Shown: positions 1-64,000 of the stretch, piece after piece
How positions within the stretch are numbered: the stretch's first letter is position 1
Layout: each line of letters begins with the position of its first letter
DNA from: a candidate division WOR-3 bacterium
Lineage (GTDB): Bacteria; Hydrothermota; Tepidihabitantia; Tepidihabitantales; CAIPLT01
Length of the DNA stretch: 64,000 nucleotides
Assembly: GCA_039801505.1 (NCBI GenBank)
Contig: JBDRUV010000003.1
Span: forward strand, 52,062-116,061
Direction of reading: 5' to 3'
Program-made: the position numbers and the translations under genes
Notes under the pieces: model-generated
What the model was told of the DNA's origin: nothing
Seen by the model: only the letters and a program-made list of their open reading frames with translations
Databases searched by the model: none

Positions 1-1071
1 TTAAAATTTTTGGTCTTAGCGTTATTAGCATTAGTAACAATTTATGTGTTAATCGATCTGTTTAGCGAATTAGATTACTATCTTAATCGCCATACACCTT
101 TTTTTACAGTAATTAAGTATTATTTCTTTTATATCCCCTCAGGAATTAGTTTGCTTTTTCCTTCAGCGGTCATATGTGCCTGTTTTTTGGTTTATGGCCG
201 TCTAATTCGAGAACAGAGTATTTTGGTTTTAGAATCAGCTGGAATTAGTATATATCGATTACTTATGCCTCTTGTTACACTAGGCACAGTTTTTGTTTTG
301 CTTCAATTCACTTTTTACGAATTTATTACTATTCCTTGTAATCAAATTCTAAATTCGATAAGGATATACGAAATCGAGCGACAAGCACAGTTGATTAAAT
401 CTCGTCGTTATAACCTATTTGTGCGTGACCTTGAGAGAACTATGTATTATATTAAAGAATACCAAGCTGACCTTTTGGGCAAAAAAATTACACAGGCCGA
501 AATGCGTGATTTTGTTATTATTAATTTTGCGCAAGATGGGACTATTATACGTCGAGCTGACGGCGCTGTAGCTCGTTATGTGAATCACCAGTGGATTGGA
601 CAAGAGGTTGTAATCCGTAATTTTGAAGGAGAAAAGCAAGAAACTTACGAATATTACCCAGAAATGGCGCTCCCAATTACTCAAAAACCCGACTTTTTTC
701 TAGAAGAATTACATAATATCGAAGAATTACAAATATGGAATCTTTTCAGGTGCCTTGCTGAGCTTAAAAGGTCAGGTTCGCATCCAGCTAAGGTTGAGTT
801 GGAATTACATTTCCGTTTTGCCAATGCAATTGCAGTTTTTATTATTATAGTTTTTAGTCTGTTTCTGGCTATTTTAATAAGAAAAACCGGCATAATGTTC
901 GGTTTAGCTCTTGGGCTTTTGTTTGCATTTCTTTACTGGGGGTTAATTCAAGTCTCGAAAGCCTATGGCCAGATCTTGGTTTTAAGCCCTCCAATTGCTG
1001 CGTGGCTAATTAATATTATTTTCATTATTTGTGACATTATTTTACTCTGGAAGGTAAAGAATGTTGTCTAA
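1..1071 (+). CDS. LptF/LptG family LPS-transport permease, 5' end cut by window edge
   Basis: This is an inner-membrane permease of the LptB2FG transporter that extracts lipopolysaccharide and passes it towards the outer membrane. The reading frame is open from base 1 and the first visible residues already lie in a transmembrane helix, so the true start is outside the window; the TTG at 10 is unlikely to be the start. About 356 residues are visible, close to the usual full length of about 360. Hydrophobic helices lie at both ends, with a polar periplasmic beta-rich region (about residues 125-265) between them, which is the family layout. The sequence alone does not decide between LptF and LptG. 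Its last 35 bp overlap the end of the convergent radical SAM gene. Confidence 0.85.
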   Translation, partial: LKFLVLALLALVTIYVLIDLFSELDYYLNRHTPFFTVIKYYFFYIPSGISLLFPSAVICACFLVYGRLIREQSILVLESAGISIYRLLMPLVTLGTVFVLLQFTFYEFITIPCNQILNSIRIYEIERQAQLIKSRRYNLFVRDLERTMYYIKEYQADLLGKKITQAEMRDFVIINFAQDGTIIRRADGAVARYVNHQWIGQEVVIRNFEGEKQETYEYYPEMALPITQKPDFFLEELHNIEELQIWNLFRCLAELKRSGSHPAKVELELHFRFANAIAVFIIIVFSLFLAILIRKTGIMFGLALGLLFAFLYWGLIQVSKAYGQILVLSPPIAAWLINIIFIICDIILLWKVKNVV

Positions 1072-2362
1072 CTTTTACAAGGTATTTTTTTAATTCAGCC
1101 ATTTTATTTTTATTTTCGTCGTCTAAAAGTGGAAATATAATGTTATTATGAAATAACGGTTCAGCAAGAATTTCGGTGAAATAATTTTGGTAAATTTTTG
1201 TCTTGGGAATTGGTGAATATTCCGCCAAATGTGGTATTACGCCCAGGGAAAGTACAAAATTAATACTTTCCTTTACACTTGAAAAATCGAAATCGGGTAA
1301 TCCAATAAGTAAATAGGCATGAATTTGTTGGTTTTCGAAACCTGCTCTCCTAAGACATTTTACAGCGTAAACAAAATCATTTTCTGTTACCTTTCGATCA
1401 TAGCGCTTATGAAGTTTGGAGCTGGTTGTTTCCAAACTAAGATAAATTGAAACAAAATTGGCTTCTTTCATTTGGAAAGCTAATTCTTCAGTAATGTAAC
1501 GAGGGTGAAGTCCATTGGGGGTATGAAATTGAAAAGAAAACCGGCGTTTTTTGATTTCGCTCAGAATATTAGAAAAATTTGGATTAGCTAGCAGAGCATC
1601 ATCGTAAAATACAATGTTTTTAATCTGTCTTTGTGCATAAATTTCTAATTCATCAATCACGGATTGCGTTGAGCGATAAATAAAATTAGGAGTAAGCTGA
1701 GGAACAGCACAGTAATCACATTTGAATACACATCCTCGAGAGGTAAGCAGTGTGACATAATCCAATTTGTAATATAGATCAAATGCAGGATAAGGAAGAT
1801 CAAAAAACGAATACTCGGGAATTTCCGGAAACAAACTATTAATTTTAACTTCCAAAGGACCAGGAAGTACGAAATCGGCACCGGAAAATTTTATTGCATG
1901 TTCATAGCATAAGGTTGCATAAATACCACCTAAAATAATCGGGATTTTGGGTAACGTTTCTTTTAGTATTTTTATCACTGAAAACACTCCTAAATACCAA
2001 TAAGTAATTATTGAAGTAATAAAAATTACATCTGGTTTCGGCAGTTCATAAAGAATTTTACAGAAGATTTCTTCAGGTATTCCATAGCGTTTATATTGTC
2101 TGGGATAATTTTTATATACTTCTGGTTTAGGAATTGGTTGGGCTATGAATTTCCCTCGTCCGTATTCATCAACTTTTGGTAATTTTGTTGTCGATTGTAA
2201 TAATTTGGGGTGATAACGGTCAAGACAGTCGATTAGATAAACTGTCCAATTATGCTTTCGAAGCAGTGCTCCTAAATAAAGCAGACCTAAAGGTTTACTC
2301 CAAAAATCAAATGCTTTAAAATCGTATATCCACGGATTTATCAATAATGCTATTTTTTTCAT
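1037..2362 (-). CDS. Radical SAM protein with N-terminal B12-binding-like domain
   Basis: The product (441 residues) has the layout of B12-dependent radical SAM enzymes. An N-terminal Rossmann-like cobalamin-binding region (about residues 1-180) is followed by a radical SAM core with the CxxxCxxC cluster motif at C211, C215 and C218. Such proteins methylate or rearrange unreactive carbon centres; the substrate cannot be told from sequence. The gene is last in the ftsE-ftsX-envC-holB operon, 25 nt after holB, and its 3' end overlaps the convergent LptF/G gene by 35 bp. No good Shine-Dalgarno is visible before the ATG. The family call is firm, the reaction unknown. Confidence 0.85.
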   Translation of the reverse strand: MKKIALLINPWIYDFKAFDFWSKPLGLLYLGALLRKHNWTVYLIDCLDRYHPKLLQSTTKLPKVDEYGRGKFIAQPIPKPEVYKNYPRQYKRYGIPEEIFCKILYELPKPDVIFITSIITYWYLGVFSVIKILKETLPKIPIILGGIYATLCYEHAIKFSGADFVLPGPLEVKINSLFPEIPEYSFFDLPYPAFDLYYKLDYVTLLTSRGCVFKCDYCAVPQLTPNFIYRSTQSVIDELEIYAQRQIKNIVFYDDALLANPNFSNILSEIKKRRFSFQFHTPNGLHPRYITEELAFQMKEANFVSIYLSLETTSSKLHKRYDRKVTENDFVYAVKCLRRAGFENQQIHAYLLIGLPDFDFSSVKESINFVLSLGVIPHLAEYSPIPKTKIYQNYFTEILAEPLFHNNIIFPLLDDENKNKMAELKKYLVKVRQHSLPSRVK

Positions 2363-2387
2363 AAAAATAAAAATTTAACTTGGTGGA

Positions 2388-3464
2388 TTATACTCGTAAT
2401 TTTGTTGATAAATGAAAGATAATTAGCTTACGGTTGAGATTAAGATCAATTTCGTTAATTAAATTTAATATATTATCAATTCTAACGAGTAATTCACTAT
2501 AACCCAATTTTTTAGAAATCTTTTCAATAAAACTATGCCTGTAGGTAATAGGAATGTTTAATTTGTAAAAAAGAGCTTGTCGATATAAAAACAATGCCGA
2601 TGATAGCATCGTTTCAATCGCCAAGTCATTGCATAAAACTTCGTTATTAGCTATTGCCATAACGAATTTATCTGAACTGGTCTTTGCTCGGTCTAACAGG
2701 TCAATAAATTCTTCATTAGGCAGTAACTTCTGAGGCTCGGACAAAAAAATCAGAGCGTTCCTTATGCGCCCGTTTGCGAATTTACTTGCCAGTTCCGCTT
2801 GATTTTCATTTATATTTTTTTGGTCAATCAGATAATTTTTTATCTCGGAGGGGATTAATTTACGAAAGAAAATTAATTGACACCGCGAACGTATTGTTGG
2901 TAAAACCTGAGTTACACGATCGGCAGTTAAAATGAAAACTGTATCTTTTTGGGGCTCTTCTAAAATTTTTAATAATGCATTAGCTGACTCTTGGCGGATT
3001 TTGTGAACATCGAGAATAATGACGACCTTATAACGACATACGACTGGGCGATATGCCATTTCGTTTTTGATATGGTGAATAACTGATAAAGGATGGTAAT
3101 TTGTCTTAGAAAGCGTTGGGCGTGTTTCTCCTAATCGATAAGACATTAAATTTTCAGTAATGAATGTTAATGCGTCGTCTGGTGAGTCATTTTCTGGTGA
3201 GCTTCTTCGCTGCGGAACCGGAAAATACAATTTAACATCGAAGCAGCTTAAATTCTTGATTTGCTGACATCGAACACATTCATTTTTTTCAACATCACTA
3301 GAATCAGGACAGTTAATGACTTGCGCAAAATTTAATGCTGTTGTACGTTTTCCGACGCCGGTTGGGCCAATAAAAAGCAATGGTGGATAATGTTTTTCTA
3401 AAAATAATTGCGATAAGATTTTTTTGGCAAGTTCTTGACCAACGATTTTTGAAAAAAGTTCCAT
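2388..3464 (-). CDS. holB: DNA polymerase III delta' subunit (clamp loader)
   Basis: This is a 358-residue AAA+ clamp-loader subunit of the DnaX/HolB family. Walker A (GPTGVGKRT) is at residues 33-41 and a four-cysteine zinc module is at C52, C63, C66 and C74. A later segment with NALLKILEEP and the SRC sensor motif (RSRCQ) is typical of delta' and tau/gamma. Because the C-terminus is short and there is no DnaX-type extension, I prefer delta'. The ATG at 3464 is chosen because homology begins there (MELFSKIVGQ); a longer open frame upstream would run into envC. It follows envC by 7 nt. Confidence 0.85.
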   Translation of the reverse strand: MELFSKIVGQELAKKILSQLFLEKHYPPLLFIGPTGVGKRTTALNFAQVINCPDSSDVEKNECVRCQQIKNLSCFDVKLYFPVPQRRSSPENDSPDDALTFITENLMSYRLGETRPTLSKTNYHPLSVIHHIKNEMAYRPVVCRYKVVIILDVHKIRQESANALLKILEEPQKDTVFILTADRVTQVLPTIRSRCQLIFFRKLIPSEIKNYLIDQKNINENQAELASKFANGRIRNALIFLSEPQKLLPNEEFIDLLDRAKTSSDKFVMAIANNEVLCNDLAIETMLSSALFLYRQALFYKLNIPITYRHSFIEKISKKLGYSELLVRIDNILNLINEIDLNLNRKLIIFHLSTKLRV

Positions 3465-3471
3465 AAGAAAA

Positions 3472-4626
3472 CTACCGGCTAAGCCATTGAAATGGATCAA
3501 CTGCTTTGCCTTCAGCGCGAAACTCGAAATGTAAAATATCTTGGGACCGACCGACAATATCGCCTGATTCTAGCTTATCATCGATTGCGCAGTTAAGTTC
3601 TGAAAGATTAGAATATACCGTATAATATCCTTCACCATGGTCTAGTATTACCGTATTTCCGTATCCCATAAAACGCGAAGCAAAAACAACCTTACCGGGG
3701 GCAATAGCTTTAACTGGATAATCATAGCCGCATTTTATGTCAATTCCATTGTTTCTTATTTTTGTTTTATATTTCGGGTCTTCAAATGAACCAAAAAAGC
3801 TAACGACTTCGCCGACGCAAGGCCAAGGAAGTTTTCCTTTCATTACTTCTAAATAGTGAGTCCCGGGAAGCAATTTTCGGGCCTGACGTTTTGCTTCTAG
3901 TTCCCTGATAAGCTTTTCTAGTTTCTCGGCTGCAATTTTTAATTCTTGGGCTATTATGGTTTTTTGTTCTTTTTCCTTAGTTACTTTTGACAGTAAATTT
4001 CTTTCAGTGGTTTGAAGTGCAATTAAATTTTTTTCTTCTTTTTGTTTTTGTGCCCGGAGGTTTTCTAATTCTAGTTTTATTTTAACCGCTTCATTTTTCT
4101 GTTTCTCTAAGGATTGCCGTAATGAAGTAAGTTCAAGAATCGAGGTTCGCTGTTGTTGAGTAATTAACCGCAGGTAAAGAAATTTTTGATAAATTTTGGC
4201 ATAGGAATTTTCTAATATCGTAAGTTCCAATGGTAAAACTTGTTGCATTTTGTAATAAGCGACTAAAATTTTATTAATATTCCTATAATGATAATTAATG
4301 CTTTTTATCGTGGTATTGATTTCTTCTTCTAATTTTTTTAATTCTTCGCTTTTGATATTAATCATAACTTGAAGTTTTTTTAGATATCTTTTCGTTAAGT
4401 TTATTTTTTCGTTATAAGCCTCAATGCGTTGGAGGATATTTTTTTCTTCCTTAGAAAGCTTCTGAATTGTTTTTTCAACATTTTGAAGCTGACTGCGTAT
4501 TGCTTCAAGTTCCCGTCGGCTTTTATCAAGATCTTCTTGTCCAAATACCCAGTTATTAAAACTAACCCCAATTATCAAAACTGCGATCAACAGGTAAAAG
4601 TTGTCTCGTGTTTTATGAAAAATCAT
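3472..4626 (-). CDS. envC: EnvC-like murein hydrolase activator (degenerate M23/LytM domain)
   Basis: A signal peptide (residues 1-29) is followed by a long coiled coil (about 32-250) and a C-terminal LytM/M23 domain (about 265-384). The zinc-binding residues of active M23 peptidases are altered: the HxxxD motif reads NGID after an Asn, and the first His of HxH is replaced (DILHFEF). That matches EnvC-type proteins, which activate amidases rather than cut peptidoglycan. The ATG at 4626 overlaps the ftsX stop in an ATGA, and FtsX is the known membrane partner of EnvC, so order and coupling support the call. A longer upstream frame lies inside ftsX and was not used. Confidence 0.87.
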   Translation of the reverse strand: MIFHKTRDNFYLLIAVLIIGVSFNNWVFGQEDLDKSRRELEAIRSQLQNVEKTIQKLSKEEKNILQRIEAYNEKINLTKRYLKKLQVMINIKSEELKKLEEEINTTIKSINYHYRNINKILVAYYKMQQVLPLELTILENSYAKIYQKFLYLRLITQQQRTSILELTSLRQSLEKQKNEAVKIKLELENLRAQKQKEEKNLIALQTTERNLLSKVTKEKEQKTIIAQELKIAAEKLEKLIRELEAKRQARKLLPGTHYLEVMKGKLPWPCVGEVVSFFGSFEDPKYKTKIRNNGIDIKCGYDYPVKAIAPGKVVFASRFMGYGNTVILDHGEGYYTVYSNLSELNCAIDDKLESGDIVGRSQDILHFEFRAEGKAVDPFQWLSR

Positions 4627-5474
4627 TTTGTAATAATGCGGGAAAGGCCTAAATAACTTCCCCCGACACCTAAAAATACACCTAAAAAGAGATTCACGGG
4701 AATTATTAGCCAATAAGCGAAATCTATCATCGGAAAATGCCAAGATATGATATATCCAAACACTAAGAAAACGACAATCGTGATAATTGTGCCGAAAAAC
4801 CCATTAAGAAATCCCTGCAGGTAAAAGGGTATGGTGACGGTTTTATTGGAGGCACCGACTAACTTCATAATCTCGATTTCTTGGGCTCGGCTGACAATAG
4901 TCGCCTCGATGCTTCGGGACACAATATAAATTATTGCAATAAAAACAATTAACATGATGATGAAATCAAAACTTATAACAGTACGGACGATTCTTTGTAA
5001 TTTAATTAATAAATCAGCTCCCAACCAAACATCAGATATCCCGGGTAAAATTTTTATTTTATTTTCTAATTGGGCTAAATTTTCTTTAGTAAGTTTGTAG
5101 CTAGGATCGATTTTTATTCGAAAAGAAGCTGGTAGGGGATTATAGTCAAGGATATCTACGAAAACCTGATGCGAACTTAATTCTTTTTTCAATTCATCAT
5201 AGGCGTCATCGGCTGATATAAATATTGCGCTGCGCACGCCTTGAAGCTTCTCTAATTTTTCTTGTAGAACTTGCGGTTCAGCTGATTTATCTAAAAACAC
5301 TAAAATTTCGTACTTGTCTTCAATTTGGGCCTTAATTTTGAGAATATTAATTGTAAGAACCAAGAAAATTGAAAATAGAAGCATACATAGAGCGCAGACA
5401 ACTGAAGATAAGACGAAATTCGATTTATTTCGAAAAATATTCTTTATTCCTTCAGAAAGTAAAAATCTAACCAT
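4623..5474 (-). CDS. ftsX: Cell division protein FtsX
   Basis: This 283-residue membrane protein has the FtsX topology: one helix at about 21-43, a periplasmic domain at about 50-160, then three helices at about 166-186, 219-241 and 254-276. FtsX lacks transport activity and relays the FtsE ATPase cycle to periplasmic peptidoglycan hydrolase regulators. The gene overlaps ftsE by 8 nt upstream and envC by 4 nt downstream, the expected order for FtsEX-EnvC. The motif EIEIMKLVGAS in the cytoplasmic loop is typical of the family. Confidence 0.92.
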   Translation of the reverse strand: MVRFLLSEGIKNIFRNKSNFVLSSVVCALCMLLFSIFLVLTINILKIKAQIEDKYEILVFLDKSAEPQVLQEKLEKLQGVRSAIFISADDAYDELKKELSSHQVFVDILDYNPLPASFRIKIDPSYKLTKENLAQLENKIKILPGISDVWLGADLLIKLQRIVRTVISFDFIIMLIVFIAIIYIVSRSIEATIVSRAQEIEIMKLVGASNKTVTIPFYLQGFLNGFFGTIITIVVFLVFGYIISWHFPMIDFAYWLIIPVNLFLGVFLGVGGSYLGLSRIITK

Positions 5475-6132
5475 TGTCAGATTTTATTTTACCGTTTTCT
5501 AATTGAATAATTCTTTTCTTACTGGATTCAGCTAAAATATGATCATGGGTCGCCATAATTACCGTAGTTCCCGCATAATTAATTTCCTTTAGTAGTCCGA
5601 TAATTTCATCGGTACCTTTATAATCAATATTGGCGGTTGGTTCATCGGCAAGTAAAATTTCCGGATTTTTGGCCAGGGCTCGGGCGATTGCCACTTTTTG
5701 CTGTTCACCGCCAGAAAGCTGATAGGGGTAAAAGTCTCGACGGTTGTAAAGGCCGACTTTGTTTAACGATTCGGCAACAATAATGGGTATCAGATTTCTT
5801 TTGACTCCGATCACCTGCAGGGCAAATTCGATGTTTTCCTGCACTGTGCGGTCCATTAAAAGCCTAAAATCTTGAAAGATAATGCCAATTCGTCTGCGTA
5901 GGGCAGTAATTTCCTGATCGCTAATATTATTGTTTAGCACATAATCGAGTACCTGTAGTGTTCCCGAGGTAACTCGATCGCCAGCATAGATTAGTCGTAA
6001 TAGGGTGCTTTTTCCGGCACCAGTAGGACCAACGATGAATACGAATTCTCCTTTAGCGATGTGTAAGTTGATATCAAATAGCGCAGTCCACTTGTTTGGA
6101 AACACCTTAGTCACATGCTCAAAAATAACCAT
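5467..6132 (-). CDS. ftsE: Cell division ATP-binding protein FtsE
   Basis: This is a 221-residue ABC ATPase with Walker A (GPTGAGKS) at 35-42, the signature LSGGEQQ at 139-145, Walker B (ILLADEP) at 159-165 and a switch His (ATHDH). It pairs with FtsX at the septum. It is the first gene of ftsE-ftsX-envC-holB-radical SAM, and its ATG lies only 6 nt after a TATAAT -10 box, so the mRNA is predicted to be leaderless. The combination of cell division genes with a clamp-loader gene in one operon gives a link between wall hydrolysis and replication. Confidence 0.95.
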   Translation of the reverse strand: MVIFEHVTKVFPNKWTALFDINLHIAKGEFVFIVGPTGAGKSTLLRLIYAGDRVTSGTLQVLDYVLNNNISDQEITALRRRIGIIFQDFRLLMDRTVQENIEFALQVIGVKRNLIPIIVAESLNKVGLYNRRDFYPYQLSGGEQQKVAIARALAKNPEILLADEPTANIDYKGTDEIIGLLKEINYAGTTVIMATHDHILAESSKKRIIQLENGKIKSDNG

Positions 6133-6138
6133 GGATTT

Positions 6139-6166
6139 ATTATAGTTATTTTTAAATTTCTGTCAA
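6139..6166 (-). promoter_or_regulatory. Leaderless-type promoter of ftsE operon
   Basis: TTGACA (6161-6166), 16-nt spacer and TATAAT (6139-6144) on the minus strand. Six bases separate the -10 box from the ftsE ATG (6132), so the expected transcription start is at or next to the start codon. Confidence 0.8.
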
Positions 6167-6171
6167 TAAAA

Positions 6172-6828
6172 CTAAAACCACCACTTGAATAATTCTTTAA
6201 TGGCAACAAATGCGTCTTTCATGCCAATCTTTTTGCCCTGTTTGCGGGCTTGATAATCAATTGGAACTTCTTTAATTTTAATACCTTTGCGCAGAAGCTT
6301 GGCGGTAATTTCTGGTTCAATCTCAAACCTCTTAGCGGTAAGATTAAGCCCCGCGAGCACTTCGCGCCGAATCATTTTATAACCGGTTTCCATATCGGTT
6401 AATTTACTGGAATAAAGTAGATTAGTAAGAATCACCAAGAAATAATTGGCCAGTTTACTTAAAAATAAAAATCGACTTCGACCTTTAAAACGTGAACCAT
6501 ATACCGCCTGAGTTTTTTCATTTGTAAAAGCGGCTAGAAGTTTTAGACAGTCCGCTGGATTATATTCTAGGTCCGCGTCCTGAATAATTACTAAATCGCC
6601 TTGAGCAACCTTAAGTCCAGTTCGAATCGCAGCACCTTTACCTTGGTTTTTTAAATGCGAGACTAATTTTATATCAGAAATCGTCCGCAAGACCTCTTGG
6701 GTTCCATCATTGGAGGCGTCATCAACGACAATGATTTCTTTATCAATAGGAATTTTTTTGATCTTTTCGATAACATCCCTAATCGATTCCCGTTCATTAT
6801 AAACCGGAATAATTACCGATAGTTTCAT
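6172..6828 (-). CDS. Family 2 glycosyltransferase (dolichyl-phosphate mannosyltransferase-like)
   Basis: This 218-residue GT-A fold enzyme starts with KLSVIIPVYNE, has VVDDASNDGT at about 35-44 and the metal-binding DAD motif at 84-86. A later ETGYKM segment is typical of DPM1/GtrB-like transferases, which move a sugar from a nucleotide donor to a polyprenyl phosphate. There is no C-terminal membrane domain, so it is a short form acting at the cytoplasmic face of the membrane. It is transcribed from its own promoter and ends 40 nt before ftsE. The sugar and acceptor are not known. Confidence 0.85.
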   Translation of the reverse strand: MKLSVIIPVYNERESIRDVIEKIKKIPIDKEIIVVDDASNDGTQEVLRTISDIKLVSHLKNQGKGAAIRTGLKVAQGDLVIIQDADLEYNPADCLKLLAAFTNEKTQAVYGSRFKGRSRFLFLSKLANYFLVILTNLLYSSKLTDMETGYKMIRREVLAGLNLTAKRFEIEPEITAKLLRKGIKIKEVPIDYQARKQGKKIGMKDAFVAIKELFKWWF

Positions 6829-6836
6829 TTTGGGGA

Positions 6837-6865
6837 ATTATAATATGATAATTATACTTCGTCAA
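6837..6865 (-). promoter_or_regulatory. Leaderless-type promoter of the GT2 gene
   Basis: TTGACG (6860-6865), 17-nt spacer, perfect TATAAT (6837-6842) on the minus strand; 8 nt from the -10 box to the ATG at 6828. Confidence 0.8.
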
Positions 6866-7002
6866 TCCGTAAATCTTGGTTATTATCACTTAATTTTAAA
6901 TAGCTCAATATAACCATAGGCCGACATATCGTACCGGGTAGCATCCGGATACGATCCCCTACATCTTACAGCTTAAAACTTGTTAATGAGTCATAAAATA
7001 TC

Positions 7003-7031
7003 TTGACAAGATGCTACTTCTGAATTAATAT
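7003..7031 (+). promoter_or_regulatory. Strong promoter for the Omp28/reductase unit (leadered)
   Basis: TTGACA (7003-7008), 17-nt spacer, TAATAT (7026-7031). Transcription should start near 7038, giving a leader of about 130 nt before the ATG at 7168. This is unlike the leaderless promoters elsewhere in the window. Confidence 0.75.
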
Positions 7032-7154
7032 CTTTGTAGCCATGAGATTAGTAACTCAAAATCAAAAGGTGCTGTGGTGAACTTAAAATTTAAAAAACCA
7101 GGACTGGTCAAGTCCACAAACCATATACTATCCAATAACATTATCATAAAAAAT

Positions 7155-7160
7155 AAGGAG
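7155..7160 (+). promoter_or_regulatory. Shine-Dalgarno site
   Basis: AAGGAG ends 7 nt before the ATG at 7168 and fixes that start. Confidence 0.8.
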
Positions 7161-7167
7161 ATAATCT

Positions 7168-8184
7168 ATGAGACCGAGAGTTGTATTTATATGCACTTTT
7201 TTATTTTTAGGGTTAGTTAATTTTACACATGCTGTGCAACGCACGGTGCTTGCTGAACAGTTCACTGGAACTTGGTGTCAATACTGTCCGGGCGCTCAGA
7301 TGGGGCTACGAAATCTTAAACATCAAGTCGGTGATTCTTTAACAATTTTAGCCTATCATTTAAGCGACCCGTTTACGGTGCCTGAATGCAATGTGCGGTC
7401 AAGTTATTATGGGGTAAGCGGTATACCACACGTAAAATTTGATGGGGTGCTAACCAGGATTGGCGGTTCTAATACTCAACCAGTAAATTATCGCGATTTA
7501 TTTGATGCCCGCCGGGCGGCGCCACCGTTAGTAGATATAAGTCTTAGTAATAACGGTTATAATCCTCAAACTGGAGCTGGTGCGGTATTAGCTCGGGTTA
7601 CTAATATCGCAGCCGCAAATATTACTGGAAACTTACGATTCGCAATGGTTGGCAAAGAGACCGCATATGCGTGGCAAGGACAAAATTATCTGTATGAAGT
7701 TGTTTTAGGTATGTTTCCTAATGGTGCCACTGGTGCTGAAATTGCACTTACACCCGGTGAATATCTGTTACGCAGCTACAATTACACAATTCCTTCGGCT
7801 TGGCGTAATAGACAATGTGCCATTGTAGCGTTTGTCCAAAACGACGGCACCAAAGAAGTTTATAACGCCAAAGAAATGTCAGTTTATCCATTAGAAGTCG
7901 CTGAAAATCAATTACATACTCTAAGGAATGAATTAACTGTTTCGCCTAACCCGGTGCGTAATTCCAGTAATGTGTGTTTCGTTTTTAACAATTATTCCAA
8001 CATTGCTGTAAACATTTATGATAGTCGAGGTTCGATAATTAACACATTCGATAATATCCATTCTCGCGAGCTAAATTGGAATCTCAAGGATAAACTGGGT
8101 CATAAAATTAATTCCGGAATTTACTTTGTAGAAATAAAGTCGGGTAGTGCAACAACTACTAAAAAACTTATTGTTTTGAATTAA
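7168..8184 (+). CDS. Secreted Omp28-like thioredoxin-fold protein with T9SS-type sorting domain
   Basis: The product has 338 residues and a signal peptide (about 1-22, cleavage after HA). Next comes an Omp28-like region with a CQYC redox pair (C37, C40) in the context EQFTGTWCQYC, as in thioredoxin folds, and a later cis-Pro-like segment (GIPHVKFDG). Residues from about 255 to the end form a type-A C-terminal sorting domain (SPNPVRN, NIYDSRG, GIYFVEIKSG), so it is probably exported across the outer membrane by a type IX system and held at the surface. The next gene encodes a related lipoprotein. It may act as a surface thiol oxidoreductase, which is inference. Confidence 0.75.
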   Translation: MRPRVVFICTFLFLGLVNFTHAVQRTVLAEQFTGTWCQYCPGAQMGLRNLKHQVGDSLTILAYHLSDPFTVPECNVRSSYYGVSGIPHVKFDGVLTRIGGSNTQPVNYRDLFDARRAAPPLVDISLSNNGYNPQTGAGAVLARVTNIAAANITGNLRFAMVGKETAYAWQGQNYLYEVVLGMFPNGATGAEIALTPGEYLLRSYNYTIPSAWRNRQCAIVAFVQNDGTKEVYNAKEMSVYPLEVAENQLHTLRNELTVSPNPVRNSSNVCFVFNNYSNIAVNIYDSRGSIINTFDNIHSRELNWNLKDKLGHKINSGIYFVEIKSGSATTTKKLIVLN

Positions 8185-8187
8185 AAA

Positions 8188-9330
8188 GTGGCTAAAGCTA
8201 AACTTTATTTGTTTATTTATATTGGTATTCTCTTCTTATCATGCTCGCAAGCCCCAATAAATCCGTTTGAAAATACCGGACGGAATGTATTAGCGGAACT
8301 CTTTACCTGGGCGCGATGTGTGTATTGTCCCTATGCAGCTCAAGCTCTTGATAGTTTAGCTAAGGAATATGCTGACAGTGTAATTGTGATTGCTTATCAT
8401 CGGCGAATCTCTCAAGATACACTAAGTCCAATTTATGTCGAAAATCGCCGAGAGTTTTATTATAATACCGGGGCCGAACCGGTGGTGTTTTTCGATGGCA
8501 ATGGACCGGTGCGCACCGAAAATCCTTCAATGAATTATAATACGTATAAGGGGTATATCCAATTGGCCCGCAGTCGTCCGGCTCCCTTAAAAATTCTTTT
8601 GACAACCCAGGTTGTAAATGATAGCGCCGTAGTAAATGCCAAATTGATTCCCACCGGTTTAATCAACTCTAACAATTTACGTGTGCTATTTGTTGTAACC
8701 GAAGACCGAATTCGTTTTAGCCTTTCTGGGGCGACGGACAGTATATTTAACAATGTAATGCGAGCTATGCTACCCACCGAAACGGGTATTTCCTACATTC
8801 CCCAAATAGGGGAGACCACCAACTTTGAAATTAAATTTCCCATTCATCCTAGTTGGGACCGAGCTAACCTTAAAGTTGTTGCCTTTGTTCAGGATTTTAA
8901 CACCAAAGAAATTATCCAATCAGCCCAAAAAAGACTAATAGATTTAAATATCTATGATTTCACCCTCCACTGTCTCACCGACACTTTTCAAGTTACATCC
9001 CCCAATAGTCTTGCTGAATATCATTTCTTACTTACTAATACCGGTACGCAACGCGATGTGTACGAGATTACAAGTCAAATTCTCGATAGTGTTCCAGGTT
9101 GGGATGTAATCTTTTGTGTTCGCGGCAGTTGTGCGCAACCAGGTGGAGTTTTTTATGATACTTTAAACGTTGGAGCCGCAGACAGTACAATATGTGTAAC
9201 CGTATTTACTGGTCAAAATTCAGGAACCGAAGTTACAGCACTAAGGGTCCGCTCATTAGCAGAGCCAACAAAACAAAAAACAATAAGAGTGTATACTCAA
9301 GTTAATAAAAAAACTGGTGGTGAACCATGA
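8188..9330 (+). CDS. Omp28-like thioredoxin-fold lipoprotein
   Basis: This 380-residue protein starts at a GTG 4 nt after the previous stop. A lipobox (LFLSC, lipid-modified C19) ends its signal peptide. It then resembles its neighbour, with NVLAELFTWARCVYC carrying a CXXC pair (C44, C47) and a matching EPVVFFDGNG segment. There is no sorting domain at the C-terminus; the last 120 residues look like an immunoglobulin-like beta domain. The pair are probably related by duplication, one lipid-anchored and one routed by T9SS. Its stop overlaps the next ATG (ATGA). Confidence 0.72.
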   Translation: MAKAKLYLFIYIGILFLSCSQAPINPFENTGRNVLAELFTWARCVYCPYAAQALDSLAKEYADSVIVIAYHRRISQDTLSPIYVENRREFYYNTGAEPVVFFDGNGPVRTENPSMNYNTYKGYIQLARSRPAPLKILLTTQVVNDSAVVNAKLIPTGLINSNNLRVLFVVTEDRIRFSLSGATDSIFNNVMRAMLPTETGISYIPQIGETTNFEIKFPIHPSWDRANLKVVAFVQDFNTKEIIQSAQKRLIDLNIYDFTLHCLTDTFQVTSPNSLAEYHFLLTNTGTQRDVYEITSQILDSVPGWDVIFCVRGSCAQPGGVFYDTLNVGAADSTICVTVFTGQNSGTEVTALRVRSLAEPTKQKTIRVYTQVNKKTGGEP

Positions 9331-10160
9331 AGATAGTTATTATTGTGATGATTCTAACTTTATTTATCGGCATTATCGACGCTACACCCCTGGTTTGGCA
9401 TAGCGCCCATGTTCTAAAAACGAAAAGCTTCCTTTTCCAAACAAATTTTTCGTATACTAAAACTTCTTATCGATATGACTACAATACTAATAGTTGGCAA
9501 ATCCTGTCTAGTAACACTGCGACCACAACATTTAGTCCTGAGTTAATGCTTGGCTATGGTGTTTTTAATAATTTTGAGATTAAGATCGCGATACCTATTG
9601 CGTATAAATCAAAGGCTTCCGATCGTTCATTTGGTTTTGGGGATGTGATGATAAAAACCCGTTACAACCTGATAAACCGAAAATCAATTCTATTTACAAT
9701 TGCCGGCGCAATGACGCTTCCCACATCACCAACAACAGCTAATCCATTAATTGACGATCATACCTTGGATATCGCATTTGGTGGGTATTTATTTACAAAA
9801 GAGTATAAACGGTTCACAAGTGATTTTCGTTTTGGCTACTTTTATAATGGCACAAATAATAATATCAAAATTGGTAATCTGTTTGAATATTTTATAAAGT
9901 TTGATTATAAGCTTACACCGGGGTTAATTCCTTATGTGTCCTTCTTTGGAACTATTCAGGCAAAAAACAAAAACCTGGCAAATAATTTATTAGTACCTAA
10001 TTCTGAAAGAGTTCGTCATAATTTTCAATTAGGAGGGGTCTATAAAATAAGTAACGAACTCACCTTAAGAGTTAGAATCATTAAGCCGCTTAAAATAATT
10101 TCTAAAGGCGGGGAAATCCCCAACTATAGTTTTGGAATCGATTTTTGGTTTATAAAATAA
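9327..10160 (+). CDS. Probable outer-membrane beta-barrel protein
   Basis: The 277-residue product has a signal peptide (about 1-19) and then alternating hydrophobic and polar residues in many short strands, with aromatic residues at likely girdles and a C-terminus ending in FGIDFWFIK. This is the look of a small outer-membrane barrel; the middle (FGFGDVMIKTRYNL) resembles transporters of the phenol-degradation meta-pathway family. It is translationally coupled to the lipoprotein before it (ATGA overlap), which suggests the two work at the same membrane. No substrate can be named. Confidence 0.65.
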   Translation: MKIVIIVMILTLFIGIIDATPLVWHSAHVLKTKSFLFQTNFSYTKTSYRYDYNTNSWQILSSNTATTTFSPELMLGYGVFNNFEIKIAIPIAYKSKASDRSFGFGDVMIKTRYNLINRKSILFTIAGAMTLPTSPTTANPLIDDHTLDIAFGGYLFTKEYKRFTSDFRFGYFYNGTNNNIKIGNLFEYFIKFDYKLTPGLIPYVSFFGTIQAKNKNLANNLLVPNSERVRHNFQLGGVYKISNELTLRVRIIKPLKIISKGGEIPNYSFGIDFWFIK

Positions 10161-10178
10161 AAATAGGAGGTTAAAAAT

Positions 10179-11450
10179 ATGGTTAATAAATACGAGAAGA
10201 TGTGGCAGGAATTAGGACTTGATGTTCCATTACATAATAAATTATTAGCCACAATTGAAGAAAATTTTCTGAAAACAGTTGGCGCTCAGGCCAATCGACC
10301 TCAAATGATGAGTTATTTTGACAATATCTTAGCTCAATCCCACGGGGCGCGGGTTGCGGAGTTACTAGAATACAAACAGCAAGGTAAAAAAATCGTCGGT
10401 ACTTTTTGTATCTATGTGCCGGATGAAATTATATTAGCCCTCGGTGCAGTTCCCATTGCACTGTGTGGCGGTACTCAGTCTTCTATTCCATATGCTGAGC
10501 AGCTATTTCCTCGAGATATTTGCCCGCTAATTAAATCGACTTTAGGTTTGGCATTTTCTAAAACTTGTCCATACGCGCCAATTAAATCCTTGGCGGTTGG
10601 TGAGACAACGTGCGATGGCAAAAAAAAGACGTGGGAGATATTAGCTCGAAAGGTTAATTTCCATGTTCTAGAAGTACCACAGAAAAAAAACTCCCTAGAT
10701 TTAACCCTGTGGCAACAAGAAATAATGGAATTTAAGGACAAAATGGAGTCACTGTGTGAAAGCAAATTAACTCCATCTAGTCTTCGTCAAGCTATTACCA
10801 CTACAAACAATAAACGAAGAGCATTACAAAAATTAAACGAATTTAGAAAATTTGACCCGACACCGATATCCGGTCTCGATGCGTTAGTTATAATGCAAGC
10901 GGCTTTAAACGACGAACCAAGTCGGTTTACGGAAAATCTTAATAAATTAAACCTCGAACTTGGTGAACGGATTAAACAAAATATTTCAGCTTTCAAAAAA
11001 GGAACTAAGCGAATAATGATTGCAGGTTGTCCAGCCGTCATGGGAAACTGGAAAGTTCATTATTTAGTAGAAAAAGCAGGGGCAGCAATTGTTGTTGACG
11101 AAACTTGCACCGGTACACGATATTTTGAAAATCTGATTTCCGAAAATGGGGAAACAATAGATGAACTCTTAAAGGCAATCGCAGAGCGTTATATGAAAAT
11201 AACTTGCTCATGCTTCACGCCCAATGACGAACGCCTCGAGAAAATCCTTCAAAAAATTGAAGAATATCAGGTCGATGGGGTAATTCATTATGTATTACAA
11301 TATTGTCATGGTTATAATATTGAAACCTTAAAAATTGACAATGCGTTGAAGAACAAAAATATTCCAAGCTTAAAAATTATAACCGATTATTCCGAGGAAG
11401 ATATTGGACAGCTGCGGACTCGAATTGATGCATTTTTAGAGACCTTATAA
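10179..11450 (+). CDS. Double-cubane-cluster-type reductase (2-hydroxyacyl-CoA dehydratase HgdB/FldC family)
   Basis: This 423-residue protein belongs to the 2-hydroxyacyl-CoA dehydratase component D family, which carries low-potential iron-sulfur clusters. Cysteines lie at 77, 96, 115, 130, 145, 193, 284, 310, 343, 345 and 376. True dehydratases have two different subunits; here there is only one, followed by one activator, which is the arrangement of the double-cubane-cluster proteins (DCCP/DCCP-R) that reduce small molecules at very low potential. The natural substrate of that group is not settled. A good Shine-Dalgarno (AGGAGG) precedes the ATG, 18 nt after the barrel gene. Family is clear; the double-cubane assignment is inference. 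Confidence 0.78.
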   Translation: MVNKYEKMWQELGLDVPLHNKLLATIEENFLKTVGAQANRPQMMSYFDNILAQSHGARVAELLEYKQQGKKIVGTFCIYVPDEIILALGAVPIALCGGTQSSIPYAEQLFPRDICPLIKSTLGLAFSKTCPYAPIKSLAVGETTCDGKKKTWEILARKVNFHVLEVPQKKNSLDLTLWQQEIMEFKDKMESLCESKLTPSSLRQAITTTNNKRRALQKLNEFRKFDPTPISGLDALVIMQAALNDEPSRFTENLNKLNLELGERIKQNISAFKKGTKRIMIAGCPAVMGNWKVHYLVEKAGAAIVVDETCTGTRYFENLISENGETIDELLKAIAERYMKITCSCFTPNDERLEKILQKIEEYQVDGVIHYVLQYCHGYNIETLKIDNALKNKNIPSLKIITDYSEEDIGQLRTRIDAFLETL

Positions 11451-11481
11451 TGATATTGTAAGATCTATTTTTGAGCAGCTG

Positions 11482-12222
11482 ATGGTGATCGGTGGTCTCG
11501 ATATTGGTTCGCGGACAATTAAATTTGTGCTTTTAGAAGATAAAACACTAAAAGATTATATTATTTTAGATACCGGCGTTGACCCTCTTGATAAGATTAA
11601 AAAAATTTTAGCTAACTACAACTGTGAGCAAGTTATCGCTACAGGTTATGGACGATATCTCATTCAAAAAACATTAGGTTTTCCAATCGTTAGTGAAATT
11701 AAAGCGCATGCCCAAGGTGCTTGTTTTTTTTGTCCAAATTGTCGGACAGTTATTGATATTGGCGGACAAGATTCTAAGGTAATTCGTGTTCGAAACAAAA
11801 GGGTAGAAAATTTTGAAATGAATGATCGTTGTGCCGCAGGGACTGGGCGATTTTTAGAAGTTATGGCCACAACATTAGGATTTAGTATCGACGATTTTAG
11901 TAAATATGCGCTTCAAGCAAAAAACTCAATTAATCTAAATTCAATGTGCACCGTGTTTGCGGAAAGCGAAGTGATTTCGTTGATTACACAAGGAGAAGAT
12001 GTTTGTAATATTGCCCTAGGTATTCATAATGCTATTGTGAATCGAATTTGGGCAATGATTGTGAAGGCTGGGTATGAAGATGATATCGTGTTTACTGGGG
12101 GAGTGGCCAAAAATCAGTGTATTGTACATTTGTTACGGGAAAGGTTAAATAAAAACATCTATATACCCGAGGAACCGCAAATTATTGGGGCATTAGGGGC
12201 TGGACTATCTCTGATATCTTAA
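11482..12222 (+). CDS. Activator ATPase of the HgdC/BadF family (DCCP reductase)
   Basis: This 246-residue ASKHA-fold ATPase opens with GLDIGSRTIK (phosphate loop), has VIDIGGQDSK at about 90-99 and VFTGGVAKN at 203-211. C117 (DRCAAGTGR) and C156 (SMCTVFAES) match the two cysteines that, in the homodimer, bind the shared [4Fe-4S] cluster of HgdC-type activators. It hydrolyses ATP to push single electrons into the reductase encoded just before it. The start is the ATG at 11482; a GTG directly follows it. No electron donor is encoded nearby. Confidence 0.88.
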   Translation: MVIGGLDIGSRTIKFVLLEDKTLKDYIILDTGVDPLDKIKKILANYNCEQVIATGYGRYLIQKTLGFPIVSEIKAHAQGACFFCPNCRTVIDIGGQDSKVIRVRNKRVENFEMNDRCAAGTGRFLEVMATTLGFSIDDFSKYALQAKNSINLNSMCTVFAESEVISLITQGEDVCNIALGIHNAIVNRIWAMIVKAGYEDDIVFTGGVAKNQCIVHLLRERLNKNIYIPEEPQIIGALGAGLSLIS

Positions 12223-12595
12223 AAATTATATTCTAAATTTTATACAAACTTGACGGGAAGAAGGCAAAGATAAAGGGGTTATTTATGTAATAGCTGGTTT
12301 GTCAACGAGCGAAAGACCATTAGCGTCTAAAGTTTGGATTATCACGGGGGATATGCTATATATATATCAAAAAATCGACGGCTGTTTAATTATTGCTACT
12401 CCTAAAGCAACGATGATGAACGCGAGGCTGGTCGTCAAAGTGTTGACGGTGGTTATGTTTTAGTGTCCTGGACTATGTCTTTAATAACAGTAAGAGGATA
12501 TGTATTTAGTAAAAATCTCACGATGAAGCGCGAGAAAAACAAGTGTTTGGTTTTATTTATTATTGACATTTTCGCTATTTCTTATATAATTAGAT
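12223..12595. other. Intergenic region, possible decayed reading frame
   Basis: No supported gene is present. Between about 12255 and 12465 one plus frame stays open for roughly 65 codons with no start and no ribosome site (it contains VIYVIAGLS, kelch-like), so it may be a gene remnant, but this is weak. The right end holds the trxA promoter. Confidence 0.4.
12563..12590 (+). promoter_or_regulatory. Leaderless-type promoter of trxA
   Basis: Perfect TTGACA (12563-12568), 16-nt spacer, perfect TATAAT (12585-12590); only 5 nt to the ATG at 12596. Confidence 0.85.
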
Positions 12596-12916
12596 ATGAT
12601 TGTTGAATTAACCAATGGAAATTTTAAACAAGAAGTTTTTGATTCTACAATACCGGTCCTAGTTGATTTTTGGGCCAGTTGGTGTGGTCCTTGCCAGTTA
12701 TTAAGTCCAATTGTTGAAGAAATTTCGAATGAATACGCAGGCAAACTTAAGGTTGGCAAGGTTAATGTGGATAATGAACCGGAATTAGCGCAAAAGTATG
12801 GAATAATGAGTATTCCAACAATTCTTTTTTTTAAAAACGGCGAAGTAGTTAATTCTATCGTAGGGGCGGTCCCGAAAAATTTTCTAATCAAACAAATCAA
12901 TAAAATATTACAGTAG
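12596..12916 (+). CDS. trxA: Thioredoxin
   Basis: This is a 106-residue canonical cytosolic thioredoxin with active site WCGPC (C30, C33), the buried Asp (VDFWA) and the cis-Pro segment SIPTILFF. It reduces disulfides, using thioredoxin reductase, which is not in the window. It heads the unit trxA, TlpA-like lipoprotein, osmC, guaB and is read from a consensus promoter that places the transcription start on the ATG, so no Shine-Dalgarno is available. Confidence 0.95.
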   Translation: MIVELTNGNFKQEVFDSTIPVLVDFWASWCGPCQLLSPIVEEISNEYAGKLKVGKVNVDNEPELAQKYGIMSIPTILFFKNGEVVNSIVGAVPKNFLIKQINKILQ

Positions 12917-12926
12917 CGCGAAAAAT

Positions 12927-13445
12927 ATGAAATATAAATTTTATTCCCTACTAATTACTTTTTTATTTGTGTTTATGTTCATAATTACTTTTATGGGTTG
13001 TCGAACATCAAAAAATGCTAAACCCTCTAAAATGAAACAAACGAATTTTATTTTAGAACGGCTAGATGGAGTAAAAGTACGACTAGACCAATACAAAGGG
13101 AATGTTGTGCTGGTTGATTTTTGGGCTACTTGGTGTCCACCATGTGTCCGTTCAATTCCAGTATTAATCGAATTATATAATAAGTATAAAGATCGCCAAT
13201 TTGTTATCTTGGGGGTTTCACTCGACGAATCCCGAAAAGATTTAGAGAAATTTGTTCAAGATAAAAAAATTCCTTATTCGATTCTTATAGGCACCCAGGA
13301 AGTAGCGACTCAATTTAATATTGAAGGTATCCCGACAATGATAATTTTCGATAAAAAAGGCAATATCCGATTCCGGGAAGTTGGATTTAGTTCCCAAACG
13401 CCTTCAACGATCGAAAATAAAATATTGGAACTGCTTGGTGAGTAA
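12927..13445 (+). CDS. TlpA/ResA-like thiol-disulfide lipoprotein
   Basis: The 172-residue product has a lipoprotein signal (TFMGC, C25) and a TlpA-like redoxin domain with WCPPC (C70, C73) and GIPTMIIFDKKG. It is therefore a membrane-anchored periplasmic thiol oxidoreductase of the ResA/TlpA kind, which keep envelope cysteines reduced or serve cytochrome assembly. It lies 10 nt after trxA, so cytosolic and periplasmic thioredoxins are co-expressed. Confidence 0.88.
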   Translation: MKYKFYSLLITFLFVFMFIITFMGCRTSKNAKPSKMKQTNFILERLDGVKVRLDQYKGNVVLVDFWATWCPPCVRSIPVLIELYNKYKDRQFVILGVSLDESRKDLEKFVQDKKIPYSILIGTQEVATQFNIEGIPTMIIFDKKGNIRFREVGFSSQTPSTIENKILELLGE

Positions 13446-13853
13446 ATGGCTAAAGTCGTGCTTCGCTGGATAGATAATTTAAGATTCGTGGTTGATGACG
13501 AAGCTGGCCATTCAATTATAATCGACACTAAAAAAGAAGTTGGGGGTACTGATACCGGCTTTCAGCCTCTGGACTTATTACTTGTGTCATTAGGCGGCTG
13601 TATGGGATTTGACATTGTTTCAATTCTTAAAAAAATGCATGCTGACTTGAAATTCTTTAAAGTAACCGTAGAAGGAGTACGTGCCAATGAACATCCCAAA
13701 CGGTGTACAGAAATTAATGTGTCTTTTGAAACCAATCCGGAGGTGAAGGAGTCTGATTTACAAAAAGCATTTGAGTTGTCACGAAACAAATATTGTTCAG
13801 TTTTATGGACATTAAAAGTGCCCGCAACTATTAATTTTCATTTAAAAAGATGA
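13446..13853 (+). CDS. OsmC/Ohr family peroxiredoxin-like protein
   Basis: This 135-residue OsmC-fold protein has the two expected cysteines, C52 (SLGGCMGFD) and C117 (RNKYCSV), which in the family reduce organic or inorganic peroxides. It starts directly after the lipoprotein stop and overlaps guaB by 4 nt. Together with the two thioredoxin-fold genes upstream it gives a small thiol-redox operon. Some OsmC-like proteins of this YhfA/YP-type branch have no shown peroxidase activity. Confidence 0.85.
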   Translation: MAKVVLRWIDNLRFVVDDEAGHSIIIDTKKEVGGTDTGFQPLDLLLVSLGGCMGFDIVSILKKMHADLKFFKVTVEGVRANEHPKRCTEINVSFETNPEVKESDLQKAFELSRNKYCSVLWTLKVPATINFHLKR

Positions 13854-15301
13854 GATTAAATCAAGCATATACTTTTGACGACATCTTATTAATACCACAA
13901 AAATCGGATGTTTTACCTAAAGATACAAGCACTGAAACATATTTTACAAGGAACATTAAACTTCATATTCCTTTAGTAAGTGCCGCTATGGATACTGTAA
14001 CCGAATCGCGTATGGCAGTAGCGTTGGCGCAGTCTGGGGGAATTGGGGTAATTCATAAAAATCTATCAATCGAGGAGCAAGTGGCTGAGGTTATTAAGGT
14101 TAAGCGGGCTGAAAGTGGTATGATCCTAAACCCCATAACAATTGATCCAGAAGCGCCAGTTGGGAAAGCTAAAGAGTTAATGGAGAAATATGCTATATCA
14201 GGCTTGCCAGTAGTAAATACTGAAGGGTATCTTTTGGGAATTATTACAAAACGCGATATCATTTTTGAGACCGACCATAATAAAAAAGTAAAACATTTAA
14301 TGACTAGGGAAAACTTAATAACAGCTCCGGTTGGTACTTCACTAGAAAAAGCTAGGGAAATTTTAAAAAAAACAAAAGTCGAAAAACTTCCAATAGTCGA
14401 CAAGAAATTCCGACTAAGGGGATTAATTACCATTAAGGATATTATAAAAAAATACACCTATCATCATTCCACGGTTGATAATTTGGGCCGTTTGCGTGTT
14501 GCGGCAGCTATCGGCGTAAGCAAAGACGCCTTACAACGCGCTGCGGCGCTTATCGAGGCCGAGGCCGATGCCCTAGTAATTGACACGGCTCACGCGCATA
14601 GTGCTAATGTGATAAATTTGGTTAAACTATTACGTAGGAAATTTCCGGACGCACAATTAGTCGTTGGAAACATCGCAACTGCCGAGGCCGTCCGCGATCT
14701 GGCCAAGTTAAATGTCGATGCGTTAAAAGTTGGTATCGGCCCCGGGTCAATTTGTACAACTCGGGTTATCGCTGGAATCGGGGTTCCGCAGTTCAGTGCC
14801 ATTTACAATTGCGCCCGGGTTACCAGAAGATATCAAATTCCGATAATTGCTGATGGTGGTATTAGATATTCTGGAGATATTGTGAAAGCTATTGCTGCCG
14901 GGGCATCTTCGGTAATGATTGGAAATCTTTTTGCGGGAACAGACGAAAGTCCGGGTGAAGAAATTCTTTTAGAAGGCAGAAAATACAAAATATACCGAGC
15001 TATGGGTTCGATTGATGCTATGAAACGCGGTTCAGCTGATCGGTATTTTCAAGAGGAAGCCAAAAAGTTTGTTCCTGAAGGAATTGAGGGTCGAGTACCA
15101 TACCGTGGTAAAGTAAGCGACGTGATATTTCAGTTGATTGGTGGTTTAAAAGCCGGGATGGGGTATTGTGGTGCACGGACAATTAAAGAATTACAAACCA
15201 AAGCTAAATTTGTAGTCATAAGTAATGCCGGCCTTAGAGAAAGTCATCCCCACGATATTACGATTACCAAAGAAGCTCCCAATTACGAGAAGTTAGAGTA
15301 A
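13850..15301 (+). CDS. guaB: Inosine-5'-monophosphate dehydrogenase
   Basis: This 483-residue enzyme oxidises IMP to XMP with NAD, the committed step of GMP synthesis. The barrel is split by a pair of CBS domains (about 93-205). The catalytic Cys is C302 in GPGSICTTR, and the IMP phosphate site DGGIRYSGD and flap region are intact. The ATG overlaps the osmC stop (ATGA). Confidence 0.96.
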
Positions 15302-15383
15302 ATACGTTGATAATAGAGGATATTATATCGACAAATCAAAATTTTAGTTTACATAAGATAAATTATCAGAAGTACAGGTAGTA

Positions 15384-15758
15384 CTAGATCTTTAAGGCTC
15401 TAGCGTATTTTGAGACGATTGGAATTTCCCAGGTACTACCAGAAAATGCAAAAATAGCGCACATGAGAATTAAAATCACATATATAATTCCAATAATTGA
15501 CCCCAAGAAATTATACAAAAGCCAGCCTAATGATTTAAAAATAAACCCTAAAAGCGGAACGCTGCCAAAAATAAACTTAAAAATGATACCAACTAGCCAC
15601 AATGTTAGAGATACAACAATATAGATTAAAAGCAAAACGAGACTTTGCTTGCCGTGAAACTGACATTCTTCGTTTTCCCGGCAAACATAAAGCGGAATAA
15701 AAAACAAAAATGGGATATAACCGATGGCAGCTAAAATTCGTTCTCGTTCGTTTGTCAT
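15384..15758 (-). CDS. Small DUF4870/Tic20-like membrane protein
   Basis: The 124-residue product begins MTNERERILAAIGYIPFLFFIP and has about three to four hydrophobic helices, with the FHGKQSLVLL segment typical of DUF4870-like proteins. No function is established. The ATG at 15758 is preferred to an upstream TTG because a promoter-like TTGACA lies 30 nt before it; the upstream codons fall in that promoter. It is divergent from lptE. Confidence 0.7.
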   Translation of the reverse strand: MTNERERILAAIGYIPFLFFIPLYVCRENEECQFHGKQSLVLLLIYIVVSLTLWLVGIIFKFIFGSVPLLGFIFKSLGWLLYNFLGSIIGIIYVILILMCAIFAFSGSTWEIPIVSKYARALKI

Positions 15759-15765
15759 GATTACT

Positions 15766-15794
15766 AGCTTAGTCAAAACATTTTTAAATGTCAA
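15766..15794 (-). promoter_or_regulatory. Probable leaderless-type promoter of the DUF4870-like gene
   Basis: TTGACA (15789-15794), 17-nt spacer, weak -10 TAAGCT (15766-15771) on the minus strand, 7 nt from the ATG at 15758. It is back-to-back with the lptE promoter; the two -35 boxes are 11 bp apart. Confidence 0.55.
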
Positions 15795-15805
15795 TACTTT
15801 ACTTG

Positions 15806-15835
15806 TTGACTTTGATGAAATTTTAACTATATAAT
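15806..15835 (+). promoter_or_regulatory. Leaderless-type promoter of lptE
   Basis: TTGACT (15806-15811), 18-nt spacer, TATAAT (15830-15835), 7 nt from the ATG at 15843. Confidence 0.75.
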
Positions 15836-15842
15836 AAAAACT

Positions 15843-16325
15843 ATGAAACCTATACTGAGTTCGATTAGCGTTCTATCGATTCTCGGTTGTGGCTATTCTT
15901 TACGGCCGCCGGTGCTAATACCTTACAAATCAGTAGCTTCGCCGATAGTTAGTAATTCTACGGTCAAGGCTGGTCTAGAAGATATTTTACTTGAGGAGCT
16001 AATCTCTTGTATAAAAACGGAATCAAATTTAAAAATTGTACCGGAGAAAGATGCTGAATTAATTATTGAATGCAACATTACCAATTATACTCGAACCCCC
16101 CAAACCTATACGGCTAATCAAGATGTGCTTACCTATCAAATACTTATTACGGCGGCAGTAACTATTAAGGATCGGACGGCTGAAGATGGTACGGCTATTT
16201 TTACCGGTGAACTTAGCGGACTTACTTCATATGATATTATTGAAAAAACTGAAGATGATGGTATTCGACAAGCAGCGAGAAAATTATCGCAAAATATCTT
16301 AAAAAAAATTACAATTAGTTGGTAA
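15843..16325 (+). CDS. lptE: LptE-like LPS-assembly lipoprotein
   Basis: This 160-residue lipoprotein has a very short signal and lipobox (SILGC, C16) followed at once by GYSL, the usual start of LptE proteins. The body shows the alpha/beta pattern of the family with ANQDVLTYQILITAAVTIKD. LptE plugs the LptD barrel in the outer membrane. The LptF/G gene at the window start comes from the same pathway. It is followed 6 nt later by rlmD. Confidence 0.78.
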   Translation: MKPILSSISVLSILGCGYSLRPPVLIPYKSVASPIVSNSTVKAGLEDILLEELISCIKTESNLKIVPEKDAELIIECNITNYTRTPQTYTANQDVLTYQILITAAVTIKDRTAEDGTAIFTGELSGLTSYDIIEKTEDDGIRQAARKLSQNILKKITISW

Positions 16326-16331
16326 AATATA

Positions 16332-17684
16332 ATGCCATCGAAATCACTTCTGAAGCTAACCTCAAGACAATTTACAGCAAAAATTGATAAACTAGTATAT
16401 GGCGGCTATGGTATTACAAATTTTAACGAACTAAAAATTTTTGTTCCATATGCTGCCCCACAAGATGAGTTAAAATTGACGCTGGTTGAAGAAAAAAAAC
16501 ATTATGGAATTGCCAAAATAGAAAAGATTGTAAAACCTTCACCAGTCCGGAAAGAACCATCCTGTCGTTATTTCACAAAATGTGGTGGTTGCGATTGGCA
16601 GCATCTTTCATATGAAGGTCAATTAACAGCTAAAAAAGATATCGTAAAAGAAATATTTTTGCGGCTTGGCCAATTTAACTGGCCGAACTCGATTTCGATT
16701 ATTCCATCAACGCCGTTTAATTATCGTAATAAAAGTCAATTTCCAATTGCTGAACCTCCTCTACGAATTGGTTATTTTGCCCGGCAGACGCATAATGTTG
16801 TCGACATCGAAACTTGTCAATTACATATTCCGATTTTTGATCAGATCCTTAAAAAAATACGAAAATCAATTTTTAGTTCACAGGAAACCGTATACAACGA
16901 AAAAGAGCATACCGGCAATTTGCGGCACATAATTCTTCGGGCTGGCATTAACACTAATGAAGTATTGATAATTTTTGTAACTCGAGAACGAAAATTGTCT
17001 CAAAAAGTTTATAAAGGTGTGGCTGAAGAATTTCCGCATATTGTGGGAATTTGTCAGAATATTAATTCAGATAAAACAAATCGAATTTTAGGACCTGAAA
17101 CAAAAATTCTTTATGGTCAAGAATACTATCACGAGAAAATTTTAGATTGGACATTTCAAGTTTCAGCTACTTCATTTTTTCAAGTAAATACCTCTCAAAT
17201 CCCTAATTTAATAAGAATATTACGAAATTATCTAGATAATAATACCCGTTACGTCCTTGATCTTTATTGCGGAGTCGGTGTTCTGTCAATTGCCATAAGT
17301 AACCTCGCTCAAAAAATTTGGAGTATCGAAATTAATCCTACAGCAATTGCCGATGCTCAAAAAAATCGTCAATTAAATAATACGAATAATATCGAATTTA
17401 TCGCTCAAGATGTAAAAAATGTCTTGAGCGATTTTCGTAATCAAAACATTGATACGGTAATTGTCGACCCGCCACGTAAAGGATGTGGTACTGAAGTCTT
17501 ACAAAAAATTGTAATGTTAAAGCCCCAAACCATTATTTATGTCTCGTGTAATCCGACAACTTTTGTCCGCGATCTGGTTTTTCTTAATAAATATAATTAT
17601 CAGCTAAATGACTGTGTATTAATTGATATGTTTCCTCAAACTTACCACATTGAACTAATTGCCAAAATCTTACACCATGATTGA
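16332..17684 (+). CDS. rlmD: 23S rRNA (uracil-C5)-methyltransferase, RlmD/RumA family
   Basis: This is a 450-residue class I methyltransferase. An N-terminal TRAM domain (about 10-68) precedes a [4Fe-4S] site (C78, C84, C87 and a later Cys near 162) and the SAM site LDLYCGVGVLSIA. The catalytic region has DPPRKGC and the nucleophile in SCNP. Such enzymes form 5-methyluridine in rRNA or tRNA; RlmD targets U1939 of 23S rRNA, but the exact site cannot be fixed from sequence. It overlaps the next gene by 8 nt. Confidence 0.88.
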   Translation: MPSKSLLKLTSRQFTAKIDKLVYGGYGITNFNELKIFVPYAAPQDELKLTLVEEKKHYGIAKIEKIVKPSPVRKEPSCRYFTKCGGCDWQHLSYEGQLTAKKDIVKEIFLRLGQFNWPNSISIIPSTPFNYRNKSQFPIAEPPLRIGYFARQTHNVVDIETCQLHIPIFDQILKKIRKSIFSSQETVYNEKEHTGNLRHIILRAGINTNEVLIIFVTRERKLSQKVYKGVAEEFPHIVGICQNINSDKTNRILGPETKILYGQEYYHEKILDWTFQVSATSFFQVNTSQIPNLIRILRNYLDNNTRYVLDLYCGVGVLSIAISNLAQKIWSIEINPTAIADAQKNRQLNNTNNIEFIAQDVKNVLSDFRNQNIDTVIVDPPRKGCGTEVLQKIVMLKPQTIIYVSCNPTTFVRDLVFLNKYNYQLNDCVLIDMFPQTYHIELIAKILHHD

Positions 17685-19179
17685 GTACCCCAAGACTTAT
17701 CTTGTTGAGGCTCAAAAAATTTATACATTCGATAGCGAAAATACTGTTGGTGTTGCCATCTTAATCGACGATGGTCAAGTAAAAGAACTTTTTACAACTT
17801 CTCCCCCATTAGAATTACCTAAACTAAAATTTTCTTCGAATTTTGTTGTGCCAGGTTTTATTGATTCTCATACCCATATATTACTTACTGGTCTGCAAAT
17901 GATATTTCCGGATCTTTCTGGTGTTCAATCGATTACTGAAATTTTAGACTTGATCAATACTTATCGAAAGCTTGCCCAAGACTTGGGATTTTTAATCTGT
18001 TATAATTTTGAACCTGAAAAAATTAAAGAAAATCGCTATATCCACAAAGATGAGCTCGACCATGCAATTTCTCAGGAACCGGTAATTGTTCTTCGTAGCG
18101 ATGTGCATTCAGCATCAGTAAATAGCTGTGCCCTTAATATGCTTTCCCAAACCGAAAAGTTTAATTCAACAATAAACCCCAGCGCCTATCAGACCGGAAT
18201 TCTTAAAGGTAGAGACTTTGAACTCGCTTATAAAACATTCTTTCTAAAGATTCCCCACGATCTTAAACTTCAAGCATTCAGAATAGCCTTGAATGCGGCA
18301 ACTTCAGTGGGCATTACGACATTAGTTACAATGCTTGGTTCTGATGAAGATTCCACATCTTGTGAATTGCTACTTGAGAATCTAGGTAATTTTCCAATTG
18401 AGGTTGTATTGTTTTACCAAACTCGCGACATCAAAAGGGTGACAGAGTTGGGTCTAAAACGCATCGGTGGTTGTATCTTGATTGACGGTTCGTTTGGTTC
18501 ACATACCGCAGCAATTTTCGGCAACTACAATGATCGACCAGAAACCAACGGAGCATTATATTTTTTAGACCAAGAGTTAGAAGAATTTTTCCAAGCAGCA
18601 GAAACTCACGGCTTACAAACCGCTGTGCATGCAATTGGTGACCGAGCAATTGACCAGGTATTAAGGGTATGGGAAAAATTATTAAAAGCTAATGAGCTAA
18701 GACATCGAATCGAACATTGCGAACTCGTAAATGAAACTCTCATTACACGCATTAAAAATTTAGGGTTAGTAGTTTCCGGTCAGCCGACTTTTGAACATTA
18801 TTGGGGCGGCCCTAACGGATTATATGCCAAACGACTTGGGAGCCGGTGGCGACTCACTAATCCTTTTGCTACATTTATTAAAGATGGCATTATGGTATTG
18901 GGAGGCTCAGATGCTCCAATTACCCCGTTAAATCCGCTTTTAGGAATCAAATCAGCGGTTTTTCATCCGAATTACGAAGCCCGAATATCTTTGCTTGAGG
19001 CTTATAAACTATTTACGGTAAATGGTGCCTGGGGAATTTTTGCTGAGGATCGGCTCGGCCAGCTAAAACCTAATTATGAAGCCAATTTTGTGGTCTTAGA
19101 AAAAGACCCTTTAGTGTTTGCCGAAAATACAATAAAGGCTGTGTTTTATCGGGGTAAAAAGTTATACCCGAAAAACTAG
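17677..19179 (+). CDS. YtcJ-like amidohydrolase family 3
   Basis: This 500-residue metal-dependent hydrolase has the DSHTH metal motif after GFIDSHTH, HAIGDRAID, RIEHCEL and GSDAPITPLNP, the pattern of YtcJ/N-substituted formamide deformylase-like proteins. It hydrolyses a C-N bond of an unknown small molecule. The ATG at 17677, inside the last codons of rlmD, is preferred to an upstream TTG. Its 3' end overlaps the convergent TPR gene by 4 nt. Confidence 0.83.
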   Translation: MIEYPKTYLVEAQKIYTFDSENTVGVAILIDDGQVKELFTTSPPLELPKLKFSSNFVVPGFIDSHTHILLTGLQMIFPDLSGVQSITEILDLINTYRKLAQDLGFLICYNFEPEKIKENRYIHKDELDHAISQEPVIVLRSDVHSASVNSCALNMLSQTEKFNSTINPSAYQTGILKGRDFELAYKTFFLKIPHDLKLQAFRIALNAATSVGITTLVTMLGSDEDSTSCELLLENLGNFPIEVVLFYQTRDIKRVTELGLKRIGGCILIDGSFGSHTAAIFGNYNDRPETNGALYFLDQELEEFFQAAETHGLQTAVHAIGDRAIDQVLRVWEKLLKANELRHRIEHCELVNETLITRIKNLGLVVSGQPTFEHYWGGPNGLYAKRLGSRWRLTNPFATFIKDGIMVLGGSDAPITPLNPLLGIKSAVFHPNYEARISLLEAYKLFTVNGAWGIFAEDRLGQLKPNYEANFVVLEKDPLVFAENTIKAVFYRGKKLYPKN

Positions 19180-19859
19180 CTTTTAATCTTATTTTTTAAG
19201 GCTCGTAAATAAGCCAATTCCGCTCGAGCTTTCTCAGCATTTTCTCCGGGCTCAAATTCTTTCAAGGCTTGCTCGTAAATCTTTTCAGCACGATCATAGT
19301 CGCCTAAGAACTTATAGCATCGTCCAGCAGCCAGTAGTGCTTCCGGAGCCAGTTGCGATTTCTTGTAGCGTTTATAGACTTTTATATAAATTTCAGCAGC
19401 TTTTTTCAGTTGCTGCATCTCCTCATAACAGTTTGCGATTCCCATAAGTGAACCTGGTCCTAACACAAAGTCATTTTTTAGTCGCTTATGAGCCCGGTCA
19501 AAATAGTCTTGGGCTTTATTAAAATCGCCGTAATTATAATAGATGTTGCCTAAATAGAAATATGCCTTACCGGCTAAATAATGACGGCCGAATCGTCGGG
19601 TAAACTCCAAAAATCGCTCTTCAGCTGCTCCGTATTCCTCTTGGTTTTGAGCCATGGAATAGATACCAAGGGCTTCAGTAAATCGCAATTGAACCTCGGG
19701 ATGTTCTTTTCCGCGGTCGCTAAGGCCGACTATGAGAGCTACGATTGCCACCACTCCAACACTGACGCCAATTAAAAAGTTCCTTTTGTGATGATAGTAA
19801 AGATAAAGGATTTTAGCAATTGCATTTTGAAAAAAATCGGTTTTAATCTCTTCCTTCAT
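19176..19859 (-). CDS. Membrane-anchored tetratricopeptide protein
   Basis: The 227-residue product has one N-terminal membrane helix (about 27-46) and then four or so TPR units (AGKAYFYLGNIYYNYGDFNKAQDYF, shown here by position about 95-215). The layout resembles YfgM-like proteins that dock on the envelope folding machinery, but the resemblance is structural only. A Shine-Dalgarno AAAGGA precedes the ATG. It lies 30 nt downstream of tRNA-Arg on the same strand and may share its promoter. Confidence 0.75.
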   Translation of the reverse strand: MKEEIKTDFFQNAIAKILYLYYHHKRNFLIGVSVGVVAIVALIVGLSDRGKEHPEVQLRFTEALGIYSMAQNQEEYGAAEERFLEFTRRFGRHYLAGKAYFYLGNIYYNYGDFNKAQDYFDRAHKRLKNDFVLGPGSLMGIANCYEEMQQLKKAAEIYIKVYKRYKKSQLAPEALLAAGRCYKFLGDYDRAEKIYEQALKEFEPGENAEKARAELAYLRALKNKIKS

Positions 19860-19889
19860 ATTTGTAATCCTTTCGTTAGTTTTATTTAC

Positions 19890-19963
19890 TACCCCTGGTG
19901 AGATTCGAACTCACGCCCTATGGTTTAGGAAACCATCGCTCTTTCCAACTGAGCTACAGGGGC
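19890..19963 (-). tRNA. tRNA-Arg (anticodon CCU)
   Basis: The cloverleaf folds fully on the minus strand: a 7-bp acceptor stem with a G-U first pair, D stem GCTC/GAGC, anticodon stem ATGGT/ACCAT with loop TTCCTAA (anticodon CCT, reads AGG), a 5-nt variable loop and T arm GTGAG-TTCGAAT-CTCAC. The CCA end is not encoded. Confidence 0.95.
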
Positions 19964-19979
19964 ATTCATTTTAATAATG

Positions 19980-20008
19980 ATTATATGCAATATAGCAAGT
20001 TTTGTCAA
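19980..20008 (-). promoter_or_regulatory. Promoter of tRNA-Arg
   Basis: TTGACA (20003-20008), 17-nt spacer, TATAAT (19980-19985) on the minus strand, 16 nt before the mature 5' end. Confidence 0.85.
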
Positions 20009-20314
20009 TGAGTAGTTGCTCAAGCTAGCCGGTAAAATCTTTGTGTAACTACTACCAAGAACGATATAAGAAAAGTAACACTAAATACGCCTTGAGTGAT
20101 TGATATAATTTATGGTCCATAGTGAAAGGACTGAAAGATCCTGATAAGATCTGCCGAAACAAAAATTTTTTGGACCATAATTTTGTCCGAATTCTTCGAC
20201 GTGCCATTCCCACAATATAATAATCTCACTAAAATCTATTCAGTCTCGGTTAATAAATTTCAACACATAAACAAACATTTTCGGAATGTAATACCGGCGT
20301 AACACACCAAAAGC
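20009..20314. other. Intergenic region with a distant inverted repeat
   Basis: No gene is seen. A 10-bp perfect inverted repeat, TTATGGTCCA at 20110-20119 and its complement at 20171-20180, encloses 51 nt and could form a long-armed hairpin; its meaning is unknown. The next element starts at 20315. Confidence 0.5.
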
Positions 20315-20668
20315 ATTAGTTATAACTAATACTTTTTAAGGTCGATTTTTAAAGCTAACTATTTGATATTCTTATAGCTATATCAAAATCGGCTAAAAAG
20401 ATGGTACAGTTCCCCCAGTAGCCTCCTGGGTGGTTGTGGGTATAGCTCTGGAAGTGGTTCTGGGATTAGTTATCGTAGTAGCTACGGGTATAGCTCTTAG
20501 GGTAGCCTATGGGATTAGCTTCGGAAATGGTTATGGGACTGGCTATATAATTGGTTTTGGGATTGGCTCGGGGATATGCTCCGGGAGTAGTACTAAGAAT
20601 AGTTCCAGGAGTGGCTCTGGGGTGGCCTTAGGGAGTAGGAATATCTGGATCAGATCCAGATATTCCTA
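20315..20668 (+). repeat. Element A: palindrome head, conserved block and degenerate 12-nt tandem array
   Basis: The element opens with a perfect 16-nt palindrome (20315-20330). A block of about 90 nt (20331-20420), also found at 62982-63072, follows and ends in GTTCCCCCAGTAGCC. Then comes an array of about 17 degenerate 12-nt units of the form GCTNTGGGANTG (20421 to about 20638), with two or three one-base indels. A perfect 33-nt palindrome (20636-20668, 16-bp arms around one base) closes it. The array reads as Ser-Gly-rich peptide in one frame and Pro-rich in the other strand, as any 12-nt repeat would; no start signal supports translation. It ends 22 nt before the recJ -35 box. Confidence 0.75.
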
Positions 20669-20689
20669 TAGCTCTTGGATTAAGACACA

Positions 20690-20717
20690 TTGACGAATGG
20701 CAGTTTTTATAGATAAT
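20690..20717 (+). promoter_or_regulatory. Leaderless-type promoter of recJ
   Basis: TTGACG (20690-20695), 16-nt spacer, GATAAT (20712-20717), 7 nt from the ATG at 20725. Confidence 0.7.
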
Positions 20718-20724
20718 ATATATA

Positions 20725-22458
20725 ATGCGCCAAAATCAAACTGAACACTACGACTGGGTGTTAATTAATTGTAATAAGGACTTAGCCAATATCAAAGAGA
20801 TTGCCACAAATCTAAATCTACCACCAAAATTCGTGGAAATTCTTTTCAAACGCGGCCACCGAACAGCGGTGGCTATTAGCAGTTTTCTGAATCCCTCGTT
20901 AGCCAATCTTTACTCCCCTACCCTACTAAATGATTTAGTTAAAGCCCAAGAGCGAATTTTACGAGCAATAAAAAACCACGAACCGATTCTAATTTGCGGT
21001 GACTATGATGTAGATGGAATTACGGCTACGTCATTACTTCTGCGAATGCTGCGATCATTAGGCGCCAAAGTCTCATTTTATATTCCACATCGTATCAAAG
21101 AGGGTTATGGGCTATCCGAGACCGCAGTGCTTTATGCCCAAACGCATGGATTTAAATTGATTATTACGGTTGATTGCGGTACGACCGATTTTTCTGAAAT
21201 TGACCTGGCAAGTAAGCTCAAACTTGATGTGATTGTCTGTGATCATCATGAACCCAAAGACAAACTACCCAATGCCTATGCAATTCTAAATCCGAAACGG
21301 CATGATAGTTACTATCCGTTTTCGGAGTTAAGCGGTGTCGGAGTTACCTTTAAGTTGGTCAGTTCACTAATTGAAACGCAGAACGATAATAATTTACGTA
21401 TGGCATTACTAGAAAATTTAGACTTAGTGGCCTTAGGTACAATTGCCGATGTTGCCCCGTTAGTTGATGAAAATCGGATCTTGGCCAAATATGGTCTTCA
21501 CCAGATTGCTCAGACCAAAAATATAGGGCTCAAGGCACTCCTAAAGGTGGCAAATTTGAGCAAAAGCCATTATACACCATATGATATTAGTTTTATTATT
21601 GCGCCAAGGCTTAATGCCTCAGGCCGTTTAGCTGATGCCGAAAAAGCGGTCCGTCTTCTAACTACCTCAGATGAGGAAGAAGCGATGATTATTGCCCAAA
21701 AACTTAATCAAGATAATAGTCTTCGCCAACAGCTGGAAAATAAAATATTAGATGAAGCGATAAAAGAGATCGAGAAGACCGGACTTAAGGAAAATAAAAT
21801 AATCTTATTAGCGAATAAAAACTGGCATGAAGGAGTAATTGGTATTGTAGCTTCGCGGCTAGTGGAATATTATTATCGGCCAGCAATTTTACTGACGATA
21901 AAACCAGAGTATGCTAAAGGATCCGGACGTAGTATTCCGGGTTTTAATATCTATAAAGCAGTTGATTTTTGTAGGGATTATTTATTAGAATATGGCGGCC
22001 ATAAATATGCCTGCGGGGTTGCCCTGCCTGTAATAAATATCAATAACTTTAGAGAAAAAATTAATGAATACGCCCAAGAAAATTTACCAGCTGATCTATT
22101 GACCCGTAAACTTTATATCGACGCCGAATTATCGTTTTCTGAGATCACAAGTGAATTTATTCGACTAATTCAGCAATGTGAACCATTTGGTGAAGATAAT
22201 CCGAGGATTTTATTTCTGACGATGGGTTTAGAAGTAGTCGGTTATCCCCGGGTGGTGGGCAAAACTCATTTAAAGTTTAAAGTCCGAGAGCATAAAACCC
22301 GGGTTCTTGAAGCAATTGCCTTTGGCCGCAGTTCTGAAATCTTAAATCTAAAAATCGGTCAAGAAGGCCATATTGATTTGGTGTATAGTTTTGATGAAGA
22401 TACTTTTAATGGCACGACTAAATTACAATTAGTGGTGAAAGACCTACGAATTCATTAA
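20725..22458 (+). CDS. recJ: Single-stranded-DNA-specific exonuclease RecJ
   Basis: This 577-residue DHH-family exonuclease has LICGDYDVDGITAT (motif I), a conserved VDCGT (motif II) and CDHHEP (the DHH motif), then the DHHA1 domain with ASGRLADAEKA and GGHKYACG, and the OB-like C-terminus. It degrades single-stranded DNA 5' to 3' in recombination and mismatch repair. It overlaps the next gene by one base (TAATG). Confidence 0.95.
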   Translation: MRQNQTEHYDWVLINCNKDLANIKEIATNLNLPPKFVEILFKRGHRTAVAISSFLNPSLANLYSPTLLNDLVKAQERILRAIKNHEPILICGDYDVDGITATSLLLRMLRSLGAKVSFYIPHRIKEGYGLSETAVLYAQTHGFKLIITVDCGTTDFSEIDLASKLKLDVIVCDHHEPKDKLPNAYAILNPKRHDSYYPFSELSGVGVTFKLVSSLIETQNDNNLRMALLENLDLVALGTIADVAPLVDENRILAKYGLHQIAQTKNIGLKALLKVANLSKSHYTPYDISFIIAPRLNASGRLADAEKAVRLLTTSDEEEAMIIAQKLNQDNSLRQQLENKILDEAIKEIEKTGLKENKIILLANKNWHEGVIGIVASRLVEYYYRPAILLTIKPEYAKGSGRSIPGFNIYKAVDFCRDYLLEYGGHKYACGVALPVININNFREKINEYAQENLPADLLTRKLYIDAELSFSEITSEFIRLIQQCEPFGEDNPRILFLTMGLEVVGYPRVVGKTHLKFKVREHKTRVLEAIAFGRSSEILNLKIGQEGHIDLVYSFDEDTFNGTTKLQLVVKDLRIH

Positions 22459-23207
22459 TGTCCGGCTGGGTATTAAAAGCTAAAAACAATATAAAATATT
22501 TTCAACTTGACACTCAAGATTTTGATCCAGCAATTATCGGTCTTTTTAGTGTTAAAAATCGTAACGTAGACAATAATAAGGTCCCATACTTTTTACCGAC
22601 AATATCTGGTTTTCCGATATACCATTTACACCAGATCCATTCTAACATTGTCTATTATGTTGATAAAAATTTTACCAATTCCCAACTGGCTAGCGGTGAC
22701 GGGTTATATACAAGAGAAAAAAATATTTTTCTAGCGGTCCGGGTTGCCGATTGTTTACCGATATACTTTTGGGTTCGCAAAAGACCAATCGTGGGTATTG
22801 TCCATGCGGGTTGGCGGGGTACGCTTAAACTAGTCGCCTTTCAGTTAGCTAATCAACTAATGAAAAGTTTTCAATTATCTCCCCAAGAAATCTATTATGC
22901 TTTCGGACCGGCAATTGGTGCATGTTGCTATGAAGTTAAATCTGATGTTGCGTCTCAATATGAACAATTATTAAAACAGTACGCTATCACCGAAGGCATT
23001 ATTGATAAAACCGATAAACTATTTCTTAATCTGAAGGTGATCAACGATGCGATCCTTAATAAGGTTGGTTGTATAAAATATGCTGACCTTAATTTGTGCA
23101 CCTCATGTGAAAAGGAGCTTTTCTATTCGTATCGGCGTGGCGACCGAAACCAGTACAATTGGGGATTTATTGGCTACATTAACTCGAATTTTAATAAATT
23201 TAGTTGA
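22458..23207 (+). CDS. pgeF: PgeF/YfiH laccase-domain protein (peptidoglycan editing factor)
   Basis: This 249-residue protein has the family signatures HQIHSN, GDGLYT, VRVADCLPI, VHAGWRGT and FGPAIGACCYEV with the conserved His and Cys residues. Members were called polyphenol oxidases but act on purine nucleosides or on misincorporated UDP-MurNAc-Ser. The start shares a base with the recJ stop. The last 34 bp overlap the end of convergent lipB. Confidence 0.88.
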   Translation: MSGWVLKAKNNIKYFQLDTQDFDPAIIGLFSVKNRNVDNNKVPYFLPTISGFPIYHLHQIHSNIVYYVDKNFTNSQLASGDGLYTREKNIFLAVRVADCLPIYFWVRKRPIVGIVHAGWRGTLKLVAFQLANQLMKSFQLSPQEIYYAFGPAIGACCYEVKSDVASQYEQLLKQYAITEGIIDKTDKLFLNLKVINDAILNKVGCIKYADLNLCTSCEKELFYSYRRGDRNQYNWGFIGYINSNFNKFS

Positions 23208-23833
23208 AACTTATCCTGAAACTGTGCTACTATCGCATTTTTCAGCTCATCTAAAGAAACATCGCGATTTAAAATTTGCTTAATCGATGTCACTTCAAGT
23301 TTTTGAATGCCGCATGGATTAATCCAGTTAAAGTAAGATAAATCGTTACCAACATTTAAGGCAAAACCATGATAAGAAACACCTTTACTTACAGCAATGC
23401 CAATCGAGGCGATTTTTTTATGGCCGACAAAAACACCGATTAAGGGGTGCTTGATTTCAGCGGCTATATGATATTGTGATAATACGTCGCATATAATTTG
23501 TTCTAGTTGATACACGAAAGTTTTAACCCCAATCTTATGCTCTAGTAACTTAAAAATTGGGTACCCAACTAATTGTCCAGGATTATGTACCGTGATGTCT
23601 CCACCGCGTTCAATCTGATATAATCCAATTTTGTTTTTTTCTAATATTTGCTTATTGACCAGTAAATTTGCTAAGTTGCCGTTTTTGCCGATGGTAAATA
23701 CTGTTGGATGTTCGACCAGAATAAGCGCGTCAGGTATTAAATTAACTGTGCGGAACTGGTGAAGTGTCTTCTGACGATTGTAAGCCGTTTGATAATCTAA
23801 AATTCCCCAATCATATACAATAAGATTTTTCAC
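23174..23833 (-). CDS. lipB: Lipoyl(octanoyl) transferase LipB
   Basis: This 219-residue enzyme moves octanoyl from acyl carrier protein to lipoyl domains. It has RGGDITVHNPGQLVGYPIF, the lysine in KKIASIGIA, and the GFALNVGNDLSYFNWINPCG block with the catalytic Cys. It follows lpd by 6 nt, giving a lipoate-linked pair. No lipA or 2-oxoacid dehydrogenase E1/E2 is present in the window. Confidence 0.92.
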   Translation of the reverse strand: MKNLIVYDWGILDYQTAYNRQKTLHQFRTVNLIPDALILVEHPTVFTIGKNGNLANLLVNKQILEKNKIGLYQIERGGDITVHNPGQLVGYPIFKLLEHKIGVKTFVYQLEQIICDVLSQYHIAAEIKHPLIGVFVGHKKIASIGIAVSKGVSYHGFALNVGNDLSYFNWINPCGIQKLEVTSIKQILNRDVSLDELKNAIVAQFQDKFQLNLLKFELM

Positions 23834-23839
23834 CGAGAG

Positions 23840-25240
23840 TTATCGGTTAATAACGTGAATTGCTTTCTTTTTTACTAGAGCAGCGGTCTCTATAATTATT
23901 TCACCCAAAGTTGGATGCGGATGAACTGTGTCAATTATTGACTCTATGGGTAGTTTTTGATTAATTGCTAACGTTAATTCATTAATCAAATGTGAGGCCC
24001 CTGGGCATAGTAGCTGTGCTCCTAAAATAATACCCGACTTTTTTTCCACAATGATTTTTGCTGTCCCCTCTAATTTATTCATCGTATGGGCGCGGCCGAT
24101 CGCAGCTAATGGTACCTTGGCTACTATATAATCGTAATTCAAGTTTGCTGCCTCATCTTCATTAAGTCCGACCATTGCTAGTTCCGGTTCAGTATAGATA
24201 CAAAGGGGTATTGTGGTAATTCTCGGTGAACTAATAATACCAGCAAGTAATTCGGCTAAACTGATACCCTGAGCCATTGCTTTATGAGCCAATAATGGTG
24301 GCCCTGTAATATCACCAATGGCGTAGATATTCTCGATATTAGTCTGGAATTTTTCATTAACTTTTATATAGCCTTTCTCGTCTAATGCTATATTGATATT
24401 TTTAAGGTTTAAGAAATCCAAATTAGCTTTTCGGCCACTGGCCACTAAAATTTTTTCAGCCGTAAGTGCTAATTCCTGTTCATTAGTTTTTACCGAAACA
24501 TTAACAGTGTTATCTAGACAAAATGCCTTTTGAATGGTTGCGTTACAGATGATATTGATCCCTTGTTTTTTCAAGTAATTAGTTAGCAAAAAAGCAATTT
24601 CCTTGTCAGTACCCGGTAGTATTTGAGGCATTAGTTCCAGGATAGTAGTTTTTGTTCCAATCCGATTATAGATTGAAGCAAATTCAAGTCCAATAGCACC
24701 AGCCCCGATAATAATAAGACTTTTAGGAATTTTTTCTAAAACTAGTGCTTCATCGGAGGTGAGAATAATATTTTTATCCGGAATGACATTAGACGGATAA
24801 GAACAACACGAACCGGTTGCAATAATTACCCGCTCGGCTATTATTTCAAATGTTCCATTGTTACTAGTAACGAGAATATGGTTTGAGTTGGTAAGTTCTG
24901 CTTTACCGGTTATTAGTTTTACATTATTTTTAGTTAATAAATATTCAATTCCTTTGCGCAGTCGAGCCGTAATTGATGCTACATGTTTAAGTAGTTTTTT
25001 CCAGTCAAAATTCGAGAGTGAGGTGTCAATCCCGAATGCTTTTAGATTTTTGGTCTGTTCAATAAGGTGGGTATAGTGTAATAAGGCCTTCGTAGGAATA
25101 CATCCCCGGTTCAGACAAATACCACCAACTGCATCTTTTTCGACTACGGTAACTTCTTGGCTTAATTGCGCTAATCTTATAGCACATACATAGCCAGCTG
25201 GACCTGCACCGATTATTAAGTTTTTGAGTTCAGTTTTCAT
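23840..25240 (-). CDS. lpd: Dihydrolipoyl dehydrogenase
   Basis: This 466-residue flavoprotein disulfide reductase has the FAD motif GAGPAG, the redox pair C42/C47 (GGICLNRGC), the NAD motif GAGAIGLEFA and the C-terminal His-Glu dyad region HPHPTLGE. It reoxidises dihydrolipoamide of 2-oxoacid dehydrogenases or the glycine cleavage system. It overlaps the DUF4416 gene by 11 nt. Confidence 0.95.
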   Translation of the reverse strand: MKTELKNLIIGAGPAGYVCAIRLAQLSQEVTVVEKDAVGGICLNRGCIPTKALLHYTHLIEQTKNLKAFGIDTSLSNFDWKKLLKHVASITARLRKGIEYLLTKNNVKLITGKAELTNSNHILVTSNNGTFEIIAERVIIATGSCCSYPSNVIPDKNIILTSDEALVLEKIPKSLIIIGAGAIGLEFASIYNRIGTKTTILELMPQILPGTDKEIAFLLTNYLKKQGINIICNATIQKAFCLDNTVNVSVKTNEQELALTAEKILVASGRKANLDFLNLKNINIALDEKGYIKVNEKFQTNIENIYAIGDITGPPLLAHKAMAQGISLAELLAGIISSPRITTIPLCIYTEPELAMVGLNEDEAANLNYDYIVAKVPLAAIGRAHTMNKLEGTAKIIVEKKSGIILGAQLLCPGASHLINELTLAINQKLPIESIIDTVHPHPTLGEIIIETAALVKKKAIHVINR

Positions 25241-25763
25241 GGGTTGGTTGTTTTTTAATGAGAATTTTTAAAAACTCGCGGGCTTTATTAAAAAAATTAA
25301 GATTCGCTCGATAATCAGGATATGTCCAAGGTAACGCCTGATAGGAATTTTGACGAAATATTAAGGTTACTTCGCCATAAATACCGTTTCCTAAGTATAT
25401 ACGATGTGCATAATTTTTGGTAGTTAATAAAATAAAATTCGCCAAGGTTAAAAATCCCGGGTCGATATTGATGTTACGTTTTCCTTCTATCGTATAGACT
25501 TTTTCTGTTTCTATCGCCAATAATTTTATATTAATTATTTTGTCGGCTGAAATTAATTTTTCAGTCATTAACCACTGACGCGTAAGACTAGATCCCATTT
25601 CTTTGACGTAGTAGTCAGTATAATTAAAGGGGATGGGATTACTCTTGAAAATGATAGATCCAAAATGTTTTTGAATAATGTCACGGAATTTGTCACATAA
25701 TTCCTGATTATTCGCAATTAGTCCCCAAATAACTGCTCCCTGGGGTAGGTTAACTATTTTCAT
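25230..25763 (-). CDS. DUF4416 family protein
   Basis: The 177-residue product has the DUF4416 hallmarks: GKRNINIDPGFLTLANFILLTT by position about 94-116, then KNYAHRIYLGNGIYGEVTLIF and the ending LPWTYPDY. The function is unknown. It is set in an operon between scpB and lpd with overlaps on both sides (14 nt and 11 nt), so its expression is tied to theirs. Confidence 0.8.
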   Translation of the reverse strand: MKIVNLPQGAVIWGLIANNQELCDKFRDIIQKHFGSIIFKSNPIPFNYTDYYVKEMGSSLTRQWLMTEKLISADKIINIKLLAIETEKVYTIEGKRNINIDPGFLTLANFILLTTKNYAHRIYLGNGIYGEVTLIFRQNSYQALPWTYPDYRANLNFFNKAREFLKILIKKQPTHEN

Positions 25764-26337
25764 GTTCTTGGGAGGTACGTGCTATCAAAAATTCTTCGAT
25801 TTCATCCTTCTGGGGCAAGTCATCCAACGAGTTTAATCCAAAGTATCGTAAAAATTCTTTGGTGGTACTATATAAAAATGGTCGGCCTGGTTTCTGAGCG
25901 CGCGCAGTTATTTGAATTAGTTTTCGTTCTAATAAAGTCAAAATCGGTCCACTACAATCGACCCCTCTTATTTTTTCGATTTCACCTTTGGTTATCGGTT
26001 GATTATAGGCAATAATGGCTAATACTTCTAATGCTGGTTTGGAAAGTTTATGCTGATATGAATGGTAAACCATACGGACCCACGGACTAAATTCTGGCAG
26101 GGTATATAACTGAAAACCATTTGCAACCTTCTCAATTCGAAATGCCCTATCGGTTAACTCGTAATCCTTGTTTAATTCTTCGATATACTTAATGATTATT
26201 TCCCCGGATAACTCGGTAATTTCACCAAGCCGCTTTAAGGTTATTGGTTCGTTACAACTAAAAAGAATCGCTTCGATTATTTTCTTATGCTGAACATTAT
26301 CGGAACTTGCAGTGTTATGATTTTCCACGGAATCCAT
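25750..26337 (-). CDS. scpB: Segregation and condensation protein B
   Basis: This 195-residue protein consists of two winged-helix domains; IIEAILFSCNEPITLKRL near the N-terminus and LEVLAIIAYNQPITKGEIEKIRG in the middle are typical of ScpB, the kite subunit of the SMC condensin. No scpA or smc is in the window. It lies 13 nt after aspartate kinase. Confidence 0.92.
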   Translation of the reverse strand: MDSVENHNTASSDNVQHKKIIEAILFSCNEPITLKRLGEITELSGEIIIKYIEELNKDYELTDRAFRIEKVANGFQLYTLPEFSPWVRMVYHSYQHKLSKPALEVLAIIAYNQPITKGEIEKIRGVDCSGPILTLLERKLIQITARAQKPGRPFLYSTTKEFLRYFGLNSLDDLPQKDEIEEFLIARTSQEHENS

Positions 26338-26350
26338 TTTTTATCAAGGT

Positions 26351-27589
26351 TTATTTGTTTACAAGCTTAAACTGTTTTAAGAGTGCTCGAACAACTTTCT
26401 TGTAGTATTTCTGATTAATAAAACAGGTTATTTTCATCTCCGTGCTGCTAAAGGCATCGATATGTACACCTAAGGAATGAAAAACGCTGAAAACTTGGTT
26501 AAATATCTCAGGATCGCTACTGATTCCTGGTCCAATTAGAGACACAGCCGCAAGATTTCGAGTAATGTCAATTCGTTGGGCATTTACTGCCTTTTGGATG
26601 TTTTTCAAAACTTCAAAGGCTTTAGAAAAGTTTTCTTGGGTTACAATAAATGAAAGGTCAAAATGATTGTTCGAGGGAACACCGTGAGAAAAAAATAACA
26701 GAGGAATATTGGCCTCGGCTAACTGAACGATCACTTGATGCAAACATTTTGGTAATTTGGGAACTGCAATTAGGGTTAGACGGTTTAAATTTAGCAAATG
26801 TGTTACAGCTCTTACAAAAGGTTTTTCGAGATTACAATAATTAAACTCGTTTGGTTTTTGCATATTTTTTGTAATAGTTAAAGTTTTATTGGGATTATAA
26901 AATGATTTTATCACCAATGGCACATTATATTTAATCGCCAACTCGCAAGCTCGATGCGACACTATTTCCGCACCACTGCTTGTCATTTCTGCCAGTTCTT
27001 CATAAGTGATTTCTTTAATTGGCTTAACTTTAGAAAATATTTTTGGATTCTCAGTAAAAATTCCTTTTACATCTTTATAAAGTTCACAACGATCGGCCTT
27101 AAAAAAAGCTGCTAAGGCCACCGCAGTAATATCTGAGCCACCCCGACCTAATGTGGTAATTTCTTTGGTAGTACTTACCCCCTGAAAACCGGCAACGATG
27201 GGAATAATATTGGCTTGTAGGGCGTTGATAATTCTCTCACCATGAATTTTTAGAATTTTAGCATTGGTATGTTCATTATCGGTTATGATTCCGACCTGAG
27301 AACCAGTAAATGACATTGCTTGGTAGCCACGTTTTGCAAGCGCTAAGGATAAAAGTGCCGTCGTAATTCGTTCACCCACAGTTAGTAGCATATCTAGCTC
27401 CCGGGGTGGTGGTGAGGGATTTATTCTATAGGCTAAATTAATCAAATTGTCCGTATGATTACGCATAGCAGAAACGACAACTATAACTGGACTGCAATCT
27501 TTAGTTTGAGTAATAATATCGGCTACATGTTCGATGCTCCTGACATCTTTTAACACACTACCGCCAAATTTTTGGACAACTAGTCGCAT
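26351..27589 (-). CDS. Aspartate kinase
   Basis: This 412-residue kinase makes aspartyl phosphate for lysine, threonine and methionine synthesis. It has KFGGSVLKD at the N-terminus, GRGGSDITAVALA in the middle, and tandem ACT domains at the C-terminus (about 265-412), where end-product inhibition acts. It overlaps the aminotransferase by 10 nt, which suits the diaminopimelate pathway. Confidence 0.92.
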   Translation of the reverse strand: MRLVVQKFGGSVLKDVRSIEHVADIITQTKDCSPVIVVVSAMRNHTDNLINLAYRINPSPPPRELDMLLTVGERITTALLSLALAKRGYQAMSFTGSQVGIITDNEHTNAKILKIHGERIINALQANIIPIVAGFQGVSTTKEITTLGRGGSDITAVALAAFFKADRCELYKDVKGIFTENPKIFSKVKPIKEITYEELAEMTSSGAEIVSHRACELAIKYNVPLVIKSFYNPNKTLTITKNMQKPNEFNYCNLEKPFVRAVTHLLNLNRLTLIAVPKLPKCLHQVIVQLAEANIPLLFFSHGVPSNNHFDLSFIVTQENFSKAFEVLKNIQKAVNAQRIDITRNLAAVSLIGPGISSDPEIFNQVFSVFHSLGVHIDAFSSTEMKITCFINQKYYKKVVRALLKQFKLVNK

Positions 27590-28758
27590 ATCTGAAAATT
27601 TTGTAACCGGGTAATTGCTTTTTTGATTTGAATTTTGGGTAAGACAACAGCAAATCGAATGTATCCCTCACCGTATTTGCCAAATCCAATCCCGGGTGCG
27701 ACCAAGATCCTGGTTTTTTCTAATAGGTATTTACTAAATTCTATTGAATTTTGTGCAAACCGTTTATAAGGAATTCTACACCACAAATAAAATGTAGCCT
27801 CAGGCATTCGTACCGACCATCCTAGTTTATTGAGGGCATTAGTTAAATAAGAAATATTTTCTTTATAGGTTTTTCGAATCGGATCACTCAATTTTTGGCT
27901 ATTTCTTAATGCATACGTTATAGTATCCTGAATTGCACCAAATGGTCCAGAATCAACATTCTGTTTGACACGCAGAAGGGCACGAATAATATCAGAATTG
28001 CCAACCACAAAGCCAATGCGCCAACCACAAATGCTAAAAGTTTTAGACAAAGAATGAAATTCTACACATCGTTCCTTAGCCCCGGGAACTTCTAAAATGC
28101 TCCGGGGTGGATTAGTATAATAAATTTCGGAATAAACATTGTCGTTAAAACAATAAAAATTATATTTATTGGCTAAATTGACAATTTCTTTATAAAACTC
28201 ATACGGTGCCACTGCACCTGTCGGGTTATTCGGATAATTAAGACAAAACAGCTTGACGTTTTTAGTAATCTTTATTTTGCCAAGTTCGGGCAGAAATTGG
28301 TTGTCCTCGGTAATCGGAATAAGTTTCGGTTTTCCACCGGCGAGATATGTTTGATTTATATATACCGGATAACATGGAGACGGTATATAAACAGTATCGC
28401 CGGTTTCTACTAGCCCCCAAAATAAATGGGCTACCCCCTCTTTAGAGCCAATTAATATCGCCACTTCGGTTTCAGGGTCTACTATAACATTAAACCGTTT
28501 TTTATACCAGTCACTGATCGCCTCTCGAATAACGAGTTTGCCTTGGTAACTTGGATAGCGATGGTTTTCTTTTATTTTCAATGCTTTTTTTAAGAAATTT
28601 ATCAAGGAGGCATGAGGTGGTATTGTAGGATTACCTTCACCAAAATCAAAGATATCACCCTGTACTTGATACTTTAACTTTAGATTATCTAGTTCCGCAA
28701 AAAGATATGGCGGGATTTTATTCAGGCGAGATGCAATTAACGACTTCCTAGGGTTCAC
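27580..28758 (-). CDS. Class I/II PLP aminotransferase (DapL/AspC-like)
   Basis: This 392-residue fold-type I aminotransferase has NYPNNPTGA, the PLP lysine in SLSKTFSICGWRIGF and a C-terminal FAVV arginine region. Its order beside aspartate kinase and its similarity to YugH/DapL-type enzymes suggest LL-diaminopimelate or another aspartate-family amino acid as substrate; alanine aminotransferase is also possible. It overlaps both neighbours by a few bases. Confidence 0.85.
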   Translation of the reverse strand: MNPRKSLIASRLNKIPPYLFAELDNLKLKYQVQGDIFDFGEGNPTIPPHASLINFLKKALKIKENHRYPSYQGKLVIREAISDWYKKRFNVIVDPETEVAILIGSKEGVAHLFWGLVETGDTVYIPSPCYPVYINQTYLAGGKPKLIPITEDNQFLPELGKIKITKNVKLFCLNYPNNPTGAVAPYEFYKEIVNLANKYNFYCFNDNVYSEIYYTNPPRSILEVPGAKERCVEFHSLSKTFSICGWRIGFVVGNSDIIRALLRVKQNVDSGPFGAIQDTITYALRNSQKLSDPIRKTYKENISYLTNALNKLGWSVRMPEATFYLWCRIPYKRFAQNSIEFSKYLLEKTRILVAPGIGFGKYGEGYIRFAVVLPKIQIKKAITRLQNFQICD

Positions 28759-30155
28759 TTTTTGCTCCTGACATCGATTATTCGCGCCGTGTTTCCCTTG
28801 TCATTTCGAACCAGTGCCCAGCAACCATTCATTGCCGGTGCAAGGCTATTAAGAGCGTATAGCCGACCCTCCCAGGAACCAATATATATTATTCGGTCAT
28901 CAGTTATCATAGGTGAAGGACTATACATTAATTCTTTGCTATCTTCGGCAATTTGCCGCTTGTAAAGTAGTTTTCCGTCAGATCTAAGGGCATAAAAATA
29001 TCCGTCATCAGAAACAAAGTAAATATTTCCTAAGCTATCAATTGCGGCAGCGCCAAAGATATAATAATCTGTTTCATATAATTGTTTAATTTCGTCACCA
29101 TGCCGCTTGGTGTAAAAAATTCCACCTTCGTCACCAAAATATAAAGTATTATGTTGATCAATAACGATTGCGGTCCTAATGGCATCTTCTTCGGGGGTCG
29201 GTAGTTGCCATTTTAATCGGCCTTTTTTGGTTAGTGCGTAAACAATACCATTTGTTGCGCCCAAATATATTGTTCCATCTGGTCCGATTGTCGGTGAACC
29301 AAAAAAGTAAGCTTCATCTTCTTCTGGTGGGTAAAAACTCCATACTTTTCGGCCTTTGCTGTTCACAGCATATACTTTATCAGATGCGCAATATATAATA
29401 TCGTTTTCATCAACTACTGGTGAACCGGCGATTTCATCACCCGTAGGAAACTTCCACAAAAATTTACCATCAGATGTTAAACAATACAAACATCCATCGT
29501 CGCATCCAAAAACCAAATTTTCTTTAGAAGTTAAGGCAATACTACTATAAATTGTCGAGGGAATTTCATAAGTCCAAATTACTTTCCCTGAAAAATCAAT
29601 ACCGTATATAATACCCGAGGTACTTATCACATATAATAGATGCTTCCCGACCACTGGCGCTGGATATAAAGGTGGTCTTAGGGCTAATTGCCATCTTATA
29701 TTACCACCGGGCGAGATACAGTATACATTGCCGTTTTCAGTGTTACAATAGATCTCATTGTCTTTTCCAATAGCAACCGATGAATATATTCCGGATTCAA
29801 GCTCTAAAGTCCACTTAACTATGTTGGGTATTATATTAATGGTACAAGGCGTCGACCAGTCAGATACATTGTTCTCCGAATCCTTTAATCGCACTTTGGG
29901 ATAATAAATACCTGGAGATCGATAACGATAGCTATAATAACCATAATTACCACGAAGAGCTTGCCACTCAGATTCTTCGCCGTTTCCAAAATCTAGCTGG
30001 TAGAATTTTTTAGTTCCAACACTATCCAGCACTTCAATAATAAACTCGATAGTTTGCGTGGTATCGCCCAGGAGTGGTGCGGAAAGTGACAGTGTAAAAC
30101 TAAATAGTTGCGGGACAAGTATCGCGACGCCTATAATCAAGCTTATATGTCGCAT
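28755..30155 (-). CDS. Secreted PQQ-like beta-propeller protein
   Basis: This 466-residue protein has a signal peptide (about 1-22), an N-terminal PKD/Ig-like domain (about 30-110, FGNGEESEWQ) and then about eight propeller blades with repeats such as GSPVVDENDIIYCASDKVYAVN and GTIYLGATNGIVYALT. It resembles the next gene upstream but has no lipobox. It probably sits in the periplasm or at the surface as a scaffold or sugar-binding protein. It is oddly first in an operon of metabolic genes; its stop overlaps the aminotransferase start. Confidence 0.8.
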   Translation of the reverse strand: MRHISLIIGVAILVPQLFSFTLSLSAPLLGDTTQTIEFIIEVLDSVGTKKFYQLDFGNGEESEWQALRGNYGYYSYRYRSPGIYYPKVRLKDSENNVSDWSTPCTINIIPNIVKWTLELESGIYSSVAIGKDNEIYCNTENGNVYCISPGGNIRWQLALRPPLYPAPVVGKHLLYVISTSGIIYGIDFSGKVIWTYEIPSTIYSSIALTSKENLVFGCDDGCLYCLTSDGKFLWKFPTGDEIAGSPVVDENDIIYCASDKVYAVNSKGRKVWSFYPPEEDEAYFFGSPTIGPDGTIYLGATNGIVYALTKKGRLKWQLPTPEEDAIRTAIVIDQHNTLYFGDEGGIFYTKRHGDEIKQLYETDYYIFGAAAIDSLGNIYFVSDDGYFYALRSDGKLLYKRQIAEDSKELMYSPSPMITDDRIIYIGSWEGRLYALNSLAPAMNGCWALVRNDKGNTARIIDVRSKK

Positions 30156-30220
30156 ACATCCAACTCGAGCTGCGTTTTATCGACTATTATTGTTATAGTG
30201 CTACAATAATTAACAAAGGT

Positions 30221-32116
30221 TTATTTACCTCCACCGACTCTACCGGTATTTCTAATATCGTGTCGGAATTTCGGCCAGTCGGTATTAGCTAAAACATTTC
30301 CTGTAGTGCCTCGAATTGCAAACACTCCAGCATTTGATGATGCCACATAAATTGTGCCATCAGGACCAATAGTAGGTGACGGTTGAAAGGCTTCAAAGAG
30401 ACGAGAAGATTTTCGTTTAGCTGTACCATAGCCCGGCAGGGGGACACACCATGTAATGCTCCCTGAAGGACTTATACCATAAACCATATCTTCGCTCGTA
30501 TAGACAACAATTGTTCCGTCTGTTGCAATTGCTGGTGTTGATGTGATTGCATCATCCGATAATTGAATAGGAAAACCAGATTTTAAACTACCAGCTGCCG
30601 TTATTGCGTATAACTTCCCATCATTACAGCCAAAGTAAATTGCTCCATCAGTACCAATTACTGGAGATGAACGAATAGCATCATCGGCAGTAAAGCGCCA
30701 AATGGTGTTGCCATTATCAATATTTAGGGCATACAAGTAACCGTCGTCTGTACCAACATAAACTCGGCTGCCGCTGATTGCTGGTGAGGTCCAAACTCCG
30801 ATCCCAATGCGACGACGCCAACGAACCGTCCGATTAGGAGTTAACGATGTTACATATCCAGAATCGTCGCCGAAGTATATATTGCCTTGAGCATCAAGAG
30901 CTGGTGAACTAGGAATTTCGCTCCCAGTATAAAAACTCCAGATGGTATCGCCCCGTGTGGTATTATCTTGAATGCAATATAATCGATAATCGTCACAACC
31001 AACATAGATTCGGTTACCCGAGACAGCAATCGCAGCTGAAGAACCAAACTCATCATAGGTCAAATCGTCAATACCGTTTCCGGGCCAACGCCACTTGATT
31101 GACCCCGAAGTTGAAAGACAATACAATTCACCTTCTTCGCTACCAATATAAATACTACCTAGCGCTTGATTTACCGCCGGTGTCGCATTAAAACAACATT
31201 CAGCCCAGGGATCGTCTTGCGTCGTAACTGATTTTGTGCGCCAAACCCTACTACCGTTTGCCGGATTTATGCCATAAATACAACCATCAATCGCCCCAAT
31301 TACGATCCGCAAGTTACCACTGGCGTCTTGGAAAAGTGCTGGGGAACTCGTAAATTCATAATCAGTAGTTTCTGGCGGTTCACCACCAGTCGGCGGTAAT
31401 ATTGTCATAAATTTCCAAATAGGTCCGGTGACAATAACTTGATAGGCTTCAGAACTATCGGATTGAGAACCTTTAGTGTCTTTGGCGATTGCCCGTACGA
31501 TAAAAGTGTCATTACTTGTAAACATTAACGAATCACGGAAAATACTGCCGGACGGTTTCGGGCCGATCCAGGGTCGCTCAGTGTATCGACTCACTCGTTT
31601 TTTACGATATACCAGTCGTACGTAGACACTATCTGTGGAATCTGAAGCAACTGCGGTAAACTTAATATAGCGGTTAGGGAGTATCACATAAGGACTGGGG
31701 GCTGGACCGGAAAAGGAATCAAGCCAGGGCCGAGCATTGTAATTTACGGTAATTATTGTTGAATCGGACCACACTGATACAGAATCTTTCTCGTCAATTG
31801 CTTTAACTTTTATATAATAAGACCCTGGATTAGCCCAGGCATGAACGCCATAAGCATCTTGACCAGATGCATATAGTTCTTCAGCGGAGGTTGTATCTAT
31901 CGTACCGTCTCCCCAGCTAAAAATGAACCGCATATTATCACCATCCGGGTCAACTGCTTTGGTTCTAAATACCTCAGGTTTATTTGTGTAAGTAGTAGCT
32001 GGACCAGTTGGGGTATCAGGTTTTTGCGGTGGTCGATTTTTCTTTTTCGGGCAACCAACCAATACAATTAACGCACAAAATATTGCAAGTAATTTTAGAT
32101 ATTTATTAAGAATCAT
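30221..32116 (-). CDS. PKD-domain and PQQ-propeller lipoprotein
   Basis: The 631-residue product has a lipobox (LVGC) at about residue 22, PKD-like domains (about 40-230; FSWGDGTIDT) and a C-terminal beta-propeller with at least eight WRF-type blades (SSPVIGTDGAIYFGCNDGKLYAI is one, at about 480-503). A clear Shine-Dalgarno (AGGAGG) precedes the ATG. It is a paralogue of the gene downstream. Surface anchoring is likely; no binding partner is known. Confidence 0.82.
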   Translation of the reverse strand: MILNKYLKLLAIFCALIVLVGCPKKKNRPPQKPDTPTGPATTYTNKPEVFRTKAVDPDGDNMRFIFSWGDGTIDTTSAEELYASGQDAYGVHAWANPGSYYIKVKAIDEKDSVSVWSDSTIITVNYNARPWLDSFSGPAPSPYVILPNRYIKFTAVASDSTDSVYVRLVYRKKRVSRYTERPWIGPKPSGSIFRDSLMFTSNDTFIVRAIAKDTKGSQSDSSEAYQVIVTGPIWKFMTILPPTGGEPPETTDYEFTSSPALFQDASGNLRIVIGAIDGCIYGINPANGSRVWRTKSVTTQDDPWAECCFNATPAVNQALGSIYIGSEEGELYCLSTSGSIKWRWPGNGIDDLTYDEFGSSAAIAVSGNRIYVGCDDYRLYCIQDNTTRGDTIWSFYTGSEIPSSPALDAQGNIYFGDDSGYVTSLTPNRTVRWRRRIGIGVWTSPAISGSRVYVGTDDGYLYALNIDNGNTIWRFTADDAIRSSPVIGTDGAIYFGCNDGKLYAITAAGSLKSGFPIQLSDDAITSTPAIATDGTIVVYTSEDMVYGISPSGSITWCVPLPGYGTAKRKSSRLFEAFQPSPTIGPDGTIYVASSNAGVFAIRGTTGNVLANTDWPKFRHDIRNTGRVGGGK

Positions 32117-32135
32117 AAGTTCCTCCTAACTAAAT

Positions 32136-33146
32136 TCATTTAATTACCACTGGTCCATAAAAATAGCCCCGGGTCGGTAGTCGAAAACTACCACCCCGGC
32201 CATCTTCACAATAAAAATAATAGGTATGGTAATTTCCTGGATGATGCTTGGTACTAAAGGTATAAATACCATTATAAGGTTTGCCTTTTTTTAGTTTCAT
32301 GGGATAAGCAATTTCATTTATTACTATATTTATCACCGAAGGCGCATCGCGATCTTCATCCAAATAAGTAATTTCATACTGATACCGATCTGATTGATAA
32401 CCAATTTCCGGATTGAGTCGGACATCAAATAATTTAGGTGCACAATTTTTCTTTTCGGCAACTTCTGGGCCGCGAATAAAACCATAGTGGGGTAATTTTA
32501 TACAATTGCCGTTATTATCTATCGCCTTAAAGTAGTAAGCGTGTGGACCAGGTGATAAATTGGAAATCTGAGCAATATACAATCCGTTATAGGCTTGGCC
32601 TTTATGTAATCTCATTGGGTATTCAATGCCGTCTATTACTACAAATAGCTTTTGAGGCGGCTTTTGATATTCATCATAATAATAGACCGTATAAGTAAAC
32701 ATATTCGCATCGGTGCCCTGATTCTTGTCGACACTACCTTTATACAGTTTAGCTGGTTTGGTATAAGATTTGGTTGGCGTCACAACTGGTCCGGTAAGAT
32801 AACCGTATTGAGGATATCGGGATGGCAGACCGTTGTCATCTTCGGCATAAAAATAATATTTGTGGATACCATAAGGTAGACGTATTTTCGTTTCGTAGAT
32901 ACCATTGTTGGATTTGCCCTGTCGGCGTTTTAAGGTATATTCCATATCCTCGTTGATTACCACTTTTATCATTGTCGGTTTTCTACCGTCAATATCATAA
33001 TAGTGGACTCTAGCAACATAGATAGTTTTAAATGTTCCCTGCTCTGGTTCAATAGTTCCGGCAGTAAGACACGGCGCTTTATTTAACTCGGTGGCCGAAA
33101 CCGTGCTTAAAAAGCATAAAGCTAATACAACCATTAAACCTTTCAT
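32136..33146 (-). CDS. Secreted protein of three tandem Ig-like repeats
   Basis: The 336-residue product has a signal peptide (MKGLMVVLALCFLSTVSA) followed by three repeats of about 95-100 residues, each with Y-Y-D/E, a VVINE or VVIDG strand, a KGxxYNGxY or KGKSNNGIY turn, HxYYFYxxD and a Y/G-x-GPVV end. This is an unrecognised beta-rich module. The ATG at 33146 is chosen because a promoter lies just upstream and the longer frame would run through it. Co-oriented with the PQQ lipoprotein 20 nt downstream. Confidence 0.72.
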   Translation of the reverse strand: MKGLMVVLALCFLSTVSATELNKAPCLTAGTIEPEQGTFKTIYVARVHYYDIDGRKPTMIKVVINEDMEYTLKRRQGKSNNGIYETKIRLPYGIHKYYFYAEDDNGLPSRYPQYGYLTGPVVTPTKSYTKPAKLYKGSVDKNQGTDANMFTYTVYYYDEYQKPPQKLFVVIDGIEYPMRLHKGQAYNGLYIAQISNLSPGPHAYYFKAIDNNGNCIKLPHYGFIRGPEVAEKKNCAPKLFDVRLNPEIGYQSDRYQYEITYLDEDRDAPSVINIVINEIAYPMKLKKGKPYNGIYTFSTKHHPGNYHTYYFYCEDGRGGSFRLPTRGYFYGPVVIK

Positions 33147-33167
33147 TTTTCCCCCATTATTTTTATA

Positions 33168-33196
33168 ATTGTAGTAATTAAAACAGTACCTGTCAA
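33168..33196 (-). promoter_or_regulatory. Promoter of the Ig-repeat/PQQ unit
   Basis: TTGACA (33191-33196), 17-nt spacer, TACAAT (33168-33173) on the minus strand; leader of about 15 nt with GGGGGA before the ATG at 33146. Confidence 0.7.
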
Positions 33197-33199
33197 TAG

Positions 33200-34627
33200 C
33201 TAATTGCATGTTGTCGCTGGCTTTTGAAAAATTTTACCAATAAAATATCCGATAAAACTAATAACAGTTCCTGGAATAAAACCATGAATTCCCCAGGGAT
33301 TTTTTAGAATCAACCAAATTAATGAAACCAAAAGTCCGCTAACCATCGATAAAAGTCCACTAACTCTTTTGGGGGTTTTTGCGTATAGGGACCAGAAATA
33401 CGGCCAAAGATTAGTTGAGGCAATTACCGCCCATGAAAAAGCAGTTATCACCAAGATCATAGCCGGGGGTTTTAAGGCAACTATTAAGGAAATTAACCCA
33501 AGAAAAATACTGGTAAGCCGCGCATACAAAACATGGCGTTGGGGACTGAGGGTGATTTTCAGATTGTCTTCAATAAGGTCTTTTATCAGCGCTGAGACAC
33601 AAATAATAAGTACCGCAGAAAAAGTTGACATCCCTGCTGCAATCACGCCAGTCAAAAAAATTGCTTGACCTAAAGGCGAGAGAATATTCTTAACCAGCAA
33701 GGGAATAGCTAAATCGGGATTAGTTAGGTTCGGAAACAAAATTCGGGATACGGCACCATTAAAATATGGAAGTATAGCCATACTGGCACCAAATGTCGCT
33801 AACACCGTGCCGATCCTTAACACTGATGGAGTTTTAATGGAATAAAACCGATTAACTAGTTGGGGCATTCCCCATACACCAAAACTTACAATTAAGGCGT
33901 ATGATATAAGACCAGACCAGCTCCAAAGCCCTGGAGTACTAATTAACTTTTCGTTGACCTCAGTTAACCTTGTAAAAATAGTCGTTAAATTACCGACTTT
34001 ATTAAAAGTCATTATGGTAAGCAAAAGCAGGGCCAATAGCATGATCCAGGCTTGAACAAAACCGGTCCAGACCACTGCTAGATAGCCGCCTAATGCTACA
34101 TAGATAATAATAATGACACTGGCGATTAGTAATGCGATCGAATAAGGAATATTTAATAATCCCTCTAAAACATTTCCCATTCCTTTAAGGATACTAACAT
34201 TGTACACTACCATAAAAACAATAGTAACAAGTGCTGAGATCACCTGTAATGCTGAGGCATTGTAGCGTTTTTTTAATAGTTCAGGTAAGGTAATGGCATT
34301 TAGTTCTCGAGTAAGTTGCCAGGTCTTTTTACCTAAAACGATCCAAGCCAGAGCGGTTCCCAAAAGCACATTAATGACCCCAATCCAGATAGTGCTTAGT
34401 CCATATTTATAACCAAATCCACCACCGCCGATAATTACTACCGAACTAAAATAAGCGGCGACAAACGAGAAACTACTAATCCATGGCCCAAGTTTTCGAC
34501 CACCTAAATAGTAATCGTCAACGCTATTTTTGATCCGCGATCGAGAAATAATCCCGATAACCAAAAGTAGCAATAAATAGATTAAAAAAACCAGTAAAAA
34601 CACTAACTGCATCGGTGCATTAGTCAT
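33200..34627 (-). CDS. Sodium:solute symporter family protein
   Basis: The 475-residue membrane protein has about 13 hydrophobic helices. The early RIKNSVDDYYLGGRKLGPW and the AAYFSSVVIIGGGGFGYKYG segment are typical of SSS transporters, which take up solutes such as proline, pantothenate or acetate with sodium. The substrate is unknown. It begins in an 8-nt overlap with a small upstream membrane-protein gene. An internal ATG (34612) is an alternative start. Confidence 0.88.
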   Translation of the reverse strand: MTNAPMQLVFLLVFLIYLLLLLVIGIISRSRIKNSVDDYYLGGRKLGPWISSFSFVAAYFSSVVIIGGGGFGYKYGLSTIWIGVINVLLGTALAWIVLGKKTWQLTRELNAITLPELLKKRYNASALQVISALVTIVFMVVYNVSILKGMGNVLEGLLNIPYSIALLIASVIIIIYVALGGYLAVVWTGFVQAWIMLLALLLLTIMTFNKVGNLTTIFTRLTEVNEKLISTPGLWSWSGLISYALIVSFGVWGMPQLVNRFYSIKTPSVLRIGTVLATFGASMAILPYFNGAVSRILFPNLTNPDLAIPLLVKNILSPLGQAIFLTGVIAAGMSTFSAVLIICVSALIKDLIEDNLKITLSPQRHVLYARLTSIFLGLISLIVALKPPAMILVITAFSWAVIASTNLWPYFWSLYAKTPKRVSGLLSMVSGLLVSLIWLILKNPWGIHGFIPGTVISFIGYFIGKIFQKPATTCN

Positions 34628-34733
34628 GGTCTTGCGGAAAAAGCCAAATCGCCCAGATAATTGTAAAAATAAACGTCAGAATCAACACCAAAATTGCTAA
34701 GGCTATACCCACGGGTAAATTAAAAATTTTCAC
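34620..34733 (-). CDS. 37-residue single-helix membrane protein, likely symporter accessory subunit
   Basis: A short frame with a GTG start (34733) encodes 37 residues: a short basic N-terminus, one hydrophobic helix of about 22 residues and a WLFPQDHD tail. Small one-helix proteins next to SSS symporters are a known type. The start is supported by a promoter 6 nt upstream, and the stop overlaps the symporter ATG, so translation is coupled. Function as a subunit is inference. Confidence 0.72.
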   Translation of the reverse strand: MKIFNLPVGIALAILVLILTFIFTIIWAIWLFPQDHD

Positions 34734-34739
34734 ACAAGA

Positions 34740-34767
34740 ATTTTATTAAATTATCTTAATATGTCAA
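34740..34767 (-). promoter_or_regulatory. Leaderless-type promoter of the symporter unit
   Basis: TTGACA (34762-34767), 16-nt spacer, TAAAAT (34740-34745) on the minus strand, 6 nt from the GTG at 34733. Confidence 0.75.
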
Positions 34768-34901
34768 TAGTTTTGTCAGATTTGGGCTGTTAACGATACT
34801 AAGTGATATTTAGTTTAATAAATAATCCTAAATTGCTAATTACTTATTCCATTACCCACCATCCCCTATACCCTACCTGGTACTAGGTTTTATCTGGGCT
34901 G

Positions 34902-37475
34902 TTAGTCGTTGGCATAAGTGGGGACAAATTCAATATTATTATCTTTTAGGGTTACAGTAATCTTGGTTGGCTTTTTATCAAGTTCTAACAGGAATTTCGC
35001 CAATGGATTTTCTAGCAATCGTTGAATTGTTCGCTTCAACGGCCGAGCACCATATTCGGGATCAAAACCTTCATTAATTAATTTTTCTTTTACATGGTCA
35101 GAGACCTCTAAGCTAATCTCTTGCTCTTTTACGCGTTCTTTAAGGTAATTGAGCTGCAACTCAACGATTTTATACATATCTTCTTTAGTGAGATGCTTAA
35201 ACACAATAATCTCGTCGATTCGGTTTAAAAATTCTGGTCGAAATGTCCGCTTAAGAATATCATATAATAACTCCTTGTCATAATTGCGTTTGCCAAACAA
35301 CTCTGTACCTAAATTAGAGGTCATGATTACAATGGTATTAGTGAAATCCACCGTCCGTCCTTGGCCATCGGTTAATCGCCCGTCGTCTAAAATTTGCAGA
35401 AGGATATTAAATACATCCGGATGAGCTTTTTCAATTTCATCTAGAAGGATTACTCGATACGGTCGACGACGCACGGCTTCAGTAAGCTGTCCACCTTCTT
35501 CATAACCGACATACCCCGGTGGTGCGCCAATTAATCTTGATACCGTATGTTTCTCCATATATTCGCTCATATCAATCCGAACTAAAGCATTCTCACCGTC
35601 AAATAGAAATGCGGCTAAGGTTTTAGCCAGCTCGGTTTTACCCACCCCAGTGGGTCCTAAGAAGATAAAGCTGCCGATCGGCCGGTTGCGATCACTAAGC
35701 CCAACCCGGGCGCGTCGAATAGCATTAGCCACTGCGGAAACTGCTTCTTCTTGATCCACGATCCGTTTGTGTAAATAATCTTCAAGATTTCGAAGTTTTT
35801 CGCGTTCGGATTCTAAAATGTTTTCAACTGGAATGCCCGTCCATTTAGAGACAATCTCAGCAATATCCTGTTCTGTAACTTGCTCGCGGAACAAACTCTT
35901 GGTGCTTTTGCGAATTTTGGCTAACTCATTTTCCTTTTCCTCAAGTTCTTTTTTAAGATGAGTTAACTTGGTATATTCTAGCTGAGCGGCTAGATTTAAG
36001 TCATATACACGCTTAGCTTTCTCGATTTCATACTGGGTTTTTTCAATTTCGGCCTTTATATTCTTAATTGTCGAAAGCAGATCACGTTCTTTATACCATT
36101 GATTTTCCAGAGCTTTTTTCTCTTCTTTTAATTTATTAATCTCCACTTCCAGTTCAGTAATTTTTTCTTGGGCATCCGGTTCATTTTTTAATGAAAGTTT
36201 TTCCATCTCTAATTGCATTATCTTACGATCGATTTCATCAATAACTAAGGGTTTTGAGGTAATTTCCATTTTTAGCTTAGCAGCCGCCTCATCAACTAAG
36301 TCAATGGCCTTATCCGGTAAAAATCTCTCAGTAATATAACGATTAGACAGAACCGCAGCCGCAATTAATGCCGCATCGGAAATTTTTACCCCATGGTGAA
36401 TTTCGTATCGTTCTTTTAGCCCTCGAAGAATAGAAATTGTATCTTCAACCGATGGTTCACTTACATAGACTGGTTGAAAACGTCGTTCTAAGGCTTTATC
36501 TTTTTCAATGTACTTCCGATATTCATTCAAAGTTGTAGCGCCGATACAGCGCAATTCACCTCGGGCAAGCATCGGTTTTAACAGATTACTGGCGTCAATT
36601 GCTCCTTCAGCCGCACCGGCCCCAACTACGGTATGTAATTCGTCAATAAAAAGAATAATTCTACCATCAGAATTTGCTACATCCCGGAGCACAGCTTTCA
36701 GGCGATTTTCAAATTCACCCCGGTATTTCGTCCCGGCAATCAATGCTCCAAGATCTAACGCAATAATCCGGCGATCTTGTAGACTTTCTGGGACATCACC
36801 TCGAACGATTCGCTGTGCTAACCCTTCAACAATTGCAGTCTTACCAACTCCAGCTTCACCGATAAGAACCGGGTTATTTTTAGTCCGTCGCGATAAAACC
36901 TGGATAACCCGTCGAATCTCATCATCGCGACCGATAACCGGATCTAATTTACCTTGTCGAGCTAGTTCGGTAATGTCTCGACCAAATTTTTGTAATGCTT
37001 GATAGGTAGTTTCGGCATCAGGGTCAGTAATTTTTTGATTACCTCGGATTGTTTTCAGGGCCGAAAGTATTTTGTCTTGAGTAATATGGTAATCCTTGAA
37101 TAATTTAGCGATTTCCCCAGAGCTAGACTCTGCCATGGCTAAAAGAATATGCTCGGTTGCGATATAATCATCACCCATATTTTTAGCTTTCTTTTCGGCT
37201 TCTAAAAGAATGGTATTAAGCTCACCGGACAGGTATAATTGGCCCGAACCCGAAACTTTGGGTAATTTTTTCAACTCATTTTTAACTCGTAATTTAATGG
37301 AATCTAGCGGCGCCCCAATAGCTTGCAAAATGTCTATTGTTATTGAGTCTTCTTGGTTTAAGAAAGCATCAAAAAGATGTAACGGAGTTAACTCCTGGTG
37401 CCCGGATTCTAAAGCAGTGCTTTGAGCAAGCTCTAGGGCTTCCAATGTTTTTCTCGTAAACTTCTCGTATTTCAT
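34902..37475 (-). CDS. clpB: ATP-dependent disaggregase ClpB
   Basis: This 857-residue AAA+ protein has the Clp N-terminal domain (about 1-145), NBD1 with GEAGVGKT, a coiled-coil middle domain (about 395-530) and NBD2 with GPTGVGKT and [11 protein letters not shown]. The middle domain separates it from ClpC/ClpA, and no ClpP-binding loop was noticed. It rescues aggregated proteins with DnaK. The ATG at 37475 is where homology begins (MKYEKFT). It is divergent from lysS; a palindrome (37512-37527) lies upstream. Confidence 0.95.
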
Positions 37476-37511
37476 ACCACTAATTAGACTCAAGAATTGG
37501 CTATTTAGATT

Positions 37512-37527
37512 CCTTATTATTATAAGG
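37512..37527. promoter_or_regulatory. Perfect inverted repeat upstream of clpB
   Basis: CCTTAT and ATAAGG arms around a 4-nt centre, 36 nt before the clpB ATG and just behind the lysS -35 box. It overlaps a TATAAT-like sequence on the minus strand and could be an operator. It is not the CIRCE sequence. Confidence 0.4.
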
Positions 37528-37531
37528 GTTA

Positions 37532-37559
37532 TTGACATTTTGATTATTAAAATTATAAT
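37532..37559 (+). promoter_or_regulatory. Leaderless-type promoter of lysS
   Basis: TTGACA (37532-37537), 16-nt spacer, TATAAT (37554-37559), 6 nt from the ATG at 37566. Confidence 0.85.
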
Positions 37560-37565
37560 GTAACA

Positions 37566-39101
37566 ATGTTAGACAATAATCTTTCTCCTAATGCGCAAGA
37601 TGAACGAATTTTCCGACTCAAAAAACTAGAACAGCTAAAATCCGAAATTGGTTTTCCCTATCGTTTTGATCGAACACATACAGCCCAAGAAGTTATAAAA
37701 TATTTTGAAGAATTACAACAGCAAAGCGCTACAGTTCGGGTCGCTGGCCGGATTTTTTCTATAAGAAAACACGGAAAAACCAAATTTGTTGACCTTCAAG
37801 ACCAAAGTGGTAAAATTCAGCTTTATTTTCGTAAGGACATCCTGGGTGATTCTTACGAAAAGTTCGAGTTAGTTGACATTGGCGATTTGCTGGGGGTAAC
37901 CGGTGAGGTCTTCAAAACCAATGCTGGTGAAATCACAATTCTTGTAAAATCATACCAAATTTTAGCCAAGTCACTGCGTCCTTTGCCTGAAAAGTGGCAT
38001 GGTCTTGAAGACGTTGAGATGCGCTATCGCCAACGATATCTTGATCTAATCGCCAATCCGCAAGCTAAAAAAATCATTTTACTGCGCAGTAAAATAATTG
38101 GACTTTTAAGAAAGTTTTTTGAAGCGAAGGGATTTGTTGAGATTGAGACCCCAATTTTACAGCCGATTTATGGAGGAGCGACGGCTAAGCCATTTGAAAC
38201 ATATTACAATGTATTAGATGAAAAAATGTTTCTACGAATTTCTGACGAACTTTATCTAAAGCGCTTAATTGTGGGAGGTATAGAAAAAGTATTTGAAATC
38301 GGTAAAGACTTTCGAAATGAAGGAGTTGACCGTTTTCATAATCCGGAATTTACGCAACTTGAAGCCTACGAGGCGTATAAAGATTACAATGACATGATGT
38401 CTTTAGTTGAAGAGCTCTTTCAGTTTTTAAGTTACAATTTATATCAGAAATATGAAATTGAATATACCTACGAAAAAACAGAAAAACTCATAGAAAATAA
38501 TGGCAAAAGAGAAAAAATAATCGAAGAAAAAAAACATGTATTAAACTTTAATAGACCATGGCGCCGGGTAAAGTTTTGTGAGGCATTAAATGAAAAATTA
38601 GGATTCGATGTGCTTAACGCTACCTATGATAAGCTTTGGAATCGAGCACTTGAAGAAAAAATAATAGAACCTAATACTATTCAAAAACCAAGCCTGGTAA
38701 AATTGATTGACAAACTATTTTCTCATCTTGTTCAACGAGAGCTCTTAGATCCGACCTTTGTTATTGATTATCCCAAAATCACTACTCCGCTGGCTCGAGC
38801 CCACCGAGAAAACCCACAACTAGTAGAACGATTCGAACCGATTATATGTCGCATTGAAATCGGAAATGCGTTCTCGGAACTTAATGATCCATTAGAGCAA
38901 CGCCGACGTTTCGAAGAGCAAATAAAACAACAAGAAAAATATGCTACATTGGATGAAGATTTTTTAATGGCACTAGAGTACGGAATGCCGCCAACTGCTG
39001 GCATTGGGTTAGGAATTGATCGAATCGTAATGATTTTTAGTAACGTCTATAATATTCGTGAGGTAATTCCTTTCCCCCAATTAAAACCACTTAAGGAATA
39101 A
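37566..39101 (+). CDS. lysS: Lysine--tRNA ligase, class II
   Basis: This 511-residue class II synthetase has an OB-fold anticodon-binding domain (about 55-155), [11 protein letters not shown] at its end, motif 1 ([17 protein letters not shown]), motif 2 ([20 protein letters not shown]) and motif 3 ([10 protein letters not shown]). It charges tRNA-Lys. An inserted charged stretch (about 300-325) between motifs 2 and 3 is somewhat longer than usual. Confidence 0.95.
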
Positions 39102-39134
39102 TCTTTGAAAAACAATTGCGGAAAGTTAACAGTC

Positions 39135-40346
39135 ATGAGTAGTGAACTATTTATCGCTACAAGATATTTAAAATCAAGACACAGGAATTTTTTTTCAGCC
39201 GGTTCTTTAATAACTATCGGAGGTATTTTTATTGGTGTTTTTGCAATTATCGTTGTTATGTCGGTAATGAACGGATTTCACAAGGAGCTTAAGACTCGAA
39301 TTCTAGGTTTCACACCTCATATTATGATTATGCGATACGATTATCAGCCGATCGCCGATTTTGATTCCCTTCTTAAAGAAGTTATTAAAGTACCTTATGT
39401 TCAGTATGCCGAGCCTTTTGTGCTAACAAAAACTATTATTCGCAAAGGCAACATCTCGGATGGAATCGTAGTTCGAGGAATCGAAGAAAGTACGGGCTGG
39501 AATATTATTAATCTGCCTAAAGATCTTGTTGCCGGATCCTTGGATTTAAGTGAAGGAAAAATCATCTTAGGTGTTGATTTGGCCAGAAGTATTGATGCTA
39601 CCGTTGGCGATAGTGTCACATTAGTTGCCCCATTCGCTGGTGAACCAACTCCAGTAGGTTTTATCCCTAAATTGAAAGAATTTATTGTGAGCGGAATTTT
39701 TGACGCTGGAATGTATGATTATAACACAAGTTTTGTTTATTTAGGAATCAAAAGTCTTCAAGATTTTTTGGATATGAAAAACAAGGTGTCTGGTATCGAA
39801 ATAAAATTGACCGATCTTAATAAAACCGATTATGTCACTAAAGAGCTCAGAAGAAAAATATCTTATCCTTATCGAATATTAGATTGGAAGACGATGAATC
39901 GTAATGTGTTTACAGCCCTAAGATTAGAAAAAGTGGTTACATTTATTGTTCTAATTTTAATCATCTTGGTTGCTGCATTTGGGATTTTGGGGTTACTAAT
40001 AACAATGGTAATAAAGAAAACGAAGGAGATCGGCATTTTAAACGCCCTGGGAGTAAAAAAGAAGGGAATTTTAAAAATTTTCATTCTAACCGGTTCGCTC
40101 ATGGGAATTATTGGAACTACTTTTGGGGTTTTGATTGGAATATTAGTATCATGGCTATTAGATAAATATCGACTTGTAAATCTCCCCGGTGATGTGTTTT
40201 TTATAAAGAATTTACCTGTAGAAATTTCTTATACTGACATCATCTTGGTGGCGACTTCGGCAATATTAATTTCGTTCTTGGCAACAATTTATCCAGCATA
40301 CAAAGCTGCCAACTTAACCCCTGTTGAAGCTATAAGGAATGAATAA
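39135..40346 (+). CDS. LolC/LolE-family lipoprotein-releasing permease
   Basis: This 403-residue protein is a MacB/FtsX-fold permease: helix at about 17-45, a large periplasmic domain, then three helices near the C-terminus with KTKEIGILNALGVKKKGI and PAYKAANLTPVEAIRNE. LolCDE extracts lipoproteins from the inner membrane. The ATG at 39135 (MSSELFIATRYLKSRHR) matches the family start; a TTG further up was rejected. LolD follows. Confidence 0.87.
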   Translation: MSSELFIATRYLKSRHRNFFSAGSLITIGGIFIGVFAIIVVMSVMNGFHKELKTRILGFTPHIMIMRYDYQPIADFDSLLKEVIKVPYVQYAEPFVLTKTIIRKGNISDGIVVRGIEESTGWNIINLPKDLVAGSLDLSEGKIILGVDLARSIDATVGDSVTLVAPFAGEPTPVGFIPKLKEFIVSGIFDAGMYDYNTSFVYLGIKSLQDFLDMKNKVSGIEIKLTDLNKTDYVTKELRRKISYPYRILDWKTMNRNVFTALRLEKVVTFIVLILIILVAAFGILGLLITMVIKKTKEIGILNALGVKKKGILKIFILTGSLMGIIGTTFGVLIGILVSWLLDKYRLVNLPGDVFFIKNLPVEISYTDIILVATSAILISFLATIYPAYKAANLTPVEAIRNE

Positions 40347-40354
40347 AATTTATC

Positions 40355-40383
40355 TTGACGACTCCATCAATGCATTTTATAAT
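40355..40383 (+). promoter_or_regulatory. Leaderless-type promoter of lolD
   Basis: TTGACG (40355-40360), 17-nt spacer, TATAAT (40378-40383), 7 nt from the ATG at 40391. It lies right after the permease stop and shows that lolD has its own start of transcription. Confidence 0.8.
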
Positions 40384-40390
40384 TAATAAA

Positions 40391-41068
40391 ATGAACAGTA
40401 CTATTTTGCAGGCAGTCAATATCTCCAAAACCTTTGTATCAGGAAATGAAAAATTAGAAGTATTAAAAGATATTAGTTTAGAAGTACAGGTTGGAGAGTG
40501 GCTTTGTATTTTAGGCCCTTCAGGCAGCGGTAAGAGTACTTTGCTTCACATTTTAGGTGGTTTGGATCGTCCTGATAGTGGCATAGTAAAAATTAACAAT
40601 GTACTAATTAGTAATCTCGAACCCGATAAAATCTGCGAGGTCCGGAATCGTTCTATCGGCTTTGTATTCCAATTTCATCATTTATTACCAGAATTTAACG
40701 TTATCGAAAATGTTGCGTTACCGCTGTTAATTCGAGGCGTCCCAAAAGATAGCGCATTTAGGCATGCCGAAAAGATACTTTCTGATTTAGATTTTAACAA
40801 CAGAACACAGGCCTCGATTACCGAACTTTCTGGGGGTGAACGTCAAAAAGTAGCGTTAGCTCGAGCATTAGTTATCGATCCGCTAATAATACTAGCTGAT
40901 GAACCTACCGGCAACCTAGACGTAACTAATACCGAGATGCTTTTGGGACTATTTAAAAAAATTAATCAAGAAAAACAAGTAACAATTATTACCGTAACCC
41001 ACAATCAAAATTTAGTTGCATTTGCGCACCGCAAGTTGTTTTTAAAAAACGGCAAATTGTTTTCGTAG
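40391..41068 (+). CDS. lolD: Lipoprotein-releasing ATPase LolD
   Basis: This 225-residue ABC ATPase has GPSGSGKST, ELSGGERQKVALARAL and ILADEPTGNLD, and powers the LolC/E permease encoded just upstream. The upstream in-frame ATG-like start (about 12 codons earlier) overlaps the -35 box of the promoter at 40355-40383, so the ATG at 40391 is taken as the start. The mcsA gene follows 9 nt later. Confidence 0.9.
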   Translation: MNSTILQAVNISKTFVSGNEKLEVLKDISLEVQVGEWLCILGPSGSGKSTLLHILGGLDRPDSGIVKINNVLISNLEPDKICEVRNRSIGFVFQFHHLLPEFNVIENVALPLLIRGVPKDSAFRHAEKILSDLDFNNRTQASITELSGGERQKVALARALVIDPLIILADEPTGNLDVTNTEMLLGLFKKINQEKQVTIITVTHNQNLVAFAHRKLFLKNGKLFS

Positions 41069-41077
41069 CGTAGTATT

Positions 41078-41572
41078 ATGAAAGAGTGTAATATTTGCCA
41101 CAAGCCTGAGGTTTTCATAATTGTAAATACAGTAGATAGAGAGGGTAATGTTCAAGAATTAGCCCTATGCAAGGATTGCGCTCAAAAGAAAGGAATCAGT
41201 GAAATCAAGAAAATAAAGTTAACACCGGCAGAAATTATTATGAAATTGCAAATGACCTCAGATGCAAATGACCAAAAAATCACGTGTAATTTTTGTAATA
41301 TTACCTGGGCAAATTTTCGAACAACGGGACGGCTTGGATGCGAACATTGCTACGAAAGTTTTAAAAATCAATTAGATTCACTAATAAAAGAAATTCATGG
41401 CGCAACATTACACAGAGGAAAAACTGTGACCTCGGGCAGAAAGACAACTTACGATCGTTTTGTTATCAAAAAACTAACAAAACAAATGCGGCAAGCAATT
41501 CAAAACGAAGATTATGAAAAAGCCGCAGTGATTCGCGATCAAATAACGAAAATAAAAAAAGGAATAGTATAG
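41078..41572 (+). CDS. mcsA: McsA-like zinc-finger/UVR protein
   Basis: This 164-residue protein has CxxC pairs at C4/C7, C31/C34, C70/C73 and C88/C91 (two zinc sites) and a C-terminal UVR motif (about 130-164; QAIQNEDYEKAAVIRDQI). It is the partner and activator of the McsB arginine kinase encoded next. In Firmicutes the order is ctsR-mcsA-mcsB-clpC; here ctsR and clpC are absent and lolD lies upstream. Confidence 0.9.
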   Translation: MKECNICHKPEVFIIVNTVDREGNVQELALCKDCAQKKGISEIKKIKLTPAEIIMKLQMTSDANDQKITCNFCNITWANFRTTGRLGCEHCYESFKNQLDSLIKEIHGATLHRGKTVTSGRKTTYDRFVIKKLTKQMRQAIQNEDYEKAAVIRDQITKIKKGIV

Positions 41573-41590
41573 AACTGCTTCCTAATAGTT

Positions 41591-42703
41591 ATGGAAAATA
41601 ATACTTTTACGATTATCAGCCGAACAATTCCTTATTGGTTAGTTTCTGGAGCTCCGTTTGAGGATATAGTAATTTCTAGTCGCCTACGGTACGCTCGAAA
41701 CATTGCTGGATATCGTTTCCCTAATTTGGCGTCTAACGAAGAACTTGGAGAAATTTTTGAAATGGCCAGAGCAGCTTTAGAAAATACACAAATCCCTTTA
41801 GAGACAGAAAAGATAGAATTCATAACAGTAACTGAGTTTACGGATTTACAAGGTGAATTTTTATTAGAACGGCATCTAATTTCGCCCGATTTTCTAAAAA
41901 AAATTAAATCCCGTGAAAAAGATGACAAAAATAAACACTTAAGTACCTTGGGGGTTTTTATAAGCAATGATGAAACAATAAGTATAATGGTTAACGAAGA
42001 AGATCACTTACGATTTCAAGTTATTAGCGCGGGTCTTGAGTTCGACAAGAGTTTTTCGAAATTAAATACTCTTGATGATATTTTCGAATCCACGTTGCGT
42101 TATGCATTCTCGCCGCAATACGGATACCTAACTGCTTGTCCAACTAACGTTGGTACAGGATTTCGAGTATCAATAATGGCGCATTTACCGGGATTGGTGC
42201 TCACCAAAGAAATAAATCAAGCCTTAAATGCAATTTGGCAGTTTAATTGCCTAGTCCGCGGCTTATATGGCGAAGGTACTGAAACTCGTGGATATTTCTT
42301 TCAAATCTCTAATAGTATCACTCTGGGACAAACAGAACAAGAAATTATGCAAGGCATAAAAAATATTATTACGCAGTTAATTAATCATGAAAAAAAAGCC
42401 CGTGATTTTTTATTGAAAACAATGAAAACCGAACTAGAAGATAAAGTTTATAGAGCATACGCGATTTTACGTTCAGCACGGTTATTAAATAGCGACGAAG
42501 CTTTAAACCTTTTAGCTACGGTACGATTAGGAGTTGCTACAGAAATCCTAAATGAAGTTTCTCTTACAACATTAAATAAAATTATGATTTTATTAAAACC
42601 AGCAAATCTTCAGATATTCTATAATCAAACTCTAAATCCATATGAACGTGATGAAAAAAGGGCATCACTTATCAGAACAATTTTACAAGAATCTCAAAAT
42701 TAA
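41591..42703 (+). CDS. mcsB: Protein-arginine kinase McsB
   Basis: This 370-residue phosphagen-kinase-fold protein has ISSRLRYARNIAGYRFP, the catalytic Cys-containing LTACPTNVGTGFRVS, and RGLYGEGTE, the McsB signature. McsB phosphorylates arginine on misfolded proteins, marking them in Firmicutes for ClpCP. It lies 18 nt after mcsA. No clpC is in the window, though clpB is 4 kb away on the other strand. Confidence 0.93.
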   Translation: MENNTFTIISRTIPYWLVSGAPFEDIVISSRLRYARNIAGYRFPNLASNEELGEIFEMARAALENTQIPLETEKIEFITVTEFTDLQGEFLLERHLISPDFLKKIKSREKDDKNKHLSTLGVFISNDETISIMVNEEDHLRFQVISAGLEFDKSFSKLNTLDDIFESTLRYAFSPQYGYLTACPTNVGTGFRVSIMAHLPGLVLTKEINQALNAIWQFNCLVRGLYGEGTETRGYFFQISNSITLGQTEQEIMQGIKNIITQLINHEKKARDFLLKTMKTELEDKVYRAYAILRSARLLNSDEALNLLATVRLGVATEILNEVSLTTLNKIMILLKPANLQIFYNQTLNPYERDEKRASLIRTILQESQN

Positions 42704-42748
42704 TTCTTTACATAAGTTACTCTTTACCAACAATCCACAAAACTAGCT

Positions 42749-43582
42749 ATGGGATTTGAATTTACTAACTCTTCGTTAAAAGATGCCCAAGTTGTTATAT
42801 TAGGAATTCCTTTCGACCGAACTAGTTCATATATGGGGGGATGCCGATTTGCTCCGCAATTTATCAGAATCGGCGGCGAAAACATTGAAGCATATAGTCC
42901 ATATTTTAATGAACATATAACAAAATACGCTATTCATGATGCCGGCGATGTCTTATTAGATTATTCAACAGTAAAACAGACCTTTAACCAAATCCGACGA
43001 AAAATACGAAAATATCTCCAGGCTAAAAAAAAATTATTAATTCTAGGTGGCGAGCACACAATTACGATACCGATAATCCAAGAGTTTTTACGCTTCTATC
43101 CGAATTTGTATATTATTCAACTCGATGCTCACTCTGATACACGAGATACCTTTCTAGGTGAAAAATTTTGCCATGCAACCGTAATAAAGCGAATCAGCGA
43201 AATGGTGTCCACTGAAAGGATAATACAACTTGGTCTCCGTTCGTTAACAGTTTCACCTCAAAATCCCAATCAATTCTTATTTACTGTACTAGAACCAATT
43301 TATAAAATAAAAGATATAATTAAAGAAAGTCCTTGTTATTTAACGTTAGATATTGATGTTATTGACTGTGGACTTTTCCCAGCTGTACAAACCCCGGTTC
43401 CTGGGGGAATAGATTATAAAGAACTTTTCAATGCAATCTACGAATTTCGTAAGATTAACATTGTGGGTTGTGACCTTGTTGAATATAGTCCACTCGTAAT
43501 GCCTAATTTAAATTATGCGTCAGTCGCAGCTGAAATCACTCGAGAACTGTTGTTACTTCTTTGTCATAAACTGTCTTTATGA
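42749..43582 (+). CDS. speB: Agmatinase/arginase-family ureohydrolase
   Basis: This 277-residue enzyme has the binuclear manganese ligands of ureohydrolases: H103 (GGEHT), D126, H128, D130 (LDAHSD) and D201, D203 (LDIDVID), with the closing TPVPGG motif. It hydrolyses agmatine or a related guanidine to urea and an amine; the short length and GIPFDRTSSY start favour agmatinase, but the substrate is not proven. It lies 45 nt after mcsB with no clear promoter between. Confidence 0.85.
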   Translation: MGFEFTNSSLKDAQVVILGIPFDRTSSYMGGCRFAPQFIRIGGENIEAYSPYFNEHITKYAIHDAGDVLLDYSTVKQTFNQIRRKIRKYLQAKKKLLILGGEHTITIPIIQEFLRFYPNLYIIQLDAHSDTRDTFLGEKFCHATVIKRISEMVSTERIIQLGLRSLTVSPQNPNQFLFTVLEPIYKIKDIIKESPCYLTLDIDVIDCGLFPAVQTPVPGGIDYKELFNAIYEFRKINIVGCDLVEYSPLVMPNLNYASVAAEITRELLLLLCHKLSL

Positions 43583-43590
43583 CAATTAAA

Positions 43591-43613
43591 AAGTTAAATT
43601 TATTAATAATTTA
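43591..43613 (+). other. Hairpin after the agmatinase gene
   Basis: Perfect 8-bp inverted repeat (GTTAAATT/AATTTAAC) around a 7-nt loop. No T-run follows on the plus strand, so it is a weak terminator candidate or a processing hairpin just before the next Shine-Dalgarno. Confidence 0.4.
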
Positions 43614-43633
43614 ACCAAAAAGGAGGATTAGAT

Positions 43634-43783
43634 ATGTGCTGTGACGTGTGTCCATATTATAATGATTGTGAAGAAACCGGAAAATGTACTGAGAAGTGTT
43701 GTCCTGATTGTCCCGACTATGATCACTGCATGGGTAACGAAAACTTTGATGAAGAATGGGATGATACCGAAGATGATTTTTGA
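43634..43783 (+). CDS. 49-residue cysteine-rich protein with duplicated CCx2CPxYx2C motif
   Basis: A short gene with a strong Shine-Dalgarno (AGGAGG, 43621-43626, 7 nt before the ATG). The product has 9 cysteines in 49 residues at 2, 3, 6, 12, 18, 22, 23, 26 and 32. Residues 2-12 and 22-32 are two copies of CC-x2-C-P-x-Y-x2-C, and the tail (33-49) is very acidic with no Cys. The pattern suggests a metal- or cluster-binding protein such as a metallothionein-like or tiny chaperone; no family was recognised. It ends 4 bp from the convergent propeller gene. Confidence 0.78.
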   Translation: MCCDVCPYYNDCEETGKCTEKCCPDCPDYDHCMGNENFDEEWDDTEDDF

Positions 43784-43786
43784 TCG

Positions 43787-45940
43787 TTAATTTACAACCG
43801 CGAATTTTATTATCTGAGAACGCCGAATTTTGTTATTATAGACATATACAAAGTACAGACCCGATGGAAGAGTTGATGGATTCCATTCAACGATTCGAGA
43901 ATCAGACAATACAATTTTTTTACAAAGATTGCCGTTTACATCAAAAATATAAATTTCGCTGTTTTCCGGAATATTGGTTACGGTAATCCTATTATGTTGT
44001 GATTTTATAAATGGATTAGGATAAATAACTATATTTTCTAAATCATCAATCGAATCAACAGACGGAAAAAATTCACACAAACCTTCTTTAGTGGCAATAA
44101 TTAGACGATGACGATAATGATCGTAAAATAGCCACTGATAAAATTTATCGTCGTTATCGTTATTGGGAATTAAACCACTATTCTGTGATGTGTAATTTTT
44201 CCAGTATTTTTTAAAAATATTATAATATGAAAGTCCCTGCGGGGTTAATATCCATATTCCACCGTAGGGATCGGCGCGTAATCGTTTTATATGATTACTA
44301 ATTATTGGCGAGTTATTGCTAGTTATCATAACGAAGCTGTCTTTTTCTAAAACTGCTAATCCATCTTCGGTGCCACACCATATTTGACCGTTTGCTGTTA
44401 TGGTCAGCGAATTTATTTCTTTACTTGTTGGCAAACCGTTAGTATAAAGTTTATACGAATCGTCTAGTGGGTTATCTAAAGTATTATTGTAGTCATACAT
44501 TACAAGTCCTCCGGAAAAACCTAACCATAGACGATTATTAGCGTCAAAGATTATCTCGTAACCATATCTTTCAGGTCGGGCAAGCCCCGGAATTGTAAAT
44601 TCGTAATAATTGCCGACAGTATATGCGATTAATGAATTGGCTTGATTGTGAAACCAGATAACCCCGGTATTGTCGACTCCTAATGCTCCAACAACTCCTA
44701 AATAGCCATTCCATTGACGCACATCAATCCAGGACCGTGTTAAAGGATTATAGGCACTAACACCGCCGTTGAGTATCCAATGACCAAACCAAATATAATT
44801 GCTATTAGCATCTATTACGCCAACATAACTATTGGGAATGCTGTCCCATAAAATTTGCCAATTGTCGTTTGTAGGCTTGTAACTTATTGTTCGATAGCTT
44901 ACTGGATAATGTAATGCATATAATGAACCATCGATATCTGCCAATGCACAAGTTACAATATTATATTCAATGCCGTTGGTCCGAAATTCCTGCCATACTC
45001 CGTTGTCATAACATCTAAGCCCCCCGCCTCGAAAAATTTGTCCTCCGATGCCTAACCATAAGCCTTGATTAACCCATAGGGATCGAGTATCTTCAGAATA
45101 AAATATCCGAAGAGTATCGTTGAAATATTCCCATGTACCTTGAGTGGTTGCGAAGTAATATCGGTTATTATAATAAACAAAATCAAAAAGTATAAAAGGC
45201 GTTTGGAAAACAATAGTAAGTTGGACAGTATCATTAGCTAGATTAAATAATCCAAGTTCCGTTGCAAAATAAATCGTATCGTTTAGTAATTTAATGGCTT
45301 TTATCGAATCGCCAAATGGATGCTGGTAAATTTGTGTAATGCTGAAATCACTATTAATTTTTATTAATCCTGGCACGGCACCAACCCAAAGACCATTATA
45401 ATAAAATATCGACAATATATTTGATGAAAAATTACTTGGCAGTTGTATAGGAACAATGATATCATCAGATAAGTTATCCGTTTTTTTAGAGATTATTGCA
45501 AATAAACCGCGCCTTGTTCCGACAAAAACAGTTTCCCCAAGCACAGTTAAAGCGGTGATAATATCGCTCTCATTAGTTCCTAACGAATGATGGCCTAAAA
45601 CATTTTCTAAATTTCGGTCAAATACTGTAATTCCTTTATGAGTACCTACCCAAATATTATTGTTAAAATCAAAAGCAATTCTATAGACTCGATTCGACAG
45701 CAATCCTTCGGTATTAGTAATAAATTTAATAAAATTTTTTGAACTTAATTCGAATTTTACTAAACCGCCGTTAGTGGCGCAATACAAATAATTAGAATCG
45801 CCTAATATCTGATGTATGAAATTTGTGTTGGTATAGGTATGCCAAGATTCACCAAACGCTAATGTTGCTAAAATTCCAACTAAAACTATTAAGAAACTGA
45901 ACTTAAATTTTTTTAAAATGCCCCTTCTCCTTTGAACCAT
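43787..45940 (-). CDS. Secreted two-component-regulator-type propeller protein with T9SS-type sorting domain
   Basis: This about 717-residue surface protein has repeats such as NNIWVGTHKGITVFD and GQIWCGTEDGLAVL (Reg_prop blades), forming one or two seven-bladed propellers. Its C-terminus (IYPNPFIKSQ, IYIFDVNGN, GLYFVYVYNN) is a type-A sorting domain. Unlike the hybrid histidine kinases where such propellers are common, there is no kinase domain. The ATG at 45940 is the nearest ATG to the signal peptide, but an ATT at 45919 after a strong Shine-Dalgarno would give a classical signal peptide. It overlaps the upstream gene by 28 nt. Confidence 0.75.
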   Translation of the reverse strand: MVQRRRGILKKFKFSFLIVLVGILATLAFGESWHTYTNTNFIHQILGDSNYLYCATNGGLVKFELSSKNFIKFITNTEGLLSNRVYRIAFDFNNNIWVGTHKGITVFDRNLENVLGHHSLGTNESDIITALTVLGETVFVGTRRGLFAIISKKTDNLSDDIIVPIQLPSNFSSNILSIFYYNGLWVGAVPGLIKINSDFSITQIYQHPFGDSIKAIKLLNDTIYFATELGLFNLANDTVQLTIVFQTPFILFDFVYYNNRYYFATTQGTWEYFNDTLRIFYSEDTRSLWVNQGLWLGIGGQIFRGGGLRCYDNGVWQEFRTNGIEYNIVTCALADIDGSLYALHYPVSYRTISYKPTNDNWQILWDSIPNSYVGVIDANSNYIWFGHWILNGGVSAYNPLTRSWIDVRQWNGYLGVVGALGVDNTGVIWFHNQANSLIAYTVGNYYEFTIPGLARPERYGYEIIFDANNRLWLGFSGGLVMYDYNNTLDNPLDDSYKLYTNGLPTSKEINSLTITANGQIWCGTEDGLAVLEKDSFVMITSNNSPIISNHIKRLRADPYGGIWILTPQGLSYYNIFKKYWKNYTSQNSGLIPNNDNDDKFYQWLFYDHYRHRLIIATKEGLCEFFPSVDSIDDLENIVIYPNPFIKSQHNRITVTNIPENSEIYIFDVNGNLCKKIVLSDSRIVEWNPSTLPSGLYFVYVYNNKIRRSQIIKFAVVN

Positions 45941-47298
45941 ACGATTATGGTTTTTAAAAGAATAACCAAGTCTAGCCATAGGCTCCAATTTCTTACATAA
46001 AATTCATCAAGTCGAAGCCGTTCGTCAAAACTTAAGTTACTTCGTCCTGATACCTGCCAGAGTCCAGTCATTCCAGGACGAACTTTAGAAATTACATTCA
46101 TTTTTTGCTCAAAATGTGTAACCTCTTCAGGTAAATATGGTCTGGGACCAACTAAACTCATTTCACCTATAAGGACATTAAATAATTGCGGTAATTCATC
46201 AAAACTTGTTTTCCGCAAAAGTTTTCCAACTGGGGTTATACGAGGATCATTCTCAATCTTTAGAAACTTTTCCCATTTTTCTTTTAAAACGTCCGATTGG
46301 TTCAATACTTCTGCTAAACGACTGTCGGCATTCTGGTACATTGTTCTAAATTTATAACAAATAAATAATTTGTAGTCTTTACCTACACGCTTTTGTTTAA
46401 ACAGTATTGGTCCGGGTGACGAGAGTTTTACAGCTAAGGCAATGATAAAGTTTAAGGGCAAGGTAACTATCAAACCGATAAATGCGATAATGATATCTAA
46501 AATTCGTTTTATAATCTGACTTTCAGTCCGCAGTAAATTATACCGGTACTTCATTAGAATAAGATGTTCCAGTGGTAATAGTTCCACATCGAAAGTTCGT
46601 AATTGGGTACCTACAGGGATGATAAAAAAGTTTTTGACAACCCCTTGAGCTCGTTCGTAAATTTCTACTATACGTTCCTGGGATAGTTTTTGGCCATCGA
46701 TTATGATACCGGAAACTTTTATCTGGGTTAATTTTTCTAATAAATCGATTCCCGGTTCAGAATTATTATCAATTATGATGCATTCTTTCAAACTGTACCC
46801 AATATTAGAGTTTTTACCAAAAATGACTCGCAATTCTTCTTTAATTTTTTCAGAACCGATAAAAAGTATTTCCTCTTTCCAAAGTCTCAATAAATATAAT
46901 ATTTTTTTGACAAAATTACGAACTAAAGGTAGCAAGACAATATTTAATAGAAACGCTATTACAACAATAATTCGTGATACAACAAAAGCTTTAGTAATGT
47001 ATAAAAAAAACATTATTATCAGAGTAGCAATAAAATTGCTTTTCCAAATAACTTTGGCCTCGGTCCAAAAATCGTAGCGTTGATGATATAGACCTTCGTA
47101 TGCAAATACTAAAATAAAGGGTACTAACAAATAATAGCGCAATACAAAAACCTTAAATGGCAAAGGCGCCGAAAAAAAGGGGAAAATTACAGGAATTATC
47201 TGGCTGCGAATAAAATAAGCTATAAGAAAATTTAATGTAATCGTAAGAACATCAGTAAAAACTAGTATTAAACTTGATATTAAAAATTTCAATCGCAT
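45913..47298 (-). CDS. Polyprenyl glycosyl-1-phosphate transferase (exopolysaccharide initiation)
   Basis: The 461-residue protein has four to five N-terminal helices (about 1-125), a CoA-binding-like cytosolic middle and a C-terminal bacterial sugar transferase domain with FKQKRVGKDYKLF, KFRTM, TSFDELPQL and GEMSLVGPRPYLP. It loads the first sugar-1-phosphate onto undecaprenyl phosphate to start a surface glycan. Its last codons carry the Shine-Dalgarno for the propeller gene. No other glycan genes follow. Confidence 0.88.
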   Translation of the reverse strand: MRLKFLISSLILVFTDVLTITLNFLIAYFIRSQIIPVIFPFFSAPLPFKVFVLRYYLLVPFILVFAYEGLYHQRYDFWTEAKVIWKSNFIATLIIMFFLYITKAFVVSRIIVVIAFLLNIVLLPLVRNFVKKILYLLRLWKEEILFIGSEKIKEELRVIFGKNSNIGYSLKECIIIDNNSEPGIDLLEKLTQIKVSGIIIDGQKLSQERIVEIYERAQGVVKNFFIIPVGTQLRTFDVELLPLEHLILMKYRYNLLRTESQIIKRILDIIIAFIGLIVTLPLNFIIALAVKLSSPGPILFKQKRVGKDYKLFICYKFRTMYQNADSRLAEVLNQSDVLKEKWEKFLKIENDPRITPVGKLLRKTSFDELPQLFNVLIGEMSLVGPRPYLPEEVTHFEQKMNVISKVRPGMTGLWQVSGRSNLSFDERLRLDEFYVRNWSLWLDLVILLKTIIVWFKGEGAF

Positions 47299-47348
47299 TC
47301 ATACAATCATAAAGTTATTTTAGAAAACTTTCAAGAGGTGCTTTTATA

Positions 47349-48806
47349 CTACACTTGCCGCGAATCGATCAAATTATTTGTGTTATTGTAAATGTTTACG
47401 ATAAGATTCAAAGACCCAATATTATGTGAAGCGCACGCCATACATGGATCGTAAGCTCGATAAAACATTTCTATGGTGTTTAATAATTTTTCACTAATTT
47501 GTGAGCTATTTTTTAAGATGGTTTTAGCTGCATTTTTTACGGAAAGATTTAAGACCCCGGCGTTATTAGTTGTTGCAACGATTAGATTTACTTTTTTAAT
47601 AAGATAATCTTGTGTGAGCTCATAATGATGAAATAAAGTGCCCCGTGCTGCTTCAACAACTCCAATCCCAGTTTCGTGAAATTGGTAATTCATGTTTCGA
47701 ATATTAGTATCGGTAATATCAGGCTGGCTAACAAGTTCTATGGCTCTTTCAGAAGCATACACCAATTCGATTAACCGCGCCCAATGATAAGCTAGGGTGT
47801 TATTTACCGGCTTTGTTTGGAAAGTTTTATACATAAGTTCATATTCTTCTTGCGCCCGAGGAGTTGCCATTCCGTCGGCAGCATTAAGTCGAGCTAGTGG
47901 ACCAACACGATATAAGCCTGAATCGCTACCGTCGACGAATCCTTTAAACCCGATTGTTTTTAAATATGGCACTTTTATATAGGACCATTCAATTACTTCT
48001 TCAGCAATATAATTTAAGTAATCTTTAGGATGAAATCGTAAAAATTCATTACCATTTTGATCAGTAACTCTTATTAACCCATCATAAAAATTAACTCGGT
48101 TTTTATCATCAACTAACCCCATATTGTATACTTTTAATGTATGAGCTGGGTCCATAATAAAACTTAAATATCGAGGGTCCTCAAGTACAAACTTATGGAA
48201 TAAATCTAGGGTCTTTAAGGCAAAATTATAGCACGATTGCGCCATTCGATAAATCTCTTGGCGTTCGGATTCGCTTAAATTTTTTGTCACACCACCAGGA
48301 ACACCACATACCGGGTGCGTTGGTTTACCGCCCAAAATTTCTGTCATTTTTTGGCCATAGGCTCGGTGTTTAATGACCTCGCTGGCTAACTCTGATCCAA
48401 CTTTTTCTATCACCCCAATCACATTTCGTTTTTCTTTGGGCGCATCAGGTCCGACAATAAAATCCGGTCCGGCTAAAAAATAAAAATGAAGAATGTGGTC
48501 ATAGATAATATATCCACAATATATAAGTTCACGAAGTTTTTTTGCAGTTTCGGTTGGTTCAACGCCAAATGCCATATCTAGGGCTTTGGTTGAAGCAAAA
48601 TGATGTGCTACCGGACAAACCCCACAAATTCGCGAAGTAAGTTGCGGCATATCTTCCGCCTTACGACCTTCGCAAAACTTTTCAAACCCTCGTAGTTCTG
48701 GCACCTGAAGATAAGCTTCTTTAACATTGCCATTATCATCTAAAAATATCTCGATTTTCCCATGGCCTTCAAGCCGGGTAATAGGGTCGACAGTAATTTT
48801 TGCCAT
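47349..48806 (-). CDS. [NiFe] hydrogenase large subunit, group-3-like
   Basis: This 485-residue catalytic subunit has the N-terminal RICGVC motif (C61, C64) and the C-terminal DPCMACASH motif (C455, C458, H461), which together bind the Ni-Fe centre. A 24-residue tail after the His would be removed by a maturation protease. The sequence style is that of cytoplasmic group 3 enzymes (MvhA/FrhA/HoxH-like). No hyp maturation gene and no diaphorase or F420 subunit is present here. It lies 4 nt after the small subunit gene. Confidence 0.92.
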
Positions 48807-48810
48807 AATC

Positions 48811-49788
48811 CTACATGATTTTTTTGTTTATAAGCGCACTTGCTAAACTATACATATAAAACGTTCCTACGGGATCTTTTATCTTTTCAATAATTCGTTC
48901 TAAATCCTCGTCACGCAACTGCATTTCTTCAGGAATTTTTAAAATTGAACCAATCACGCTGATCATTTTTGCTCCTTGATCAATAATCTCGTCGGTTGGT
49001 CCCATACACCCAGTACACGGCCAGTTTCCGTTAATACAACGTGTCTCACAACCGGTTCGGGTTACTGGGCCCATACAGATAACCCCTTGTTCCAGGAAAC
49101 ATATCTTGGGATCGGCTTGAATTTCATATACTCGTCGTATTTCAGGCATAACCTTATGCTGGTTAGTGTTTCTGGTACAATTCTCGCATAAACTTGTATT
49201 TGGCGCTAGGATTGCTCCTCGGTGAGGTAGACTATTGCTTCGGATTGCTTCCAAAGCATTGATAATTAATGGCACGGGCGGCGGACAGCCGGGCAAATAA
49301 TAATCCACCTCAACAACCTGATTTAATGGTTTTACCGATTTGTAAAATTCTGGAAGGATTAAGGTTCCCTCAGGTGTTGTAATTTGCGTTTTGGGTAATC
49401 TCCGTTGAGGATTATGGGTCGATACCGTAGTTAAATAAACAGTTTCCAAAATGTCTTCGCGCTTAAAGAGATTTGCTAATCCCGGTATGCAACCATGAGT
49501 TGCGCATGAACCAAAGGCAATTAATACTTTAGATTTTCTCCGCAATAAGTGTGCCAAGTGTTCTTGTTCGGAATTTCGTATTGACCCATTAAAAAAACAG
49601 ACATCAAGAAAATTATCAGCGTAAGCTTCAACATCGCTATATTTAGTATCTAAAGCAACTGGCCAAAATTTAATTTCTGCAAAATCAAGTAATTCAAGAA
49701 TTTTTTCGTTAATATCTAAAACTGCAATTTCACAACCACCGCATGATGCGGCCCAATAAAACCCTAATTTTAGTTTGTGCCTTTCCAT
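48811..49788 (-). CDS. [NiFe] hydrogenase small subunit, group-3-like
   Basis: This 325-residue iron-sulfur subunit has the proximal-cluster cysteines C16 and C19 (ASCGGCE), GSCATHGC and YYLPGCPPP, then further cysteines in SLCENC, EQGVICMGPVT and PCTGCMGP, the pattern of MvhG/FrhG-type subunits. It passes electrons from the Ni-Fe centre to an unidentified partner. There is no Tat signal, so the enzyme is cytoplasmic. The ATG at 49788 is used; the frame upstream of it is promoter sequence. Confidence 0.9.
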   Translation of the reverse strand: MERHKLKLGFYWAASCGGCEIAVLDINEKILELLDFAEIKFWPVALDTKYSDVEAYADNFLDVCFFNGSIRNSEQEHLAHLLRRKSKVLIAFGSCATHGCIPGLANLFKREDILETVYLTTVSTHNPQRRLPKTQITTPEGTLILPEFYKSVKPLNQVVEVDYYLPGCPPPVPLIINALEAIRSNSLPHRGAILAPNTSLCENCTRNTNQHKVMPEIRRVYEIQADPKICFLEQGVICMGPVTRTGCETRCINGNWPCTGCMGPTDEIIDQGAKMISVIGSILKIPEEMQLRDEDLERIIEKIKDPVGTFYMYSLASALINKKIM

Positions 49789-49797
49789 AAGGTTTTT

Positions 49798-49826
49798 ATA
49801 GTATATAAAAAAATGCATTTTGTCAA
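49798..49826 (-). promoter_or_regulatory. Near-leaderless promoter of the hydrogenase genes
   Basis: TTGACA (49821-49826), 17-nt spacer, TACTAT (49798-49803) on the minus strand, 9 nt from the ATG at 49788; TATACT with a 15-nt spacer is the alternative -10. Confidence 0.6.
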
Positions 49827-49865
49827 TAATGTATATTATCAGCATGTACTTATGGAAAATGTTTC

Positions 49866-49894
49866 TTGACTTGACTAGGCTTTTGTTATAAAAT
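49866..49894 (+). promoter_or_regulatory. Leaderless-type promoter of the thi4-like gene
   Basis: TTGACT (49866-49871), 17-nt spacer, TAAAAT (49889-49894), 7 nt from the ATG at 49902. The -10 box covers an earlier in-frame ATG (49893), which argues for the later start. Confidence 0.65.
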
Positions 49895-49901
49895 GTGTTT
49901 T

Positions 49902-50696
49902 ATGAAAAAAGTTCCGGAACTAGATGAACGAATTATAAGTAAAGCAATAATTGAGAGCTTTTACAAAGATTTAATAGATAATCTAAATGTTGATGTTGTA
50001 ATAGTAGGTGCCGGCCCAGCTGGGCTAATTTGTAGTTATTATTTGGCAAAAGCACACCTTAAAACTGTAGTTTTTGAACGAACCTTACGACCCGGTGGTG
50101 GAATCGCTGGCGGTGGCATGATGTTTAATAAAATTGTTGTCCAAAAAAGTGCATTAGAACTGTTAGAAGAGTTAGAAATCAGATACAAAAAATACGATGA
50201 GAACTACTACGTAGTAGAAGCCCTTGAGGCGCTAGGAATGTTACTGGCGAAGGCAATAAAGGTCGGCAGTAAAATTTATAATCTGATTTCTGTTGAGGAT
50301 GTAACAATCCGCGAGGATAAAATCACCGGTGTGGTCATTAACTGGTCAGCCGTAGAGATGGCTAATTTACATGTTGATCCTTTAGTAATCCAAAGTCAAT
50401 TCGTAGTTGATGCTACTGGTCATGCGGCGGAAGTGGTCCGAATTGTTGAGAAAAAAATAGGGCCAAAACTTTTTACTGAGACCGGCAGCTGCATTGGAGA
50501 AAAACCAATGTGGGCTGAACGTGCTGAGGAACTGTTACTTAAAAACACCAAAGAAGCCTATTACAATTTGTATGTGGCTGGTATGGCAGCCAATGCGGTG
50601 TTCGGAGCGCCCCGCATGGGACCAATCTTCGGTGGAATGTTCCTGTCCGGTAAAAAAGCCGCACAGTTAATTATCAATCGGACAAAGGACAGCTAA
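49902..50696 (+). CDS. Thi4-like thiazole synthase / FAD-NAD-binding protein
   Basis: This 264-residue flavin-dependent enzyme has GAGPAG, ERTLRPGGGIAGGGMMF and the C-terminal FGGMFLSGKKAAQ, the marks of Thi4/ribose-1,5-bisphosphate isomerase family proteins. Where suicidal fungal and plant Thi4 carry the sulfur-donating Cys (in CMDP), this protein has H157 (LHVDP), as in the sulfide-using catalytic enzymes of anaerobes, so it probably uses free sulfide. No other thiamine gene is close. It is divergent from the hydrogenase genes. Confidence 0.8.
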   Translation: MKKVPELDERIISKAIIESFYKDLIDNLNVDVVIVGAGPAGLICSYYLAKAHLKTVVFERTLRPGGGIAGGGMMFNKIVVQKSALELLEELEIRYKKYDENYYVVEALEALGMLLAKAIKVGSKIYNLISVEDVTIREDKITGVVINWSAVEMANLHVDPLVIQSQFVVDATGHAAEVVRIVEKKIGPKLFTETGSCIGEKPMWAERAEELLLKNTKEAYYNLYVAGMAANAVFGAPRMGPIFGGMFLSGKKAAQLIINRTKDS

Positions 50697-50703
50697 AACC
50701 CGT

Positions 50704-53082
50704 TTAATTTTTAGAATTTTTATTGCTGGTGCTGTGATTAAAAATTATTGAATAAACATCTTTTATTGATTTCACAAATTTAAATACTAAATTCTTTTTA
50801 ACTTTTTCAGGTATTTCAATTAAATCTTTTCTGTTTTCATAAGGTAAAATAACGGTCTTTATACCGGCTCGATTAGCGGCAATGATCTTTTCTTTTATGC
50901 CACCGACTGGAAGCACCCGACCTGTTAGCGTAATCTCGCCGGTCATAGCAATTCGGGGATCGATCGGGTGATTTTTAAGCAGTGATAATAGCGCGGCCGA
51001 TATTGCTACGCCTGCCGATGGCCCATCTTTAGGAGTTGCGCCAGCTGGAACATGGATGTGAATATCCGATGTCGTAAAAAAGTCTTCATCAATCCCAAAT
51101 TCTTTGGCTTTGCTTCGAATAAACGATAACGCCGCCTGAGCAGATTCCTTCATGACCTCCCCCAATGAACCAGTAAGCAAAAGTCCTTTCTGCCCTTTCA
51201 TTCGGGTTGCCTCAATAAATAGTATCTCCCCTCCATATGGGGTCACAGCAAGTCCAGTGGAAACTCCAACCATACCTTGCCGTTGGGCAACTTCAGAGAA
51301 AAATTTTGGTGGACCTAAATATTTCGCTAGATTCTTCTCAGTTACTAGTACACTTTTCTTTTTGCCTTCAGCATAGGCTCGAGCAATCTTTCGGATTACC
51401 GCGCCAATTTCTCTTTCTAAATTACGAACTCCAGCTTCTCGAGTATATTCGTTAATGATTTTCATAATGGCCGCGTTGGTAAACCGAACATCTTTTTTGG
51501 TTAAACCAGCCTCTTTTAGTTGCCGGGGAATCAAAAATTGCTTAGCAATAAAAAGCTTTTCTTCATCGATATAACCGGGAATTTCAATTATCTCTAATCG
51601 GTCCCGTAGGGCGGGAATAATTGTATCAGTCATATTGGCCGTGGTGATAAACATTACTTTTGATAAATCAAATGGGACTTCTAAATAATGATCAGAAAAT
51701 GCATAATTTTGCTCTGGATCTAACACTTCTAATAGAGCAGATGAAGGATCGCCACGAAAATCGGTACCGATTTTATCAATCTCATCAAGCATAAAAATCG
51801 GATTATTTGTTCCTGCATTTCGGATACCTTGAATGATTCGGCCTGGTAACGCTCCAACATAAGTTCGCCGATGTCCTCGAATTTCAGCTTCATCTCTAAT
51901 TCCTCCCAAGGAAAATCTTACAAATTTGCGACCCAGGGCGCGGGCAATCGAACGGCCTAAAGAGGTTTTTCCCACGCCGGGCGGACCGACGAAACATAAA
52001 ATCGGTCCTTTGGAATCCTTACGTAATTTTTTAACCGAAAGGTATTCTAATATTCTTTCTTTGACCTTTTCTAAATTGTAGTGGTCTTCATCAAGAATCT
52101 TTTTGGCTCGCTTAATATCTAAATTATCCTCAGTGGAAACTGCCCAAGGAAGACTAATTAGCCAATCGAGATAAGTTCGGACTACGCTATATTCCGCCGC
52201 TTGTGGTGTCATACGCGAAAGGCGATTTAGCTCTTTTTGGGCAACTTGTTTTACCTCCTCGGGCATCTGAGCTTTTTCGATTTTTTCCCGTAAGGAGTTA
52301 ATCTCAGCCATGAAGTCATCAGTTTCGCCCAATTCTTTCTGAATCGCTTTTAACTGTTCTCGCAAAACATAATCGCGCTGATTTTTATCCAGCTCACCAC
52401 GAACCCGTTCGCGAATTTTTTCACTTAATTCCAAAATACTAATTTCTTTATTTAAGAGCGGCGCTAATTGGTTAAGCCGTTCTTGGGGATCAAGAATCTC
52501 TAAAAGTCGCTGTTTTTCCTGAACTGGCAGGTTAATATGAAAAGCGATAAAATCACTGAGTCGAGATACCGATTCGATATTCATCGCGACCGTGGCTAGT
52601 TCGTCCGGTAGATATTGCGAAAGCTCAACCAACTTTTGAAACATACTGATAATATTTCGTTTCATGGCTTCAGTCGTGATGTCCTTTTTTTCTTCTTCAA
52701 TAACCGGAGTAATATTTGCCTTAAGGTATGGTTGAACTTGAGTATAGAAATTGACTGTACCGCGTTTTAATCCCTGGAGAAGGATACGCATTGTGCCATC
52801 AGGAAATTTTAGCATTTTTAGGATTAGAGAAATTGTCCCGACTTTATAAAGTTCCTCCGGACCGGCTTCTTCAACCTCCTCATTTTTTTGAAGCACTGCA
52901 CACACCAGTTTATTACTGGCTAAGGCGTCGTCGACCAACTTGGCCGCCCGGGCTGTGGTCACCACTAACGGCATAATAATCCCTGGAAAAATTACACCAC
53001 CCCGGATCGCCAAAACCGGTAGTTCTGAAGGAATGTTTAACGATTGATTATCAGATGAACGATTATCAATTAATTCAGTCAT
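50704..53082 (-). CDS. lon: ATP-dependent protease Lon
   Basis: This 792-residue protease has the Lon N-terminal domain (about 20-215), the AAA+ module with GPPGVGKTS and a C-terminal serine-lysine protease domain with GPSAGVAI (catalytic Ser) and GGIKEKI (catalytic Lys). It degrades damaged and regulatory proteins. Its start overlaps hsp20 by 8 nt, giving a proteostasis pair, and it ends 8 bp from thi4. Confidence 0.96.
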
Positions 53083-53509
53083 TGAATCTAATTATTTTAA
53101 CATCTTGTTTTTCTTTTAATAATTCTATTTTGAGCACGCCGTTATCGAAGCTGACACTAGTTGCTTTAACCACGATACGGGTTGGGAGATATAACTGTCG
53201 TCGAAAATATCCATAGGAAATTTCTAAATTATAAAAACTCAGGGCTTGTTTCATGAGAGCTGGTTGTAATTTAGTACCGCGGACGACCACCATAGTTGGG
53301 CCAACCGCAATTTGTAAATCTTGTGGATTAACACCGGGTAACTCCATTACGACATAGATTTTATCTTCCAATTCAAAAACGTCGGTTGGTGGTTCGTATA
53401 CAGTTTCAAAAAAATATGATGGCAAATCAGCTCGAATATAGGCTAGGTCCATTAACGCGGAAACATCGTCGAAAAATTTTATAATAACCTGAAGTCGTTC
53501 ATCCTTCAT
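53075..53509 (-). CDS. Hsp20/alpha-crystallin small heat shock protein
   Basis: This 144-residue protein has an alpha-crystallin domain (about 40-140): VYEPPTDVFELEDKIYVVMELPGV, then GYFRRQLYLP and GVLKIELLK. It holds unfolding proteins for disaggregases. It overlaps ymdB by 4 nt and lon by 8 nt, so the three are coupled. Confidence 0.9.
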   Translation of the reverse strand: MKDERLQVIIKFFDDVSALMDLAYIRADLPSYFFETVYEPPTDVFELEDKIYVVMELPGVNPQDLQIAVGPTMVVVRGTKLQPALMKQALSFYNLEISYGYFRRQLYLPTRIVVKATSVSFDNGVLKIELLKEKQDVKIIRFND

Positions 53510-54381
53510 AGTTTACTTTCTCTATTATTAGACTTATTTTGGTTATCGGATGGTTCATGGCAAGTCGAAATATTATTAGGCACAATTACTGGAGATGGCA
53601 CTTTATAATCAAACCGCCTAATTGCTTTAGTTTTCGCAGTTATTGGGTCGATCGTCAGGATTACACCATTAAGATGAACATTATCTTTGGCCGCTTCCAA
53701 ATGTAATGGAATATTATAAATAATCTTTTTAACCGAAAGATCAACGCGCATGCCTAATACCGAATCCATTGCTCCGCACATTCCGACATCGGTAATATAG
53801 CCAGTCCCATTGGGCAAAATCCGTTCGTCAGCCGTTTGGACGTGGGTGTGGGTTCCTAATACTGCAGTGACCTTGCCATCTAAATACCAACCGAGCGCCT
53901 GCTTTTCCGCAGTAGCCTCGGCGTGAAAATCGACAATAATAATCGGTGTCTGAGCTCGAAGTAAGCTTACCTCTTCATCGGCACAAATGAAGGGACAATT
54001 TATTGGCCGCAAAAAAATCCTCCCCAGAAGACTAATTACCCCAACCGTTAACGAATTATTCTGATAAACCGCCGAACCTCGTCCAGGAACTTCTTTATGA
54101 AAATTAGCCGGTCGTAAAACTCTAGGGTCGGATTCCAAAAGAGTGATAATTTCTTTGCGATCGAGAAAGTGATCGCCTAAGGTGATACAGTCAACACCGG
54201 CTGAAAAAAGCTCTTCAGCAAGTTTCGGCGTAAGCCCATACCCGTTAGCCGCATTCTCGGCTTCGGCAATCGTAAAATCAATTTTTTCTTCGTGTTTAAT
54301 CTTCGGTAAATTCTCGATTACAGCCGTCCGACCAATTGCCGAACAGATATCACCTAAAAAAAGAATCCGCTTATCGAGCAT
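53506..54381 (-). CDS. YmdB-like metallophosphoesterase
   Basis: This 291-residue protein is of the TIGR00282/YmdB family, with RILFLGDI, AENAANGYG, VDFHAEATAEK and GTHTHVQTAD metal-binding motifs. YmdB hydrolyses 2',3'-cyclic nucleotides and interacts genetically with RNase Y, whose gene is upstream here too. A usual GNH metal motif reads GDH (ITLGDHF). The ATG at 54381 is preferred over one two codons earlier on family length only. It overlaps rny by 11 nt. Confidence 0.85.
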   Translation of the reverse strand: MLDKRILFLGDICSAIGRTAVIENLPKIKHEEKIDFTIAEAENAANGYGLTPKLAEELFSAGVDCITLGDHFLDRKEIITLLESDPRVLRPANFHKEVPGRGSAVYQNNSLTVGVISLLGRIFLRPINCPFICADEEVSLLRAQTPIIIVDFHAEATAEKQALGWYLDGKVTAVLGTHTHVQTADERILPNGTGYITDVGMCGAMDSVLGMRVDLSVKKIIYNIPLHLEAAKDNVHLNGVILTIDPITAKTKAIRRFDYKVPSPVIVPNNISTCHEPSDNQNKSNNRESKL

Positions 54382-55930
54382 AATCAATCGCCCGCACCTC
54401 TCTGATTACTACAACTTTTATTTGTCCCGGGTAACGAAGTTCTTGTTGAATTTGCCGGCTGATTTTTCGGGCCAGTTCTTCAGCTTCGAGATCGGAGATT
54501 TTTTCCGGCTGGACCATAACTCGAATTTCTCGGCCGGCCTGGATCGCATACGCTTTTTCCACGCCATCAAATGAATAGGCAATATTTTCTAAGTCTTTAA
54601 GCCGGTTCACGTAGGTTTCATAACTATCGCTTCGAGCACCAGCCCGGGCCCCAGAGATGGCATCGGCCGAGGCGGTTAAAAATGCGTAAGGTGATATTGG
54701 CGGCGTTTCTTCATGATGGGCGGCAATAGCATTAACCACCACCTCGTCTTCACCGTAGGCTTGAGCAAGTTCGGCACCAATTTGGGCATGGGGGCCTTCG
54801 TAATGAGTATCAGCCGCTTTGCCAATATCGTGCAATAAGCCACACCGCTTAGCAATTACGGGATCAAGATTTAACTCTTGAGCCATATTACTAGCTAGTA
54901 AGGCAACTTCTTTGGAATGCTGTAAGACATTTTGGCCATAACTAGTTCGGAACTTCAGACGACCAATTAATTTAATTAACTCGGGATGCAAGCCGCTTAA
55001 ACCGAACTCTAACATTGCTCCTTCGCCGGTTTCTTTAATCACATGTTCAATCTCTTCTTTTGCTTTGGCTACAATTTCTTCAATTCGCGTTTGATGGATT
55101 CGCCCATCGGCAATTAATTTTTCCATAGCTAACCGAGCAATCTCACGGCGAATCGGGTCAAATGCTGAAAGCACAATCGCATTAGGGGTATCGTCGATAA
55201 TCACCTCAACACCAGTCAAGGTTTCAAAGGTTCGGATATTGCGTCCTTCACGACCAATAATTCGTCCTTTGATGTCTTCGGAGGGAATATTAACAACCGA
55301 AACAGTAGTTTCAGCAACTTGCGGTATTGCGCACCGTTGAATTGCTTGTAAGATAATATTTTTTGCCTCCCGCTCGGCCTCTTGTTTAGCACGTTCCCGA
55401 ATCTCATGTATCATCTGAGCAGCTTCAAGTCGAGTTTGGGCCTCAATGTTTTGAAATAATTCTTTTTTAGCCTCGGCAATGCTTAAATTAGCAATCCGTT
55501 CTAACCGCTCGTTTTGCTGAGCGATCAGCTGGTCAAGTCGTTCCATTTTGGCTTTGAGGACTTTTTCTTTCGATAATAGTTCTCGTTGTTGTTTTAAGAG
55601 CTCGGTTTCTTTATGAGAAAGATTGGCGTCTTTGATATTAAGGGTATTTTCCCGTTCTCTGAGACGTTTTTCAAGTTTTTCTAATTCTAGTCGGCGCTCC
55701 TGGAATTCATTTTGTAGTCGTTGTTTTTCTCGAGCAATCTCAGTGGCAATTTTAACTTCAGCTTGGGCTTGCAGTTCTTTCACTTGCGCTTGAGCTTCAT
55801 CAATCATTCGCTGGGTTTTACGTGAAGCCCGATGAAGGGTCAAGCGAATAAAAATAAACCCTAAGATAACTTCAAGCAGGCCAACTGCTATTAATAAAAT
55901 TATAAAATATTGCCAAGTGTCTAAAAACAT
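54371..55930 (-). CDS. rny: Ribonuclease Y
   Basis: This 519-residue membrane-bound endoribonuclease has an N-terminal helix (about 7-28), a long coiled coil (about 30-190), a KH domain (about 205-270; GRIIGREGRNIRTFE) and an HD domain (about 330-430; HSKEVALLA and LLHDIGKAAD). It begins mRNA decay. The ATG at 55930 has a good Shine-Dalgarno (GGAGG, 55936-55940); a TTG four codons earlier falls across that site and was rejected. Confidence 0.95.
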   Translation of the reverse strand: MFLDTWQYFIILLIAVGLLEVILGFIFIRLTLHRASRKTQRMIDEAQAQVKELQAQAEVKIATEIAREKQRLQNEFQERRLELEKLEKRLRERENTLNIKDANLSHKETELLKQQRELLSKEKVLKAKMERLDQLIAQQNERLERIANLSIAEAKKELFQNIEAQTRLEAAQMIHEIRERAKQEAEREAKNIILQAIQRCAIPQVAETTVSVVNIPSEDIKGRIIGREGRNIRTFETLTGVEVIIDDTPNAIVLSAFDPIRREIARLAMEKLIADGRIHQTRIEEIVAKAKEEIEHVIKETGEGAMLEFGLSGLHPELIKLIGRLKFRTSYGQNVLQHSKEVALLASNMAQELNLDPVIAKRCGLLHDIGKAADTHYEGPHAQIGAELAQAYGEDEVVVNAIAAHHEETPPISPYAFLTASADAISGARAGARSDSYETYVNRLKDLENIAYSFDGVEKAYAIQAGREIRVMVQPEKISDLEAEELARKISRQIQQELRYPGQIKVVVIREVRAIDYAR

Positions 55931-55954
55931 AAAAACCTCCAAACTATCAGAAAA

Positions 55955-55972
55955 TTAACTACGCTTAGTTAA
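55955..55972 (-). terminator. Hairpin terminator after 6S RNA
   Basis: Perfect 7-bp stem TTAACTA/TAGTTAA with a 4-nt loop, preceded by a run of T and followed by TTTT on the minus strand. It lies between the 6S RNA and the rny Shine-Dalgarno, so it may be only partly efficient. Confidence 0.55.
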
Positions 55973-56150
55973 AAAAATCCCCGCCACATATCGTGTAAGC
56001 TGGAGTCTTTGAACCCTAAAGACAGGGTGGACGTTATCGCTAATACCGCAGTGTACCCGAATCGGGTCACATTAGTATTAGCATCAAACATCCGATACGA
56101 TGGTGTTAGCTCAAGACTACAAGCTTAATCACGATACGAGCAGGGAGTTT
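55972..56150 (-). ncRNA. ssrS: 6S RNA
   Basis: The about 175-nt region right after zapA folds like 6S RNA. A closing stem pairs 56113-56148 with 55979-56010 (ATCGTG/CACGAT, AAGCT/AGCTT, AGTCTT/AAGACT). A central bubble holds a small 3' hairpin (CCCT...AGGG). An apical arm has GGATGTT/AACGTCC, a perfect GCTAATAC/GTATTAGC helix and a CCCGATTCGGG tip. 6S RNA mimics an open promoter and inhibits housekeeping RNA polymerase. The zapA-ssrS order is common in bacteria. Exact ends are approximate. Confidence 0.85.
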
Positions 56151-56158
56151 TGTCTTAC

Positions 56159-56425
56159 TTATAAAACTTTTACCAACTTTTCAATGAGCAAACCGATCCG
56201 ATGATTTAATTGTTTTTCATAAGCTAATCTGGTGCTTATTAGCTCGTCGGCAAGGTTAATCGCAGAAAATACCGCAGTGCGGGTTAAAGAACCTTGCGGG
56301 TATTGACTATTGATTTTGCGCATTCGTTCATCAACCATCCGAGCTAACTCTAACACATAATGATCATCCCGATCGGTTTTTATTTTATAATCTGTACCAA
56401 AAACATTAAAAGTGACCGTTTTCAT
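56159..56425 (-). CDS. zapA: Cell division protein ZapA
   Basis: This 88-residue protein begins MKTVTFNVFGTDYKIKTD and has the ZapA beta-strand and coiled-coil pattern with YVLELARMVDERMRKI. ZapA cross-links FtsZ filaments. The ATG at 56425 has AGGGAG 7 nt upstream; a TTG 17 codons earlier is actually the -35 box (TTGACA) of a promoter. Confidence 0.9.
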   Translation of the reverse strand: MKTVTFNVFGTDYKIKTDRDDHYVLELARMVDERMRKINSQYPQGSLTRTAVFSAINLADELISTRLAYEKQLNHRIGLLIEKLVKVL

Positions 56426-56447
56426 AACCAAACTCCCTACTAAAAGA

Positions 56448-56476
56448 ATTCTATAATGATTTTTGAATATTGTCAA
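56448..56476 (-). promoter_or_regulatory. Promoter of zapA/6S RNA (leadered)
   Basis: TTGACA (56471-56476), 17-nt spacer, TAGAAT (56448-56453) on the minus strand; leader of about 16 nt with AGGGAG (56433-56438) before the ATG at 56425. It may also drive the 6S RNA. Confidence 0.72.
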
Positions 56477-56651
56477 GTAAATAATTTATACGCTCTAAAG
56501 CTTCTTTGAGCCGGTCCTGGGCTTTGTGTAGCTTATCCCTTAGAATCTGGATTTCCTCGCGTTGCTTATTGATTAAGTCAATCGCCTCGTCGATCTTCTT
56601 TTCTAATAGTTGAAGATTCTGTTCAAGCTCTGAATTATTTTTCATCATCAT
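56451..56651 (-). CDS. Small coiled-coil protein, ZapB-like
   Basis: This 66-residue protein is almost all heptad-patterned coiled coil (leucine and isoleucine every 3-4 positions, charged elsewhere) from about residue 5 to 64. It resembles ZapB by size, form and location beside zapA, but short coiled coils look alike, so the call is tentative. Its ATG overlaps the pheT stop (ATGA), so it is the last gene of the pheT unit. Confidence 0.6.
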   Translation of the reverse strand: MMMKNNSELEQNLQLLEKKIDEAIDLINKQREEIQILRDKLHKAQDRLKEALERINYLLDNIQKSL

Positions 56652-58972
56652 TCCTCAGGCAGGCGTAGTTGAATTGGCCAGCGGCTTGTAATCTTATTGA
56701 TAATCTGGTCAAATATTTTCGTAGCTTCTTCATGACTGAGGGTCCGTTCCCGGGACTGTAAGGTCAAGCGAATCCCTAAATTGGCTTTACCCGGTGGTAA
56801 GGGCTTACCAACAAAGTAGTCGAAAATTTCAATACTACTTAGAAGGGCGCCGCCAAGCTCGCGAATATACTCTAATATATCCTGAGGTGAGATATCATCA
56901 GTAATAATAAATGAAAAGTCTCGAGTAATACTCGGGAATTTCGGTATCGGCTGATAGTAACGATAACCTGGTAGTAAGTTTATCAGCTCTTCTAAGTCAA
57001 TGGTCAATGCCAAAACCGGAAAATTTATATCAAAAGAATCTAACACCTCTTTAGCTAAACTCCCTAAAGTACCTAAAGTTCGATCGGCAAATTTTATATC
57101 AAGCCCGACTTCTAAGTAGGGTTCATTTGATGGCTCATAACTAATATCTTTTATCCGATAATAATCAAAAAATGCTTCAGCCAGGCCCTTAAGGTCATAG
57201 AAATCATAGGTTGTAGCCTTGGCGCCTGACCAAAAAAGTGGCTCCCGTTCCCCGCAGATAATCAGAGCTAACTCATTTTTTTCAATGAATTCCTTTTGGT
57301 AATAAAAAACTTTACCAATTTCAAATAATCGCAGGTTCTTATTGCCGCGTGCGGCATTAATTCGAACACTCTCAAGCAGCGTGGCTAAAATTTTAGGTCT
57401 TAAGTAGGCGTAGCGCTCGTTTAAGGGTTTGGGCAGTTTTATTAGCTCGTCCTTCTTAAATAACTTAGCGACTTTCTGGTCGCAAAAACTTATGGTATAA
57501 CATTCATAAAATCCCTTACCGACAAAAAACTGTCGAAAATTATTTATATAGCTTTGATGCCGATGTCGAGCCCCTGGTCGCTTGATTTGTGAGCTAAACT
57601 GGGAAGGTAGATTTTCATAACCGTATAGCCGGGCAACTTCTTCAATTAAATCAATCTCGGTTCGTAAATCAACTCGAGCCTGCGGCACTCGCACTTTAAG
57701 ACCATCTGCGGCATCTTCTATTGCGCAGCACATTTTCCCGAGAATTGATTTTATGAGCTTGGCCTCAAATGGGATCCCGATAATTTTACTGACCCGTGCC
57801 GGTGATAAATTAATTTCCACCGGGCTAAGCGCCGTGCGTTCTTCTAACTTGCCGGGAATTAACTCGCCATAACCGAAATATTTAATTAACTCCGAAGCCT
57901 CGGCGGAAGCTTGCTCTAAAATCTCGGGATCGACCCCTAGTTCAAAGCGCTCTAGGGCTTCAGTAGTAATATTCAGAGCCCGCCGGGCTCGACGAATTGT
58001 TTTGGGATTAAATCGGGCACATTCTAAGACGACTTCTTTGGTATCATAGCTAATCTCGCTCTCAGCACTACCAACGATACCGGCAATCGCCATGGGATAC
58101 TTGCTATCAGCGATGACTAAGGCTTCTGGGGTAAGTTCTATAACTTCGTTATTGATTGTCGTAATCTTCTCACCTTTTTGAGCAAACCGCACCACAATTT
58201 TATGGTCGGTAATTTTTCGATAGTCAAAGGCATGGAGTGGCGTACCATATTTAATCATGATATAATTGGTAATATCCACTACATTATTAATCGGTCGCAG
58301 ACCTGAAGCATAAAGTCGCCACTGGATAATTAACGGCGACGGTAAAATTGTAAGATTACCAATCATCCGAGCAATATAGTCCGGACAAGCATTCTTTTCT
58401 ATAACTTCTAAACTTAAATAGTCCTTAATGGAGTTAAAAGTTTTCTGATCCTTGTGATTTATGCGAAATCGACTACGGAAATGGTCATCGGGTATTTTAA
58501 CTTGTTCGGTAATCTCTCGATAGCTAGCAATTTCACGGGCCAGTCCTAAGATACTTAAAAGGTCAGCCCGATTTGGTAAAATCTCTAAATCTAAAACTAC
58601 GTCATCTAAATAATTGGTAAGCTTTTGACCAAGTTCATAGTTGGGCTCTAAAACGTAGGCGAGCTCGTCATCGAAAAATTTTAGATAACTAGGTGTAAGC
58701 AGCAGCTGTTTTTGGCGGTGATAGGCAACTTTATCGCCGGGGGCTAAATGATAACTGATAGCATTTATCGCTCGGGATTCGTGCCCATCAAAGATGACAA
58801 TCGAATTTTGGTTAACCTCTTTAACTTCCCATACAATAAAATCCCTTAAAAGCTCGCCGATATATATCACATCCTTGACCTCTATGCCCCGTTTTGTTAA
58901 AAGTGCACACAGTTCCGTCACTTCAAGTTCAAGAGGCAAAAAATCATGTAGCCATCTTAATGGCAATCTCAT
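56648..58972 (-). CDS. pheT: Phenylalanine--tRNA ligase beta subunit
   Basis: This 774-residue subunit begins MRLPLRWLHDFLPLE and carries the B3/B4 editing region (about 195-370), B5 domain (about 385-460), the catalytic-like core domain, and a C-terminal FDX-ACB anticodon domain (about 675-774; FPSITRDFSFII, GKANLGIRL). The N-terminal OB-like tRNA-binding domain is much altered: the usual PHPNADKL-type signature is missing. No pheS is next to it in the window. Confidence 0.93.
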   Translation of the reverse strand: MRLPLRWLHDFLPLELEVTELCALLTKRGIEVKDVIYIGELLRDFIVWEVKEVNQNSIVIFDGHESRAINAISYHLAPGDKVAYHRQKQLLLTPSYLKFFDDELAYVLEPNYELGQKLTNYLDDVVLDLEILPNRADLLSILGLAREIASYREITEQVKIPDDHFRSRFRINHKDQKTFNSIKDYLSLEVIEKNACPDYIARMIGNLTILPSPLIIQWRLYASGLRPINNVVDITNYIMIKYGTPLHAFDYRKITDHKIVVRFAQKGEKITTINNEVIELTPEALVIADSKYPMAIAGIVGSAESEISYDTKEVVLECARFNPKTIRRARRALNITTEALERFELGVDPEILEQASAEASELIKYFGYGELIPGKLEERTALSPVEINLSPARVSKIIGIPFEAKLIKSILGKMCCAIEDAADGLKVRVPQARVDLRTEIDLIEEVARLYGYENLPSQFSSQIKRPGARHRHQSYINNFRQFFVGKGFYECYTISFCDQKVAKLFKKDELIKLPKPLNERYAYLRPKILATLLESVRINAARGNKNLRLFEIGKVFYYQKEFIEKNELALIICGEREPLFWSGAKATTYDFYDLKGLAEAFFDYYRIKDISYEPSNEPYLEVGLDIKFADRTLGTLGSLAKEVLDSFDINFPVLALTIDLEELINLLPGYRYYQPIPKFPSITRDFSFIITDDISPQDILEYIRELGGALLSSIEIFDYFVGKPLPPGKANLGIRLTLQSRERTLSHEEATKIFDQIINKITSRWPIQLRLPEE

Positions 58973-58980
58973 AGTGTTTT

Positions 58981-59009
58981 AGAATAATTATAAAATCTGG
59001 GTTTGTCAA
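58981..59009 (-). promoter_or_regulatory. Probable leaderless-type promoter of pheT
   Basis: TTGACA (59004-59009), 17-nt spacer, weak -10 TATTCT (58981-58986) on the minus strand, 8 nt from the ATG at 58972. Confidence 0.6.
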
Positions 59010-59089
59010 TACGTTTTTATTAACCAGCCTATCCCCGCATCGGGAAATTTTAGCTCTCTTAAGACATTGTAATTTACTGAAAGTTTTTA

Positions 59090-59118
59090 TTGACTTTGGG
59101 TAAATTTTGAGTTATAAT
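59090..59118 (+). promoter_or_regulatory. Promoter of the PKD lipoprotein gene (leadered)
   Basis: TTGACT (59090-59095), 17-nt spacer, TATAAT (59113-59118); leader of about 67 nt with AAAGGAAAGGA before the ATG at 59192. Confidence 0.75.
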
Positions 59119-59191
59119 TAAATACTTTATCCTCACAATAAATAATAAGTCAGATAAAATAAAACTGAGGGTAAAGGAAAGGATAAATCAT

Positions 59192-60322
59192 ATGCGTAAC
59201 ATTTTTTTTATGCTCCTAACTCTAATATCCATTGTCACATTAGTATTTGTCGGATGCTTCCGCATGACGAATCCTTTGGCTGACTATACCCCTCCAGCTC
59301 CCAGTGGTCCAACTCGTGGTGTTTTTGGTATCCTATATGATTTCAAAGGCGCAGCTACTCATCCAGATGGCGATAGTATCCGGTATCAGTTTCATTGGGG
59401 CGCCAATGCTAATGATACCTCGGCTTGGTCGATTCTGGTGCCTAGTGGCGCTACGGTAACTTTTAGCCATAGCTGGACAACTAGCAGCACGACCCAGTAT
59501 GTAGTCAAGTATCGGATAAAGGACAAAGATAATAATCTATCCCTATGGTCCGATAGTCTCCTCTTTACAATTGTAACTACCAATCAGGCACCGGCTAAAC
59601 CACAGATCCCAATTGGTCCGTCCAGTGGTATTGTTAACACCAGTTATCAATTTAGGGCGACTACCACCGATCCCGATGGCGATAGCGTCAGTTATCGTTT
59701 TGCCTGGGGTGATGGTGATACCTCAGCCTGGTCTGGGAACTATCGATCCGGGGATACGGTCACGATGAGCCATACTTACAGTGCAGCTGGCACCTATTAT
59801 ATCAAGGTCCAGGCTAAGGATGCCTTAGGCGTGGTCTCAGAATGGTCCGAGGGCTTGGGCATTACAATTACCAGCACCGCATACCCGTTTACGATTGCCT
59901 TAACCTGGGATGTGGACCCCCGAGATTTAGATGCCCATTGCTGGACACCGCATCCCTATCATGTGTATTATGCCAATAAAGGCCATCTCAATACGGTGCC
60001 TTATTGTACCTTAGACGTTGATGATGTCACCAGTTATGGTCCAGAGCATATTACGATCAGTCAACTAATGCCAGGAACTTATAAATATGCCGTGCATCAC
60101 TTCTCTGGTACTGGTACGATTGCCACATCTGGGGCTGTAGTTAAGGTATATACCAATGGCGTTTTAAGTCATACCTTTACCGCACCGCAAACGGCTTGTC
60201 CTAGTTACGCCTATTGGCATGTATTCAATATCGATGGTGCGACCGGCACGGTTATCCCGGTCAATGTCTATCTAACATCTCCGCCGGGCTTCGTGGAAAA
60301 ATCGTCCGTTCCGAAAAAATAA
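59192..60322 (+). CDS. PKD-domain lipoprotein with YfaP/DUF2135-like C-terminus
   Basis: The 376-residue product has a lipobox (VFVGC) near residue 24, two PKD-like domains (about 38-130 and 135-225; YRFAWGDGDTSAW), and a C-terminal domain (about 232-376) with LTWDVDPRDLDAHCW, as in YfaP/DUF2135 proteins. PKD modules usually serve adhesion at the surface. It is somewhat richer in GC than its neighbours. A strong terminator follows. Confidence 0.8.
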   Translation: MRNIFFMLLTLISIVTLVFVGCFRMTNPLADYTPPAPSGPTRGVFGILYDFKGAATHPDGDSIRYQFHWGANANDTSAWSILVPSGATVTFSHSWTTSSTTQYVVKYRIKDKDNNLSLWSDSLLFTIVTTNQAPAKPQIPIGPSSGIVNTSYQFRATTTDPDGDSVSYRFAWGDGDTSAWSGNYRSGDTVTMSHTYSAAGTYYIKVQAKDALGVVSEWSEGLGITITSTAYPFTIALTWDVDPRDLDAHCWTPHPYHVYYANKGHLNTVPYCTLDVDDVTSYGPEHITISQLMPGTYKYAVHHFSGTGTIATSGAVVKVYTNGVLSHTFTAPQTACPSYAYWHVFNIDGATGTVIPVNVYLTSPPGFVEKSSVPKK

Positions 60323-60343
60323 TTAGTTAATAACTAACTTACC

Positions 60344-60372
60344 GAAGGAGCCTTCTGGCTCCTTCTTTTTTT
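60344..60372 (+). terminator. Intrinsic terminator of the PKD lipoprotein gene
   Basis: Perfect 9-bp stem GAAGGAGCC/GGCTCCTTC with loop TTCT and a run of seven T. Its right half is also the start of direct repeat copy 1. Confidence 0.95.
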
Positions 60373-60516
60373 ACTTAGAAAATCTTATCCCCCGCCGGGT
60401 ATTACTATTGCGTCATTAAAATCTTTTCGGTAAGCTCTTTTACCTTCTTTTAGTACCTCGGGTTTTAAGCCTCGGGCTTGCCACACTGAAAATCGCTCAG
60501 CAATCGATGCTTCAGC
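60350..60516. repeat. Long direct repeat, copy 1 (left of the R-M cassette)
   Basis: 167 bp, matching 62738-62903 with only two substitutions and one single-base indel. It starts in the apex of the lipoprotein terminator and holds its 3' arm and T-run, so copy 1 is the complete, original side. Confidence 0.95.
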
Positions 60517-60562
60517 CGCAGGCCCTGTGCCATACTTCTTAAATCGCCGATAACACTCCCCC
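60385..60562 (-). pseudogene. 3' remnant of an unidentified gene
   Basis: A minus-strand frame of 59 codons without a start, ending in a stop at 60385-60387, reads like true protein (RFSVWQARGLKPEVLKEG, then DFNDAIVIPGGG at the end). It begins where the restriction gene stops but is in another frame. It overlaps direct repeat copy 1. The same stretch in copy 2 is frameshifted by the 1-bp indel. It looks like the tail of a gene broken by insertion; the family is not recognised. Confidence 0.45.
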
Positions 60563-61342
60563 TTATCTTAATTCACTAAACTTTTTGTCTATTTCTTTTC
60601 TTAATTTTTCACCGGCATTTTGAAAAGCGTCTAATAAATCTGCATAAATTTCTCCGCCGCCGACGAAATTCCAAAATTCCTCACCGACTAAAACTTCTCC
60701 TCTATCCAAGTCATATAAACCTCTTAATGTCCATCTATCGTAAGGTTCGGGATAATAAGGATTATATGGAATAGCCAAACGAGTGAATACCTCGATATTT
60801 TTATTTTGGCTCATTCTTAATGCTGTCCATCGCAGAAGTTTTAATTTCAGCGCAACAAATTCTTTTAGATTAGGCTTAGCACTGGTAATGTCAAAAAAAT
60901 TTTCTAAGTTTTGGATTTTAACAAAGAGATCAACAATTGAGTCTGGGTCTTGCAATGGTTTTCCAGGCTTGATTGATTTTTTTATAATATTAATTTCATT
61001 CTGCTTATTAGCTTCAAGTTCATTTTTTCTTAGCTTATAATGTAATTTGCTTATTAAATCTTGGGTCGTTTCGTCTATTTCACCAAGTAATTTATATTGG
61101 CGTTCAGCTTGATAACCGGCGCCTTCTGCTAAAATTACTGCTACTTGTTCCCATATTGACATTCCAAAAGTTGTATTCATCGATTGAATGAATGAAAACA
61201 TCGCGTAACGGTCTTTACCTAGGAGTCTATGATGAAATGGCATATAAGAAGTTTCTGGTTCATATTTTTTCAATTTTTCTTTTACGGTATCAATTAATAA
61301 AGTAATAATTTTGTCCTTTACTAATTGTTTAAGCGCCATCAT
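60563..61342 (-). CDS. Type II restriction endonuclease, TdeIII/MjaII-like
   Basis: This 259-residue protein follows a methyltransferase with a TAATG overlap. MPFHHRLLGKDR, SIWEQVAVILAEGAG and VDLFVKIQNLENFFDI fit the TdeIII/MjaII family of PD-(D/E)xK nucleases, whose members are reported to cut GGNCC; the family call is from memory. D138 and D151 are candidate acid residues, but the expected D-x-K reads D-I-T with Lys only at 156, so activity is uncertain. Confidence 0.7.
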   Translation of the reverse strand: MMALKQLVKDKIITLLIDTVKEKLKKYEPETSYMPFHHRLLGKDRYAMFSFIQSMNTTFGMSIWEQVAVILAEGAGYQAERQYKLLGEIDETTQDLISKLHYKLRKNELEANKQNEINIIKKSIKPGKPLQDPDSIVDLFVKIQNLENFFDITSAKPNLKEFVALKLKLLRWTALRMSQNKNIEVFTRLAIPYNPYYPEPYDRWTLRGLYDLDRGEVLVGEEFWNFVGGGEIYADLLDAFQNAGEKLRKEIDKKFSELR

Positions 61343-62559
61343 TAATCGTCTTTTATAAAATAAAATATCGATTCGAAATATCTATTTTTATCCCGTTCCG
61401 TTCTCATCAAGACAGGGCGATGGAAAACATCGATTAGTTGAAATCCACATTGTTTGCCAATATCAGGGTAAAGATTAAACTTATCATTAGCAACGATGAA
61501 AATCTTTGCCCCCTTTATTAAATTTTTAGCAATATTTTTAAAAACATCAACAATCCCTCGTACATATTCCTTTCGCGCATTTTCGCTCTGTCCTTTACTT
61601 GCCGGCCCTATTTCTAACTCATCTTGCCTCGGAAAACCGAATAGTTCGTAAGCATATCGATGTTGTTCATGATAATCAATTACACCAACATAGGGTGGTG
61701 AAGTAAAAACTCCGTCTATTTTATAATAATCGGGTAAAGTAACTTTTCGGGCATCTCCCTGAATAATTTTGACAAAAGCATCCGTTCTGATTTTATCAAA
61801 CTCTTTAAGTCTTTTTATTGTATCATAACTATAGCGTCTGATGAACTTGTAGGCTTCTGCGATTGGCATGCAGTATCTTTTGTGTTTTATACACCAATAT
61901 TTTTCTCTAACTGGTTTTTTAGGTCTTGCTAAATCATAATGGGGAATAAGTCTTGCTGAGCGTGCCGAACGAGATAAAATTACTTTTAACACATCTTGAT
62001 TTTTATAATGATTAATAATGCTTTTGTAAAAAAGAATTTCTTGTAATGCTTTTGGCGAAAACCAAGTTCGTAAATATTCACTGTCGGTATCAAACTGTGT
62101 TGCCATTTTATGGAATAAAGATTTATTTTCCAAACTCGTTTTATATTCCCATAATTTCTTTAAGGCATCTCTGATTTCAAATTCGACTTCGTCAAGATTG
62201 TATTTTTTGGTTTTAACCTGTTGAATCAATATATTAAAATGCGATAATTCAATACCGATAGAATTAATTCCTAAAGTATTTGCTTCAACAAGAGTAGTGC
62301 CAGAACCAGAAAACGGGTCAATAATTGTATCGCCTGGTTTGAAATATTTTTTAAGAAAAACCTCAACTAATTGAGGAATAAATTTTCCAAGATACGGATG
62401 CAGACGATGAACATGCTTGGTTCGCTCTGATTCTTTAATACTTAGAAATGTTAAATCGTTTCCTAAAATTTGGAGATTTTTTTGAGTATCACTAATCGCT
62501 TCAATTTTGTTAATATCAATACCATACTTTTTTGCTGCTTCTCTGTTTATCTGAAGCAT
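61342..62559 (-). CDS. Type II DNA methyltransferase (N4/N6 amino-methylating)
   Basis: This 405-residue methylase has the SAM motif DPFSGSGTT at 81-89 and the catalytic TSPPY at 286-290, with about 200 residues between that can hold the target-recognition region; an HPYLGKF motif lies before motif I. SPPY points to N4-cytosine or N6-adenine methylation. It is the first gene of the pair, so protection is made before the endonuclease. Confidence 0.88.
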   Translation of the reverse strand: MLQINREAAKKYGIDINKIEAISDTQKNLQILGNDLTFLSIKESERTKHVHRLHPYLGKFIPQLVEVFLKKYFKPGDTIIDPFSGSGTTLVEANTLGINSIGIELSHFNILIQQVKTKKYNLDEVEFEIRDALKKLWEYKTSLENKSLFHKMATQFDTDSEYLRTWFSPKALQEILFYKSIINHYKNQDVLKVILSRSARSARLIPHYDLARPKKPVREKYWCIKHKRYCMPIAEAYKFIRRYSYDTIKRLKEFDKIRTDAFVKIIQGDARKVTLPDYYKIDGVFTSPPYVGVIDYHEQHRYAYELFGFPRQDELEIGPASKGQSENARKEYVRGIVDVFKNIAKNLIKGAKIFIVANDKFNLYPDIGKQCGFQLIDVFHRPVLMRTERDKNRYFESIFYFIKDD

Positions 62560-62587
62560 AATTTTTAGTTATAATTCGTTTTGCTAT

Positions 62588-62615
62588 ATTTTACCTGTTT
62601 AATTTTTTTTGTCAA
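62588..62615 (-). promoter_or_regulatory. Promoter of the R-M cassette
   Basis: TTGACA (62610-62615), 16-nt spacer, TAAAAT (62588-62593) on the minus strand; leader of about 20 nt without a clear Shine-Dalgarno before the ATG at 62559. Confidence 0.7.
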
Positions 62616-62737
62616 TAGATAAAAACAAATAAGTATTTGAGTTTGTAAAAATTAATTCAAAATTCCTATTCGATTACTTTTTAAAGTGTTAGTCTACCAA
62701 AATATTAGTTACCAGTAATCAGGATTTAATATCTATT

Positions 62738-62903
62738 GCCTTCTGGCTCCTTCTTTTTTTACTTAGAAAATCTTATCCCCCGCCGGGTATTACTATTGCG
62801 TCATTAAAATCTTTTCGGTAAGCTGTTTTACCTTCTTTAGTAGCTCGGGTTTTAAGCCTCGGGCTTGCCACACTGAAAATCGCTCAGCAATCGATGCTTC
62901 AGC
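62738..62903. repeat. Long direct repeat, copy 2 (right of the R-M cassette)
   Basis: 166 bp, near-identical to 60350-60516. It carries only the right half of the terminator hairpin, so it cannot work as a terminator and is the derived copy. Confidence 0.95.
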
Positions 62904-62965
62904 TATCAGTCCGAATCTTTTTAGGTTTTTCAGCCATCTCTTTTGTAAAAATAACCATAAAATAG

Positions 62966-63239
62966 GTTACTTATAAGTAACGCTTTTTAAGGGACAAATT
63001 TTAAGCTAACTCCTTGATAGTCTTATGGCTAAATAAAAATCGGCAAAAGGGATGGTATAGTTCCCCCAGTAGCCCCCAGAGTTGCTCTGGGAGTAGCTCT
63101 GAGGGTTGCTATGGGATTAGCTTTGGGTATGGCTCTGGGACTGACTATGAGACTGGCTTCGGAGATGGCTCAGGGATATGCTCTGGGAGTAGTTCTGGGA
63201 GTGGCTTAGGGAATGGCTCTGGGAGCGGCTCCCTGGGTG
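62966..63239 (+). repeat. Element B: palindrome head, conserved block and 12-nt tandem array
   Basis: Same plan and orientation as the element at 20315-20668. A perfect 16-nt palindrome (62966-62981) of different sequence but the same pairing is followed by the shared block (62982-63072, CTTTTTAAGG to GTTCCCCCAGTAGCC). Thirteen exact-length 12-nt units follow (63084-63239), consensus GCTCTGGGAGTG with much point variation. A short GGGAG/CTCCC hairpin closes it. No start signal or ribosome site supports translation of the Ser/Gly-rich frame. Confidence 0.8.
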
Positions 63240-63251
63240 GGTATATAAAGG

Positions 63252-63277
63252 AAAAACGGGGCTCATTTGAGCCCCGT
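63252..63277 (-). terminator. Terminator of the partial T9SS-type gene
   Basis: 9-bp stem ACGGGGCTC/GAGCCCCGT with loop AAAT and TTTTT on the minus strand, 15 nt after the stop at 63293. Confidence 0.93.
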
Positions 63278-63292
63278 CTTGATACTTCTTCG

Positions 63293-64000
63293 TTAACGCA
63301 CCAGAAGCTTGACTTCAGCCTTCTCAGTGCCTTGCTCATACTTTAAGAAGTAGACACCACGAGCTAACCGCGTAGCATCAACAGTCATGGTATAAGTACC
63401 AGCCTCAAGTGTGCCCTCATACAGCGTGCTCACAACCCGACCAGAAGCATCGTAAAGCTTCAGACTCACCCGACCAGTCTGCGGTACATTGTAACGCACC
63501 GTGGCTAACTTCGTCAGCGGATTCGGCGTCACATCCAAACTAAAGAGTGCCTTGCTCTCAGTGCGCTCTGTAGCTACTGAAGGAGTAGTCACCGGCAGGA
63601 CTCGAGCCACCTCACCACCGCCAATGCCATAGCGCCAGAACTCTGGAGTGTTATTACCCTTCAAGAGATAGATCGCACCACCCAGATAAGCCATTGAAGC
63701 ACCAGTCTTAGGTACCGACTTCTTGTTATTGTCAACCTTCGGAACCGTATCGACAAGCAACCAGCTGTTCTGATTGATACCATACCAATACAGATACGGC
63801 ACACCACCACCCTTTATCGCATATATCGCATTGCCCGCCACCACCAACGCACCACCATCCTTAACATAGAACTTCTTACCCTTCTTAGCTGTACCAGCCC
63901 AGAAACTATCAACCTCAGGAAGCTGCGCAACCTCTGCCCAATTTCCATCCGCAATGCTATACCGAGCAAAGTAATTCGGCTTATCGCCGCCTTTCATCGC
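63293..64000 (-). CDS. Kelch-like surface protein with T9SS-type sorting domain, 5' end cut by window edge
   Basis: About 235 residues are visible and the frame is open at the window edge, so the start lies outside. Repeats of the form YAIKGGGVPYLYWYGI and YLLKGNNTPEFWRYGI (about every 60 residues) look like kelch propeller blades. The C-terminus (TPNPLTKLATVRYNVP, SLKLYDASGRVV, GVYFLKYEQG, VKLLVR) is a full type-A sorting domain. GC and codon use are richer than the window average, which may mean strong expression. Confidence 0.85.
   Translation of the reverse strand, partial: AMKGGDKPNYFARYSIADGNWAEVAQLPEVDSFWAGTAKKGKKFYVKDGGALVVAGNAIYAIKGGGVPYLYWYGINQNSWLLVDTVPKVDNNKKSVPKTGASMAYLGGAIYLLKGNNTPEFWRYGIGGGEVARVLPVTTPSVATERTESKALFSLDVTPNPLTKLATVRYNVPQTGRVSLKLYDASGRVVSTLYEGTLEAGTYTMTVDATRLARGVYFLKYEQGTEKAEVKLLVR

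What the first reader, a model, noticed from the sequence alone, without database searches (positions are those of the whole stretch)
62966..63239. Element B: second copy, with compensatory changes in the head palindrome
The heads of copies A and B are both perfect 16-nt palindromes: ATTAGTTATAACTAAT and GTTACTTATAAGTAAC. Two of the eight base pairs differ (A-T to G-C, and G-C to C-G) with pairing kept on both sides. That is the mark of a selected hairpin or a symmetric protein site, not of chance. The next block is alike in both copies, and B has thirteen exact 12-nt units.
Basis: seen in the sequence. Interest (0 to 1): 0.7.

Follow-up and report, generated by a model that had tools for sequence, protein, structure and literature searches.

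The report
Repressor-gene switch scattered through a genome
Element B is one of 25 copies found in this genome, a relative of candidate division WOR-3 bacteria, of a 115-base unit with a palindromic head; in relatives the same unit sits at the start of a family of XRE-type DNA-binding genes, so the head is likely where that protein binds, and beside B only apparent fragments of such a gene remain, around a restriction-modification pair.

Summary
The palindrome and its paired changes are real, but they are a small part of something larger. A and B are two of 25 copies found in this genome of a 115-nt unit: palindromic head, spacer of fixed length with a TTGANNNTCA motif, GC-rich tail. In A, B and many relatives' copies a 12-nt periodic array follows. 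The unit occurs in 11 of 61 related genomes. Ten of these are exactly the ten with a full-length member of one XRE-type helix-turn-helix family. In eight places matched by two separate searches the head lies next to that gene's start, always divergent. There the head often overlaps a sigma-70-like promoter (12 of 20 scored), so autorepression is the likely role. B's left flank holds apparent remnants of such a gene, around a TdeIII restriction-modification pair flanked by a 167-bp direct duplication. Array-less units persist at the same loci in two species although flanking DNA is saturated, so they are probably selected. Covariation fits a symmetric protein site better than an RNA hairpin; the CGATTTT/AAAATCG stem is not conserved. 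Binding is untested. In this genome only 3 of 24 dispersed heads best match the operator of its one intact XRE gene. The role of the array is unknown.

The parts
62960..63074 (+). Element B, 115-nt unit (head, spacer, tail) as defined by model R1
   Evidence: cmsearch 119.1 bits; one of 25 copies in the genome
62966..62981 (.). Head palindrome GTTACTTATAAGTAAC; likely operator
   Evidence: sequence; covariation over 71 distinct heads; position at XRE gene starts in relatives
62956..62958 (-). Former start codon of the apparent XRE gene remnant (MVIFTKEMAEKPKKIRT...), 7 nt left of the head
   Evidence: VFSKEMAELLKKIRT / IFTKEMAEKPKKIRT, 73% over 15 aa, E 0.17 alone
62796..62900 (-). Apparent C-terminal remnant of the XRE gene (SIAERFSVWQARGLKPELLKKVKQLTEKI)
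   Evidence: tblastn against the XRE family, best E 0.014 for the window
63014..63022 (+). Middle motif TTGATAGTC (family consensus TTGANNNTCA) at fixed distance from the head
63053..63074 (+). Tail, ending GGTATAGTTCCCCCAGTAGCC; variant of GGTACAGTCCCCTACACGGTC
63066..63233 (+). Array of 14 non-identical units in strict 12-nt register; its start overlaps the tail
62738..62903 (.). Copy 1 of a 167-bp direct duplication (3' part of the apparent XRE remnant and a terminator-like end)
   Evidence: 98% identity (164 of 167) to 60350-60516
60350..60516 (.). Copy 2 of the 167-bp duplication, on the far side of the restriction-modification pair
   Evidence: further XRE-like stretch at 60439-60558 (-), best E 0.020
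60563..61342 (-). TdeIII-type restriction endonuclease, 259 aa
   Evidence: PF09520 E 3e-61
61342..62559 (-). DNA methyltransferase, 405 aa
   Evidence: PF01555 E 7.5e-18
20309..20423 (+). Element A, same 115-nt unit
   Evidence: 112.7 bits
20414..20640 (+). 12-nt array of element A (degenerate; the register shifts along it; end set by eye)

Best explanation
Element B is a copy of the 115-base unit, with its 12-base repeat array, that lies at the 5' end of a family of XRE-type genes in WOR-3-related bacteria, and its head palindrome is likely the operator to which that protein binds as a dimer to repress its own promoter. In intact units the gene points away from the head (shown). In 12 of 20 unit-bearing gene starts or remnants scored, the best-scoring -35/-10 pair spans or overlaps the head; in two (family f4) the palindrome abuts the -35 box; in six the best pair lies elsewhere. 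In 8 of the 20 the -10 box ends 5-8 nt before the start codon. Promoter activity and repression are inferred. The protein is predicted also to occupy the dispersed copies; the middle motif, tail and 12-bp array would be further contact points or an oligomer track (inferred, and the array does not carry the head's half-site). At B the gene appears to survive only as an N-terminal and a C-terminal fragment beside a TdeIII restriction-modification pair that is flanked by a 167-bp direct duplication (duplication shown; insertion of the pair into the gene inferred). Array-bearing copies seem to have spread recently by an unknown route; array-less copies are older, stay at the same loci and are probably kept by selection.
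For: R1 units occur in 11 of 61 genomes; 10 of these are exactly the 10 with a full-length XRE family match. Eight places in five genomes have an XRE match and an R1 match (E<=0.01) from the two separate searches within about 60 nt, always divergent: G001:C55, G002:C122, G002:C20, G003:C14, G005:C439, G005:C224, G007:C23, G007:C14. Of 20 stretches read by eye at XRE matches (three of them among those eight), 14 show a unit. Promoter geometry, e.g. TTGAAA-17-TAATAT-6 nt-ATG in G001. Heads covary. 38 of 78 dispersed members have an operator of their own genome's XRE genes among the best matches (label-permuted mean 11.8; 17 of 2000 permutations as high). 9 of 13 array-less G001 members share at least one neighbour gene with a G000 member, 6 of them both. 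At 8 such pairs flanks (0.34) and downstream DNA (0.31) are hardly more alike than between unrelated loci (0.31, 0.29), yet head and motif persist. B's flank holds XRE-like fragments, and several G005 units have clear truncated XRE starts (e.g. E 1.8e-13, 4.9e-11).
Against: In the own genome only 3 of 24 dispersed members best match the operator of its one intact XRE gene (GTGTACTGCACGGTACAC); in G004 0 of 3 and in G010 0 of 3 do. No unit was seen by eye at G004_L138 and G008_L143, nor in 6 of the 20 stretches (one cut by the contig end, two covering only C-terminal fragments). R1 gives E<=0.05 at only 5 of the 12 full-length XRE loci given to it; the rest were judged by eye. The array does not carry the head's half-site (z 0.9 in G000; best 2.5 among 49 tests). 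Co-occurrence follows clades, so the ten genomes are not independent. R1 was built with the head pairs, so its hits lean to paired heads. The fragments in B's flank are weak taken singly (best E 0.014 and 0.17), and only 8 of the 50 upstream stretches tested had an XRE match at E<=0.01, none of them in G000. No shuffled control was run for the promoter scoring.
Confidence: 0.6

Rival explanations
1. REP-like or MITE-like selfish repeat: the units are non-autonomous copies of a cassette [XRE gene + head + tail + array] spread by an unknown recombinase; most copies do nothing for the host.
For: Array copies in G000 are 71-95% identical to B at different loci, two half copies ending at contig ends; none of the 15 neighbour proteins of eight G000 array copies matches any of the 5 known for four G001 array copies (three of those four lie at contig ends); several G005 units carry truncated XRE starts; XRE matches, many of them fragments, number 22 in G005.
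Against: No transposase gene seen in the unit; no shared clean ends seen by eye; array-less units are inherited at fixed loci while flanks are saturated, which neutral relics would not do. The one empty-site check found no syntenic locus, so mobility is not shown.
Confidence: 0.2
2. The unit is a small RNA gene: head hairpin plus T-run, spacer and tail make a structured RNA, and the array is its 12-nt-periodic body, pairing with the C-rich tail.
For: Paired changes in the head; lag 12 or 24 strongest after the tail in most groups with unlike sequences; CCCAGAG can pair with CTCTGGG of array units.
Against: Mean folding z between -0.1 and -1.5 and similar on both strands; symmetry reaches the centre of the palindrome; block stem not conserved; no Rfam match above gathering score over the element; in L077 and L081 a convergent reading frame ends 20 and 27 nt after the tail, leaving little room for a body.
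Confidence: 0.12
3. The array encodes a repetitive peptide (4- or 8-residue repeats).
For: Period 12/24 is a multiple of 3; read by eye, G012 arrays give a hydrophobic 8-residue repeat (sequences), and L001-L005 share an open frame from TTG at +48. Open-frame share is about 2 sd above shuffles in G001 (0.33 against 0.17 +- 0.08) and 1 to 1.5 sd in G004, G008 and G012.
Against: Elsewhere open frames are no more frequent than in column-preserving shuffles (G000 1.00 against 0.90 +- 0.12; G005 0.81 against 0.84; G002 0.12 against 0.14; G003 0.17 against 0.15), and the least-stopped frame differs between members. In the G001 array copy L047 each forward frame has a stop (read by eye).
Confidence: 0.05

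Closest known systems
REP elements and REP-associated tyrosine transposases (RAYTs) (abstract and outline of PMC2817692 seen)
   Same: Dispersed intergenic palindromic units, a linked gene in some copies, genome-specific unit sequences, correlation of gene presence and unit presence.
   Different: The linked gene is an XRE-type HTH protein, not a transposase; the unit is a 115-nt composite of fixed spacing, 2-25 found per genome, with a 12-nt array in many; many units are vertically fixed.
Autorepressing centromere-binding proteins of plasmids (TubR/tubC, ParR/parC, omega/parS of pSM19035; passages of PMC5016525 seen; iteron Rep proteins recalled)
   Same: A DNA-binding protein represses its own promoter and direct repeats lie by that promoter.
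   Different: Chromosomal, many loci, no partner NTPase looked for, and the array does not share the half-site of the palindrome.
Mycobacteriophage immunity repressors with stoperators (abstract and outline of PMC9283540 seen)
   Same: One HTH repressor with many sites dispersed through a genome besides its own operator; a second domain after the HTH.
   Different: No match to one family member in 50,697 phage records and none confirmed in viral contigs; the head is symmetric; matches to phage regulator families lie mainly in the HTH.
SaPI repressor Stl and immunity repressor chain 8bny (PDB)
   Same: Weak profile similarity to an HTH repressor (Stl E 7.8e-4 over profile 11-206; 8bny E 9.5e-4 over 12-62).
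   Different: Similarity is weak; signs of an island or prophage were not looked for beyond.

Membership tests
XRE (Cro/C1-type) transcription regulators (linked gene) | HTH_3-type DNA-binding domain | tested here: met
   HTH_3 above the curated cut-off in 4 of 4 proteins: 31.9, 29.6, 32.9, 35.7 bits against 23
XRE (Cro/C1-type) transcription regulators (linked gene) | Binds a palindromic operator at its own promoter | not testable with these tools
   Position and covariation fit; binding needs an experiment
REP/RAYT | Linked Y1-type transposase | tested here: not met
   Only HTH models exceed their cut-offs in the linked proteins
REP/RAYT | Short palindromes, usually over 100 copies per genome | tested here: not met
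   25 copies of a 115-nt unit in G000; 2-25 in the 11 genomes with matches
Iteron/centromere module | Direct repeats carry the site recognised at the operator | tested here: not met
   Half-site matrix against arrays, z 0.9 in G000 and at most 2.5 in 49 tests
Iteron/centromere module | Partner ATPase/GTPase or replication gene next to the binding protein | not tested
   Neighbour genes were listed but not searched for this
Transposon or MITE | Terminal inverted repeats and target-site duplication | tested here: inconclusive
   Upstream and downstream ends compared by eye: ends differ between copies; no empty site found
Known structured RNA families (Rfam 15) | Match above gathering score | tested here: not met
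   Searches (window 62900-63300; 12 loci): no match above gathering score over the element; three tRNAs elsewhere in the loci

The most novel reading that the evidence does not exclude
WOR-3-related bacteria carry a lineage-wide nucleoprotein system: a fast-evolving XRE protein family with a C-terminal domain that also occurs alone, whose composite sites (head dyad, middle dyad, tail, 12-bp polymerisation track) are scattered over the chromosome and shift in concert with the protein, serving chromosome organisation or global silencing rather than one operon.
Probability: 0.2. Interest if true: 0.85.

Novelty: new variant of a known kind. Interest (0 to 1): 0.6.

Why it matters
If right, it is a repressor-and-dispersed-operator family, so far seen in a group known to me only from metagenomes, in which site and protein can be followed as they change together across ten genomes, with old, fixed sites and young, spreading ones in the same chromosome. 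It would let the question of how a regulator and dozens of its sites drift together be tested by simple binding assays. It also shows a 12-nt period kept across families while the sequence is not, which has no explanation yet. In the searched library no paper holds 'WOR-3' together with 'intergenic' and 'palindrom' or with 'tandem repeat'; nothing wider is claimed.

Tried and rejected
Coding array: no clear excess of open frames over column shuffles, with G001 about 2 sd above. Array as iterons with the head's half-site: not supported. CGATTTT/AAAATCG stem: not conserved. Whole-unit RNA fold: weak and alike on both strands. Known RNA: none above threshold. Phage or virus origin of the XRE gene: no match for one family member in phage records, none of 20 candidate stretches confirmed in viral contigs. 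Rightward sigma-70 promoter ending at the tail: looked at by eye, no constant -10 box. A -35 box is not constant in array-less G000 members by eye, so they may not be promoters. Empty site for copy A: the G002 relative of its right neighbour lies in another context. Protein structure: not available. Literature terms tried.

Full report
Observation. The two palindromes are where stated and differ at two pairs with symmetry kept. B's array has 14 units in strict 12-nt register, all of different sequence. The feature reaches further left than given.

Copies in the genome. A search with B found ten places in the own genome: eight with head and block (B, A and six more), one 3' half at a contig end and one head-and-block place without array. 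Searching for the head and, separately, for the tail alone brought array-less relatives. Of the nine places found by the tail alone, five carry the palindrome at the same distance upstream, three (L037, L041, L042) carry a different AT-rich head and one (L043) has none (read by eye). From 17 sequences a covariance model R1 was built with only the five head pairs. At E<=0.01 it finds units in 11 of 61 related genomes: G000 25, G001 18, G002 21, G003 11, G004 18, G005 21, G007 11, G008 18, G010 7, G012 5, G014 2; none in the other 50 (run with stricter filters because of the number of genomes). E-values are rough by the tool's own note. The unit beside the intact XRE gene of G000 is not among the 25: R1 scores it 16 bits only, and it was recognised by eye.

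Anatomy. Most units measure about 115 nt from 6 nt before the head to the end of the tail: palindrome with A-tract before and T-run after, AATTT, TAA, TTGANNNTCA and the tail, at constant distances, with free sequence between. After the tail, lag 12 or 24 is the strongest of lags 4-30 in G000 array copies (0.32), G001 array copies, G002, G003, G004, G005, G008, G010 and G012, and weakly in the other G001 members (0.031). In G007 lag 23 is strongest and 12 second. There is no such period in the 22 other G000 members (-0.001) or in G014. Groups G001 array, G004, G007, G008, G010, G012 and G014 hold only two or three members each.

Head. 114 members were centred on their best palindrome; 82 share one register and 32 were dropped; 71 of the 82 are distinct. 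Paired changes are strong at pairs 3, 7 and 8 from the centre (79, 94 and 69% Watson-Crick against 38, 45 and 32% shuffled) and symmetry extends to the central four bases. The centring favours pairing, and relatedness is not removed. Folding z of the unit averages -1.00, -1.46, -0.95, -0.12 and -0.61 (G000, G001, G002, G003, G005) on the plus strand and -1.08, -1.46, -1.11, -0.85, -0.76 on the minus strand. This fits a DNA dyad better than an RNA hairpin.

Linked gene. Clustering the flanking reading frames gave one family shared by four genomes whose start lies by the head: XRE-type proteins with HTH_3 above cut-off and an unassigned C-terminal part. The ten are the R1-positive genomes apart from G014. 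Eight places have both kinds of match side by side, always divergent. Of 20 stretches fetched at XRE matches, 14 show a unit by eye. Of the 12 full-length XRE loci given to R1, five have a hit at E<=0.05; the others were judged by eye, and two (G004_L138, G008_L143) show none. Twelve proteins of the family were found at E<=1e-10 in a word-based search of 5.8 billion. The C-terminal domain also occurs alone in small proteins, three of them in G000.

Promoter. 22 XRE starts or remnants could be scored for -35/-10 pairs with spacers of 15-19; 20 of them bear a unit. In 12 of the 20 the best pair spans or overlaps the head (e.g. G001 TTGAAA-17-TAATAT, G000 TTGATT-17-TACACT, L003 TTGACA-15-ACTAAT). 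In G007 and G012 (TTGAAA-16-TATAAT) the palindrome abuts the -35 box from upstream. In six (one G003, two G005, B, L007, G010) the best pair lies elsewhere. The -10 box ends 5-8 nt before the start codon in 8 of the 20, and also in the two starts without a unit (G004, G008). In B the place of the -35 box reads CCTTAA on that strand. No shuffled control was run for this scoring.

B's own gene. The left flank of B reads MVIFTKEMAEKPKKIRT and, in another frame, SIAERFSVWQARGLKPELLKKVKQLTEKI, resembling both ends of the family; single matches are weak (E 0.17 and 0.014 in the window), and stronger remnants of this kind are seen in G005. Between these and a second C-terminal-like stretch at 60439-60558 (E 0.020) lie a DNA methyltransferase and a TdeIII endonuclease, flanked by a 167-bp direct duplication of 98% identity. 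Insertion of the pair into the gene with a long target duplication is the simplest reading (inferred; such insertions of restriction-modification systems are recalled, and papers naming them were seen only in a search listing).

Old and young units. Nine of 13 array-less G001 members share a neighbour gene with a G000 member, six of them both neighbours; one of the nine (L088) matches the neighbour of an array copy as well. None of the five neighbour proteins known for the four G001 array copies matches a neighbour of the eight G000 array copies; three of the four G001 copies lie at contig ends. For eight pairs, identity of flank (0.34) and downstream DNA (0.31) is close to that of unrelated loci (0.31, 0.29), spacers are above (0.46 against 0.36), and head (0.66 against 0.68) and middle motif (0.79 against 0.74) are about as alike as between any two members. 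So the motif stays while the locus-specific sequence is mostly lost. The ninth pair was left out because G000_L043 has no head. Detection by R1 favours motif-bearing loci.

Specificity. Comparing dispersed heads with operators read by eye at XRE genes of nine genomes, the own genome is among the best in 38 of 78 (permuted mean 11.8, sd 8.6; 17 of 2000 as high): G001 13 of 16 (never the sole best), G002 7 of 16, G003 10 of 11, G007 2 of 2, G012 3 of 3, but G000 3 of 24, G004 0 of 3, G010 0 of 3 (all G005 members and the members listed there as XRE-linked or remnant-bearing, B among them, were left out). In G000 most heads are of the TTASTTATAASTAA type, the class of B itself, so the main class may have lost its protein or have it in the unassembled part. 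This is the weakest point of the explanation.

Verdict. The finding is real and larger than described. The symmetric-protein-site reading is the better one. Function of the array, the route of spread and binding itself are open.

Noticed in passing
window 60350-60516 and 62738-62903: 167-bp direct duplication, 98% identical, flanking a TdeIII endonuclease (60563-61342 -) and a DNA methyltransferase (61342-62559 -): looks like insertion of a restriction-modification pair with long target duplication.
   Followed up: partly
window 63240-63300; L002, L006: B, L002 and L006 share the same right flank, the 3' end and terminator-like end of genes that look like T9SS-type sorting genes (name recalled, not searched). 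Either repeated insertion at like targets or copying together with the flank.
   Followed up: no
window 20636-20668: Perfect inverted repeat of 16-nt arms (TAGGAATATCTGGATC A GATCCAGATATTCCTA) at the end of array A.
   Followed up: no
L217, L222, L226 (G000) and L218, L220, L223, L225, L228, L230, L232, L234: Small proteins (frames of 125-170 aa) that match the C-terminal domain of the XRE family without the HTH; not searched against family libraries.
   Followed up: partly
L041, L042, L037 (G000): Units with the same tail but another head (GCATCTATAT-like) at a slightly different distance: perhaps a second head class.
   Followed up: no
L196 (G003:C9:44000-44700): Beside an XRE match, a longer tandem repeat of several tens of bases (AAATTCTGATAAACTAAAGATAA...) instead of the 12-nt array.
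   Followed up: no
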